Origin: Antedon mediterranea
Taxonomy: Eukaryota > Echinodermata > Crinoidea > Comatulida > Antedonidae
Length of the DNA: 64,000 nucleotides
NCBI RefSeq assembly: GCF_964355755.1
Contig: NC_092672.1
Location: 9,978,501 to 10,042,500, forward strand
Reading direction: 5' to 3'
Position numbers and translations under genes: made by a program
In this document: in pieces, positions 1 to 64,000 of the stretch
How positions within the stretch are numbered: the stretch's first letter is position 1
How the letters are laid out: each line of letters starts with the position of its first letter
The notes under the pieces: model-generated
Told to the model about the DNA's origin: nothing
The model's database searches: none
Seen by the model: only the letters and a program-made list of their open reading frames with translations

Positions 1-200
1 TGAATTATTATTCCAACGCATCCGGGGAGGTGGACGTCTTTAAGAAAAAAAATAAAAAATATAGCGCAAATTCCAAAAAGATGATCAAAGACCCATTGTA
101 TCCTGAAATTTGCTAACAAAATGAATGAGTTTTTAAATGAATGTTAAATGAGTAAAAAGTGGGTGAAAGTTTTACAAAAGGTTGAAGTTCGTACCAAATA

Positions 201-460
201 GAAGATGCAGCAAAGAAAAGAAGCGTCCACCTCGATGGAAGATGCAGCAAAGAAAAGAAGCGTCCACCTCGATGGAAGATGCAGCAAAGAATAGAAGCGT
301 CCACCTCGATGGAAGATGCAGCAAAGAAAAGAAGCGTCCACCTCGATGGAAGATGCAGCAAAGAAAAGAAGCGTCCACCTCGATGGAAGATGCAGCAAAG
401 AAAAGAAGCGTCCACCTCAATGGAAGATGCAGCAAAAGAAAAGAAGCGTCCACCTCGATG
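201..460. repeat. 37-bp minisatellite, 7 copies
   Basis: Seven head-to-tail copies of a 37-bp unit beginning GAAGATGCAGCAAAGAAAAG and ending CCACCTCGATG. The units start at 201, 238, 275, 312, 349, 386 and 423, and the last has one extra A. Copies differ by only one or two bases, so the array is young or homogenised. The open frames over it on both strands are periodicity artefacts, because 37 is not a multiple of 3 and every frame shows the same peptide in rotation. A partial inverted copy (GAGGTGGACGTCTT) lies at 27-40. Confidence 0.95.
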
Positions 461-2396
461 CTGTATACGAGAATGAGATATTTCACAGTTTTTTAGCTTT
501 TAATTCTGCTGAGTTCGGTGTAGAAAAGGTTAAACATATTGTATTTGTTTTAGTGAAAAGCTGTATCTCCATAAGACGACAATATTTACCCAGTATATTT
601 GACCTATTATGGTTATCATTTTAAATTATTCCTCGTAATTTAAGTGTTTCTGAGTTATTGCATTTGCCTTTGTTTCTGTTAACCATGCTGTAAGTGGCAG
701 ATGTGTTTCTGCTGTTGTTTTTGGTTGAAAACAAATAATAATGAAAAAATATATATATACAGAATGTAATGTATATGACATGTTGCATGTATCATGGTTA
801 GGTCTTAGAGGTTATGGTCTTTGATATACTTTGATATGTGAAGTATCAGTACGCACACGGTACGAAAACGATAACGGTAGATGATTTAAATTATGTATGG
901 GCAAAATCATTACATTTTTACTTAACTGCTTATGTTGTATTTAATATCTATCGTACCTTGTTCTCTTTTTTTTTGCGAGTACAACGTGTTTAGCCGTACG
1001 GCTAATTCTTGTAATTTTAGTATGTTATACCCCAACAAATAAATAAATTAGAGTTAAAATAATATTAAAAGCTTAAGAATGTAATTTGAATTAATTCAGA
1101 AATATTAAAAAAAAGATCCTTTATTTGGCAACGGTTTACAGTTTTTATTTTCAAGAAAGAAGTGTGACTCTTTGTGACTGCAATATTATTATTTTATAAA
1201 TCGTATGATACAATCTAATAATAGTGTTTATTGGCAAAATTGTTCTGTAACAAACATCAACATGTGATTATTGCGTTTGGGTAAACTGATGTTTAACAGT
1301 AATGATAAAGTAATGGAACGGTGAACAGCCTTCTTGGCTGTTATTAATCGAAATAAAGTATGTTACATACGAACATTTCATTTATTGCTTTTAGTTGAAC
1401 TGGAATGCTAAAGGAGAGCATTGCGGTGATATTGTATATATTATTAAGTAATACACTACCTCGTTTTGAAAGTTGAAAACATATTACCATTCATTACCAA
1501 TTCATTTAGAAAAGAAAATAAATCCTAACAAATCCGTATATATGATATGTATTTATTATGAAAACCTTGAAATTAAAGAAACTTAAAAACTATTGTTTTA
1601 GGCCTAAAATTATGAAAAAACAAATCGAAGAAAAAAACCATTATTTTATAAATAATAAATCGGCTTATCAAAATAACTATTATTCCAAACGCAATTAATT
1701 TTAATTTGTACCGGTAGTAATTTAATTATTTAGTATATTTTTTTCTAATTTCGTAATATGCCAATGTTCGATATTCAAATTTACATTTAAGTTAACCTAT
1801 CTAACTTATAGGGTATGGTTTGTCATTAAGATTATTATATATTAACCTTACCAGTAATTATGAAATTTGATGACTTTTCATGTTTAATTAAAACACCCTT
1901 CTTTTTGTATACTAACTTCTGGCGAAAATTCATGACGAAACGGTTTATATTCATCGTTCGTCAAAGTAACGGATATGAGCAATGGTAATGAACGCCTTAT
2001 GCTGTAATGTATACACAAAGTGAAACAGACATGACATTAAAGAATCAGTAAAAAACTTATTGGTTCTTGAGGCAGGATTAGAATTTTTCCAACTGCCTTT
2101 AATGCGTTTTAAACGTTTGATGACATTTTAACATGTTGAAAATGTCCACGATTCTGAATAAACATACTTCAAGTGGAGTTGAGACCTGGGTTCAAATTAT
2201 GTCACGGTGTTGTGTTCAACACCATTCAAAAGACGTGTGTACGATTTTTTTAGAAAATGTTGTGTTTCTTTAACATGCAAACAGGACAGTGATTTCTCAC
2301 GCTTCCCGGGCCGTGTGCCAACGAGTAAATTGTTGTAATTGACGGTTATGGTATTGCACTGTATGTTTGGATAATTTTAATAAAACAGGGATTTTT
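461..2396. other. AT-rich intergenic DNA, no gene recognised
   Basis: No recognisable exon, RNA gene or clear repeat. Open frames are short and low complexity. It is left unannotated apart from scattered poly-A and poly-T runs. Confidence 0.5.
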
Positions 2397-2499
2397 AGTC
2401 GCGTGCTACGTGACTCTACAGCTCGCCATGTCGGTCGGTTGGTCGGTCGCTCGGTCGGTATGGTAAACACTAACTCAACTCCATGTATATGGCCTTGTT
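2397..2499 (+). repeat. TCGG-core short interspersed repeat, copy 1
   Basis: Starts AGTCGCGTG, runs through CTCTACAGCTCGCCATG, a (TCGG)n-like core and AAACACTAACTCAA, and ends CCATGTATATGGCCTTGTTA. The same order of blocks recurs at 2799-2880, 18812-18950 and 24574-24656, so this is a dispersed family. In the fullest copies the ends carry GTCGCGTG and CACGCGAC, which are inverted. The number of TCGG units varies between copies. Confidence 0.75.
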
Positions 2500-2798
2500 A
2501 CTTGTTAATTTGTTAACAATACGCAGTAAAGTAGATTTAATTATAGTTTTTGTATACGGCAATATGTAGGCTTGATGTGGTTGATATTACTAAAGTACGA
2601 AGTTTCTTAACATTGGAAATGGATTGTAATAGTTAATGACGTAATTAAACTAAATAATGTTTATTAAATGGACTGTCATCATTATGTCTATAAGTTAACT
2701 AAGTTCGTCATTTAGCCAATGGAGCAACATGTTCTGAGTCTTACTATAATGAACAAGACTTTTTATATGGCATAATGGTATCTACAGTGTCGTTTTTT

Positions 2799-2880
2799 CT
2801 ACAGCTCACTATGTCGGTCGGTTGGTAAACCCTAACTCAATTGTGCGCACGCGACTGCAGCCATGTATATGGCCTCGTTC
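2799..2880 (+). repeat. TCGG-core short interspersed repeat, copy 2
   Basis: Shares the blocks CTACAGCTCACTATG, TCGGTCGGTTGG, AAACCCTAACTCAA, GCACGCGACTGCAG and CCATGTATATGGCCTCGTT with the other copies. The TCGG core is short and the left GTCGCGTG end is missing. Confidence 0.7.
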
Positions 2881-5800
2881 TTTAAACAGACTTATAAATA
2901 AAAAATAAATAAATAAAGAAAAAGTAACCCGTTGCAGGCACCTGTGTAGCTTTAATGTTGGGCTCAATCAAAATAATCAGACAGATTATAAACGAGGGAA
3001 AGTGAAAAATACTTACAAAAATAAATAAATGTACAATAATTTAAATCAGTTAACCTATACAATAACGGTAACGCATCATAACAATTTTACTTCTACTTTC
3101 AAACTGCCGAAAAAAAAAGGTTTTATGAAAAAGACAGCATTTTTAAGGCAATACAAAAAAAAATACTATGCAAAATAACGAAAGTATATGTCTGAATAAT
3201 TTTTTACGAGATTTGATCAATGTTTAGAGTAGAAAACAAGACTTTTTGAGAAAAAAAGTTTAATCCATGTAAAAATGTTTGATTGATGTATTGATATTGC
3301 GATATTTCGTTTCAAGAAGAAGAATGCGCAGTTATTTAAGGTGCGCGGGTAAACTTTTGTCTCGACATCTCGAAGAATATCATGTAGCGTTAAACGAATT
3401 TATTGTAATGTCTTCAAAGACAAATCATCGCGCTCATGCTTCTCAATTGTGATGTATAAAAAAAAATATGTCGGTCAATGAATTCATGTTACTCTTTAGC
3501 TAAATAAATACGCTGAACGCACAAACAACAAACAACAAAATAGTAAGCTTTCGTGTCTTACGCCCTCTATATTTGAAGCATTCTTGTCAAGACACTTGTA
3601 TCACTCAGTGTACTGGATATTGATTTTAACAACAGATAGTTACCAGAATGAGCATCTCCCACAAGACTAAAACGCATTACCATTTCTCGTCACTCGTGAA
3701 ACATTTCTTGAGTATTTATTGTTTTATAATAAAATGAAAGTATGTTGCATCAATAATATAATCATAAACATAAATTATTACTCTGAAACACTTTTTACTG
3801 TTTTGTATTATTATAAAGGCATATTTTGTGAAAAGAAACTTAGATTTAAAACATAAGATAAGTGATTTTAATCGTAAATATTAAAGATGTGTTTATTATA
3901 CGTTTACCAATACTAATCGGAGGCTGCTTTCGTAAGTGTATGTGCACCCAATATGCCATATTATGCTATTCGATTTCCGTAATGATGTGTTTTGACATGT
4001 ATAGGCCTCCGTAAGGTAAAGTACATTATTTACCGTTTTTTAGAGCAAATATAACATGAATTTAAAAGTTATGAGTTCCTCAAATAAAAACAGTCAGTAC
4101 GGTTCTGTTAACAATACTGTGATTATTTTAAGCGTGACGGGTCAACGAAATCTGCGTATTGTAATGTGTACAGGAGGCGCGCCCTCTCACGAATAACAAT
4201 GTGTACTTGAATCATTGGTCCAGAGAGTACAGCTCCCTGCTTGGTCTGTGTTTCATAAGCAACAGGGAAGAGTGTTGTACTCTTCCATGATAGCACATAT
4301 TTTCATTTTATAAAAACAGCTATAAGGTTTATGGCAACTCAGACCTTATGTGACCTAGTTAATCTTGCTTGAAACAGAAACGCAGATTTACCATTTCACA
4401 AAATGTTGTATTTTACTTCGAATTTCGTCATTACGAATCTGTCATCGTAGTACAATATGAACAATCATCTCATTATGATTTTGTTTTCCTATCCAGTCAT
4501 GTGTTTCATAATCGGTACCGTACGATAAACAACAACACTATCAGAATGATAACTACATTCCCATCTGGTTGATGTATATTTACTTTGACTATGACTTCAA
4601 CAAAATCAAATAAATATGATTTCTTTCTTTATGTAATCTACTTTGTAACAGACGTCGTGTTTAACAAGTCTATATATAAAATTAAATATGATTAATAACG
4701 ATGAGATATGGACCCATAACCAAGATGTCTTAAACACCTAACACGGTTATGATAGTAGTATTTCAAAATAAATACAAAGTTTGTAACATCTTGTCTTGTA
4801 AATCAATAATCAATAAGTTGTCAATTAAATCGGTGATATCATACATGTAAAGTATTCCCTGTCAAAATGTAATCTTCCTGCTTTTGTGTTACCCATGCCT
4901 ATTATTTTCAATCAAACTGCAACTTTTCACTTTCTTATTTTAAGGTTACATTTCTAGAGTATTATGTATCATAATACATTAAGCACTGGCCTACTACTTT
5001 TATTAAGTATTGTAACTTTAATGTGAACATACAATGGGTTGTGAATACACTTAATTTTATGTAGGAAGGCGATGAATTATTCATTATTTACTCTTCCATT
5101 TTATAGCTTTATGAATATACATGTCGATCGTGTGACGTAATAATTAATCGAACTAGGCCTACACTCAACTAAAAAAAAAATGTTTTCCATAGACTGGCTC
5201 TTGGTTGCCGGGTATTTGCTATCTAAAAAGAAAAAACTCCAAGACCTTTTAAAAGAAGCACCACTTTATCACCTTTACCTAATTATACACTACAGCTTGA
5301 AGGGGTTGTTAAATTGAAACTGACATTTTGCATATGTAGCTGGAAAGGCTACATCAACGCCAGAATACGTAGTTTAAATTCAGTCAATGTACGTGCTGCA
5401 ACGTACTTTAACATATCTGCATTGGTTTGATATCATAGTTTAACTTTAATTTAGTTTAAGATAATTTTTTAATAGAACAATACTATGTTTAACTTTTTAT
5501 TCTGTCCAGTTAGTATTTATTAATTTCGTTCTCCTTTTGTTATACCACTGTTCTTCCGAGTGGCCATACGAAAGATTGAGCACTTAAACAACTTAAACTG
5601 AACTAAAAGCATGTTCTATTTCTATTATAAAATGATGATTTTTCAGGTGCAATTTTCTCTATTTTGTACCACGTGCCGTTCAATATAATTTCTATTGTAC
5701 GGTGGTTCTATTACACGGCATCTTTCTGAAATTGTGTGCAAAACTAGCAAGATTGTTGACCGTTTGAAAATCGACCTGTGTACCGGCTATAATTCTTCGT

Positions 5801-6533
5801 TCTACTCCGAGATCAAAATCATAGCGCTGCCCTTTTGAATAGCATACGGTCACTTAGTGGAATAGTCATGTGTTCTAAAACAAAGCATACATGTGTTGTA
5901 TTTCTTAAACATAATAGCCAATCCTTAAACTCGTGAAAATATTAGCCCTAGTCAACTCAAATATTCATTTTGTATGCTAACAATGTATATAAAACGATTG
6001 TAATATTGTTTAGAAAGACGAATTTAATGAGGCGAATTACGTGACTTAATGATACGCTTACAGCAGTTATATTATATAATTATAAATTACTTAAAATGAG
6101 ATATGAATAATTTAATTTAAACTGTGTGTCTGTTGAAGCCGACAGTAAAAAAGGCAATTAAGGTTATTTTGTTTCTGTGTAGTCTACGCGCAATTAAAAG
6201 TACCGATAGTTTCTTAAAGGTCATTGATATTTGAAATTAAATGTTAAACATGATTGCATAGCTTTAGGTGTCTGTGATTAAGATGCCGATTGACTGATAT
6301 TTAATTGCTTTTTTTCAAAAATACTGGAGTGCTATAAAGAAACTTTAGTTGCGTGAGATGAATGTATGATTTAAGGTTTCTGAAAGAGTATACGTAGGCC
6401 TACTTGTTTTTTTTTTGTACGTAACGTACATAATCGGCATCAGGTACTGAGACAATCTACAGGATTAGTTTGTGCTTTGACTTTCCAAACGGTATACCAT
6501 GGTTTGGACATCGGCATGGTCGTTTCTCAAATT
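2881..6533. other. AT-rich intergenic DNA, no gene recognised
   Basis: No exon with convincing similarity, RNA gene or tandem array was seen. The longest open frame (4369-4572) has no recognisable domain and I do not call it a gene. Confidence 0.5.
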
Positions 6534-6677
6534 CTGTCTACACTATCAAACGTTATGTGACAAAAATGTTATGTGGCCATATATGGACATATCATATCAC
6601 AACCATATCTAAGCATATCACTACCATATTTGGGCACATCACACTTTTTTGTCACATGAAGTTTGATAGTGTAGAGA
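6534..6677. mobile_element. MITE-like palindromic element, family CTACACTATCAAAC, copy 1
   Basis: Begins CTGTCTACACTATCAAACG and ends CAAGTTTGATAGTGTAGAG-like, so the ends are inverted repeats of about 15 bp. The interior repeats CATATCACTACCATAT motifs in both orientations, so much of the element can fold back. Related copies lie at 7522-7657 and 18700-19003. There is no coding capacity: it is a non-autonomous DNA element by structure. The superfamily is not determined. Confidence 0.75.
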
Positions 6678-7521
6678 GGGCTTTACAGAATTTGAGTTAA
6701 TTTGAATGAATGAAAAGTTTATTCAGGAGTTACCTGTATGTGACATGGTACGCCTGTTACATGCCGTCAGCGTACAAGATACTACACACTGTGTATTGTC
6801 GCTAGACATGATACCACACAGAATTATTATTAAATTATATTATACGTACGTTTAACATTTAATTTTTTATGGATTAATAACATATACTCTTCAAAAACGT
6901 AATCTCAATGAGCATTAATGACGCGCAGATTACAAAGAACGCTTAGTAATTAACAGACCATAATGTCGTATACTAATGCTAATGACATTGAGTGGAGAAT
7001 TTTAACATACTCAATTGGATTTTTTTAAGCTGACGGTTATTCAGAAATACTTCACCGCCATTGATTTGTATAAAGTTGGAGTGGCCTCTCAAGGTATTAT
7101 AGTTTTCGGTATAAAGGAGGCCAATACAGCTAGAAAATGACTGTCTAAACCCTTCAAAAATACAAATAAACTATAAAAACAAATGTCAATTACAATTGGT
7201 TAGGTTAACACGACAAAAAAGTGTGCAACGCTCAAATATCAATTCTATTCCGGTCCGTGGCCAAAATTTAAAAGATGCCTGTCTTAATAGCTCACATAGA
7301 CTTTCTTATTGATTAGGCCTAAAGATTGAAATAAATTAATACAAAATTACGGAGAGATATATAATTAATGTGTTTTTGTACTAGTTGAAAAGACAATAAT
7401 ATTTCCATTTGTTGAAAGCAATAGTTAACAAATTAATAATTAACGGTGCCAGTCAGCACGTAGCTAAATTTGGCTATGGTTATTTTTACAAACATTATGA
7501 CTTTTGGCTAGCCTTTATAAA

Positions 7522-7657
7522 GCTCTGTCTACATTATCAAACAAGTTTGACAAAAAAGGTGTGATGTGCCCAAATACGGTAGTGGTATACCCAAATATAG
7601 TAGTGATATGAGATCATCATTTTGTTTTCACATACAGTTTAATAGTGTAGACAGAGC
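7522..7657. mobile_element. MITE-like palindromic element, copy 2
   Basis: Ends GCTCTGTCTACATTATCAAA and AATAGTGTAGACAGAGC form inverted termini. The interior carries GTGATGTGCCCAAATA and AGTAGTGATATG blocks shared with the copies at 6534 and 18700. No coding capacity. Confidence 0.75.
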
Positions 7658-9480
7658 ATAAGTAAAAAACCTCATTCAAAATATCTGAATGCAACATTTT
7701 CTTCATGACAAAATTAACTTTGGTTTATGGTGACAATGATGATGAATAATTTCACTAGAGATTTCTGCAATACGTTTGTGTTAATAGAAAACCAGTGTTC
7801 ATATCTGATATAGTATAATTTTGCCGTGTGTCTGCGTACGCTACGGAAGACGTCAAAACCCCCACATCACTTTCAAATTACAGCATATTATTTCTCTACG
7901 GATTTGATTCGATTCAATGCCTTTCCACTTCAACTCAATTTGAATATATTGATATATCTATAATGTCGTGTCTAAAAGCATGTTGTGAAAATATATTTAT
8001 ATAAACGTTATAAAACACTTTTGCAATATGCCTTCTTGTAATCAAACTAACATTTGATAAAATGTATAATACTAATACTATGTAATATTAATGGCAACAC
8101 GTGATGAGTTGAAGCTAGTACAGTTACTAATAAGGTTACACATGAAAAGGTGTATCCGAATATGGTTAATTTACGTAATTCAGGGGGTTATTTACCATTT
8201 TTATCGCAATTAGATATGCATGAAGAGTTTGTGAATCTTACTAAAAAAAAAAATGTTTTAAATATTGTACTGTAGGCATATTCCTTTAAATTGAGTTAAA
8301 TAACTATGTAGTTATCTTTAAGTAGAGTTGAAGATAGTCTGTCTATTTATATTAAAGAAATCATTTATGAACATATTACATTTTAGTAACGAAGTAAAGC
8401 TAAGTAAAAAAAATGATGTGGAATGTTATTGAGATACACGGTATTTGAATACGATTTTAAAAAGTCATGTCAGAAGTTGCCCTGTCAAATTATAAAGTTG
8501 AGTTATAAAGCTGTCCTTTACATTATAGTGAAGTAAACTAGGTCCGACCGTACCACATCCAAAGCTGACGACGTGCGTATACAGAATTCCACCAGAAGGA
8601 CGACGCTCATCAGACATCGACAGCTTTATTCCTCGTTCCACAGAATGCCTTACAGGTATCGCTACTGTTGACATTTGTATATTCAAGAACTTACGAGATA
8701 AAAACATAGGGACCTCAATATACTTTCTGAATTCATGAATTCCAATTTATGCGCATACATGTGTGCACGTAATGCAAGTCACTCATAAGTACGAGATCAG
8801 GCAGTATAATCACATCGGCCTGTGTTTGAAGCACTAGTATAAATTAGTTTCTGTTTTTATTCAGCTTACATACAACATGATTTTGTTTTTTTTTCTGCTG
8901 GTGTATAATGATGATTTCTTATACCGCAAAGATAAACAGTTTTTATTAAATGTACACTAAATATTATGACACGCCTAGGTATATCTGAGGTCAATTGATT
9001 GGTTGATTTTTTACTACATTCAACTGTTAAGGTGATAATGGTTTTAATCAACGGCTAGATTTCTGTTTAAAGAATGAGACACTGAAAACCAACATACCTA
9101 GTCAATTGATTACTATAATTTAATGTTTGGTGTCGTTTCATTCAATTGTAAAAGAGATATACAATGGTACTAATCAACGATCAGAGAGTGTGAGTGAATG
9201 AGCGTTGATATTCAATGAAGATGGAAGGGATGGGATTTGTGTTAATTGATTAAATTAAACAATAAACAAACTCAATCATAATATTACAATGCATACATAT
9301 TTTAATCAAGAATCATCGAAATTAGTACATCACGTCGATTGATATATTATTGTTTATATCTAAAGCCCATATTAAGGGAACATTTCTGGAACCTTCTGGT
9401 TTTCAATACTCTTAGAACTTGTATAATATCCCTTCGTTCGTCTTACGAGAAAATATTACCGTTAAAGATCCAACTAGGAG
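7658..9480. other. AT-rich intergenic DNA, no gene recognised
   Basis: No recognisable gene. Two loosely similar blocks (about 8930-9060 and 9075-9190) share TCAATTGATT and TAATCAACG motifs and may be an old duplication. Similarity is too weak for a firm call. Confidence 0.4.
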
Positions 9481-9552
9481 GTACTCACAAAGACACGCAA
9501 ATAATTTGACCAATCACGACGCGGTGGATGCATGGTGTGGTCTACGTCAAAG

Positions 9553-9799
9553 TACTTGCGTGTCGCTTGCATCCTAGTGGGAACCAAGCTTAATAAGGGT
9601 GTACTTGCGTGTCGCTTGCATCCTAGTGGGAACCAAGCTTAATAAGGGTGTCCCGCGTGTCGCTTGCATCCTAGTGGGAACCAAGCTTAATAAGGGTGTC
9701 CCGCGTGTCGCTTGCATCCTAGTGGGAACCAAGCTTAATAAGGGTGTCCCGCGTGTCGCTTGCATCCTAGTGGGAACCAAGCTTAATAAGGGTGTCCCA
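9553..9799. repeat. 48-bp tandem array, 5 copies, derived from a MITE end
   Basis: Five copies of a 48/49-bp unit containing CGTGTCGCTTGCATCCTAGT, GGGAACCAAGCTTAATAAGG and GTGTCCCG. The unit is the terminal segment (CTAGTGGGAACCAAGCTTA) of the MITE family whose full copy is at 23388-23570. The bases just upstream (about 9500-9550, including TTTGACCAATCACGACGC) match the interior of that MITE. Because 48 is divisible by 3, the array has spurious open frames on both strands. Confidence 0.9.
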
Positions 9800-10979
9800 T
9801 GAAAAAAAGAGTTTCTACACTAGTAAACTTGCAAAGAAAGGTATTATTTACGAACATAAACATAAACTATTGATAACATGCACCCATGTGATGTGTTCCG
9901 GTAGATGAACAACATAATTCGAAACTCCACCGTTTAATTACACTGTCTTATTGAGCCTTCTTATACATATCATTAAGAAACATCTGACACTTCAATTACG
10001 CTGTTTTGGAAAAAAAAAATGACATTAAACTCAGAAATGAGTTTGCACTATCTGTATAAATAATACATCATGAACAAATGCTTTATGTTCATTAACCGCA
10101 CAATAAATGTCTTATACGTGGTTATAAATATTTCAATCAGTCATATACATTTAGAACTGGGTTATTAAATTGGTTATTAATATTTAGATGGGTATTTAAA
10201 TGTAATGCAAAAATGGTGTGATACAATTTCGTTTAATGTTTACCTTTATCAACTAATCCCATTGGTAGAAACCAGTTTAATTAATGTGCATAAGCTTATA
10301 TCTCTTAAATAAATTTGAAAAAAAAGTTGATGTCATCTTAACTTTTATATATATGGCATTTCACTTATATCGATGAATTCCATTGGTTGAAATAAGTTTA
10401 ATTAATCGCATAATAACACTTTCTGCATCGTAAACATTAATACAGACTTAGATTGAAAGTTAAAATAAACTCAACTCAATGAAAAACATTTTTATTTTAG
10501 ATTGATATTATTGCAATTTCAGAATGTTTTTTGATACCAGTAAAACTGATCTGCGCTGCTGCTATCAAAACATTTTTTTTCATATACAAACAAACTGTTT
10601 GAAGAAATAGAAATAATAAAATAGCTTTTATCTGTAACTTGTATCTAAAAAGATACAAATGTATGTTGCTTAAATCTTGACTCAATAGATACATTATCAT
10701 TTAGTAATATATGTGTCTATGATGTAATGTGCTGATAGATAGAAAGATAGATGACTACATTATATTTATAAACTATTAGCACACTTTCATATAATGGCGT
10801 TAAGAGCGTGTTTTGCGTGTGTTTAAGTTTGCACTTGACTGACTGAGAAGGGTCATTAGTGTGAGGCTTAGTATACTTGTAACATTGATAGATATATCAC
10901 ATGAAACATGAATAGGCCATTTTGTGGTTTAAATAAAGTTATTCACTTCCGTAGAAAAAAAAGGGTTTTCCAACATGGT

Positions 10980-11300
10980 TTTCCAAAAGGCATTCCCATT
11001 TAGTTTGGCTGCGAATAACAACCCTACCTAATATATCTTTAACAACAAAAACATTAGGCAGTACTTTGGAACTGTCACACATTGCCAACATCGTATCATG
11101 GTCGTCTTAAAAACATCCTTATATCAGTAACCTCACAAAAATATTACCCACACGAGAACCTCACATAAAACGTTAGTAAAATTATAAACTAATTTCCAAC
11201 ATCGTTTCTGATTCAATCGTAGTTTATCTTCACAGCAGCCATCGGATAAACCCGCGTAACCTAACGCGTTACACGACCGTATTCGGTATGGTTTAAAGCG
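10980..11300. repeat. Diverged duplicated segment, copy 1
   Basis: Shares a long run of ordered blocks with 12740-13115, for example ATCATGGTCGTCTT, CAGTAACCT, ATATTACC, ACGAGAACCT, ACATAAAACGTT, ATCGGATAAACC and ACGACCGTATTC, interrupted by small indels. The pattern fits an old duplication or two copies of an interspersed repeat. No ORF is conserved between them. Confidence 0.75.
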
Positions 11301-12739
11301 AAAAAAGCAACACTAAAAATACATAATAATAAACTTTTAAATTCAAACAAAACCTCATTGTCTGACAGACAATTTACTATTTTTTTGCTTCAATATTACA
11401 GATTTTTTTTTAGAAATACAGTAATTCTTTTTTTTTCTATCCAATTTTGGTCAGAATGAGTATGTGATTAAATGGCATATTCAACAAAAAATTGTTTAAA
11501 TGTTTTTGTTCACACAGGACAAGTATATATTTAAGCTTGCACGGTATGAAAATAGTATTCATATATTATAGAAATGTACCGTATATTATATGAATTTTGG
11601 GTTATGTTATCTCGCTTACTGAATAACAAATATGTTTGAGTTTATATTGAGTTTATTAATTCGTTGACGACCTATTTGAATTAATACCCACGGGTATCGT
11701 TGCCTTATGTTTATGTATTTAGAATAAAAACCCCACATTACTGTATGTATCCCTCAACGATAATACTTTTCCTTTTCTTTAAATTTGTCTGGATATATAT
11801 CTTCAACATTCCTTAATTCGTATCTTGTAATCAATAACGACTATCTCTAATGCGAGGCGTTCAATCATTTAACATGGAAATGTGTCAAGTTCCTCTTTTG
11901 CTGTCGAGTCTGATTGATATGTAGTTTTTTTACTTTATATTTTTGATGTGATGGTTATTTATCGAAAGTTTTTTTTTGTCAATAATCGTTTGTTTTTTAA
12001 GTTTTTTTGAAAGCATTGAATAACATTCGGATAAAACACTAGGTAAAATAAATATTGGTCTAGGATCGACCTAACAGCAATTGAGAAGTGCACACATTTC
12101 GACGGTTATAGTTTGTCCTGAAACAACAATTCATTGTGTTGTTTCGGGATTGTCAGTTTAAGAATTGAGGAAATAAGTATTTCCTCCATAGTTTAAGCAG
12201 AAATGTAGGCTAAATATTACCTCTTTGGTCGGAGCATATTCTCACTATAATCAATGATCCACACTTCTCAAGACTTTCAACCCAGATAAACCTATTTTCC
12301 TTTGTACGCTTTTCCATTCGGTGTCTATATTTAATCCGGAAATCATTCCAACATCACGTGAGTTTCTTTGTACACAGTATTAATATATTGGAATATCATA
12401 CAGAGGTTTAAGACTGTGATAAATGTCCTTCCACTCTACCGGATCTACATCTACTAAAATGTATAAGAATATAAATCTTGACAGGAGATATTATTTAACC
12501 ATGTTCCCTTCCGTTATTATTTAAAAAATCATTACCAACAATGTTGTATTTAATGACATCTTTCTTGTTTCTGAATGCGTTTCTTCTTCTTTATTATTTC
12601 TAATAAAAATGAGAAAACTCTGTGATAGTTAACTAATAAATAATATAAATTATCTTTGTAAATCGCTAGAGTGGTTTGGTTTCATTACTTTCTATTTATT
12701 CTATTTGATTATATTTTACTTTACTATTTTTTTTTACAT

Positions 12740-13115
12740 TATCAATTTGCCAAAAGGGTTTCCAACAATAAAAGCATTTAGTTTTTGTACAAATAAGAAT
12801 AAACTATCAAGTGAGTACCATTTCCTAACACTCTGACCCATACCTACTGTAACAACTAACACATTTTGGCAGTATTTGGAACGTAACCTATTGTCAACGT
12901 TATCATGGTCGTCTTCCAACAAATCCTTATGTCAGTAACCTAACAAATATTACCGCTACGAGAACCTAACATAAAACGTTTACAGTCAGTAGATTTATAA
13001 ACTAGTTTCCAGCATAATTTCTGATATACATTCAATCGTGGCTTATCATCACATCAGCTATCGGATAAACCTACGTAAATGAACGTATTATACGACCGTA
13101 TTCAGTTGTTTTAAC
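12740..13115. repeat. Diverged duplicated segment, copy 2
   Basis: Partner of 10980-11300 in the same orientation. The blocks TATCATGGTCGTCTTCC, GTCAGTAACCTAAC, CGAGAACCTAACATAAAACG and ACGACCGTATTCAG align in order. Confidence 0.75.
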
Positions 13116-14046
13116 TGCGGATTATCGAATCCCATCAGTTATCTAGTTTTATATTTGTATGGATATAGAAAAAAACCGAATAGTATGAAGTCTATTGACA
13201 TACTTACTTTACCATATAAATACATGTGCACCTAATGTTTATATCATTTTAATACAACAACAACTCTTCTTGGTCCCATACCATAGTCCATTAAAATGAA
13301 GAAAGCATGTCATATTCAAATCATTACTCTGATAAATAATTATGCATTTAACTTTGAGTTGTTCTAGTTCTGCCTGTTGATAATATTGTATATAATTTAA
13401 ACTATTCTGCACGTTTTTAACATAGTAATTGTTGATGTTACCTTCTATGAGATAATACGTATACCATTATCAGAAAAAAAAAACGTATGGTAGTAAATGC
13501 AAACAGTCTAAATGATAAATTATTTTCTAATTTCTTTATAAATTGAAATTCATTTCATTGTATTAAATTTAATTCTTCACGCTGATCATTAATCAAAATG
13601 AATAATAATGGTTGTCAATAGTGTATGCACTACGAATAGTAATAGTAAGTGTGGCTATCTTACATAATGAAACGAAGAATCTCTTTAACTAAAACTCTCC
13701 TAATATACATGGTATTTTTGGTAATAACCAATTCAATTATTATCATAGTGGTATTAGAAACATAAGCAAGATGTTTTAATGGTCCTTCAAAATATTATTC
13801 TAGATGTCTTATATTTCTGTGACGTTCAGATTTGTTTTATTGATATTGGGATCGTTGATTTGTTACGCAGATTCACTACTTTTCATTCTACTCCAATTAT
13901 TTTTAACATTCTCATAATATTTTATTTTAATGTAAACGTATATTTATGCATGTGATATTTTGAAGTAAAGACCCGTTTATGAACTTGCAATACAGTTGTA
14001 GTGGAGTAAATATATTTCAAATTTAAAATAAAGTTTGTTCAAAGAG

Positions 14047-14665
14047 CTGAGCAGTGAGAAAGGAAGAGTAGTTGGTGGAAACAAAACAGGTAATGGAGAC
14101 AGATCAGTTGATAGACGAAGAACAGATGTAACGAAGAGCACTTGATAGAGACAGAGCTCTTAATGGAGAAACTTGACATTTTAGTTGGTGGAGTCAGGGC
14201 AGTTGGTGGAGAAGAGAAATTGATAGAAACAGATCAATTAATTGAGAACGAATACAGTAGTATGCATACAGAGCCGTGGATGATGAGAAACTGCAGTTGA
14301 CGGAGTCACGGAACGTGATGAAGAAAGAGAAGTTGAGAAAGATCAGTCATGGAGAAAATGTAGTTGATGGAGTCAGACCACAGTTGATAGAAAAAGAGAG
14401 AAATAGAGCAGAGAAATTGACTGAGAAAGAATAGATGTAGACAGAGCAGTTGATGAAGAAATAGCGGTTGATGTAGAAAGATCAGTTAATGGAGAAAGAG
14501 GGAGAGAGAGAGAGCAGTCGATTGAAACAGAGCAGTTGACTAAGAAAGAGTAGATGTAGACAGAGCAGTTGATGGAGAAATAGTGGTTGATGGAGATATA
14601 GCAGTTAATGGAGAAAGATAATGTCGGAGACAGATCAGTTGATGGAGAGAGTGTAGTTGATATAG
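14047..14665. repeat. Degenerate purine-rich minisatellite
   Basis: About 600 bp of imperfect repeats around GACAGAGCAGTTGATGGAGA with AGAAATAG, AGAAAGAG and AGTAGATGTA variants, at roughly 20-35-bp spacing. The strand is strongly purine-biased. Open frames here are repeat artefacts: the minus-strand frame 14373-14669 is a run of Ser/Thr/Leu from repeat periodicity. Confidence 0.8.
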
Positions 14666-15786
14666 ACATATATGTTTATGATAACAAAGCAGTATCTTTA
14701 TGGTGGTATGAGATCGATACTTGGTTGCTAAATTTAGTGTGTAATCCTAAATTCATCATGTGTGCCAAGTGTCTATACATGGCGTCAATGAATGTCCTGG
14801 TCGTCGTAAACTTTTTCTACGGATTTAAAAAATACGAAACTTTTGAAATAATTGATGTAGTCCAATCAATAGATGTACTGAGCATCAAATGTGTCCCTTT
14901 AGCTATACACAATTAATTACAGTTAGGCTACCAATTTAATTATATTTGCCCAAGGTGTGACTATAAATTAAGGTTATCATTTCTAGAGGAAATTATTATT
15001 GCTAAATTAAATCGTTTGTCGAGTGTTTTTCCCTGTTAGCTGTAAATTAATCATAGAACTGTCGAAATAGATATTAATTACGTGTTTATCGACGATGATT
15101 TGTCAACAAATCGCTGTAGAACTAGATGTCAGAATTGCGGGTTCTTTTTTACCATGAACAAAACACCACTTTTTAATATCAATAACCTATAATGTCATAT
15201 TAATAAACAATATTATTTAATAACACACCTAGTCTGTGGGTTGATTACGTATCACATGCCGTACACTATTTTGATCCATCCATGATGATTATATTTCTTT
15301 GAGCCTACAGTTAACACCACTTGTTATGTTTAGATGCATTGACATTCTCCCATTCCCAGGTGAAATTATTACTATAGATACCGTAAATTACAATTTTATA
15401 AAATAATAATGAATTCCATATTGATGCAATGAGAACAATAAAAGGTCAATATCAAAGTACTTTTCATTAATTGGAACAGATAGTTTTCAATAAATGAATC
15501 TTTAATAGTATTCCTAGCTAATACGTTTTCCCCAATTAGGAAACGTCGTCCAATTGTAATGAATTGACAACACGTGACTCTTCTATTTTGATGCAAACTT
15601 CTTAAATCAATATTAGTTTTGTATAGCACGTGGTCTATGCTTATTCGTCGCGCTCCGTCTGGTGAAGGATTCCCTATGTTCATGATTTTTTTGTAGTAGC
15701 GGCGCTCTCTATGTGTTTACAAATATTTTATCTTTCGTTCGTGTGCATCACTCAATCACTGAGTTTCATGGTATATGCCAGGCCGG
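14666..15786. other. Intergenic DNA upstream of the nAChR gene
   Basis: No gene recognised. This is the 5' flank of the receptor gene and becomes less AT-rich over the last 100 bp. Confidence 0.45.
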
Positions 15787-15792
15787 TATAAA
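15787..15792 (+). promoter_or_regulatory. TATA-like box upstream of the nAChR gene
   Basis: TATAAA in the context GGCCGGTATAAACC, 112 bp upstream of the ATG at 15899. That leaves room for a transcription start near 15817 and a short 5' UTR. This is motif evidence only, and TATA-like strings are common in DNA this AT-rich, although the GC-containing context helps. Confidence 0.35.
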
Positions 15793-15898
15793 CCAACACA
15801 TTGAGGCTTATGACTATCATATCTACTACGACTTTCTATTGTTGTTACAATAATAAGCTGTTGCCAACTGGTGGTCCGTAGTTGCAAAGGCCGAAGAT

Positions 15899-15992
15899 AT
15901 GGCTCCCGTGTCGGTACGGAACGTGGGTGTTTTTACACTTGTCTTTGTGATACTCGGCCAAGTATCTTCGTTAAACGAATCCAATGAATTTG
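15899..15992 (+). CDS. CHRNA-like: nAChR exon 1: start codon and signal peptide
   Basis: Encodes the first 31 residues, starting MAPVSVRNVGVF, with a hydrophobic core TLVFVILG and a likely cleavage after VSS. The ATG was chosen because it opens a classical signal peptide and the downstream phase fits. It ends TTTG before the donor GTTAGT with one base left over, which exon 2 completes to an Ala codon. Confidence 0.85.
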
Positions 15993-18900
15993 GTTAGTAT
16001 TTTTTATTTATAAGTTTCCACGTCGAATAATTACTTTGCAAAAGTATTCTTTCAAGATAGTGCCGTAAGTCACTCGATATGTTTAGTAAAAAATGTATCT
16101 ATCGAACTATTAGGCCTAGATAATATTTTAAATGTTCAATTTGCATTGATATTTGTGTGTAATATTACCACAGCTTATGTAATAATTCAAAATATTGAAA
16201 ATTAGGCGCTTGATATGGCCATACTTATGATTTAATGAAGAAGCAAGGATGTTGCGAACTAGAAATAAACTCGTTTAAAGTTGGACGTAATAACACGTTC
16301 ACACATTACGCGTTCTATGCTCTAAATGCATTAGTGCATGGCTAGCACGTTTACGTATTACATCGTGTAGACGTGAATAATGTATGCTTACGCAAGTTGT
16401 ATACCCTGTGAACACACCACTATTATAACCGACATACGTGTGTAAGCTATTATATTTATGCCTTTGTTATTTTCCTAGATATTATTGACGATTTGAACAT
16501 TAAATTCAAATTAAAAAAATACAATTGAGTTCAAAATTGAATTTGAATAGTTACCATAGTAACGTTGATGTTTAGTCATTGATGGTAATATTTATTCTTG
16601 CAAGATACCTCATTAGTAGTATGATAAGTTTATGACTATTAATATGAAAGCTTATTTTATATAATGATATTTGTTATATGATTATTACTATGATTTTGTA
16701 TATTGCTATTGATACTTGGTTTTATGTAATACAATAACAAGAATTCATACATTATAATCCAGTGTAAAACGTACGTGTATCAAGACAGTTTCGTCTAGTT
16801 TATTTTATTCTGTTTAATTCTAGGCGTATAGTTTCTTATAACGTTACGTTAAATGCATTTAATTTATATTTGTACGGTAAGGTATTAAAGAGTAGACCCA
16901 GTGACGGATGCCTTTTGCAAAAAATCAACCTCATACAAACATCAATCTTCGAACACAGAATACAAGAATATAATGTCTTCTTCGTTTAGGCCCATTAATG
17001 TGTGTCACCGGAATATTGTCAACGTGAACGGGAGAAAATATGATTACGTTTATACATGGGTTAATGAATAAATCTATTCATTAACCCATGGTTTATATAG
17101 CTCACATAAAATATCAGGAACAAATTGGATAATAATGTTTTCTATAAAAAAATGTTACACACACAAGTCACACACAAATCACAAATCAGTTTATTTTGAT
17201 CCATAAAAAAACAAAAATACAAAGCAAAAAATATACAAAAGGATCAGGGAGACTTCCATTAAGGCCAAAAGCCGCATGCATGGAAGCCACCCGAACATTT
17301 TAAATAATATATAATTCTGTATATACCTAACCATTCTCACTTTTTTTATTTTTTTATTTCTTAGTATACCAAAATAAGAACCTACGCAGCGTTAAGACAA
17401 AACAAAATCTGCAATAAACAATTTAATTACCACCTGAGTACATCATTGTTCTCGGGGAATTTTAACGTATCTGATATATTGTCCCACTGGACTGGACATT
17501 TTTTTTAATTGTTTTTGATTAAGTTCAACTTTATAAAAACTAGAAAATTGCAATTCAAAGTAAGATTTTTATAATAACATTTCTCACTGTTATGTATTTC
17601 TTTAACAACAAAACAAAACAACACATGTTGTTTAGTAGAATATAACAACATTCCATTATACATTGGACAGTGACCTACAAAATAACAATCGTTCCCATTT
17701 TAATCATTGCGGCAGTTCTGTCCCGTGAATAATATTTATGTTTAAATTATTGTGGCGCAGAGGGAATTGTTAGTGTTATAGATTTATTCTATTATATAAC
17801 ACAGTGTACATCACGCATCAAATACTTGTTGACATCATTATACAAGTAATTAAAAGTAAAGATAAGTACACAGACGCTTCTAGAGCTTAAAATTATAGGG
17901 TTTCATAAGGAATGTAATACACTATGTAGGCCTATGTTCACAGAGCGTTCAGAGGAATCATACTGTCTGTGTAATGTGTATCGAAGTAAATGTTGGATAG
18001 CGCTGTTGTATTATGTTTACATGGGCTACTTATCTGTCCCATGCAAAAGGTCAGAAAGTGATATGAGCATTCATTTTGAGAATTAGATTTGAAACACGAA
18101 ATTAAATCGAAATGTATGATACATGCACACGGAGACAATTTTCAGATTTCTTTCCACCTTCTTTTTGTTTTGTTAATTTTAGGTGAAAGTTTCCCGTAAT
18201 ACCAGATTGTTTTCTTGATTAAAACTTGTAAACAAAGTAATATTTAATTTGATTAATAGTAATATAATACAGAATGCCATCTTAATTATGTTTAGTAATA
18301 TGTCTGATATTTGTTATGGAATTGTGTACCAGATTAAAGCATGCTTTTGATGAAAAAGAAAGTTTATGCAAAATAAAAACGTTTAGTACTGTGTCTAAAG
18401 TTTAGTGAATTACGCACACACATAAATACGAACACATGTGCTGCAGCAAAGAGATACAAAATAATTTTGCATAGATAGTAATCAATGCATTTTCATTTGA
18501 AACCTCCCTGATGCACACTTATGTTCTCCTGGGTAATGTTAACATTGAACAAAGTATGTACGTAGACGTGATGCTTATGCGACAATTGGACTTTCCTGTG
18601 GTTCTAAATCACCAGCTATGGCAATGGCTTCTATCGAATAGTTACTTGTTTAGAACGGTATAACACAACACTCTCACATAGTATATACAGTGTTAAAGCT
18701 AAATACACTATCAAACTTTATGTGACAAAAAAAAAAATGTGATGTGCCCATATATGAACATGGTGATGTCATCATATAACTACCATATTTTGGCATATCC
18801 TTACCATTATTAGTCGCGTGTAAACGCGACTCTACAGCTCACTATGTCGGTCGGTTGTCGGTCAGTCGGTTAGTCGGTCAGTCCGTTAGTCGGTCAGTAA

Positions 18901-21900
18901 ACACTATGTTAAATTTGTGCACGCGACTGCAACCATGTATATGGCCTTGTTTGGGTACATCATACTTTTTTATCAAACTAGTTTGATAGTGTAGACAGAT
19001 CTTAACACCAATGAGTGCGTATTCTGATCCCGTTTATTCAGAATGACTTCTGTTAGATGTCAGTTTTAACTATTGTATAAATATGTATAATGGCAAAGGA
19101 ATGTCAAAAAGAAAGTATAAGACATGGAAGATATATTCTAGTTAAACTGTTATTAAGTATGATAAAAAGGGATATAAGTATTTATCAAAAAAATAAAACT
19201 GGGGGAAATCCTTACAAAAGAGAAAACATTTCTGTTTTTGACGGTTTACCGCAAACTTAAAGTTTAATCCCGTTTGAAAATTACTATAGTGTTAATTTAT
19301 TCAGAAAAAATGAAATAACATGGCAAGTACAATCAATTAACAGCATCAAAAACAAAAATCAATCAGAATAACTGATCAGTATCTAAAATCCCTGCATAAG
19401 CAGTACTGAATGACTTTCTCACTTCGTATCACAATTACTAATTTCGAAAGGAAAAGAAAAGAAACATGTAAGAGTGGAAGGATTGACAGTACAATAAAAT
19501 GTCAACCCACTACGTTGTATTTTGCTGTTAACAACTATAATTACTGTACTTTAGGCTATATCAAGAAAAAAAAACTTTTTTTTGTGTGTAATTTTACCTC
19601 TCCCTGGTAATATTGTATACTTTGTAGTGTTTTTCTTTTTTTTTACAAATATTTTGTTAAATATTAAAACGTCAGAATGTGGAATATTTGGTTCAAAGAT
19701 GTCTTTTTCTATTGACCAATCATCGTTTAAATTATTACAAAATATTATATATTGACAGAATAAGTAAATTTAATTTTTTTTTTTACAGTTTAATAAGATT
19801 CATAATCTTGATAATGCATATGTACTGTACAGAAAAGATTCAGTAACTTTAACCACGTGATCTTTTATTTTTAGGAATTAAGTTGTCAAAAGAAAGTCTA
19901 GAAAATATTTCTAACTTCTAAGTTTTGTATCAAAAGAGAAAGGTAGAAAATGCTTATGTATGATATATAATTTATCGTTTATCGTCAGTTCTTCCGAATT
20001 ATGACATCATTTATCATTTCAAGAATTTTTCTTTCAAGAAAATTATTTCTGTCAAGCAAAAATCTAGACCACCGGATAATACCTAGCGATAATTCAATTT
20101 CTATAAAGTGATTTCACAAAACGAATTTATCGAGATACATTTTACTTTCAATTATATTGTATCTTCTGAATTTCAGACAGCTGTTTTAAAAAAGGTTATA
20201 ATTAAAATGCCAATAAATGATAGCAAAACACAGAGATAAAAAAAATAAAAAGAAATGTCACTCGATCTTGTAGAGTCAGTAACTTAGTTTAAAGCATCGC
20301 TTGAATGCTATATTGAATGCATAACTTGATTTTTTAGATGACAGGGTACTATCGTCCTATCCTATGCGATTTAGCTCAGGCTTGTTTGTGTAGAAAATTA
20401 TGTTTTTCACGTGAACAGGGCCCGATGCCAACTTGTTGAGAAGGAAAGGGAATATTTTGTGCAATATAATTCAGAATTTTAGAAAAATAATAACATTACC
20501 AGTTAAACTAACTTTACCACAAATTAATAAGTACAGTTCAGCACACACTATGTTTATTTTCTAATAATATTTGTTTAATATTCAAATATAATAATGATCA
20601 ATGAAAAAGAAATCATATGCCTACTTGTTTTTCACGTGAACAACTTGTTGAGAAGGAGAGGGAATAATTTTTTAGCAATAATTCAGAATTTTAGAATAAT
20701 AATAACATTACCAGTTGAAATAACTTTAACACAAATTAATAATTACAGTTAAGCACTTACATTATGTGTAATATCTTGTTTATTTTTGTTTAATATAAAC
20801 AAATAATAATAAGAAAAAAGAATCATCATTTTACCGAATGTCTTTCTTTTTGTCTTCAGCAATGTATGGCGGGAATGAACAGAAACTGTACGATGATCTG
20901 TTCCGGGATTACAACAAAAAAGTTAGGCCAGTCTGGAACTCATCACACCCAATCACTGTTTCTATGGACCTGTCTATCTACCAAATCGTAGAGATGGTAA
21001 GTAAATCATTTACTTTTTTCACTTAAAGGGTAGCTCCGGGTATGAATGTGTTTAATCATTTTAAACCTTGCCAACAAACACTGATAATTACCCCACTGTT
21101 TTTCGAAAGATATAAGATAAGTAGTTATAAAGCACCACTTTTATTTTACGATGCTCGTTCTCTTTTACTGCTGACGAAAAATAAGTAGAGTAATTATCAA
21201 TGTTGTTAGAGCTACCCTTTAAATCTCCAACAAACACCTTCTTCATATCCACGTAAAATGGGCTAGTCCGTTCAATGTAATTATAAGAAAATTAAATGTG
21301 AACATATGTTGCAAAGCAATTCTTCTGCAACATAGAATTTAGTCCTGTATCTATTGTTATCATTGCCAAATATACGTTGAGCGCCCGGTCGTCTCTGGAC
21401 AAGCGGGCATAACTACCAAGTATCAATTTGGGTTTGGTTATTATAAGCAAAATAAAGAATTGAATACACTAAGATTATTGTTTAATTGCACATATTAATT
21501 ATTCCATTGACACTGTCAGATGTCGAGTTATCTATAGACTAATAATATAATCACTTGCACTGATGAAGGGCTAGTGTTGCCCGAAAGCTCTGCTAACTTT
21601 TCTGGCTGTTTACTTTATCGTGTTGATTTAGCTTTTTGCTTTTTATTTTTGTATCTCCATTGAGATCCAGCCACTGATACCCACAGCATTGTCATTTTTT
21701 TCAGTAATTTGCCTTTGGACTAATAATATAATAGATATTAATAACAATTATTTACAATTATCCTTATTGACACCCAGTAATTTAATAATATCAGTCAGTG
21801 TGACTTTATCAAATTAATGTTCTATTAATTGTATCTACAGTATTCCACACAAGCGACTATAATGATTAATAGTGTATAATCCTCCAAGAAAATTAATTTT

Positions 21901-24900
21901 ATTATATTATAATAAACTACGTTAGTGTTCGTATTCATCAATAACCTAAGTTATAATAAATTATAAATAAGTATTTGAGATATGTTTTTTAATGTAGCCA
22001 AAATATGTTACTGTTCATTCAACTTAAAATATGAAGAATGATATTTTTTTTGTCTGAATAATAACCTTTGTTTAGTTTATATTGAACAACAATATTTGAT
22101 ATTACTTAATATGGTTGCGGACACTTACGAATGACACGTATTGTTGTCGGAACCCCTTTACCGCTTGTATCGAATAAATAAATGGGATCAGGTGGAAGTG
22201 AATCCTGATGAGACGAAAATGTTCTTTCAAATGGCAGTGAAGATTTATTTTATTTTTTTTATTTTCAATCTTTCTACATAGCAAAAAAACAAACATATAA
22301 GTATAACAGGGGGGAGTAGCGGAAAAGCAAAAGTATAAAACTGTCATCTTGTGATGTGCTTGACCAGCCCCTGTCAACTTGAACGATACAATAAAACCGA
22401 CATTTAACAAATTTAGAAAAATACATAGAAAAATATGGTATAATAAAATGTCAACAAAAGTGTTATAAAAATGCAATTGCTATCTAACAATCTGATTGTG
22501 TAAAAGTTAAAAATTCTGATTGTATAAAAGTTAAAAATTCTGATTGTATAAAAGTTAAAAATTATAAATGTATAAAAGTTAAAAATTCTGATTGTATAAA
22601 AGTTAAATTCTGACATTCTGGTCAAGATGGTAAACAGGAGAAATAATACGCAAAACAAAAACGCACCAGTTACTTTAACAAGTAGCTATAGTGTAAGTTG
22701 ATCACTACGCAGCTAGCTATTTGATCATTCTTCTCTTACCATGGTTTTCGAAAGTATAAATTAATAAGGCTGTTCGACCCAACCATTTCGTATGTCATGA
22801 AAACGGACGGTCGATGAACTCCGCCGATTCAGGGAATCGATACTGTTTGGGTATAATATTTTATCGAAACGAATGTAACATACTCATGCAAAACATGTCC
22901 TCTGACGCTTTTTTACCTCGGAACGTTAATTCAACACATTTGAATTCATTCATTTCCCTCTCTCCACCCAGTTATACAAATGGGTACCTGACATATACCA
23001 AAATACGACTGCGCTGATTATTAGCTGCATTATGGGATTATTTTTCCATTCGTGTTTTGATCCAAAAAAATTACTGAATGAATGGGGTAGTAATGCGAAG
23101 CACTATGGAGACTTTGTACAGTAAGCGCTATATAAGATCGACGCATTATTATTGTATGATAAAATTTTAATTATTGAAACGTCACCAATTAAATAAACAA
23201 TACAAGAGGAAATATTATGTATGTCATATAGAAGCCAATTCTTACCAGGGAGTTGTAAAATATTATTGTACAACTCTATTTTCTTACTGTGTCATGTCTA
23301 ATAACAATAAACTGCGTGGCTGTTTCATGGCAAGCAACCGTACCGTAACTCCTAACTTACCTCCCATAAATAATCTCCTTACGCACTTAAACGTGGTTCC
23401 CACTAGCGACGCAACACAAGGACGTAACGCAACGCAAGTGAATTGACCAATCACAAACGATGGCTTATTCGCTTGAGATTGCTAACTGTCTATAACTTCG
23501 CTTGTCATTGGTTAAAACGCTTGCGTTGCGTTTACGTCCTTGCGTTACGTTCTAGTGGGAACCAAGCTTAAAAAACACATCGACGTGGTTTTAACCCCCA
23601 AGTATTTTCCGATACCTATAAAGGATAAAAAGCTTGCTTAAAATGAAAAACATTCAAAAGAGATTCAGACCAGTAAGTAACCCAGTGTCAGAAATGCCAC
23701 AGAGGGTACAATTGGGTTACAATGGCATAATACGTCATAACATTAGTATTCCCATAATGTTCATAATGCAATAGTGTTTTTAATTTTTATTTATTTTTAT
23801 ATTCGAATGGTTTGACCGGTTTTAAACCGTTTTACAATGCCAATCAATATTCATTTGTTTAACAAATTGGACTAATATGCCTAGATATCGTATCATATCA
23901 TCTTAAACAGCATTCTCTTACTCTTGCCTGGTAAATCAAATTGAAAAACCGCGATCGTGTTCAATCCGAGGTCATCGATGAATTGGAAAATATCATTTTA
24001 TTCCAACAGCTATTGACAGTTACAAAAAGTGTTTGTCATCGTTAATTTTTTATTTGGAATGCAGACAATTTTATCGTAATGGATTGGAACTTGGATAAAA
24101 ATGAAGCTTATCTAAGTAGCAATTTATTATGATTTCCATTATTGTAAAATTTACTTTCGTAGTGTAACTAATACTATAAAGACGGCAAACAAATGTTTTA
24201 ATTGAAATGTATAAATTATAATATCACTATTATAAGCGGCAAATAATTTCAATGAGAGAGTGAGATTAGTATAATTATATAAGGAATTATAATAGTGGCA
24301 CTATGGGAATATACGGTACCGGACGACCATTAAAGTTAAAATGTATGTTATTTCATTTTTCGTAACACATAAGTGTATAGATTTTATTTCTAAACTTTAA
24401 CATTTAACATACAAGAAACTGTGGGAATCGAATTGTTTCCCATTGTATTTTGAACGCGTGTCTGTCGGAGTATAAACAAAGCAAAAACAACGACTAAAAC
24501 GAAATGTTGCCGAACTCTTATACTACTTTTGCTTATTAATGTTGTTGTATATGGAAGTTACCCGATATTTTTACACTCACTATATCAGTCGGTTGGTCGG
24601 TCGGTCGGTAAACACTAACTTAAGCACGCGACTGCAGCCATGTATATGGCCTTGTTGTTTTTCACTATGCTATGCTATTATTTTTATTTAGAACCAACAT
24701 CTACACAATATGCTTTACAAATTTTTCTTATGCGTCTTGGAGGTGTGATGAATTATGCGTCGCGCCATGTGAGAAAAATTGCGATATTAGCAGACAATTG
24801 AAGCCAATGCCCTTGGATTGGTAGCCAAACTAGTCGTATGTAAAATAATAAATGTATGCATATATAGTATTTGAAATATTGAAATTGATTATTTTATATT

Positions 24901-27900
24901 AGATCAATTCACATTGATTAAACTTTCAACATGCATGTTTGAATAATATAAATAAAAGGAACTTGCACTGAGAATATGTTGTGTAAGACCCTTACATTAC
25001 ACATCCATCCAACCTTAATTAAGTTTCCAAGATGATGTGGTCCATTGAGAAAAGAGTTTTTTTTTAAAGAAGTTTTAAAATCATAATTATGAATATTATA
25101 ATACACGTAAATTCCCTCTGGCAACTTGTGTTCCTATTTTTTATTTGCTGTGTTGAATGTTGTACCTAATTAGATGGATGGACGTTACGAGGAAAGTATC
25201 TGATGCATGGGTTAAATTGGTTGAAAAACATAATTATGGAATAACTATTAAAGAAAATCTTACTGAGGCGAGCATTAGTGTCTGGACAAGTGTCTGTAGC
25301 CACACATTTCACATGTGCGGTGGGCGCAAAAGTGGAAAAGGGTGTCAACACTTATGATTGTGTTACATAATCTTCTACGTGATTTCACTGTTACTTTACT
25401 TTGAGTTTATTACAGTTTGAATCGTCTTCATTTTTTTCCTTTCCTTTTCTTAGAAAATGAATTAAAAAACAAATAAGCTCTCTTTTTTTGTGTTGATTTA
25501 ATAATGTTGTAAATCTGTATTTGTTGGTCAGGAATTTTTAATATGATTAAATGTTTGGTAACTTTTTTTATATTTTGTTCATATTTTATACATTAAATTA
25601 CTTTATTATACGATTTTATAGTACAGGTATAATAGTTTGTAGTTTGTAATCGGTAAACTGTAGGTACATAAATGAATTGTAATTTTCTAAATTCCAAATT
25701 TATGTTATTATTGTTGCTTCTTTGTTTTGTAGTTGATGTATGTGTGATGTTTAACTCTTTATTTCAATATGTTAGTTGTTTTTTTTTTGTATATTCCAAC
25801 AGTCAATAAGTAAAAAGAAACGCACATACTAACACAATAAATCGTTCATCCAATATACTATCATGATCTACATCACATTCAAAATTCTAATATATTATTA
25901 TGCGAGGCCTTGATGGGATTTGTATTACGCAACTTGTTACTCAAAAAGCTACTGTACGTTTACACGTAATCCGTAATGATCTGTTGCCACTGCTTCAGGA
26001 CATTGCAAGTGAATTAACTTTCACATATTACATAAACCGCAAGCCGAGTACATTATGCGCAATTAGAAAACGCGCTGAAATCTAGTACGTGTTCGTCTCG
26101 TTCACTATAGATGATACCCCTGGGCTCCGCCCCGGGTATTCAGCATTTAAATACATTTTCTAGAAATCGATTTTTACTCGATTAATATATTTTTATCATC
26201 GTTCTGTAAACATAACGGTAAAGGGCGGGTACGCTGTTGGAGCAAGAAATATAAACCAATGAACACGAACAATGTTTTTATAAATATGTATTTAAAGACA
26301 CCGTTTAGATCTAATTTAAGATCACAAACTATATTTAATCTAAAAATAATACTATATGGTCCTATTGCGATAACTTTTTCGTCTTTAAATGGTTAAAAAT
26401 GTAAAAAATAAGTTGATTATAATAATTATAGCGGCCCGCTATAAATCCCAAAATGCATTGCGCGCGCATTGATATTTTTCTTCTGTAATTCACCCACTTT
26501 TCGATCGGTCGTGAGGCCAAATCAAATGGAAGACTCCTAACTTTTCAGAGAAAATACCGGGTTTTCCCCAATTTGTATCAAAGGAGTCTGGCAAAAATAG
26601 AAAGACAATTAATGCAGTAACTATACAACGTCAGGCTAGATATATAGCTCGTGTACGATGTTCGTACGTTACCGATGTTTACCAGCTAGGCCTACAAAAC
26701 TAAGCCTAGCTAGGCTAGGCCTAAAGACCGTCCACGAGAGGTCAGTTGCCGCGAGCTACTTAGGTAGTGCATTGTTTATCACTTTTTTATCATAATTTAC
26801 CATAAAACGTACATTTAAGACAAGGAATGACCTGGTTTAATGTTTTATCTATAAAAGTAATATATATGTATTATTTTACAAAACTTCACAAATTGTAGGG
26901 AAGGTGTCTTTAAGTAAGATTTATTTTGTAGGCCTAGTCGTGTGTACAACTGAGAGAACTGAATGTTTGAATGTAGATATTTGGTATGACTGCGGTATCT
27001 TGATTTTGCTATACAGTAATAAAGGAAGGCCTTCGGAACCAGAGAGAGTTTTTCACAAAATAAGGGTTGTCCGTAGTGTTAAAATAATGTATTTCTTCTT
27101 ATTTATTTCACAGTAAAATATCTCTATAGTATAGGTGGTATACACTGAATAAAGGTTTTCTGTAGTTTTCTAAGTGTTAAAATGCATATTCTCCTTGTTC
27201 GTTTTACTGGAAAGTGTCCACTTAAAGATGTAAAATTATTATTTATAGATATTCATTTTGTGATTCTTTAAACCGTACAAAGACATTACAAAACGATTAT
27301 CCAGACTTATTAGCAATCACATACTATTATTGACAACTAATAAACCTTTTTTACAATTAAAAATCGATCGTTAACAAGTAATTTAAACATAATTGTTCAT
27401 AATGTTAATAAAATCAAATTGTTAGGAAATTATTCATTTATTAACTAAGCGTAATTTCTTTCTTCTTTTTGCTAAAACATTAATGTTAGACATAAGTTAC
27501 AATTTAATTTTGCAGTAGGTAATGTGCACTGTGCATGCATTAATAATAAAGATTAAAGTTCTTCTATGATATATTTATCTACCACATACAAAACCAACAT
27601 TATGGTTAATAAGGATATATATGAGTAATTTACATAGATAATATTGAACAATTTATGCGATTTTAGAAAGCTACTAATTATGGCACGGTCGGTACTTTTT
27701 TTTAAACAATCATGTATGTAAGATAACTTCTTATCAGTTTTGATGAAATTCAATACTTTAAAAAAAAGTTAAAAGTCACTATCACAAACTGGTATTGGCT
27801 AAAGCCCTGTGGCCGTATTTACCAATCACACTTTAGAGTAAGAGAAACATTTTTTCTTAAAATTAAGAAAAAATCTCCTACCTAAGTGAATGAAATTTAA

Positions 27901-30900
27901 GGAAAATACTTAAAATTAAGGGAAATATCTCACTTAGGTGTGAATATAACCATCTTCTCTGTCGTGTAATCCTTCTTTTGCTGGTGTGTGACCCATGTTC
28001 CCTGACTTATTTTTACTCCTCCCTTGTTTGTAATAACCTCTTTCATAAGTTTTCATTTTCATTGATCTTATTTTTTCCTGGTTTGGAACGTTTTTGGTGT
28101 AATGAGCTCACTTCTTCTTCATCCTGGTTTCCAAGCTTACTCTCTAGTTTTCTTCCATCCCACACTATCCTTCATGATTAAATGTTTAATCTTTCTTCTT
28201 TTGAAAAAGAACGTTCTAACGAAGAACAGCCTATTTTGTTTTATTGTCGTCACAACAATTCTTTCCTATCTGTATAATATGTTAGCCGAACTTCAACTAT
28301 GTCTGCAGTTATCCATCATCCTTACAATCATTTCTTTGGTTTCAAAGATAACTGTAACCACCGATGTTAGCCGCAGCATCACCTCAATCCAAAGATGTAC
28401 TCTTTTCACAACGCAAGTCATTACTTTTTTTTATTCAGAGTGACTTCTGTTAGCCAAGATTCTGTCCGAATTAACGTTTCTTGTATTTAAAACAAGTTAA
28501 TTGATTTTCTCCGGGAAACCACCGTGTTAACTGATTTATTCCATTTTGACGTTATTCTAAGAACAGAAAGAGCCGTTTTAACGTGTATACAGTCATTGTT
28601 ATGTTGAAGTCATAAATTCTACCGACGACCAATTCATCATATTATTTTTATTTTACGATAGACCTCTACTGCGTTTATTATTCGAATTATGTAAATTGTA
28701 ATGCACCGGTAGCGTTGACATACATATTCAACGACTAAATGTTATCAACTTCAGCAATCCAGCCTTACGTGGATATTTTCTGTGAAGCGTAAAGGGCATT
28801 CAATGTGGAGCAATACAGGAATGCATTTCAGTTTCAGATTCAGGGTGTTAAAATTGAAATAGAAAATGAATTTTTAATGGCCAAACGTATGAGCTGTTGA
28901 GTTGATCAGTTTAGAAACACTCAACCAAGACGAATAATTTCAACACACTCTGTTAAATAAGAGATTATTCTAAATTCAAATGCAAATTTTCTTCGCGTTA
29001 TATTTACCTTCCTCTCATTATAGTAGTTTCAGTAAATAACTTTAGCAGAACCGGCCGCTTATGGAGAAACACAATATTATTATTATTATGAACAGTACTA
29101 ATATTTATTTACCACCATCTGTACATACATGTTTCTGTTGTATATTTGTGAATTGTCATTCATAATTCTATTGCATTGATATGTTATACTGCTGGCAAGC
29201 CACGTGTGGATGTACCATTACTATGTGTGCCGCTGTTTTGAAAGCGTTTTCCGAATAAATTATCATTATTATATAATAGAATAAAGAGATAGAAAACCCC
29301 CTGACAGAAAATACAGTGATACATTGAAATTCCATTAAAATTCAAATGATGATCTATGTTTTATTTAAAGTAAACCCCGTGTATATAATATGGGTTTTCT
29401 TTGCATTGTGGTGGTTGTAGTGTTATAATAATAACATTATATTTCCCCATGGTTTGATTTCCTATTTTTATGCCACATTAATTAAAGTCATATAATGTTT
29501 TGTTATAACGTAACATTAAAATAATGTTATTACTACGTGCGTATTACTAAGTAAATCGGACGCCGTGTATATGTATTTCCAACGCATTGTGAATCTGTAA
29601 CCACCGATCAACAACATTTTATGTTGACAATGATAACCAACACATATGTACTGTAACCATCGCGTTTAAAATTGTAACCATGAACGATCGCCAATACATT
29701 GTAACCACCGGTCACCAATTCTAACAACGATAACCAACACGTTATGAATTGTAACCAACGCGTTATGTATTGTAATCAATGAGTTATGTATTGTAACCAA
29801 TGAGTTTTGTAACTCACTAATACATTATAACCAACTACATGTATTACCATTATTTTACCAACGAACGATAAAAACACGTTATTGTTGTAACCAACCATCA
29901 CTAACACGTAACGCATCGTAAAAAATGATAATAACCATACGCTTTGTATTACAACGATAACCAACGCCGTGGTTATCGGCTAATTAAAATAATAAAACAA
30001 CAATAATTGTGTATATACGAATTATGAAATTATTCAGTGCAGCAATAAAAAAAACATATTCGTGTACGATGTCGATAAACTTAAAATGCTTTAGGGCACT
30101 TATTTAATGTAAGCGGATCAATAGTACATAGAATTAAAGGCAAAAATGGTAATTATATACTTTCATTTTTTCCATAATAATTATCAACTACTGCATCTGC
30201 TGCAGCGTTTGTTTTTTTTTATTTGCCCTGAATATGTTTGAAATATTTAAATGTTTTAATTTTTACTTAAATATAAATTCAACCGGTTACTGACTTAATC
30301 ATTTTTGTTAATAATAAAGAAACATAATTATGTATCAATTATTTCGGTCAACAAACAATGGTATCCGATACGCCCTCTATAGTTTCTGCCTTAACCTAAT
30401 AGAAAAAAAATAATGCATCCGGCACCTTTCATATTGTAAAATATATTACTATCGTGCATTCAAGTTTTCTTTTGTTTATAAATTATCTAAATAAGTTAAA
30501 AATAAGTATTGTTCACGTACTGATATCATACTGCTATACTAACTTTATAAAACTCTTTAATTACTTGATCAGTATAAGTTATATTATTAAAAGTACGTTT
30601 CAACAAAAGGATGATTGATGGAAATGTTGTGAATGAACATCCATTATAAGAACACGCACAATCTTACTTGTAGCAATTCTATAATTGCTAAACAATGCTT
30701 TTGGCATTATGTAAATAAATATAAATATTTATAGGTTTTATTTCAGACTGTTCGGGTCCTACATATCATTTAGTATCTATTATCAATATTAAAAATGTAT
30801 AGGCGTGACAGTAGGCCTCTAGCATAATGGATATAAAGACGAAGACATTTATGTAATAGTAAAATCGTTTAATGCTATAACTCATTAATAATAATCGTTA

Positions 30901-33900
30901 CCGTATGGTTTCAATGTAATTTTATGCTTTTATTTTCAATTTAATTTTATGCCTAAAATAAAAATGGTCGTTTATAATTTTACTTATTTTAATTAATATT
31001 CATTATATTATGGTTTCAGTATACAGTAAATTCCCTAAAATATTTTACGTATAGTTTATTTATGCATCAATTTGAAGTAAGACTCTTCAATGCCTGATTA
31101 AAATACGATCCATGGGCACTGTACAAAAAAACAACACGTAATCTGCTTTAGTTGTTCTAATTAATATTACTCGTCATGGTTTCTAAATATAATTGCCATA
31201 CAATACATGATTTTTATTTGTTTTCAATTTATTAAAAGCGCAAACTGTTTTTTTTTTCAAAGTCGTGTTGTACTTTATTATATTTTTTTTTCAAACACAT
31301 AATCATTACAATATTGTAAAAACTTTAGCAAGACAATTTGATGGTATCTGTAAAATTCATTACAAGATCATTTTAATGAGATCTTTTATTTTATTAGTAT
31401 TGACAAAATGAATATTGGTCATAAACGCAGTTTTAGAGAGTAGCAATAAAACAATTATAGCCTATGGGTTTTACCAATTGTACGTGACATTTGTTAGGTT
31501 AGCCATATGTGTAAGATACTGTATGTACGAACAACAATAACAAACACAACTAACAAAACCGTATAGGAACAACGAAGAAAGTATTTTATATTATACATTA
31601 AGTATTACATTAAGACCAACTTTTTGGATTTGTATATTCTGTGTTCAGGTCATATTAAAAGTTGTATTCATTAGTGCAGGAGATGGTATATGACTTTCTG
31701 CAATCTTTAAACTAAAATTAATAGAGGTATTAAAATAGATAATAATATTAATCTAAAATAATTATAGTTTTTAATGTTTTATTAAATATAACGATATAAT
31801 GAGAGCACACACATGCAAGTGTACTAAAGTGACAATGTTTGTTCTGCAAATTCTGTTTTGAAATTCAGTCACGATGCAGGAAGTTTAGAAAAGACTAACA
31901 TATATACTATCTTGAGTACGTACGTATTACTTTGATAGAGGCCTTTTTGACAAGAGCATTGAATTATGCTTGTCGTTTTACTGTCAATACATTGATTGAG
32001 CTCTGTCACTCGTTTTTCATTTTTATTTCTTAGCTTATCTTTACAGTACGGACTAATGACCGATGTATGTAACAGGAAAAAGAAATCGCTATGTGGTTGG
32101 TAGAAAATGATGGATGGAAAAATAAATATGCCTTCTTTAAACAGTCTCCGTTATTCACTTAATTATTGTCACATTACTTTCGTATTTGTCATCATTTACT
32201 TCATATGTCCATCTGTCTCAATTTATTTAAGTACCGTAAAACTAATGAGTATTATAATACGCATTCAACCAGTTTGTTAGTTTTAAAAGAAATGCCGTTG
32301 GTTTGTTGATAATAGTGAGAAATCGATTATTCTTAAAATTAATAATACTAATAACGTATTATCAATATTATTACTTTTATCGTATCACATTAATAGATAA
32401 AATACAATAGTTACGGTATATCAGGTAAGAGCACTTTTCCCTGTGTACATACATTAACTTCGGGTCATACGATAACGTTCACCCAATTTTTCAGCGCACG
32501 TTTCTGCGTATATTAAGCATGATGACTAGTTTTAATAATATCAAAGTTGTTATAATTTCTTCAGTACTAGTTTAGTGACTGACTTGTGCATGTATGCTAA
32601 TCGAAGGGTAATGTGATAAGTTGCGAATATTCTAGTGATAGGTGAAAGCAGTAATACATTAGTTAATGAATAAGTGGGTCGATGTACTAAACAACATATA
32701 GGAAATAATAATGAAATGTATTCAATAGAAATAACAATATAAGCATTTAATGAAGAACATACGTGTACGAAGAAAAGAACGAACTCATAAACAAATATAT
32801 AAACGAAATGAAGATCCTGTTACTTTAAATTTATTTCGTTATTGATTTTGTCGCCGATTTATTGAATTATTATACCAATCATTGATCGAATTTAGTTTGT
32901 GTTCAGTTAAAAATTGAGTTTCAGTTCCGTCGCGACAAAATTCATGTTTTCATTTCATCTCTTCGCAAGACGAAACAATGAACAATTAACACATTAATAT
33001 AGATTTGATTCTCGGGCAGGATGGACATAAAATGAAAAAAAAAATAGGTTGTTGAATATTGTATAACAATATTTTATGAATATATAATACAATTATTTAA
33101 CATTATGACTGTGAGATAACACGTTCTTGATGAGAATATTTTATTAAATGTTGTTAAGATGTTACGTTGGTTGCCTGTTAACACATTGTTTAGAAGAGTA
33201 ATAAGCTTAACAATGCTTCGAAAGGGCATTAATTGATTAAATGCTGTTAGAAACGAAAGAGATATGTTGTTAATTAGTTGTTGTAAGGGACTAATGAGAT
33301 GAATGTTGTTAGTAGAAGTGTAGAAGTTATGGAATTAATTTATAATTCAATGACAATTTGTTTATAACCTTTTCAATTTTGTTCCATTATGTCGATATAT
33401 ACGGTAATTGTTTACCCGGGTGAGGGGTAATCTAGAGATAATAATTATATTCCAAAATGAAGACGAGGGATGATACAATGCAGTCTTCAGATCACAGTAC
33501 AGAGGGCTTTATTTTGAACGTGTTGCGATAAAACCACAGTCAAATAGGCCCTCACATTCAGATCCGTTTTGTATATTTGTTGGATTAATGGTACATTAAC
33601 TGTTCTTTTTTAGTTTAAAAAACACATAAAGAATATTATTAATATCGCTATAATATCTCTATCACATACTTAAACCGATGTATAGTAAGTTTATTTTAGA
33701 TATAATATGCTAACTATTCCAAAGGTGCACTTTTATCGTTCTTTAACTGTATGGCCACTGAACTTACCAAATCCTCGGTCGGCTAAGTCTGAATGTTTAA
33801 ATCCTTTTGAAACAACCAGTGATTGTTGTCAGCGGCTTTACTTTGGCCTTGATCGATTGCATTCAGACATACACATTTAAAAAATACTGTATTTAAATAT

Positions 33901-36900
33901 ACACCAAATATCAGATGCTGTGAATTGCAGTTATTAATTTAACCTATTTAGGCCTACCTAATAAAATATTTGTCAAATCCTCATATGGTGCAGGTACATA
34001 TTAAACAATGTCTGTATTAGCTCATTTAAGAAATAAAATATCGGTTTTGGCCATAACTTCTGAAAAAAAAGGGGAAAATAATAATAATTGTGTTAGGGGG
34101 CGCTGTTTTTTATCTAAGATATCAATCAAACTACTTTAAAATACCTGCATCCTACTTTTCCAAACGTGTTGAATTGTACAGCTGATTAAGAGAGAGTTGT
34201 TAAAGTTTACAGGTGGTACTTACTTAGATTAAATAACTAGCTTTGAGGTATTTTCATTCCATTCTTGATTGATTCTTGTACGGACACTTAAAAAATATAT
34301 GTTTAGTCCATTGTAACCTCTATTTTTTTTTAATGTTCTAAATATTTAGTTTTTTTTCTCAATAATAGTATACATCAATAAAACAAATCGTATGCATAGT
34401 AGTCACTGCAGATTAAATGGAATATTATTGATATTATGGAATAAACGTGGACCGAACATTAATGTGTTTCCAAAGAAAAAAAAGAACAGTGTATAGAATA
34501 TTACACACTAGGAAAAATCGTTCTGCTATTCAGATCACTTACATTTAATCATATTTTGAAGTCTATTTTGATTTATGACTTTAATAGAATTTAAAGTGCT
34601 TAAATTGGCATTGAATTGCGGGAACTGAGCGAGTTATTGCATTTAATTTGTATTTTAATTCAACACAATCTCAGCTATTAATTGATTTTTTTAACGAATT
34701 ACACTCTGGAGAATTAAAGACAATCGTATTATATAGACTCGTAACAAGATATAAAATAGAAATGAGTAACCTATGATGATGGTATCAACACTTTAACCAT
34801 GTTAAATTTTCAGACTAAAGAGTAACAATATTACAAACTGCCTGTTTGTTGTATTAATTGTAATTTGTTGTAGGGAAGCGGTGCTGTTGGTGTTCAGGGG
34901 ATTTACACCTCATACTTTACCACTGAGTTAGGTTTGTAAGTAGATCTTAATAAAAAAAAAAGAGATACAAAATTGGATCTGAACTGAAGTAATAGTTACG
35001 TCAGTTCTTGGAAAACAAAATTAAATTTACAGTAGCGAACTTTATTTGATATTTTCAATTTTCTTTCAATCCCTTAACAAACATATCTTTATTATATAAA
35101 TGACATGAAAATTACGTCCGTTAAGTTATAACTACTTACAAATAATTTCTTATTCACATATGACTTTTCTTGTGTTCCCAAGATTGTTGTAAAATAGAGA
35201 TAATAGTGTTAGTATCGCTATGTTATAGGAAACGTGTCGTGTGAATACGTTCTTAGGGATTCAATAGGGAGAGCCTACACAGAATACATTCTTGATGTGT
35301 TCACATTTTGGATCATGATTTTTTTGTTATCTTTCAGGATGAACGAAATCAAGTTTTGACGACAAATGTATGGATAGAACAGGTAATTAGATGTATTCAC
35401 AACTCTGTTTTCAATGTCATAACGTGCTACAAATACATTATCTAACCGCTGTCATATTACTTCAAATAAGACAACCAAGTATATAACACTATATAGTAAA
35501 ACTTTTTACGGCGTTCAGAAGTGTGGTTTCACCAAGCAAAATGGCCTCAAATCCCATATATTGTTAGGATCGTTTTACAGGGCCAGTATCATACTGTTAG
35601 ACTTACTAATAACAATGAATATGCCTCACATTTATTTTTGAAAAACGCCCTTTACAATCAACAGAAAACGAATAAAAATTGAGACGTTTGAATTCTTTTT
35701 GTAACGAACATTTGATTTCACATCTTGCACTATACACCATAAACGTTGTGTATTAACAATACATCATTATAATGCATTAAAAAAAATGTGTTCATTTTAT
35801 TGTATTCATGTATAGCATTGGGATGATTTAAAACTAACATGGGACCCCGTTGACTACGATGGTATTGAAATTCTACGCATTCCTGCAACGGAGCTGTGGA
35901 TGCCTGACATTACTCTTTATAACAAGTAAGTGACGACTGGGTTTGTTTACATATTTGCGTGCGTATACGTAGTAATGTGAGTGGCGTGTGGTAACACAGA
36001 CCTGTCTGAATGTTGTGTGTTAGAATGCTGCCACTTGGTGGCGTGGTTCACATAATATTTCACACATTTATTTCACACAATTATTTCCTATAATGGCTTT
36101 GATTTACCATTTATGAATGAGGGGTGTTCTTTCTGAGTTATATTGCTCTTTATAGAGTATAGGCTAATTTCGGTTTATCTAGGTTAAGCGGTACACATAA
36201 TAACGTAACGTAAAACATAGATTAAGTTAAGGGTATAGAATTGAAGTCTATGATAAAGTTTACCAGTACATGTGTACTCAACAACGGCCGAAGATTCAGT
36301 CTATAAATATAATTATCCTACGTAGCCTCAATTGTCTTAAAAAACTAGTTAGTTAGTTGATTGTTCCTACCGTTTAGTGGCAGAATTCAACCAAAGTATC
36401 AAGCCATTCATGAGTTTAACAATAAAATTTATTGAATTGAATTGAATTGAATTTAAAACGACACGACACACCAGGCTTCGAGTCGCATGTTATTTCCCCA
36501 CATTACGTTTTATTTTTATTTACATTTTTTAAAATAAGATTTCTAAATCAAAGATTAGTTACTTATGTGTTTTAATATTATACAGATGTTTTTTTTTATC
36601 CATATATTTAGTTTTAGTAATCATGACCTATTGTATTTTTCAGTGCCGATTCTGCGGACTATGTTTCGAATAGTCGAGGATCTAACGCACTAGTAAACTT
36701 CACCGGAAGTGTTTCACTTTGGTCAAAGCCAACTTTAGTGCGTAGTGTCTGCAAAATTGACATTAAATACTTCCCATTCGATATGCAAGAATGTAAAATG
36801 AAATTCGGTTCATGGACTTACACAAGCTACGAGATGAATCTACTGAAAAAGAAACAGTTGCCAGATATGTCCGGCTACATACAGAACGAACAATGGGACC

Positions 36901-38560
36901 TAAAATACACAGTCGCTCGTCGCAATATCGTCAGGTACCCATGTTGTTCGTACACCTACCCGGATGTCACATATTATTTTGGTCTCAAACGGAAGCCGTT
37001 GTACTACATTTATAATTTATTAATGCCGTGTATGCTTCTATCAAGTTTGTCACTTTTAGGGTTCTGTATGCCGTATGCCGTGGGAGTTGTAAAAGTATCT
37101 CTCAGTGTTACTTTGATATTATCGTTAACCGTGTTCCTATTGTTAGTAGCAGAAATGATGCCGCGGACGTCGGAAATCGTTCCAGTTATTAGTAAGTTTA
37201 TTTCATTTAAACGACGTGAATATATATTTCATTTATTAAGACCAGCATTACATTAATATAGCCTACATAAAAGAAACAATAACATATATTAGAATAGTAG
37301 TGCCAAAACTCTTTTTCATCAAAGTTATGCCAATTAAAAAACGATTTTGTAGGTAGATTTTCGGTAATAACTTTATTATCACCATTTAATCGAATGAAAA
37401 GAGAAGAAATGTGTCTCATGAAACATGGATACTAAATAACTTATCGTTAACGATACATCATACATCAACTGTACCTTTAGTTTCATTTTAACATAACATT
37501 ATAATATATTTGCAATATGTTATAATACAATAATTAAACATATACTGTATTAACCTAATTAATAGATACGTTACAATATGGTTTCCACCAATCAACATAC
37601 AATAAACATATGATCATAAACAACAATTGCACGGTTTTCCACCAATGATTAAACTTATAAATTCGAATATATTGTATACGTACCCATAAACATTGAAAAC
37701 GCTGGAATATGTTTACTCATTTTCCACTAGTAAACAGATGTATAATCATAATTATGGTCTATCATAAACCAATATACAATATTGCATTGTATTATGTTTT
37801 TTTCCACGTAGATGAAAATATGGACGTTGCAACAGAAAATAATACATGGACATTTGGACTTAAGCTATTAGTAATACATATGTGTGTTTTTCCAACAGGC
37901 CAATACTACGCAGCGACAATGTTCCTCATTGCATTCTCCACTGCCATGAACGTGGTGGTTCTCAACATAAACGGACGTGGAAATGGCACCGCACCTGTTC
38001 CGCATTGGCTCAAAGTCATTGTTGTAGACTTCCTTGGTTCGGCACTGTGTATTCAATGTGATCCACCCGGGTGCCGTAAACGTAACCAGCAAAGTCCTCC
38101 AGAATCTGATTTTCGAAATTCGTATGTTGAGCATCATCGTGGAAGTACGAGCCAAATTGTAAAACGCGATGGAAGTTCTCATAGTATGGCCAGTAGAAAT
38201 ATTCGATTCGGCAATTTAATCCCAGAACATGAAATTCTACTAGAAGATAAGAATGGAAGTCCAGGAGGTAGAGGACCATTTGGGGGTGTCGGAGGAGAGG
38301 ATCATGGAGATAATCGATTAATTAAGCTCGAGAGGTCAGTAGATGGTATTTTAAAACACATGAAAAACGCACAACGTAAGAAGGATAAAAGCAGTCATTT
38401 GCGACAGGAATGGAGCGCGGTTGCAAGAGTTCTCGATCGCTTTCTTCTCATACTATTCCTCACGAGTTCCGTTGTTACTTCAATTATTCTTCTTACACAA
38501 GGCATACCGGACAGAGAAAGACCATCATCCAATGACACAACGATAGAAGAATTGGGCTAG
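15899..38560 (+). CDS. CHRNA-like: Nicotinic acetylcholine receptor, alpha-type subunit (six coding exons)
   Basis: This is a Cys-loop ligand-gated ion channel subunit, expected at the plasma membrane in a pentamer. Coding exons are 15899-15992, 20860-20996, 35338-35382, 35816-35925, 36644-37191 and 37899-38560. All borders are GT/AG and phases join, giving 1596 nt and 531 aa. Residues 1-24 look like a signal peptide. Seen: loop A Tyr127 (LYNNAD), Cys-loop Cys165/Cys179 with 13 residues between, loop B Trp186 (GSWTY), and loop C Tyr227, vicinal Cys229-Cys230, Tyr234. The vicinal Cys pair defines an alpha-type, agonist-binding subunit. M1 is about 249-270, M2 279-299, M3 313-335 and M4 about 491-512, with a basic amphipathic helix before M4. 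N-glycosylation sequons include NES at 26, NSS at 58 and NFT at 147. Odd: the M1-M2 loop (YAVGVVK) lacks the usual -1' glutamate, has one extra residue, and 4' is Ser. The ligand and subtype are not proven. Confidence 0.93.
17055..17090. repeat. Perfect 16-bp-arm hairpin
   Basis: CATGGGTTAATGAATA, four bases AATC, then the exact inverted copy TATTCATTAACCCATG. It is isolated within intron 1 with no flanking element recognised. Confidence 0.9.
18700..19003. mobile_element. MITE-like palindromic element, copy 3, split by a nested repeat
   Basis: Left half starts AAATACACTATCAAAC and holds GTGATGTGCCCATATATG and AACTACCATATT. Right half ends TAGTTTGATAGTGTAGACAG. Between 18812 and 18950 a TCGG-core repeat interrupts the interior; the uninterrupted copy at 6534 reads straight through ACCATATTTGGGCAC at the matching point. 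The nesting shows that the TCGG element inserted later. Confidence 0.8.
18812..18950 (+). mobile_element. TCGG-core interspersed repeat, copy 3 (nested insertion)
   Basis: The most complete copy: AGTCGCGTGTAAACGCGAC at the left, ACTCTACAGCTCACTATG, a long (TCGG/TCAG/TTAG)n core, AAACACTATG, GTGCACGCGACTGCAACC and CCATGTATATGGCCTTGTTT-like right end. It sits inside the MITE at 18700-19003, which is direct evidence that the family is or was mobile. Confidence 0.8.
20400..20825. repeat. Diverged tandem duplication of about 200-225 bp
   Basis: The blocks TTTTTCACGTGAACA, AACTTGTTGAGAAGGA, AATTCAGAATTTTAGAA and AATAACATTACCAGTT occur twice in order, in about 20400-20620 and 20626-20825. The second copy ends just before exon 2 of the nAChR gene. 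Confidence 0.8.
20860..20996 (+). CDS. CHRNA-like: nAChR exon 2: N-terminal helix and first ligand-domain strand
   Basis: Encodes residues 32-77, from AMYGGNEQKLYDDLFRDYNK to the IYQIVEM end. The family pattern of an N-terminal helix (EQKLYDDLF), NKKVRPV and the first beta strand is clear. Acceptor TTTTTGTCTTCAG, donor GTAAGT, ending in phase 0. Confidence 0.92.
21023..21222. mobile_element. piggyBac-type MITE candidate (TTAA target duplication)
   Basis: A 192-bp element (21027-21218) with terminal inverted repeats AGGGTAGCTC and GAGCTACCCT, flanked on both sides by TTAA. TTAA duplication is the hallmark of piggyBac-mobilised elements. It starts only about 30 bp after the exon 2 donor. No coding capacity. 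Confidence 0.7.
21555..21720 (+). repeat. Possible retroelement fragment
   Basis: The motif CACTGATGAAGGGCTAGTG followed by GCCCGAAAGCTCTGC resembles the GATGAAGG...CCGAAA segment often found near the 3' end of metazoan retroelements. There are no coding remains and the call is from general impression. Confidence 0.3.
22492..22613. repeat. 24-bp AT-rich tandem repeat, about 5 copies
   Basis: Repeats of CTGATTGTATAAAAGTTAAA plus AATT, with one variant unit (ATAAATGTATAAAAG). The minus-strand frame reading FNFYTIRI again and again is only this repeat translated. Confidence 0.9.
23091..23158 (+). mobile_element. LINE/SINE 3' tail fragment, L2-like
   Basis: Reads TAATGCGAAGCACTATGGAG, then ACTTTGTACAGTAAGCGCTA, then TATAAGATCGACGCATTATTATTG. 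The GCGCTATATAA plus ATTATT ending is typical of L2-clade LINE tails and the SINEs that share them. No coding part was found upstream. Confidence 0.45.
23388..23570. mobile_element. MITE with GGTTCCCACTAG inverted ends
   Basis: Left end GTGGTTCCCACTAGCGACGC and right end TTCTAGTGGGAACCAAGCTT are inverted. Inside, AAGGACGTAACGCAACGCAAG pairs with TTGCGTTGCGTTTACGTCC, so the arms extend to about 60 bp around TTGACCAATCAC/CATTGGTTAA. It is the parent family of the 48-bp array at 9553-9799. Confidence 0.85.
24574..24656 (+). repeat. TCGG-core interspersed repeat, copy 4
   Basis: ACTCACTATATCAGTCGG, (TCGG)n, AAACACTAACTTAAGCAC, GCGACTGCAGCC and ATGTATATGGCCTTGTT match the other copies. The left terminus is lost. 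Confidence 0.7.
26430..26760. other. CpG-richer patch inside intron 2
   Basis: Contrasts with the AT-rich surroundings: GCGGCCCGC, ATGCATTGCGCGCGCATTG, CGATCGGTCGTGAGGCC, GTACGATGTTCGTACGTTACCG and clustered AGGCCT/CTAGGC strings. It could be an alternative promoter or a mobile-element end. No ORF or defined motif supports either. A small hairpin with ATACCC/GGGTAT and GGGC/GCCC stems lies just upstream at 26115-26141. Confidence 0.3.
29598..29975. repeat. Degenerate TGTAACCAACGCGTTATGTA repeats
   Basis: About 15 imperfect units containing TGTAACCA or GATAACCAAC followed by ACGCGTTATG-like sequence, at spacings of about 20-35 bp. The regular short unit marks an old, diverged minisatellite. 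Confidence 0.7.
35338..35382 (+). CDS. CHRNA-like: nAChR exon 3 (45 nt)
   Basis: Encodes DERNQVLTTNVWIEQ, the near-invariant 15-residue exon of nAChR subunits. Acceptor TTATCTTTCAG, donor GTAATT, phase 0 on both sides. Confidence 0.95.
35816..35925 (+). CDS. CHRNA-like: nAChR exon 4 (110 nt), loop A
   Basis: Encodes HWDDLKLTWDPVDYDGIEIL and continues to LWMPDITLYN. It carries WxPD and the loop A tyrosine (Tyr127). The length of 110 nt is the usual one for this exon. Donor GTAAGT; the split codon AA|T gives Asn129. Confidence 0.95.
36431..36454. repeat. (ATTGA)n microsatellite at a possible retroelement tail
   Basis: Four to five repeats of TTGAA preceded by AATAAAATTT, as at the 3' end of a short retroposed element. 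It lies inside nAChR intron 4. Confidence 0.6.
36644..37191 (+). CDS. CHRNA-like: nAChR exon 5: Cys-loop, loops B and C, M1 and M2
   Basis: Begins after TTTTTCAG with the codon completing NNAD. It contains NFTGSVSLW, the Cys-loop (CKIDIKYFPFDMQEC), GSWTY, YPCCSYTYPDVTYYF, M1 (PLYYIYNLLMPCMLL) and M2 (KVSLSVTLILSLTVFLLLVAE). The -1' Glu is Val278, with an extra residue before it. The true coding region starts at 36644, well upstream of the first internal ATG at 36738. Donor GTAAGT at 37192. Confidence 0.95.
37899..38560 (+). CDS. CHRNA-like: nAChR exon 6: M3, cytoplasmic loop, M4, stop
   Basis: Starts after TTTTTCCAACAG; GC joins the A of exon 5 to make Ser312, followed by QYYAATMFLIAFSTAMNVVV (M3). 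The cytoplasmic loop of about 150 residues has a Gly-rich stretch (SPGGRGPFGGVGG) and a Lys-rich helix before M4 (LLILFLTSSVVTSIILL). The protein ends EELG then TAG. An open frame extends upstream into intron 5, but those residues are not coding. Confidence 0.95.
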
Positions 38561-38867
38561 ATTATGGCATCTATCAATATTATAGATTAAAATAGACGGA
38601 TATACACATTAATCGTTACGCAAAAGAGGTGACATTCTGATTATTTTATGATCTCCTCTGCTAGTATAAGAACTTCAATAGATAATTGAAAAAAAATCAA
38701 CAAAAACTATGCATTTTTAAACTATGGACTTAACTAATGCTTATAATGCTAATAATACATAGGCCTATTATTGGTATGTATTCTTTTATTACTGTTTTGA
38801 ATGTGCTCAGTTTTTATTGTGTGAAAGGTCAACGCCTGTCGAAGTAGCACCTGTGTTTATTTTTTTT

Positions 38868-38878
38868 ATTAAATTAAA
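38868..38878 (+). terminator. Possible nAChR polyadenylation signal
   Basis: Two overlapping ATTAAA hexamers about 310 bp after the stop, followed by GTATATATGTTTGTTGGG, a GT-rich stretch. No canonical AATAAA is nearer. Weak motif evidence. Confidence 0.35.
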
Positions 38879-38879
38879 A

Positions 38880-41090
38880 AGTATATATGTTTGTTGGGTA
38901 AAATGATTGGAAATATTGAATGGCTGTATGCAGCCCGGAAAACGCAGACAAGCTAGCGACATTACGTCGAATGATCATAGACGTATCTGCACCTTCGGGA
39001 TAACTGTTTACATGACTTTTTTCCTATGAATATGACCAAACAAAGTGTTCATACACACATAGGGCCTGTTCAAGAATATTTATTTTCCCGGGTAAGTTGG
39101 TTGCTACCAACACAGCGATAACTGTGCCAATTATGAACTTTCTGTATCAACATACCGTAATGTAATGTTTTAGATTTAAATAATAGTATAGTTTTAATCA
39201 AATGGCTATGTTTAGCTATTTTTGTTTTTTCCAAGTAATTGTGCAGCTGAAGAAAAACGCACACTCTATCATACATGTATTAACCCTGTGATTCTTGCCA
39301 GCTAGAGTGATGACACAACTGCACATGCGCATGTTGATATCAAAGTATACGTCATGCATGACTAATAGTTTAATTAGAATATCAACCAAGTATTAGTAGG
39401 GCAATAGTACCATGAGTAAATATATAACAAATACTCGTGCTTAATGCCTGTAAATCACTAGCAATATTAAATATTTTTGCTAAATAACTGTATATACATT
39501 AGCGGAAAATTGTTTCAATTTGTGTTCTTTAACATAAACTTAGAGCCTGTTAAAGTCTACATAACACATGTCTTTATAAAGTTTATTTTGTAAGGGTCTT
39601 ACGTCATTCGTTGTGAAGTAATTCCTGTAAATAATCCCACCTCAAAGTGGCGTAATAATGTGATATTTTGGTTTATAATATCGTACATGGTTACGTAATG
39701 CTTAATTGATATCTTCCAACATACATTCGCTAATAAATGTTTCATAGTCTTGTAACTAGATTAGATTAAATGCAATAGAACCCTCGAGGGGACATCTTCT
39801 GGACCCTTAGCCGTAGGTATTCAGACATAAATTACCATTCGTTCCCTTAACGAGACATTGGTGTCTCCGTAATAGGAGTATCGCCGCAAAGGAGGGTTTC
39901 TATGTACTGGTCGTTATCGTTTGTGTACACTGCACATTATTATGATTTCGTTGAACGAAAATATATAAATAAACTATTTGTTTTTATTCATATATATGTA
40001 GCATTAATATTTACTTAAAAATATGTTTAAATTATTACCAAATTGTTCATTTAATGACATCGTGTCTGAGTATGTGAACGAGCTGTTATTATATTGAATG
40101 GTAATCGATATATTGATTGGTAATCAATAATTCTTAGCAACATGATCGAACAGTTAATATTGTAAATCATGGTACAGCTTTTTGTTTTTAATCGTGTACG
40201 ATTTTGCTCTTTTAGTATACTATTAGTTTATACAATTCAGAGGTTTCTTGATGTTGTTTTCTTTGAATCGGTCGTCATTAAAACAACTACTACTGTATGT
40301 ATTACATGTAAATCAATATTAATATTTCGGGAATAATAACCGTCATAATAATAGTTTACAATTATTTAAAAATATACAAGTCAACATTTTCGTGTTTTTA
40401 AAATACGATTTTCAGAATAAGTACAAATAAGCGTCCTCTATAAGTTTATATTGAAAAATATAATGTGCTTGATGAACGCAGAAAAGTTTTTCTGAAGTTA
40501 ATAATTGTTAGCTTCTCCGATTGCTACAGTTTGAGATTGCTATATTGCGGTAGGCTATAAGGTATGGTGGCAGTTTCGATACTCCTGTCATCTTGTAAAT
40601 ATTAATAATCAACTTAATTTTGAGAACAGTTAATCAACGGCCAATGATAATTCTTTATTTATGTTTAACAACCATGCCTGAGAGAGTATAATTATGCAAA
40701 GTATATTCATTAATGTCATTCAAGCATGACTTGAATTAATATTAAGTTAAGTATAGGCATATTATCTTAATATCTAGACAAGTTGAAACTTACTTATGGT
40801 GACTATTAATTGTACTATGTTTTATTGTTCAATGCGTAGAGATGGTTATTTCGTTTGTTTTCTATTACTCATGGAATTTAGTTAAGTAGCCTTGTGTATT
40901 ACATTAAACCAGGTTAAAATATAGTAGAGAAAATTGAATATTGTAATATAATGTGCCGATATTATTGTTTTTGTTTGTGATCAAAAATTAAGTTTGAAGA
41001 ATAGAGAAAAATCGTTTTTAAAACTGTGCATCAAGTTTGGGGCGCTGCATGTTCTGCCTATCCTAATACACAATGTTCTCTCAATGTTTA
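38880..41090. other. AT-rich intergenic DNA, no gene recognised
   Basis: No exon or RNA gene recognised downstream of the receptor gene. The only structured piece is the MITE-like segment at 39775-39902. Confidence 0.5.
39775..39902. mobile_element. Short MITE-like element
   Basis: Left end ATAGAACCCTCGAGGGGACA and right end AAGGAGGGTTTCTAT are inverted over about 12 bp with one offset. The interior has GGGGACATC and GAGACATTGGTGTCTCC, itself palindromic. It resembles small non-autonomous DNA transposons. No clear target duplication. Confidence 0.5.
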
Positions 41091-41099
41091 TGTTATAAA

Positions 41100-41345
41100 A
41101 CTAATAATGCTAGACGTCTTCTCGGATGAGGACTATAAACCGTAGGTCCAGTGTACACATAGCTTATGTGCACTTTAAAGAACCTAGTACATCTTTCGAG
41201 ACGAGTAGGGGGTTACCCTGATGTACTAGTTCATTCATACACACACACACACTGTCGTGGACAGACGTATTGGCGCCGTAGTTGGCTGACGATGTCACAA
41301 TGGGACCCTTAGTGGAGAAGTAGCCTCCAACTATGAAGTTTGCTC
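41100..41345. repeat. Interspersed-repeat-like segment with (CA)n
   Basis: Reads GGATGAGGACTATAAACCGT, AGGTCC, GCACTTTAAAGAACCTAGTA and a short (CA)n at 41237-41253. The GAGGACTATAAACC and CACTTTAAAGAACC strings resemble a repeat widespread in marine invertebrates. Only one copy is in this window, so the call is tentative. Confidence 0.35.
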
Positions 41346-42804
41346 CTTAAAAATAGAGGAAGAGACGTATTTTTAATTTCAAACGTCAATTTTTAACATT
41401 TTTTTTTTAATTCTAACAAATTGCTAAACTTATTTATAAACAAGCTGAAAACAATGCTAACTATGAAAAATGCATTTCTCATTTTAAATTGGCGTAACTA
41501 TTCAATCGGAGGTTGTTTTGAATGATGGAACAAATTGAACGTCTGTGAATAATTCCCTTACAATCTCCAATAACAAATCATGAGCTAAAGATCATCCTAA
41601 TCAAGATTACCCATGTCTTCCCAATTAGCCAACACAATTTAAAGTAAATTAAATAGTATTTAATCTATGAACAAGTAAAGATTAATAATTGTGTCTATTA
41701 ATGGAAATTGAATTAAACAGTGATCGGGAATAATAAGTACATTTTTCACTAAACTAATTTGTTTACCATAATCGAAAGAATCGGTGTATGCGCATGCGAA
41801 TTTATTCCATAAATAGTTCAATATAATTTGTGATGCAATTTAAGATTTAGCAAAGTAATCAATGATTTGTTTTGGTCCGTCCTCCAAACAAAAACAAAAC
41901 TAAACATATATTTATATTGTAAATAGCTGGCAGTCCTGTTACTGACCGTCTACATGCGAATCTTTTTTCTCGAACTAAACTGTCGCGCATTATTTCTTTC
42001 AAAGTGTTAATTGCATATACTGTACTCCCAATACCATGAATTATTTAATCAATGCGCGTTATTAATATTAGGCCTATATGGAAGAATAACTGTTTGGGTT
42101 TTTGTTTCTAAAAAGAGGATTATAAAATAAATGCATAAACATTATCACGACAGTTTAGAATCCAATTATCTGTTGTTGATACAGTAATGAAATTATCACT
42201 TGTTCGGATAAATTGGTAGTGCTATAGTAGGCCTACTGATTTATAATAATCATAACTATTCATATTTAGTTAAGTGCTGTGTAAAATTGTAAATTTCCTT
42301 TTATCTTAAATAATAACGTTGACTTGAATAACTGTTTTTTCTGACTTACCAATTGTGACAAAACTTTTTTTATAATAGATTGCGTTTAAATACTCCTAAC
42401 AAAAAACAATAATACGTTGCATTAATCGTCCAAAGTATCCTAATAGTTTCCAAACTAATAATTATCTTACCATAACATACTATGGTGTCACAGGACCACT
42501 TTTTTTTGTTTCGCAAATCACCAAAAATATTAGGTTTTTACCATTTAATTAATATGTACTAATATTATTATCATCAAATGTTGTAATTGTTCGACAAAAT
42601 CCCTGTATATAAAATTCAAATAATATGCAATAATTATTGTGCATGTATATCGCCGAATTGCTTATTGTGTCAACGAAAAATGTATGTCGAAAAAATAAAA
42701 AGGTCAAAATTTGGCTATTTTACTTAAAAATCCCTGTAATAGTTCATACTAAAGTTATTTTAAAAAAGATATCAACAATATCGACTTTTGAAATAGGTTA
42801 TTGT

Positions 42805-42842
<38 letters not shown>
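42805..42842. repeat. (TCAA)n microsatellite
   Basis: About nine perfect ATCA/TCAA units, followed by TTCAACTTTATTTCAGACA, which resembles a retroelement tail. Confidence 0.9.
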
Positions 42843-43139
42843 TCAACTTTATTTCAGACAAACTGTCCATATGAAACATATAAATACAATAAAAAATAAT
42901 ACAAAGCATTAATCGTCTACGCAGGTCAAATTTAAGATGTATTGAATTGATATAATTACCAGTTATGTCAACAAATAAATATTCGAAAGTTGGCAATTTT
43001 CCTTGATAATCCTTATATTATTAAGAACAGGGATTTCTTTTTAAATAACCAAAATATACACTGTCTAAAATTCAATAATTATGCGATAATATTGGCATAT
43101 ATGTGCATATTATCATCATCTTATATAGCCATAGTAACT

Positions 43140-46100
43140 AGTTATGTCTACAAATAAAATGATCGAAATTTGCCCATTTTTCGAAAAATGTTTTTACTAT
43201 AATACAGGGATTTTTTAAACATGCACAGAGTCCGAAAATGGGTTCTGCGCATGTCAATTTTGTTATAGTAATAAGTTTTATCGAAAATTAAAAGTGAGAA
43301 ATTTGTACTGTACTATAATACAGGAAATTTTTCGAAAAATGGCCAATTTCGACCTTTTTTTTTTCTCGATTAAACTGGTTAGTATAGCATAGTATACATG
43401 GGCAGAGTCGAATAATGGGTTCTGTGCATGACAATTATGCTATAGTAACCAGTTATAGAAAATCAAAAAGTACTCAGGGAAAAAACAAACATGCGCGGAG
43501 TCGAATAATGTGTCAATTATGCTAAAGTAAACAGTTTTATCGAAAAATAAAAAGGTCGAAATGTTGCGCTTTTTAAAATATAGTCAATTTTCGACACTAT
43601 TATTTTTTTACATTACTGGTTACTATGCATAATAAATTATGCTAAAGTAAACAGTTTTATCGAAAAATAAAAAGGTCGAAATTAGGCCATTTGTTCAAAA
43701 AATCCCCGTACTATAATACTGCCCTGTTATGAAAGAACGACTCAACTTTTTTTTCAAAAATCACTTTTTTAGCTCTTTTAGGATATTTAGGGAATGATAC
43801 ACCTTGTGGTATATTCAGATATTCAAAATTTTATTCAAATTTTTAGAAATATGAAATTTAAAAATCAAAATACCACTCAATTACAAGTGTGTGTTACTAT
43901 TCACCAAAGACTAACTCAACTACAAATGTCATGAAAGATTCACTCAATTGACATGTTAACACCTATTATGTCAAAGGAAACCCATTCAAGTGCACAACAA
44001 TGGTGTTAATTGCACAGCAAGCTGTGTAATGTTGTTGTTTTAAACATAAAATAATTTGGTACTGCCCTACGAATAATTGTCAATAATTATTTTATTCAAT
44101 ACTCACTTAAACTTGTTTAGTCATTTTATTTCTGGAATTTTTAGAATTAAATACCCAGGAGAGACTATGTGAACACCGTAATGATATTATTATTGAATAT
44201 TCTCCCTCTTAAATTAATACTTAAAACTAAAGTAAACATACAAGGAACATGAAAAACAATATTTTAAACTTATTTTTAGTTACAAATCTATGTACACACT
44301 AAATATATACAGAAATGTGGGAAATGTGATTACTACAATGTATATACGGTAGTGTCTGTAGGCGCGCCTACAAAAACAATTCCAAAAATGAATTAATTAT
44401 AATATATCATTTCTTAAAAGGTGTCTTTATTCTGTATAACATATATTTATATATTTATGTCAAAAGTGGTTACTATAGCACAATTGACATGCGCAGAAAC
44501 CATTATTCGTCTCTGCGCTTGTTTATTATGCAATAGTAACCATTTATGTCAAAAAATTAAAGGGTTGAAAATCGGCCATTTTTTTAAATTTTCCTGTACT
44601 ATAGTACATGGATTTCTTCCAAAAAATGGACAATTTTCGACCTGTTTATTTTTCGATAAAACTGGTTACTATAGCACAATTAACATGCGGAGAACCCATT
44701 AGTCGACTCTGCGCATGTTTATTATGCTATAGTAACTATTTATGTCAAAACTGGTTACCATAGCACAATTGACATGCGCAGAACCCATTATTCGTCTCTG
44801 CGCTTGTTTATTATGCAATAGTAACCACTTATGTCAAAATATTAAAGGGTCAAAAATCGGTCATTTTTTGGAAATTTTCCTGTACTATATAGTACAGGGA
44901 TTTTTTTCAAAAAAATGGCCAATTTTCGATCTTTTTATTTTTCGATAAAACTGGTTACTATAGCACAATTAACATGCGCAGAACCCATTAGTCGACTCTG
45001 CGCATGTTTATTATGCTATAGTAACCATTTATGTCAAAAAATAAAAGGGTCGAAAATCGGCCAATTTTCGGAAATTTTCCTCTACTATAGTACAGGGAAA
45101 AAATGGCCAATTTTCGACCGTTTTATTTTTAGATAAAACTGGTTCCTATAGCACAATTAACATGCGCAGAACCCATTAGTCGACTCTGCGCATGTTTATT
45201 ATGCTATAGTAACCATTTATGTCAAAACTGGTTACCATAGCACAATTGACATGCGCAGAACCCATTATTCGTCTCTGCGCTTGTTTATTATGCAATAGTA
45301 ACCACTTATGTCAAAAAATTAAAGGGTAAAAAATCGGTCATTTTTCGGAAATTGCAAATTTTCGACCTTTTTATTTTTAGATAAAACTGGTTACTATAGC
45401 AGAATTAACATGCGCCATTAGTCGACTCTGCGCATGTTTATTATGCTATAGTAACCATTTATGTCAAAAGTAACCACTTTGTTCTGCGCATTTCAATAAT
45501 ACTAGAGTAACCAGTTTTATCGAAAAACAAAAGGGTCGTTATTTGGCCATTTTTATATAAAAAAACCCTGTAGTATAGTACAGGAAAATTTTCGAAAAAT
45601 GGTCAAATTTCGACTTTTTTAGTTTTTGATAAAAATGGTTACTATAGCATAACAAACATGCGGAGTGTCGAATAATGAGTTATGAGCATGTCAATTATGC
45701 TATTGTAAAGCAGAGTCGAATAACCTGTTCTGCGCATGTCAATTATGCTATAGTAACCAGTTTTATCGAAAAATAAAAAGTAATATAGTACAGGAAAGTA
45801 ACACACATGCGCAGAGTCGAATAATGTATCATGCGCATGTCAATTTTACTATTGTAAAAATGAAAAGGTCGAAATGTGTTTTTGACGTAACTGGTCACTT
45901 ACAGCATAATAAACATAAACAAATTTCGACCTTTTTATTTTTAGATAAAAATGGTTACTATAGTACAATAAATAATCGTAGATTCGAATATTGGGTTCTG
46001 TGCACGTTTATTATGCTATAGTAACCAGTTTTATAAAAATTAAAAAGGTCAAAATGTGTCCATTTTTAAAAATAATCCTTGTACTTGTACAGGACAATTT

Positions 46101-46160
46101 TCGAAAAACATTTAATTTTCGATCCTATTATTTTTTGACATAACTGGTTACTATCATTAA
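43140..46160. repeat. Satellite of alternating palindromes
   Basis: About a dozen or more degenerate copies of a roughly 75-bp near-palindrome: GGTTACTATAGCACAATTAA, CATGCGCAGAACCCATTAGT, CGACTCTGCGCATGTTTATT, ATGCTATAGTAACC. Clear copies start near 44468, 44663, 44753, 44952, 45140, 45229, 45387, 45635 and 45952; shorter ones lie at 43378, 43493, 43618, 45715 and 45807. Spacers are a second near-palindrome: GGTCGAAAATCGGCCATTTT, TTCCTGTACTATAGTACAGG, then AAAATGGCCAATTTTCGACC. The 44.4-45.5 kb part is most homogeneous. About 43725-44400 is unrelated AT-rich sequence, probably an insertion. Short open frames here are repeat artefacts. Confidence 0.85.
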
Positions 46161-46296
46161 GCCGCTTCTAAATGTTACAATATTAGTAAAAAAAACGTAC
46201 ACAGTAATCAGTTTTAATAATACTCTAGTATAAAATGACCTACCTTCTGATTAATAATGGAATGATCCAAATGACCTACCAACCAACCATTTGATG

Positions 46297-46328
46297 ATCT
46301 GAGTTTTCTAGATCTAGAAAACTCAGAT
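46297..46328. repeat. 32-bp perfect palindrome
   Basis: Centred on CTAGATCTAG, with arms ATCTGAGTTTTCTAGA and TCTAGAAAACTCAGAT. A third partial copy of the arm (ATCTGAGTTTTCTAGA) follows at about 46339-46354. Confidence 0.9.
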
Positions 46329-46467
46329 ATATCTGAGATCTGAGTTTTCTAGACACCCTTGCTTCAGGTTGTTAAAATCAGTACCGAAAGTACGAACCAA
46401 CTTTATATACCATCGAGTAAACATAACGCGCGATTTTTGACCTTACGTTCTACTCAGTATTGTGGAC

Positions 46468-46794
46468 GATTCTATTCAGAAACTTGTCGATTTTGTGATA
46501 AAAAATGATCATCAAGCAAGAGAGATGGTCAGATGCCGTTCTAAGTCTAATTCAAGTAATACTTTACAAAGTTTATATCAATAGTAAATCGTCATTATTT
46601 TTAATGAATGGCTCATTATAATGTTATCATTTTACTATTATTATTATAACTATTACTTCTCCATTAGTGTGTTTGCACTAACAAAACAAAAATAAAGGGT
46701 CGGTCAATAATTTTGAGTCAATCTATTAAGTGACATGAACCGAACCGATGGGTCAATATTAATATACACGTTATTATATATGTTTACTGGTACT
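46468..46794. repeat. 5' flank of HNMT-like copy A (segmental duplication, unit A)
   Basis: Nearly the same as 54068-54391, with shared strings such as TTCAGAAACTTGTCGATTTT, CATTATTTTTAATGAATGG, GGGTCGGTCA and GAACCGATGGGTCAATATTA. It marks the upstream part of the tandem duplication that also carries the two HNMT-like genes. Confidence 0.85.
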
Positions 46795-46961
46795 GACCCA
46801 TGGGGTCATATTTGACCCGTCACATGTCTTAGTCATGTGATTTTACTAGGCAAAGGTTTTAACAAAAAAAATCACTGCAACACCCATAGGGACAGATAAG
46901 GCACAGTTTGAGATCAACAGGAAGTCAATTGAGCCTAGAATTAGTTACAGTGTTTACACAA

Positions 46962-46978
46962 TGGCTTCTTCAAGCAGG
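46962..46978 (+). pseudogene. Possible first exon of the piggyBac transposase
   Basis: ATGGCTTCTTCAAGCAG followed by GTAAGC encodes MASSSR with a consensus donor. The downstream transposase piece starts at an ATAG acceptor-like site (47401-47404), but the phases do not match, and the catalytic core between is absent. Speculative. Confidence 0.3.
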
Positions 46979-47406
46979 TAAGCATGCTTTGTTGTCTTTG
47001 GATCTTCTAAAGCCTATAACACCTACAATATTGTGTTATTTGTTTTAAAAACTAGATAGATATTATCAATAGAGTTTATAGATCATGATTATTACAAAAA
47101 ATAAGTTATATTACTTTAATTTTTTATTTGGTAGGCGTTTTAAAAAATGGGGACATATATGTCCCTATGGCCCTCTATGTTGTAGAACATGGGTCATATG
47201 TCCCAATGGGTCACCATGCTTGTATTGTGTTATTATTATCCAAGTTCATATGTCAATAATTTATAGAATGTTAGATCTTATTATGACTTTAAAAATACTA
47301 CACCATATTATTCATTTTCAAAAAGTATTATTTTCTTATAAAATTATTATTTTTATTGTGTCTAATTTATAATTGTCATTTTTTATTATATTTTTTTTTT
47401 ATAGTA

Positions 47407-48192
47407 ATCGCCAACATAATTTTGCGCGGAAATCGTCTTGCCGGTAGCAATCTCATGTCAGAAAAGGAAATGCAGAAAAAAGGAAGGGGAGCATGTGACT
47501 GAAGAGTAGAAGAGTCGAGTAATGTAGTTGTTAGCTGGTTGGACACAAAACGAGTAACTTTAATTTCAAGTTATGCTGGCGTTGAACCAACAGACAAGGC
47601 GCGTTGCTGGGACAAAGGGAAAAAAGAATTTGTAGAGGTTACAAGGGTTACAAGACCATCTATTGTAAGCCGGTATAATACCCATATGGGAGGAGTTGAC
47701 GTAATGGATGCTTGCATTGCCAGATACAAATATCACATCATTTCAAAGCGTTGGTATCTGTATTTGTTTTGGCAAGGTGTGTACATAGCCCTTGTGAATG
47801 CTTGGCTTCTATATCGCCGGGAATGCAAAGAAGTAGGCGTTGCAAAGAACTCAATTTTGAATCAAAGGAAGTTTCAAGCAATAGTTGCACAAACACTCAT
47901 TCAAATAAACACTAAAAAACCAGGCAGACCATCAACTCCAGTTGCAGCTAATATTCAACCTGTAAAGCGTCAACAAAAACGCCCACTTGCAAACGACGAT
48001 GTAGGGTTGGATAAAGTTGCCCATTGGCCACTAAAAGATGAAAAACGCCGTCGTTGTGCTATCTGTAAAGTCAACAAGACAGATACAACATTTGAAAAAT
48101 GCAAAGTAGCTCTTTGCTTTACAGAGAAGAGGAATTGCTTTAGAGAATACCACAAAAATAGACTTTTCATAATTGTATCAATACAATTATAA
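47407..48192 (+). pseudogene. piggyBac-type transposase, C-terminal part, broken
   Basis: Cut-and-paste DNA transposase relic. In one frame from 47407 it reads NRLAGSNLMSEKEMQKKGRG, then a TGA at 47500-47502 where the family has an aromatic residue, then continues in the same frame through SNVVVSWLDTKRVTLISSY. From there to 48192 the frame is open. Recognisable blocks are YNTHMGGVDVMDACIARY (the third catalytic Asp of the DDD triad lies in GGVD), WYLYLFWQGVYIALVNAWLL, and a C-terminal Cys/His domain CAICKV...FEKC...LCF...NCFREYH typical of PGBD proteins. The N-terminal part with the first two catalytic Asp residues is missing. It cannot be active. Confidence 0.9.
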
Positions 48193-48583
48193 CAATAGAA
48201 CAATCACAATTTTTGTTTATTAATCAGAATTTGGATGTGTAAAATTGTAAATAGCATAACAAATCTTTTTACTAAAGCTTATGATGTGATTTTCTGATCT
48301 TTTTTTTTTTAATGTCAATAAATATTTTGCTGTTTAAAAAATGATTTGTTTTCTATTATAACCCATTAGGACATATATGACCCATTACCCAAAACAGGAT
48401 CAAAGTTCAAAAGGGCTCAAATTAACATATGGAACTGATTCTTGTATGTGTAATAAGTAATACAAACTTGGTAAATATTTTTTATTAACAATAAAATTAT
48501 GTTTGGGCCTTGATGGGATTTATATATGTTTACTGGTACTGAAAATAATCGTAAAAGTTGAATCCAAAACAATATCGTAACTC

Positions 48584-48590
48584 TTTATAT
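48584..48590 (+). promoter_or_regulatory. TATA-like element of HNMT-like copy A
   Basis: TTTATAT 59 bp before the ATG. The same TCTTTATATGACACAACACA block, at the same distance from the ATG, stands before copy B (59146-59152) although the DNA further upstream is unrelated, which suggests core promoter function. Confidence 0.45.
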
Positions 48591-48642
48591 GACACAACAC
48601 AATTGTCTTCTTTCAATTCGGTAATCATTAATCTACTCCAAC

Positions 48643-48817
48643 ATGTCTATTTCATCTACTGAGAGCTACGCATCATCGTTTATGGAATTTCGACGAATGT
48701 CAGATCAAAATGACAAAATGAAAAGCTGGTTAAAAGAAAAGTTGGATGAATGCATAGAAGAAGACAGTTTAAAAAGAAAAGATGAGTGCCGGATTCTTGG
48801 AGTGGGCAGTGGCGTTG
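48643..48817 (+). CDS. HNMT-like: HNMT-like A exon 1
   Basis: Starts MSISSTESYASSFMEF and ends ILGVGSGVG with one base over, before GTAAGTC. Reading on into the intron gives GVGKST, which is not coding. The start is supported by the identical position in copy B. Confidence 0.85.
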
Positions 48818-49426
48818 GTAAGTCAACTTTTTTTGCTGTCTGTTGCACACAATCTACGTTGTTAATTGGCAAAAATAACATTTTACCAAGTATATAATTT
48901 ACTTTGTTACTTGGCAAAAATAAAATGTTACTAAGTATAGTATTTACTTTGTTTGTATGTTTGTTTGATTTTTAGCACGGTAGCGCCTACAGTTTTAACG
49001 TTATCATTCTGATTTTTTTTTATGTAGATATTTATTTACTTTCAGATCATGCCTACTGAAAATAAAACAAATTGGTTTATTAATAACTTCACAAATAACA
49101 AAAATGATATATTTTCAGACCGGCTAGTGTTAAAAGATAGGAGACAATTATCAAAAGCCAAGAGCAGTCTTAAAGTAACTGAAAATTGCATTTTCTCATT
49201 TTCTCGAGAACTACTAAAAACCTTATTTTTGAACAAGTGGCAAGAGTTATAAATTGTGATTTGTAATTTTCAAAACAAAATTTTATTTATTGTACAGGTT
49301 TTTTGATACGAGTAGTTTTAAAAAACCTATTTCTTTTCAAATTCACCCGTTTGTTTAAATATTATTTTAGAATCAGCATCCGGCTTGTATACAAATTAAA
49401 ATGGGTTATTTGGTTATTGCTTTTAG

Positions 49427-49602
49427 GTGAGATCGACTGTTTCATTTGTGAAAATCTTCAGAAAAAGCAGAAGAATATCTGTGTTCGTGTATTGGAACCA
49501 AACGCTATTGAAATGAATCATTTCAAAGCAAATGTGTGTTCTAACAAATGTTTGGATTTCGTGAAATTTGACTGGCGTCAAGTTGATGCTCTCGATTACT
49601 TT
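49427..49602 (+). CDS. HNMT-like: HNMT-like A exon 2
   Basis: Follows TTATTGCTTTTAG. Encodes GEIDCFICENLQKKQKN, VRVLEPNAIEMNHF and VKFDWRQVDALDYF, which finishes SAM motif I and includes the acidic end of the following strand. Donor GTATGT, phase 0. Confidence 0.88.
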
Positions 49603-49692
49603 GTATGTGTAACTTATTATTAAATATTTTAGGTAATTCAACAAAATACTAAAGTATTTACACATATGAAGGGAAATTCGACCATGGCACAG

Positions 49693-49724
49693 AAGTTTAA
49701 AGAAAATCTTCAACCTACCAGCAG
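49693..49724 (+). other. 32-nt mini-exon-like block A(i)
   Basis: Between CACAG and GTTACT; reads KFKENLQPTS plus two bases. Three relatives, all exactly 32 nt and all flanked by ACAG and GT, lie at 49943, 59979 and 60200. Inclusion would break the reading frame into exon 4, so use as a coding exon is doubtful. Confidence 0.4.
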
Positions 49725-49942
49725 GTTACTTTGTGTTTGTATCAAAGCTTGGTCCAAGCTGGAACGTGACCTCTACATATAATATTAGTGAACCATTTTT
49801 ACTTACTAATAATGGATATTTTTGTTACCATATTAATTCCAACAAAATAAAAGCATACTCGGATAAACTCCGCTCCTCCACTAAAAAACCGTTACATAGT
49901 ACTTACAGTAAACACGTGGATGGAAATTCCATCTTGGTACAG

Positions 49943-49974
49943 ATGTATGAAGAAAAGCTTAAACCTCCCAACAG
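49943..49974 (+). other. 32-nt mini-exon-like block A(ii)
   Basis: Between GTACAG and GTCATT; reads MYEEKLKPPN plus two bases. Paired with A(i) 250 bp upstream; the same pairing exists in copy B. Confidence 0.4.
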
Positions 49975-50573
49975 GTCATTTTTGTATTAAAGAGTAGAGT
50001 ACCGGTATACAGTATATATTCATAATATTATCAACTTTAGCAACACATTAATAAATTAATTAATCAATAATAAGCTCACTTATTCATCAGCATTAACGTC
50101 AAGTTTATTTATATAAACCTTAATGCCAACTTTATATTACTCGTGAATGTTTAACTACAGACATAAATAAAATATGGTCGGACGTTAATACTGTGTAATC
50201 TTTAAACTTACTATACTTTTACATTAATTTTAACAATCTTAATATTAATGATATACCGGTCAAATTTGTATGAAAGAAATAAACCATTGGTTACCAAATT
50301 AATTTTTTATTGTTGACAACTTGTTGTAACATTACTGTAACTATGTGTAATATTAAATGAATACAATCATTTTCTCACCCTGTGGCCATAAAGTACAGTA
50401 AAGAGGCACAATTTATAATAAAAGTGGTAGTGAGGATGTACTATTTGTCACTAAGTAACGTTTAAAACGTTGCCAGAAAAAAAGAAGAAAGGGTAGCTGT
50501 GTAAGACAAAAAGTAAATTTGGTATAGGAACCAAGTCAACATAGGAATAACACTAATGTATATTTCATTACAG

Positions 50574-50715
50574 AAAGAAACTCCAGATAAACGGTTTCAC
50601 ATCATACATTTATTCCACGTACTCTACTACTTCAAAGGAAATGAAATGAACGTCATTCAGCAATGCTTCAACCAATTAGAAGTGGGCGGACGTCTTCTAA
50701 TTATACAAGCATCAG
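50574..50715 (+). CDS. HNMT-like: HNMT-like A exon 3 (main)
   Basis: Follows TATTTCATTACAG. Encodes KETPDKRFHIIHLFHVLYYF, then KGNEMNVIQQCFNQLEVGGR and LLIIQAS. Donor GTAAAA, phase 1. Confidence 0.88.
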
Positions 50716-51371
50716 GTAAAAGTTGTACAGTTCTACTGAATTCATTGGTGTATTCTTGTTATGCCTATACAAAAGAAACATATATTTCGTTACTGAGTGG
50801 ATAAAGAATATATTTAAAAATTATTCCTCGATGTACCATCCTCTTCCTCATCCCTGAAAAAAACACATTGGGTTTGTTTAAATGAGTCCAAAGAAAAGAA
50901 AAAAAATGGAATCATTTTGTGACAGGTTTCTCCTTTTTGAATAATTCTCAGGGTACTAATTTTAGTTGACTACATAACTCATCGTGTATTTATTCGTTTC
51001 TGTAAACGACAATGTATTATAGTCTTGCGGTACGTACATTTGAAATCGCCATTTTTTAAAGGCTGAAATCATTGTGTAATCGAGAACCATCTGTGGGCAC
51101 GACCTAGATGGTACGCGAGAAAAGTGAGCCTACTATCTAGTATAATACAATAAGCCTCGAATGGGGACTTATTAACACGATACATAATAAAAGGTTTATC
51201 AATCCTGGAATTTGTGAGTTTCTCGCTCTTGGATGCGTATGAAATAAAAAATAATAATAATAAAAAAACATGAACAAGTTTATTTAATCCATGTCAAAAT
51301 ATTCACATATCACAGCATATGTAATATAGGCCGGCTTACACTAATTATCTATATTACTTACATTCCAATAG

Positions 51372-51625
51372 CTTCAAGTAGACTTGAATGTATCCGAAAC
51401 GCATTCGCTAAAGAATTGTGTTCCTTAAAGGGAAAATTTAACCGGATCTCTGGTGAAGATTTGCTGTTCAGAATTAACAGATTTGGGTACAAGTACCATA
51501 GTGACAGCATTCGTTCATCGCTGGACGTCAGTCAATGTTTAGCAGACCCAAAATCTGAATCAGGGAGTCTTTTGTGGGATTTTATAACTGTGTTGACAAG
51601 TGTGTTGAAACATCTCCTCATTTAG
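51372..51625 (+). CDS. HNMT-like: HNMT-like A last exon, frameshifted
   Basis: Follows CATTCCAATAG. Encodes IRNAFAKELCSLKGKFNRIS, then DLLFRINRFGYKYHSDSIRS and SGSLLWDFIT, after which a one-base deletion switches the frame to a TAG at 51623-51625. Confidence 0.8.
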
Positions 51626-52162
51626 TTCTTCAAATACGAAATATGATGACTTCCGAACGTGCTGTGCCTGGGGATAAAACTTACATTCCCGTGGATTCAA
51701 TTGGAATTACTATTCAGAAAACACATCTATGATTCTGCACATTAAATGTGATTGTTGCCATAACACTATTTTGTTTTGTCTTTTGTGAGTTCATCTCACG
51801 TTTATTAAAATTCTCAGTGATGAATATATTGTATACATATAAGTGCATTTGTGACAATTAAAATAAGTGTTTAAAGTATTTAAAATACAGGTATATTTAC
51901 ATAATAAGATACTTGATTTCAGTATTAACCATATTTGTTTTCATCAAAAAATGTTAGATACGATGTTAATTAAAATGTAACAAATTAAAGATGGCGGTAA
52001 AATAATTCTTGTTAAACTATCTTATTTGTGTTCTTATTAATGTGTTCTAGTAGAGAGGCTATAAACTCAGGAGAGGAATCTCCATTTTCACCAAGACAAA
52101 AGGGATGAAATGAAAAAAGAGGAATGCAAAAGTTTGAAAGTTAGATATTTAGAATTGATATT
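51626..52162. other. 3' flank of HNMT-like copy A
   Basis: 51626-51732 is the abandoned C-terminal coding sequence, ending at TGA opposite the stop of copy B. An ATTAAA hexamer follows at about 51744. The rest is AT-rich with nothing recognised. Confidence 0.6.
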
Positions 52163-52500
52163 GGTCAGATGTTTTGCCCTACTCTGACGTAATTTCTACT
52201 TCATACTAAGTATATTGAGAATACTTCTGTTAGCCAATATCCTAACGCAAAGCTACTCTACAGTAGTTACAAACAATTAAAATCCTGTTGGTGCAGTACG
52301 CGCTGATTAATTGGGCTCGAATCTAATCCCTAGCCATCAGAGCAAGCTCGGTGGTCTAGAGGTAAGAACGCCAGGCTAATGATCTGGAGGTCGTGGGTTC
52401 GAGTCCCACCCGAGAATTATTTGCGTATTTTTTCGCAAGTATTCTCAATGTACTTAGTATGAAGTAAAAATTACGTCAGAGTAGAGCAAAACATCTGACC
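52163..52500. repeat. 63-bp inverted repeat enclosing a tRNA-like sequence
   Basis: Arms 52163-52225 and 52438-52500 are reverse complements with only a few mismatches (for example TCTGACGTAATTTCTACTTC against GAAGTAAAAATTACGTCAGA). The 212-bp loop contains the tRNA-like sequence at 52345-52416. A second, direct repeat (GCAAAGCTACTCTACAGTAG and GCAAAGTTACTTCACAGTAG) lies just inside or outside the arms. Confidence 0.9.
52345..52416 (+). tRNA. tRNA-Ile(AAT)-like sequence, probably a tRNA-derived SINE head
   Basis: Box A TGGTCTAGAGG and box B GGTTCGAGTCC are both intact. The anticodon stem CCAGG/TCTGG closes a loop CTAATGA (anticodon AAT, Ile). The T stem GTGGG/CCCAC is perfect. The acceptor stem pairs at only five of seven positions (first two mismatched). 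A T6 run at 52428-52433 could stop RNA polymerase III. The mismatched acceptor and the repeat context favour a tRNA-derived SINE or tRNA pseudogene over a working tRNA. Confidence 0.6.
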
Positions 52501-53205
52501 ACTTACTAAACACCCTGGCGCAAAGTTACTTCACAGTAGTTACAAACAATGAATTGATATACTTAATGACAACCGTAAGGTTAGAGTCCATACACTGTAG
52601 AAGTCCAATATGCGATTTTAGCTATGTGCGTATGAGACGTTTCATACCCGATGTCATCTTAGTACAACTACTACTTACAATTTGTATGTACGATATAACA
52701 TATTGCAATACAAATATGTTATTATAAACGCTGGGTGATGAAGACCAATTGACAATAAAATTAGCAATCCTAAATGACGTACTGTATTTATTTTATTGTT
52801 TTTATTTTATTGTTTACTATCTTTAGGCAATGTGGCCAATGATTAGCAATAGTAAATTTATTACTGTCCTATCAAAAAAAAGGTGCTGCCTTAACCGCTC
52901 GGCCTTTTGCCTACATCGCCTACAAAACTCGGGTCATGTTTCCGCATGCAAAGCTAACCGATAAAAATTAACCGATACATTGCCTGTGGAGACGAGGTTT
53001 TTCAGATTCCACTCGAAAAAAAGTTAAAATAATCTCATACAAATCGGATAATTATCGGATACGCATACTGAGACCAGTTTACTCTACTTCTGTAGAATAA
53101 CACGTGTAAAATGACTGTTTAAACCAGTATATTTAACTGATGATAATAGTAAAGCCGATTCATGAGTTCTCTACTGTACGGTATTGTGGACATATAAATA
53201 GCGCC
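52355..53205. repeat. 851-bp tandem duplication, copy 1
   Basis: Starts at TCTAGAGGTAAG inside the tRNA-like box A and ends GACATATAAATAGCGCC. The next copy follows directly (53206-54058). Only about eight to ten differences were noticed by eye, plus a poly-A length change, so the duplication is recent. Confidence 0.92.
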
Positions 53206-53267
53206 TCTAGAGGTAAGAACGCCAGGCTAATGATCTGGAGGTCGTGGGTTCGAGTCCCACCCGAGAA
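53206..53267 (+). pseudogene. 5'-truncated tRNA-like sequence
   Basis: Identical to 52355-52416 but cut at the duplication junction. The 5' acceptor strand and the start of box A are replaced by GCGCC. Box B, anticodon arm and T arm remain. Confidence 0.8.
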
Positions 53268-54058
53268 TTATTTGCGTATTTTTTCGCAAGTATTCTCAAT
53301 GTACTTAGTATGAAGTACAAATTACGTCAGAGTAGGGCAAAACATCTGACCACTTACTAAACACCCTGGCGCAAAGTTACTTCACAGTAGTTACAAACAA
53401 TGAATTGATATACTTAATGACAACCGTAAGGTTAGAGTCCATACACTGTAGAAGTCCAAGATGCGATTTTAGCTATGTGCGTATGAGACGTTTCATACCC
53501 GATGTCATCTTAGTACAACTACTACTTACAATTTGTATGTACGATATAACATATTGCAATACAAATATGTTATTATAAACGCTGGGTGATGAAGACCAAT
53601 TGACAATAAAATTAGCAATCCTAAATGACGTACTGTATTTATTTTATTGTTTTTATTTTATTGTTTACTGTCTTTAGGCAATGTGGCCAATGATTAGCAA
53701 TAGTAAATTTATCACTGTCCTATCAAAAAAAAAAGGTGCTGCCTTAACCGCTCGGCCTTTTGCCTACATCGCCTACAAAACTCGGGTCATGTTTCCGCAT
53801 GCAAAGCTAACCGATAAAAATTAACCGATACATTGCCTGTGGAGACGAGGTTTTTCAGATTCCACTCGAAAAAAAGTTAAAATAATCTCATTCAAATCGG
53901 ATAATTATCGGATACGCATACTGAGACCAGTTTACTCTACTTCTGTAGAATAACACGTGTAAAATGACTGTTTAAACCAGTATATTTAACTGATGATAAT
54001 AGTAAAGCCGATTCATGAGTTCTCTACTGTACGGTATTGTGGACATATAAATAGCGCC
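53206..54058. repeat. 851-bp tandem duplication, copy 2
   Basis: Second copy, offset 851 bp from the first. It begins within the tRNA-like sequence and ends in ATAGCGCC next to the start of segmental unit B. Its later part also matches 62032-62300, the 3' flank of HNMT-like copy B. Confidence 0.92.
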
Positions 54059-54067
54059 CCAAACGAT

Positions 54068-54420
54068 AACATTCAGAAACTTGTCGATTTTGTGATAAAA
54101 CATTATCATCAAATCAGAAAGAGATATGATCAGATGCCGTTCAAAATCTAATTCAAGTAATACTTTACAAAGTTTATATCAATAGTAAATCGTCATTATT
54201 TTTAATGAATGGTTCATTATAATGTTATCATTTTACTATTATTTATTATAACTATTACTTCTCCATTAGTGTGTTTGCACTAACAAAACAAAAATGAAGG
54301 GTCGGTCACTAATTTTGAGTCACTCTATTAGGTGACATGAACCGAACCGATGGGTCAATATTAATATACACGTTATTATATGTTTACTGGTACTGAAAAT
54401 AAACGTAAAAGTTGAATCCT
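54068..54420. repeat. 5' flank of HNMT-like copy B (segmental duplication, unit B)
   Basis: Counterpart of 46468-46794 and 48541-48570. It reads straight through GTTTACTGGTACTGAAAATA, where unit A has the piggyBac-bearing insertion, so it shows the empty site. Similarity to unit A stops near AATCCTAAACAA and resumes near 59136. Confidence 0.85.
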
Positions 54421-55035
54421 AAACAACCGCTATATCAGTGTATTTTTATTAAAGAAATAAACAATTAGGGTTGGTCACTAACTCTGAATTTTATGACTTC
54501 AACAATATTATACTTGTTTTAATAAAATCACAATTATCATGTTGATTTTTTAATAATATATTTTATTAATAACATGAACTTACACATGGACTTATTCACA
54601 GATATCTGAAGCTAATAACCAACATAAACTTAGATCCTCATTTAGGCCTATATCCGTTTTAATTAAAGGAATACTCAAGCAAATCTGATTACAAAACATC
54701 ATAAATAATTCGGCCTGCATCTATGCTAGTAAAAAACAGTTATGGTTGGAAACTAATTCTGAGTATATTGCTTATATTAATCTGCTGATTTTGACCAGGG
54801 ATGGGTGAAATTGCACTCTAATTCTTACTCTTAGTTATGAGAAGTTTCGTTCCAAAGTCAATCGAATTTTATAATGTATTAGCGTACAGAACACGCGCGC
54901 AACTATGCTTTGCCGCAAGTACTTATGTACGCTTTGCACATCGATAAATCACCGTAATGTTACATTTTTGTTTTAAATATTAGAAAACGTAGAAAGTAGT
55001 TTGTTGCTCCTATACTTTAAATGCATTAACAGAGA
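54421..55035. other. Sequence unique to unit B, nothing recognised
   Basis: AT-rich, without coding or repeat features that I recognise. It is part of the 4.7 kb present in unit B and absent from unit A. Confidence 0.5.
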
Positions 55036-55846
55036 CAATAGACACGTTTCGCGCTCGCGAGGTCACCGTCAGTTTGACCTTTTAGTGGGTATATACAATG
55101 GTAAACAAACACAGTACAGCGAGAGGTATGTTAAAGCATGGGAGAACTGAGAGATGATCATCTTAAAAAGCAATCGTCAAAACTAGCCTTTTGATGGAAT
55201 GGCATGGTAAGGATGTTATTTATTTTCTAAACTTATGTTTTATATTCACTGTAGAATTATTTGGGCATTTGGTTCGGAATCATCACTTTATTTATGTATT
55301 GTCATTTTTGGTTTGACACATATATATTACGGTGCATTTAATACATGTTAACTGTTGATTTTATTTACAAATGTTGCGTAAATATAGTAATTATTATCTT
55401 TCATTCTTCTTCATGCTCCTATTGCATCTTCCATGTATTATGTGATGTTCTTCGGCGCTTAAACAGACACCCAAGCCTCCTAGGCCTAGTAGACGAAGTA
55501 CCGCATCAGGCAACGCCACCGGGCGGGCGGAGAGACACGAGCACATCGTGGACGTACCTTTCCTTGAAAAATTTCCAAGATTTTGCGCCACTATCCTTTG
55601 GAGCCGACGCAAACCACTCAGCAAGTGTTTGAAAATTAAAAACAGGAATATTATTCAGTGATTTTGTGTAGTTAAATTCACGATTTATCCAACATATACA
55701 ACATTTATGATGCACCTTGCAACAAAAGCATTCGGCAGTCGCCATTTCGCTATGCTTCAACACGCACTAGGCGAGAGGTGTTCGGTTTGTTTACAAATCT
55801 ATACCCACTATTTCTAATTGATCGCGAGCGAGAAACGTGTCTATTG
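55036..55846. mobile_element. 811-bp element with short inverted ends
   Basis: Termini CAATAGACACGTTTC and GAAACGTGTCTATTG are exact inverted copies. The match continues imperfectly inward (CGCTCGCGA, GTGGGTATA, GTAAACAAAC). A minus-strand open frame (55506-55763) contains FCCKVHHKCCIC and a Trp/Lys-rich stretch but no domain that I recognise. No clear target duplication. It abuts the larger element at 55871. Confidence 0.7.
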
Positions 55847-55870
55847 TTGACACAGTTTTATGTGTATATC

Positions 55871-56359
55871 ATAGTCAGGCAGCATTTGTCACTATATTAA
55901 CTTTACTTCATATATTTAGCCAAGTTTGATTTTTCACTTTTAAGTGATCAAGGACATCACAAGAAACAACTTCCAACTTGTTGTCCAAATTCTAAACGCG
56001 TTTTTCATTCGCTGGGGGCGCTTTTTCAAAATGGCCGCCTATGCTATCAAGTACTTATATCTCGGCAACCACTAATCGTAGAGACTTGGTTTTAGTCTTA
56101 AAATGTTCGTAAGGTACATAATTCTATTCACTATAATCGAACATTTTGCCCTAAAATGACCGGAAATACTATTTCTGACCATTTGACCTTTGACCTGATC
56201 TTATCATATCTCAATAACTATTGGTCAGAAAGAGTTGATATGTATCCCAAATTGTTCAGAAAATACATGTTTCTATTTGCTTTAATGCAAAGGTTTGTTT
56301 CAAGATGGCCGGAAAAACCATATCTGACCTTTGACCATAACATGTGTGATATCCACAAC
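55871..56359. repeat. Left terminal inverted repeat
   Basis: From ATAGTCAGGCAGCATTTGTC to ATATCCACAACA. It carries a short insertion (CACTATATTAACT) near the tip compared with the right arm, and two subrepeats with GACCTTTGACC motifs. Confidence 0.9.
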
Positions 56360-56810
56360 ATGTTGGTTACTTATAGATAACATTTTTCGACAGATTGCTC
56401 AGAACATCCATATTTGTAACACATTATTGATTTTTCAATTATTGATGCTTTAAAACATTCACTTAAGCTTGGAAATTAAAGTTTTAAAATAAATAAAAGC
56501 CACTCATTATCTCCATACATAATCCTAGCCTGTGATTGGCTGAAAGTTCAAGCAGATTAGATTTCATTAGTTTAAATGGTAAGTGTTTTTTAAACCGATT
56601 TAAACAGTGTTTGCTGGGAAATCATACTTATTATTAGTACATATACATTTACTTGTATAATAATGTACCTATGCTGATATAAATGTTGTACAGAGAGGCC
56701 TTAGTTAAATAGTTATAAACTATAGTTCCAGCCTAGGCCTTGTCGCTAACACCTAGCAAACAATGCTAGCCTGGTGAGATCCCCGTGGAACTCAGTGACA
56801 AGCCAACTCA

Positions 56811-58548
56811 GTGCCTGGCATGGTAACCTCCGATGATGTTAGTCAAACGATTGAAAAGCGAGACCAATTAGGAAAAGAAGCATTGGATAAATTTGTGACT
56901 TCACGAATGGTTGAAAAAACCGTAACATTTTGGGACCCTCAAAAGAAAAACAACTTCTCTTATTTCAAGCATGTAGGAGCAGTGGTGAAAACCAAAATTA
57001 AAGGTCAACTAGTTTCAATTAAGCAAGAGAGAAAGCTGCTGTCTAGATTGTTAGTTGTGGTGAAGAGCAGGCCAGAGTTCACTCTAAAGGATGTCATAGG
57101 CAACTATGAGTTCAATTGCACTCCACCATCAAATTTCCATCCAGATGGAAAAATGATAATGCTTTCTGGAAAATCCAAGGTATTGCAGTCAATAACAGAA
57201 CTCCCTCTACCAGATAATGTCAGCAGGCCTGATAAAAAGCAGCATTATTGATGGAATGTGTGTCGTCAATATGGTAAAGAAGGTGTCTGATAAGTTCAAT
57301 GCTTCTGACTTTGCATCTGAATTTGTTAACCTGATTGTTGGTATGAGCAAACCATATGATGAAGTTCGTCTTTTATTTGATCAATATCTATCAGGATCTT
57401 TAAAAGAATCTACACGAGATAAGAGAACACAGAAAACAGTTACCATTCACTACCATGTCAATGACAACACTGAGATTAAGAACATTAAGACATTTTTATC
57501 GCACAAAGAGACCAAAACTGAACTTACAAAATCTGTCAGAGAAGATACCTAATCACTTCAAGAACAACACGAAGAAGGTCCTAGTAACACATCACACGTC
57601 CATGGCAAACTGCAATCTCTCAGAAGTTACCATGATGCCAGAGATGACGCACGGACAACACACATTGGAAGAAGGGGACCAACTGGTCTTATTGTATGCC
57701 TTTGATTGTATGAACAAAGACCCAAGTGCCAATGTTGACATATTTTCTGTAGATACTGATGTCTTTATCTTTTTAACAGGAAGCTATCCTCTACTTCCTC
57801 CAATGACCACATTTTGTAGGAAAAGAGGGGAAAAATACCTATATGGGAATGCTATTACCGACTTTGAAAACAAATATCAGCAGCACTGATTGGATGGTAC
57901 GCATTTAAAGGTGCAGATAACACAGGTACATTTGCTGGAAAAGGAGTGTCCGCCCATTTCCCAGCACTTATGAAATGTGACGATGAAATACTAGATGCAT
58001 TTGCTGTATATGGACTGACCTCTGAAATACCAAATTGGATTTTCAGGCAAATGGAAAGATATGTTTGCATATTATACAGTACTTCTAAGATCAAGGCAGA
58101 TTATGTCACAGACTTGAGATGGATGTTATTTGCACAGAAAGGCAAGGAAGGACAACAGTTACCTCCAACCATGGGAACTCTTAGATCACACGTGGAAAGA
58201 GCATACTACATGTCTATTGTATGGAATTCATCATGCAAGCCAACACCATCTATTCCGCCAGCAACTGACTACTCCTGGCAACTAGAAGATGGTCACTTGA
58301 AGCCGGTATTTTGCAACAATCCACCAGCAACAGAAGCTCTTCTAGAAATTCGTCGATGGACCTGCAATGGTTCATGTTCAATAAATCGCTGTAGTTGTAA
58401 GAAAAACAACTTGCTCTGTACTGATGCATGTGAGTGTGGTGATGGATGTGAGAATACAAAGGACTGGAATGTAGAGCTAGTAGACGATATCGATGAACTT
58501 TATTGTATGTATTTATTTAGTATTATAACAGTTCCATTGGTGATTTGA
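56811..58548 (+). pseudogene. Element-encoded PIN/FEN1-like protein with CXC-type Cys cluster, broken
   Basis: Remains of one long protein over shifted frames: 56811 to about 57235 (LLSRLLVVVKSRPEFTLKDV), about 57217-57540 (KPYDEVRLLFDQYLSGSLKE), about 57535-57880 (VDIFSVDTDVFIFLTGSYPL) and about 57883-58548 (ISAALIGWYAFKGADNTGTF, DLRWMLFAQKGKEGQQLPPT). At least three frameshifts separate them. The DTDVF segment resembles the acidic centre of PIN/FEN1-like nuclease folds. Near the end CNGSC..NRCSCKK...CTDACECGDGC is a CXC (TSO1-like) Cys pattern. I recall similar proteins, mostly uncharacterised and repetitive, in fish, corals and echinoderms. The usual N-terminal part seems to be missing. 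The function, perhaps transposition, is inferred only from the inverted repeats around it. Confidence 0.7.
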
Positions 58549-58640
58549 AATATTGATTTTGGAACAAGGAATATCATCAACAAAACCACAAGTACAGGTA
58601 CAAGTTATAAACAATACTAGACAAATCTATAGTCTCTCAG

Positions 58641-59118
58641 TTGTGGATGTTACATGCATTAGGGCAAGAGGTCAGATATGGCATTTCTGTTTGCTTTAAA
58701 ACAAAACATTTAATTACAGTAAATATAAAAAGGCATACTGCGAACAATTTGAAACAAATTTCAAGTCTGTGTGACCATTTGTTACCGAGATATGATGATA
58801 GAAGGTCAAAGGTCAAATGGTCAGAAATGGCATTTTCCGTCATTTCTGGTCAAAATATTCCATTAGAGTAAATAGAAATATGTACATTACAAACATTTTA
58901 AGATTAAAACCAAGTCTTTACGATTAGTGGTTGCCGAGATATAAGTACTTGATAGCATAAGCGGCCATTTTGAAAAAGCGCCCCCAGCGAATGAAAAACG
59001 CGTTTAGAATTTGGACAACAAGTTGGAAGTTGTTCGTTGTGATGTCCTTGATCACTTAAAAGTGAAAAATCAAACTTGGCTAAATATATGAAGTAAAATA
59101 CAAATGCTGCCTGACTAT
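58641..59118. repeat. Right terminal inverted repeat
   Basis: Reverse complement of the left arm, from TTGTGGATGTTACATGCATT to CCTGACTAT. A further copy of CCTGACTAT follows at 59121-59129. Confidence 0.9.
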
Positions 59119-59145
59119 CACCTGACTATAATCCAATGTCGGGTC

Positions 59146-59152
59146 TTTATAT
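59146..59152 (+). promoter_or_regulatory. TATA-like element of HNMT-like copy B
   Basis: TTTATAT 59 bp before the ATG, in the block shared with copy A. Only about 25 bp separate it from the transposable element end, so all more distal promoter DNA differs from copy A. Confidence 0.45.
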
Positions 59153-59204
59153 GACACAACACAATTTTCCTCTTTCAATTCGGTAGTAGTTAAACTACTT
59201 CAAA

Positions 59205-59379
59205 ATGTCTATTTCATCCACTGAGAACTTTGCATCATCATTTATGGAATTTCGACGAATGTCAGATCAAAATGACAAAATGAAAAGCTGGTTAAAAGAA
59301 AAGTTGGATGAATGTATAGAAGGAGACAGTTTAACAGGCAAAGAGGAGTGCCGGATTCTTGGAGTGGGCAGTGGCGTTG
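59205..59379 (+). CDS. HNMT-like: HNMT-like B exon 1
   Basis: Encodes MSISSTENFASSFMEF to GVGSGVG. 175 nt like copy A, donor GTAAGT. Confidence 0.88.
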
Positions 59380-61993
59380 GTAAGTCAACTTCTTTTTTAA
59401 TGTCTGTTTTTTTTGTGTTATTGACATATATCATTGTAAATCTTTCTACTACGTCCAGTAGTATGAATTGACTATAGTTGAAAAAAAAACAAATGATGAA
59501 TATAGACATTTCTTTTATAAAACCAGGGAAGAGTGAACTAATAAAATCAACGGTAGAAAGTACGAAATTGGATGAACAGATTAGAATGAATGAGACAGAA
59601 CGCTTTCAACAAAAACATCTACCTGAGGCTAGAATAGATTAAATATTATTTTAGAATCGGCATCCGGCCTGTAAACAAATTAAATGTATTATTTTTGTAT
59701 TGCTTTTAGGTGAGATCGACTGTTTCATTTGTGAAAACCTTCAGAAAAAGCAGAAGAATATTTTTGTTCGTGTATTGGAACCAAACGCTGTTGAAATGAA
59801 TCATTTCAATGCAAATGTGTGTTCTAACAAATGTTTGGATGTCGTGAAATTTTACTGGCGTCAAGTTGATGCTCTCGATTACTTTGTATGTGTAACTTTT
59901 TATTAGATATCTTAGATAATTCAACAAAATACACAGTACTTAATTACATACATTGAAGGAAATTCGACCATGGCACAGATGTATGAAGAAAAGCTTCAAC
60001 CTCGCAGCAGGTTAATCTGCATATAATATTAGCGGACCATGTTAACTTAGCAAGAAGGGATCTTTTTGTTACCATATTACATCCAACAAAATAAACTAAA
60101 CCTACTCGAAGAAACGCCCCTCCTTCACTAAAAAAAAACCCTTTCAACACCCTACTTTCACACATGGAGGAAAATATCCCCACTCCCTCCATGGTACAGA
60201 TGTATAAAGAAAAGCTTCAATCTCCCAGCAGGTCACTCCATTTTTGTATTAAAGAGTAGTACCGGTAAATAGGCCTACAGTTATATTCATAATATTATCA
60301 ACATTAGCAACAACATAATAATATAAGCTCACATAATTCATCAGCATTAATGTCAAGTTTATTAATATAAACCTTAGTGCCAACTTTATATTACTCGTGA
60401 ATCGGCGCTATTTATATTTTAGAATTACTGGTATTTAATTGCATTTATCCTAAACTGACATCGTGACTTTAATTTTATTTTACAACCATTATCTTCTAAT
60501 ACGTTTATTTTTTATTTTATTACAGACATAAACAAATATGGTCGGTCGTTAATTCTTTATTTTTTTTGTGGACAAGGTTGTGCGAAACAAACCTATGTAA
60601 TATAATTACTGGTAGCGAAAATAACCTAAACTTACTATACTTTTAAAATTAATTTTAATAAACAAACCAATTATTGTAATAATATATCGGTCAAACTTTT
60701 ATTAAAGAAAAAAACAATTGGTTACCAAAGTATTTTTACTTGCTAATATATTATATACATTTTTTGACAACTTGTTTTAACATTACTGTAACTAATTATG
60801 TATAATATTATATGAACACAGTTATTTTCTCACCCTGTGGCTATAAAGTACAGTAAGGAGGCACAATTTATTTTTAAAAAAAGTGGTAGTGGGGGTATAT
60901 ACTATTTGTCGTTTAAAATGTTGCCAGAAAGAAAGAAGAAAAGACAAAAAGTGTTAGTATTATAGGAACCAAGTCAACATAGGAATAATACTAATGTATA
61001 TTTCATTACAGAAAGAAACTCGAGATAAACGGTTTCACATCATACATTTATTCCACGTACTATACTACTTCAAAGGAAATGAAATGAACGTCATTCAGCA
61101 ATGCTTCAACCAATTAGAAGTGGGCGGACGTCTTCTAATTATACAAGCATCAGGTACAATGTAATATATAACCAGACAGTTAAGCTATGATCAATCACAC
61201 CACCCTGAATAAATAATATTCACAACAACAACGACGACAACAATGTAGTTTTATGGGCACTTGGAGATATTTCTAACTAACAATATAAGGTGATTAAGTG
61301 CCTGCTTTCCAATCCAATCCTCATGACCTAGTGCCAGGGTTGTAACTTACGACTTTTATTAACTTCACTCCTTAAACCTCAAACGGGACTTATGAGCACG
61401 ATCAGTTATAAAACAGTTTATCTATCCTGTAATTGGCGAATTGCTCGCTGTTGAATGCGTATGAAATAAAAAATAATAATACAAAAAACATGAACAAGTT
61501 TATTTATTCCATGTCAAAATATAAGTATATAATATATTTGCTGGTTAATTTTCATATAAATGTGTAATAATGTGAAAATAATATTATATGTAACCTACTT
61601 ACACTCTATATTACATACATTCCCATAGCTTCAAATGGACTTCTAAGTATCCGAAAAGCATTCGCTAAAGAACTGTGTTCTTTAGAAGATGACAAATTTA
61701 ACCGGGTCTCTGGTGAAGATTTGCTGTTCATAATTAACAGACTTAGATACAAGTACCATAGTGACAACATTCGTTCATCGCTGGATGTCAGTCAATGTTT
61801 AGCAGACCCAAAATCTAAAACAGGAAGCCTTCTGTGGGACTTTTTAACTGGAGTTGATAAGTTTGTTGAAACATCTCCTAATTTGGTTCTTCAAATACGA
61901 AACATGTTGACTCTCGAACGTCCTGTGATTGGGGATAAAACTTGCATTCCCATGGATTCAATTGGAATTAGTATTCAGAAAACACATCTATGA
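59205..61993 (+). CDS. HNMT-like: Histamine N-methyltransferase-like gene, copy B, intact
   Basis: SAM-dependent methyltransferase of the HNMT family, cytosolic by family; the acceptor substrate is unproven. Exons 59205-59379, 59710-59885, 61012-61153 and 61629-61993 have GT/AG borders and matching phases and give 285 aa, close to the roughly 290 aa of vertebrate HNMT. Seen: FMEFRRMSDQNDKMKSWL, SAM motif I (ILGVGSGVGEID, about 52-62), VRVLEPNAVEMNHF, HIIHLFHVLYYF, GGRLLIIQAS, and the family-typical C-terminus GSLLWDFLTG followed by SIGISIQKTHL. Compared with vertebrate HNMT, about ten residues are missing after DALDYF, exactly where two 32-nt mini-exon-like blocks lie in the intron (59979, 60200). 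It is a tandem paralogue of copy A with a new upstream region. Confidence 0.88.
59526..59642 (+). other. Possible alternative exon in intron 1 of copy B
   Basis: After AAAACCAG the DNA is open for about 38 codons in the phase set by exon 1: GKSELIKSTVESTKLDEQIR, then MNETERFQQKHLPEARID and a TAA. The codon use looks more like coding sequence than its surroundings. Copy A has no counterpart here. It would give a truncated protein without the rest of the methyltransferase. Speculative. Confidence 0.3.
59710..59885 (+). CDS. HNMT-like: HNMT-like B exon 2
   Basis: Encodes GEIDCFICENLQKKQKN to DALDYF, nearly identical to copy A, with ValGlu for IleGlu in LEPNAVE. Acceptor TTGCTTTTAG, donor GTATGT. 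Confidence 0.9.
59979..60010 (+). other. 32-nt mini-exon-like block B(i)
   Basis: Between GCACAG and GTTAAT; reads MYEEKLQPRS plus two bases. Same length as the three other copies. The conserved peptide suggests coding origin, but 32 nt does not keep the frame to the next exon. Confidence 0.4.
60200..60231 (+). other. 32-nt mini-exon-like block B(ii)
   Basis: Between GTACAG and GTCACT; reads MYKEKLQSPS plus two bases. It lies 221 bp after B(i). The pair therefore arose before the gene duplicated. Confidence 0.4.
61012..61153 (+). CDS. HNMT-like: HNMT-like B exon 3 (main)
   Basis: Encodes KETRDKRFHIIHLFHVLYYF to LLIIQAS. 142 nt, acceptor TTTCATTACAG, donor GTACAA, phase 1. Confidence 0.9.
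61629..61993 (+). CDS. HNMT-like: HNMT-like B last exon
   Basis: Encodes SNGLLSIRKAFAKELCSLED, DLLFIINRLRYKYHSDNIRS, SLLWDFLTGVDKFVETSPNL and the C-terminus IGISIQKTHL before TGA. Intact across the point where copy A has lost one base. Confidence 0.9.
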
Positions 61994-61998
61994 TTCAC

Positions 61999-62069
61999 AT
62001 TAAACGTGATTATTGCCATACCAATATTTTATCATAAACTCTGGGTGACGAATACTAATTGACAATAAA
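61999..62069 (+). terminator. Possible polyadenylation signals of HNMT-like copy B
   Basis: ATTAAA at 61999-62004 (conserved after copy A) and AATAAA at 62064-62069. Which is used cannot be told from sequence. Confidence 0.35.
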
Positions 62070-62300
62070 AGTAACAATCATATATAACGTACTGAATGCC
62101 TATACCGCCTACTAAACTCGGGCCGTGTTTACGCATCCAAAAACTAACCGATAACCGATAAAAATTAACCGATAAAAATTAACCGATAACCAATCGATAA
62201 ATAGCTTGTGGGAACGGAGTTTAACTGATTCCACTCGAGAAAAACTAAAACAATTCAAATCGGATAATTATCGGATACACGCGATAATTTTTAACCTTTG
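62032..62300. repeat. 3' end of the segmental duplication, unit B
   Basis: Matches 52728-53070 and 53579-53920 (CTGGGTGA.GAA, ATTGACAATAAAA, AACTCGGG.C.TGTTT, CAAATCGGATAATTATCGGA). It includes a local expansion of AACCGATAAAAATTAACCGA at about 62142-62205. Confidence 0.8.
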
Positions 62301-62732
62301 ACCTAAAGGAAAAATATTTGTGTTGTGATTGGCCACTTCGTTCTTCGGTAATGACTGATCATGCGCATTTTATTTGTTAATATTACGTAAATGGTTAAAC
62401 AATTAACCGATAATTTTTGTTTTGGTTGCGAAACACGGCCTTCGTCACATAATAATCTCTTTATATATAAAATAAGTGTATAGATATGTGTTATGTGATA
62501 TGATATGTGATTATGTGAAGTATTTCATTGTTTTATAATAATAGTAAAAGTATAATTTGTTTAAATTACGCTATCAGTAAGTATAATAATTGGTAGCACT
62601 GCATTTAATATACTTTGATGGCGCTAGTTACACTCCGTTATGAGTGTGCAATGAATGACGTAATGCATTGGTAGTAAGATGGGGAGTCAGGTTCGTTGCA
62701 ATTGTAAATAAAGTATAAGATATACTGATAAA
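62301..62732. other. AT-rich spacer, nothing recognised
   Basis: Contains GTGATTGGCCACTTCGTTC and simple TATGTGATATG repetition but no gene or defined element. Confidence 0.45.
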
Positions 62733-63230
62733 CGTGGTGGTGGTATCCTGATGCTAGTGAACAACAAATTTACCTGTAACCGAGTGGAACGCCTAGAAAG
62801 TGATTCAACAGAGTTCATGTGGATAGAGATTCAGCTAAAGCGGCGTAAAAGCCTCTTGTTGGATTATTTTATAGACCACCGAACGCTACACTCGATGTCC
62901 TCCGTCGTTATACTTCGTCTGTGGAAATCGCTATGCTCTACTATAAAAACAGTGAATTCCTCATTCTTGGAGATTTCAACCTGCCCGAAATTAATTGGAG
63001 TGGCAACCCTCATTCTGCTCCAGCTCAGTCCATGGGAGAACACTTACTTGATGTATTGCTTTCTAACTGTGGCCTATTTCAATGCAATACGTATTGTACT
63101 GGATAAAATGCTTGATCTTGTTATTTGTAGTAAAAACATTTCCGACAAAGTCTATACTGCTAACGATATTTTTTTATCTGACCACTCATCTTTGCACAGC
63201 AAAATTCTGATTCTTGTTTTAAGAAAAAAA
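62733..63230 (+). pseudogene. Non-LTR retrotransposon endonuclease fragment
   Basis: Part of a LINE apurinic-like endonuclease (EEP fold). Frame 1: RGGGILMLVNNKFTCNRVER to WIEIQLKRRKSLL. Shifted frame: GLFYRPPNATLDVLRRY, FLILGDFNLPEINWSGNP and MGEHLLDVLLSNCGLFQ. Back in frame 1: MLDLVICSKNISDKVY and FLSDHSSLH. GDFN and SDH are the catalytic signatures. The two frameshifts compensate. The N-terminus of the domain and the whole reverse transcriptase are absent. CR1/L2-like by impression only. Confidence 0.85.
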
Positions 63231-63233
63231 AAA

Positions 63234-63265
63234 CTTGTTTCAAGCAAAATATTTCTTGAAACAAG
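63234..63265. repeat. Short inverted repeat
   Basis: CTTGTTTCAAG and CTTGAAACAAG around AAAATATTT. The same words recur in the satellite that follows, so this is probably a diverged unit. Confidence 0.6.
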
Positions 63266-63409
63266 TAAATTTTGACTTGTCCGTATTTCAATACTTTTTG
63301 GCTTACCAAGAATCGTAAAATTCTTAACAAGAATCACACAAATTCTTATCAAGAAAATTATTCTTACCAAGAAATAATACTTTAAGAACAATATTCTTAC
63401 CAAGAATTT

Positions 63410-64000
63410 AATTGCTTTTTTCATTCTTGTTTTAAGCAGTATCTTCCTTAAAATAAGTAAGAATATTCCGATTTTTATTTTTTGAATTCTTGTTTCAAGC
63501 AATATTTTTCTTAAAATAAGTACGAATATTCCGATTTGTATTTTTTGAATTCTTGTTTCAAGCAATATTTTTCTTAAAATAAGTAAGAATATTCCGATTT
63601 GTATTTTTTGAATTCTTGTTTCAAGCAATATTTTTCTTAAAATAAGTACGAATATTCCGATTTGTATTTTTTGAATTCTTGTTTCAAGCAATTTTTTTCT
63701 TAAAATAAGTAAGAATATTCCGATTTGTATTTTTTGAATTCTTGTTTCAAGCAAAATATTTCTTAAAATAAGTAAGAATATTCCGATTTTTATTTGTAGA
63801 ATTCTTGTTTCAAGCAATATTTTTCTTAAAATAAGTAAGAATATTCCGATTTGTATTTTTTAGAATTCTTGTTTTAAGCAATATTTTTCTTAAAATAAGT
63901 AAGAATATTCCGATTTTTAATTTTAATATTCTTGTTTCAAGCAATATTTTTCTTAAAATAAGTAAGAATATTCCGATTTGTATTTTTTGAATTCTTGTTT
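63410..64000. repeat. 63-bp satellite, at least 9 copies, running off the window
   Basis: Unit: GAATTCTTGTTTCAAGCAAT, ATTTTTCTTAAAATAAGTA, GAATATTCCGATTTGTATTT, with starts near 63483, 63546, 63609, 63672 and 63735 (exactly 63 bp apart). Diverged units extend upstream to about 63300. Because 63 is divisible by 3, the minus strand has a 221-codon open frame that repeats every 21 residues. It is not a gene. Confidence 0.93.

Follow-up and report, generated by a model that had tools for sequence, protein, structure and literature searches.

The 64,000-nucleotide stretch of Antedon mediterranea DNA analysed here (the window; contig NC_092672.1, positions 9,978,501 to 10,042,500) carries on its forward strand an α-type nicotinic acetylcholine receptor (nAChR) gene of five exons, extending from 20860 to 38560. 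The exons have AG/GT borders at all internal junctions and join in one open frame of 499 aa plus stop, or 507 aa if an in-frame ATG at 20838 is used. The first (20860..20996, +), MYGGNEQKLYDDLF...LSIYQIVEM, was located by tblastn with the α7 N-terminus, has AG and GT borders, and encodes the start of the mature extracellular domain. It is followed by a 45-base exon, DERNQVLTTNVWIEQ (35338..35382, +), aligned to α7 DEKNQVLTTNIWLQ with its borders checked, and by a 110-base exon, HWDDLKLTWDP...WMPDITLYN (35816..35925, +), found by α7 tblastn and checked for borders and codons; the two presumably match vertebrate nAChR gene exons 3 and 4 in size. By codon check, the 45-base exon includes the loop D Trp (35371-35373, +), which we take to be the equivalent of W55, and the 110-base exon includes the loop A Tyr (35918-35920). 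The fourth exon (36644..37191, +), identified by Pfam (PF02931 and PF02932) and by PDB alignment to α7, contains the Cys-loop C-x13-C (36750-36794), the loop B Trp (36813-36815), the vicinal Cys pair of loop C (36942-36947), M1, and M2, all on the same strand and all read from checked codons. The fifth (37899..38560, +), which covers PF02932 positions 59-232 and whose borders were checked, contains M3, the intracellular loop, M4, and the stop codon. As the gene begins 5′ of them and no signal exon was located, the 531-aa product predicted in the first-pass annotation could not be reproduced; an upstream scan returned one weak candidate for the signal-peptide exon, at 932-1019, which lies far upstream and was not accepted. 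A scan for a second or alternative M2-type exon returned none within the window.

The predicted protein contains both the ligand-binding (PF02931) and the membrane (PF02932) domains, and its Cys-loop carries FPFD, as expected of an nAChR α subunit. Across loops A-D, the aromatic residues with functional roles in the nAChR binding site are present, together with the vicinal Cys pair. Its best PDB matches are α7 receptors (6.9e-48), whose chains score about 165 bits, versus 118 for the γ chain of 2bg9 and about 100 for ε, so that muscle γ and ε are not its closest relatives. In trees that took in nAChR-type rows only, the rows nearest to the window exon were nAChRs.

The unusual part of the protein is the pore filter, at 37068..37094 (+), where the codons read MPYAVGVVK, comprising the end of M1, the M1-M2 linker, and Lys 0′ (codon starting at 37092), with Val at both -1′ and -2′. 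The full sequence before M2 is FCMPYAVGVVK, which is one residue above the usual length and acid-free. These letters, the Val at -1′, the extra residue, and the missing acid all agree with the first-pass annotation, and the alignment with nAChRs that it proposed as a check, run here against α7 (PADSGEK), contains a single gap, in α7, at the linker. Its further statement that cation-selective nAChRs have one residue fewer is true of α7 and of 32/35 linkers in the animal's own genome but is not general, since muscle ε is equally long; against γ of 2bg9 or ε of 9ye6, the window segment aligns with no net gap. Above the filter, the codons and the α7 alignment place M2 1′-20′ at 37095..37154 (+) and describe an ordinary nAChR pore: V1′ S2′ L3′ S4′ V5′ T6′ L7′ I8′ L9′ S10′ L11′ T12′ V13′ F14′ ... 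E20′ (37152-37154). Leu 9′ and Glu 20′ are thus kept, as had been noted, but Ser 4′, which had been listed as a departure from cation-type receptors, is not unusual: another linker site in this genome (L002) keeps Glu yet has Ser there, and a third (L001) has Cys.

To place this filter among those of related genes, M1-M2 sites were collected across the 354 Mb, 18-contig assembly by PF02932 and by the window exon, yielding at least 43 sites including the window, 35 of nAChR type and 8 of GABA/Gly type. These counts are lower bounds; several of the 35 are near-copies, some come from one tandem cluster, and one of those counted (L040) is interrupted by a stop. Among the 35 nAChR-type linkers read, the -1′ residue is Glu in 32, Val in 2, and Gly in 1 (L030, ESQGK), the length is standard in 32, one longer in 2, and one shorter in 1 (L043), and an acid is present in 33. 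Only the window gene and one on another contig, C7:3854885-3855400, have linkers that are both long and acid-free; at 2 of the 35 nAChR-type linkers read, the filter goes beyond chance. The GABA/Gly-type linkers that could be read (seven of eight: L006, L007, L008, L011, L013, L021, and L038) all have PAR and the longer length, equal to that of the window linker, while L014 begins inside M2, leaving its linker outside what could be judged. Relatives were also sought in the non-animal collections genome_contigs and viral_contigs; 92 and 64 stretches matched, respectively, and none was confirmed.

The linker of the C7 gene reads MPYSVAVVK, and its exon is 49% identical to the window exon. Maximum-likelihood analysis of 30 rows with the linker kept makes the two sisters at 100/99, and they are sisters again at 100/99 in a tree of 29 rows with the linker cut out, so the grouping is independent of the filter. 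The 30 rows comprised 26 exons fetched from the animal's own genome, the window exon, and three human subunits; this tree took 27 of the 35 nAChR-type exons, those long enough, and the second tree omitted L032, which sits on a long branch. The pair lies on the same side of the tree as human α7, α9, and α4, the fork there being open in the first tree. A clade of 100/99 at 49% identity suggests that the filter outlasted a deep duplication, and on the simplest reading it would have been fixed before the C7 and window genes diverged and retained by both. Of the seven conserved linker codons, three show synonymous differences between the genes; the higher identity of the linkers, 7/9 residues compared with 49% overall, was considered too slight to count as proof. 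M3 and M4 exons can be recognised in the C7 gene, and both genes have an ordinary M2 above the filter. In an upstream exon of the C7 gene, the loop D Trp is replaced, with NMHIFE versus NVWIEQ in the window protein. The window gene thus codes for an α-type nicotinic receptor subunit, a member of a two-gene subfamily identified in this echinoderm genome, in which the Glu that builds the negative ring at the pore's inner mouth has been lost.

Glu at -1′ selects for cations in cation-selective Cys-loop channels, and its loss, along with a longer linker, distinguishes anionic from cationic pores across most Cys-loop receptors. The window protein departs from the GEK filter of cation-type nAChRs, and because it reads VVK, we do not claim the label of cation channel for it. 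Human α7, its best PDB match, is alike in binding-site residues and most of M2 but has GEK and a linker one residue shorter. The own-genome GABA-A/glycine-type channels have equal linker length but belong to a different superfamily branch and carry PAR before M2. Muscle γ and ε have the linker length of the window protein, and ε also has an uncharged -1′ and Lys at 0′, but Gln rather than Val. Loss of the -1′ Glu in an α-type nAChR is shared with ACh-gated chloride channels, and the nearest such cases, from the snail Lymnaea and from Schistosoma (SmACC-1 and SmACC-2), are like the window gene nAChR relatives lacking this Glu; SmACC-1 also has the YxCC of α subunits (PMC4055736; this and the papers below are cited from excerpts). 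In those channels, which are compared here by description only, the lineage is marked by Pro-Ala in place of Glu (PMC4055736), also given as a PAK motif (PMC9874803), whereas the window protein has Val-Val-Lys; lacking Pro-Ala, it is not filed under nAChR-lineage chloride channels. They come from a snail and flatworms, while the window gene comes from an echinoderm and is known here from its sequence. Other odd filters described in the excerpted literature include a schistosome nAChR with VKK (PMC9874803), a Nematostella sequence with neither signature (PMC4795631), and Alvinella Alpo1, nAChR-like and, by its description, without negative charge at -1′, like the window protein (PMC4801368). 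An anionic nAChR from an echinoderm or any deuterostome was sought in the open-access literature, and none appeared among the matches listed.

We propose, with about an even chance of being right, that the window gene most likely makes a chloride-permeable ACh channel, either alone or with the C7 subunit. A pentamer assembled from the window subunit, by itself or with its sister, would lack Glu at the inner mouth and would keep five Lys at 0′; its inner mouth would then be neutral to positive, chloride would pass preferentially when ACh opens the channel, and ACh would inhibit or shunt the cells in which the receptor is expressed. For a homomer or a C7 partnership, the absence of -1′ Glu, the anion-type linker length, and Lys 0′ make chloride permeation the most likely outcome. 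We count in its favor the 2/35 rarity of the filter, the 100/99 clade, the 7/7 match in length to GABA/Gly-type linkers, the synonymous differences among the conserved linker codons, the loop A-D aromatics with the vicinal Cys pair, and the precedent of the snail and schistosome chloride channels, in which Pro-Ala replaces the Glu. Against it, we count Val-Val in place of Pro-Ala, Val 13′ and Glu 20′ as in cation channels, the equally long muscle ε with its neutral -1′, and the C7 sister without the loop D Trp. Experiments on α7 also speak against it, and a simulation speaks for it: as excerpted, E→A without the insertion stays cationic (PMC6800317, PMC8011927), the proline insertion plus E→A without V13′T or L9′T is nonfunctional (PMC6800317, PMC8011927), and the insertion plus E→A turns the channel anionic only with V13′T or L9′T (PMC6800317), while in simulation E-1′A alone inverts selectivity (PMC8011927). 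The parallel with the anion conversion of α7 drawn in the first-pass annotation holds for the insertion and for the loss of the -1′ Glu but not for the third change, V13′T, since 13′ is Val here. The charge of the pre-M4 portal was considered as independent support and rejected: values of +4 for the window, 0 for C7, and -2 for α7 compare with -6 to +8 among the readable others, and because the window and C7 charges fall within the range of other genes, the portal gives no support. For these rows, false Trp anchors near M3 were ignored, the L062 stretch is intron-like and unreliable, and L055, L059, and L063 were without a usable row.

The suggestion that the receptor is either anion-permeable or low in calcium permeability stands as a pair of options, between which sequence alone does not choose. 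In the second option, which we regard as possible though on the unlikely side, the window protein would be a neutral subunit in a cation-selective heteromer, like muscle γ/ε, in which Glu-bearing partners leave a thinner negative ring, lowering Ca2+ permeability and inward rectification, without an anionic pore. Two observations make this a serious rival: muscle ε is equally long and uncharged at -1′ (PAQAGGQK, Gln at -1′; PDB 9ye6 chain B, exact match) and works in a cation channel, and excerpts on zebrafish muscle receptors describe γ and ε subunits carrying Gln in the ring, in cation heteromers among Glu-bearing subunits, and a single δ E→Q that abolished rectification and left the reversal potential independent of Ca2+ (PMC12646802). 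The absence of a net gap against γ and ε, the cation-type V13′ and E20′, the 32 Glu-bearing nAChR-type linkers of the genome as possible partners, and the grouping of the annelid Alpo1 with cation-type receptors (PMC4801368) would fit such a role. Yet the α7 chains outscore γ and ε, the two genes with neutral filters group most closely with each other, and the window protein has the loop A-D aromatics and the vicinal Cys pair, as homomer subunits do. Muscle ε is without a vicinal Cys pair. An α-type site with the loop A-D aromatics, together with a nearest relative that is equally neutral, favors the anion reading over the low-calcium heteromer.

It is improbable, in our view, that the protein is a subunit without a conducting pore of its own, acting as a brake, chaperone, or ACh sink; such a role would be in line with the nonfunctional α7 bearing the proline insertion, E→A, and Val 13′ (PMC6800317, in excerpt) and with the replaced loop D Trp of C7, but M2 above the filter, where decay would be expected in a silent pore, is ordinary in both genes. 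Far less probable still is a base-calling error or a pseudogene, since a distinct gene located on a different contig has a like filter and the window gene, in which AG/GT borders were checked, has an open frame, although its signal exon was not found and its letters are those of the assembly.

If the chloride-permeable reading is correct, the echinoderm nervous system would gain a fast inhibitory use of acetylcholine, an anion-permeable nicotinic subunit being the would-be route. We suggest tentatively, at somewhat short of even confidence, that this is an echinoderm nicotinic receptor turned ACh-gated chloride channel, with Val-Val in place of Pro-Ala, which would make it the first deuterostome example from the nicotinic lineage. 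Chloride channels of the nAChR lineage are already known from snail and schistosomes, and the window gene may work as those do; what would be new here is the long, uncharged Val-Val form. The gene also offers a natural experiment on charge selection, with a longer linker but no Glu, no Pro-Ala, and no 13′ Thr, a combination close to the one reported to disable α7. If the channel is cationic instead, it would exemplify an α-type subunit that tolerates a neutral filter. As excerpted, a review on echinoderms states that an ACh effect in crinoid arm muscle was not detected and reports that echinoderm muscle has muscarinic receptors, through which a relaxation could also be explained.

Bindin is an echinoderm marker, and let-7 and mir-124 are bilaterian markers. 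Searches of this genome for bantam and mir-2 found neither, a weak negative with 57/250594 and 60/131623 candidates scored, while let-7 and mir-124 are both present. A search for COX1 found none, and matching an exon of the FQQ group (L028) against the PDB yielded no useful hint of the phylum. The genome also contains a bindin-core match (E 2.3e-28; LPVDINDPYDLGLLLRHLRHHSDLLANIENPAVKQRVLDALNEQ).

Elsewhere in the same A. mediterranea assembly, the M1-M2 exon of one nAChR-type subunit (locus L030, contig C4:20546350-20547135) carries Gly at -1' (PPESQGK) in a linker of normal length, with an acid kept further back from this position; judged from its sequence, PPESQGK is a second kind of Glu-less filter. 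Two α4-like subunits (loci L002 and L004, contig C3:37093795-37118200) have Gln in place of the Gly ahead of the filter Glu (SDAQEK), and their M2 19'-20' residues are Pro-Ser or Pro-Asp.

On contig C3, nAChR-type M1-M2 exons also lie clustered at C3:6804630-6946100; there are at least 11 (L023, L025, L028, L029, L031, L034, L035, L036, L039, L040 and L043), nine of which share FQQ at M2 14'-16'. Because some of these exons are nearly identical (L031, L035 and L036), their sequences suggest recent tandem duplication. L039 and L043 lack the vicinal CC and share a long branch in the tree of own-genome exons and human subunits. The L040 stretch contains a stop.

Within the window, a transposase fragment lies at 47503-48192 (Pfam DDE_Tnp_1_7, 5.4e-12). 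Three consecutive plus-strand open frames at 56799-58548, which gave no Pfam match at 0.001, possibly represent an uncharacterized mobile element. A tRNA match at 52347-52414 scored above the Rfam threshold (45.8 bits).
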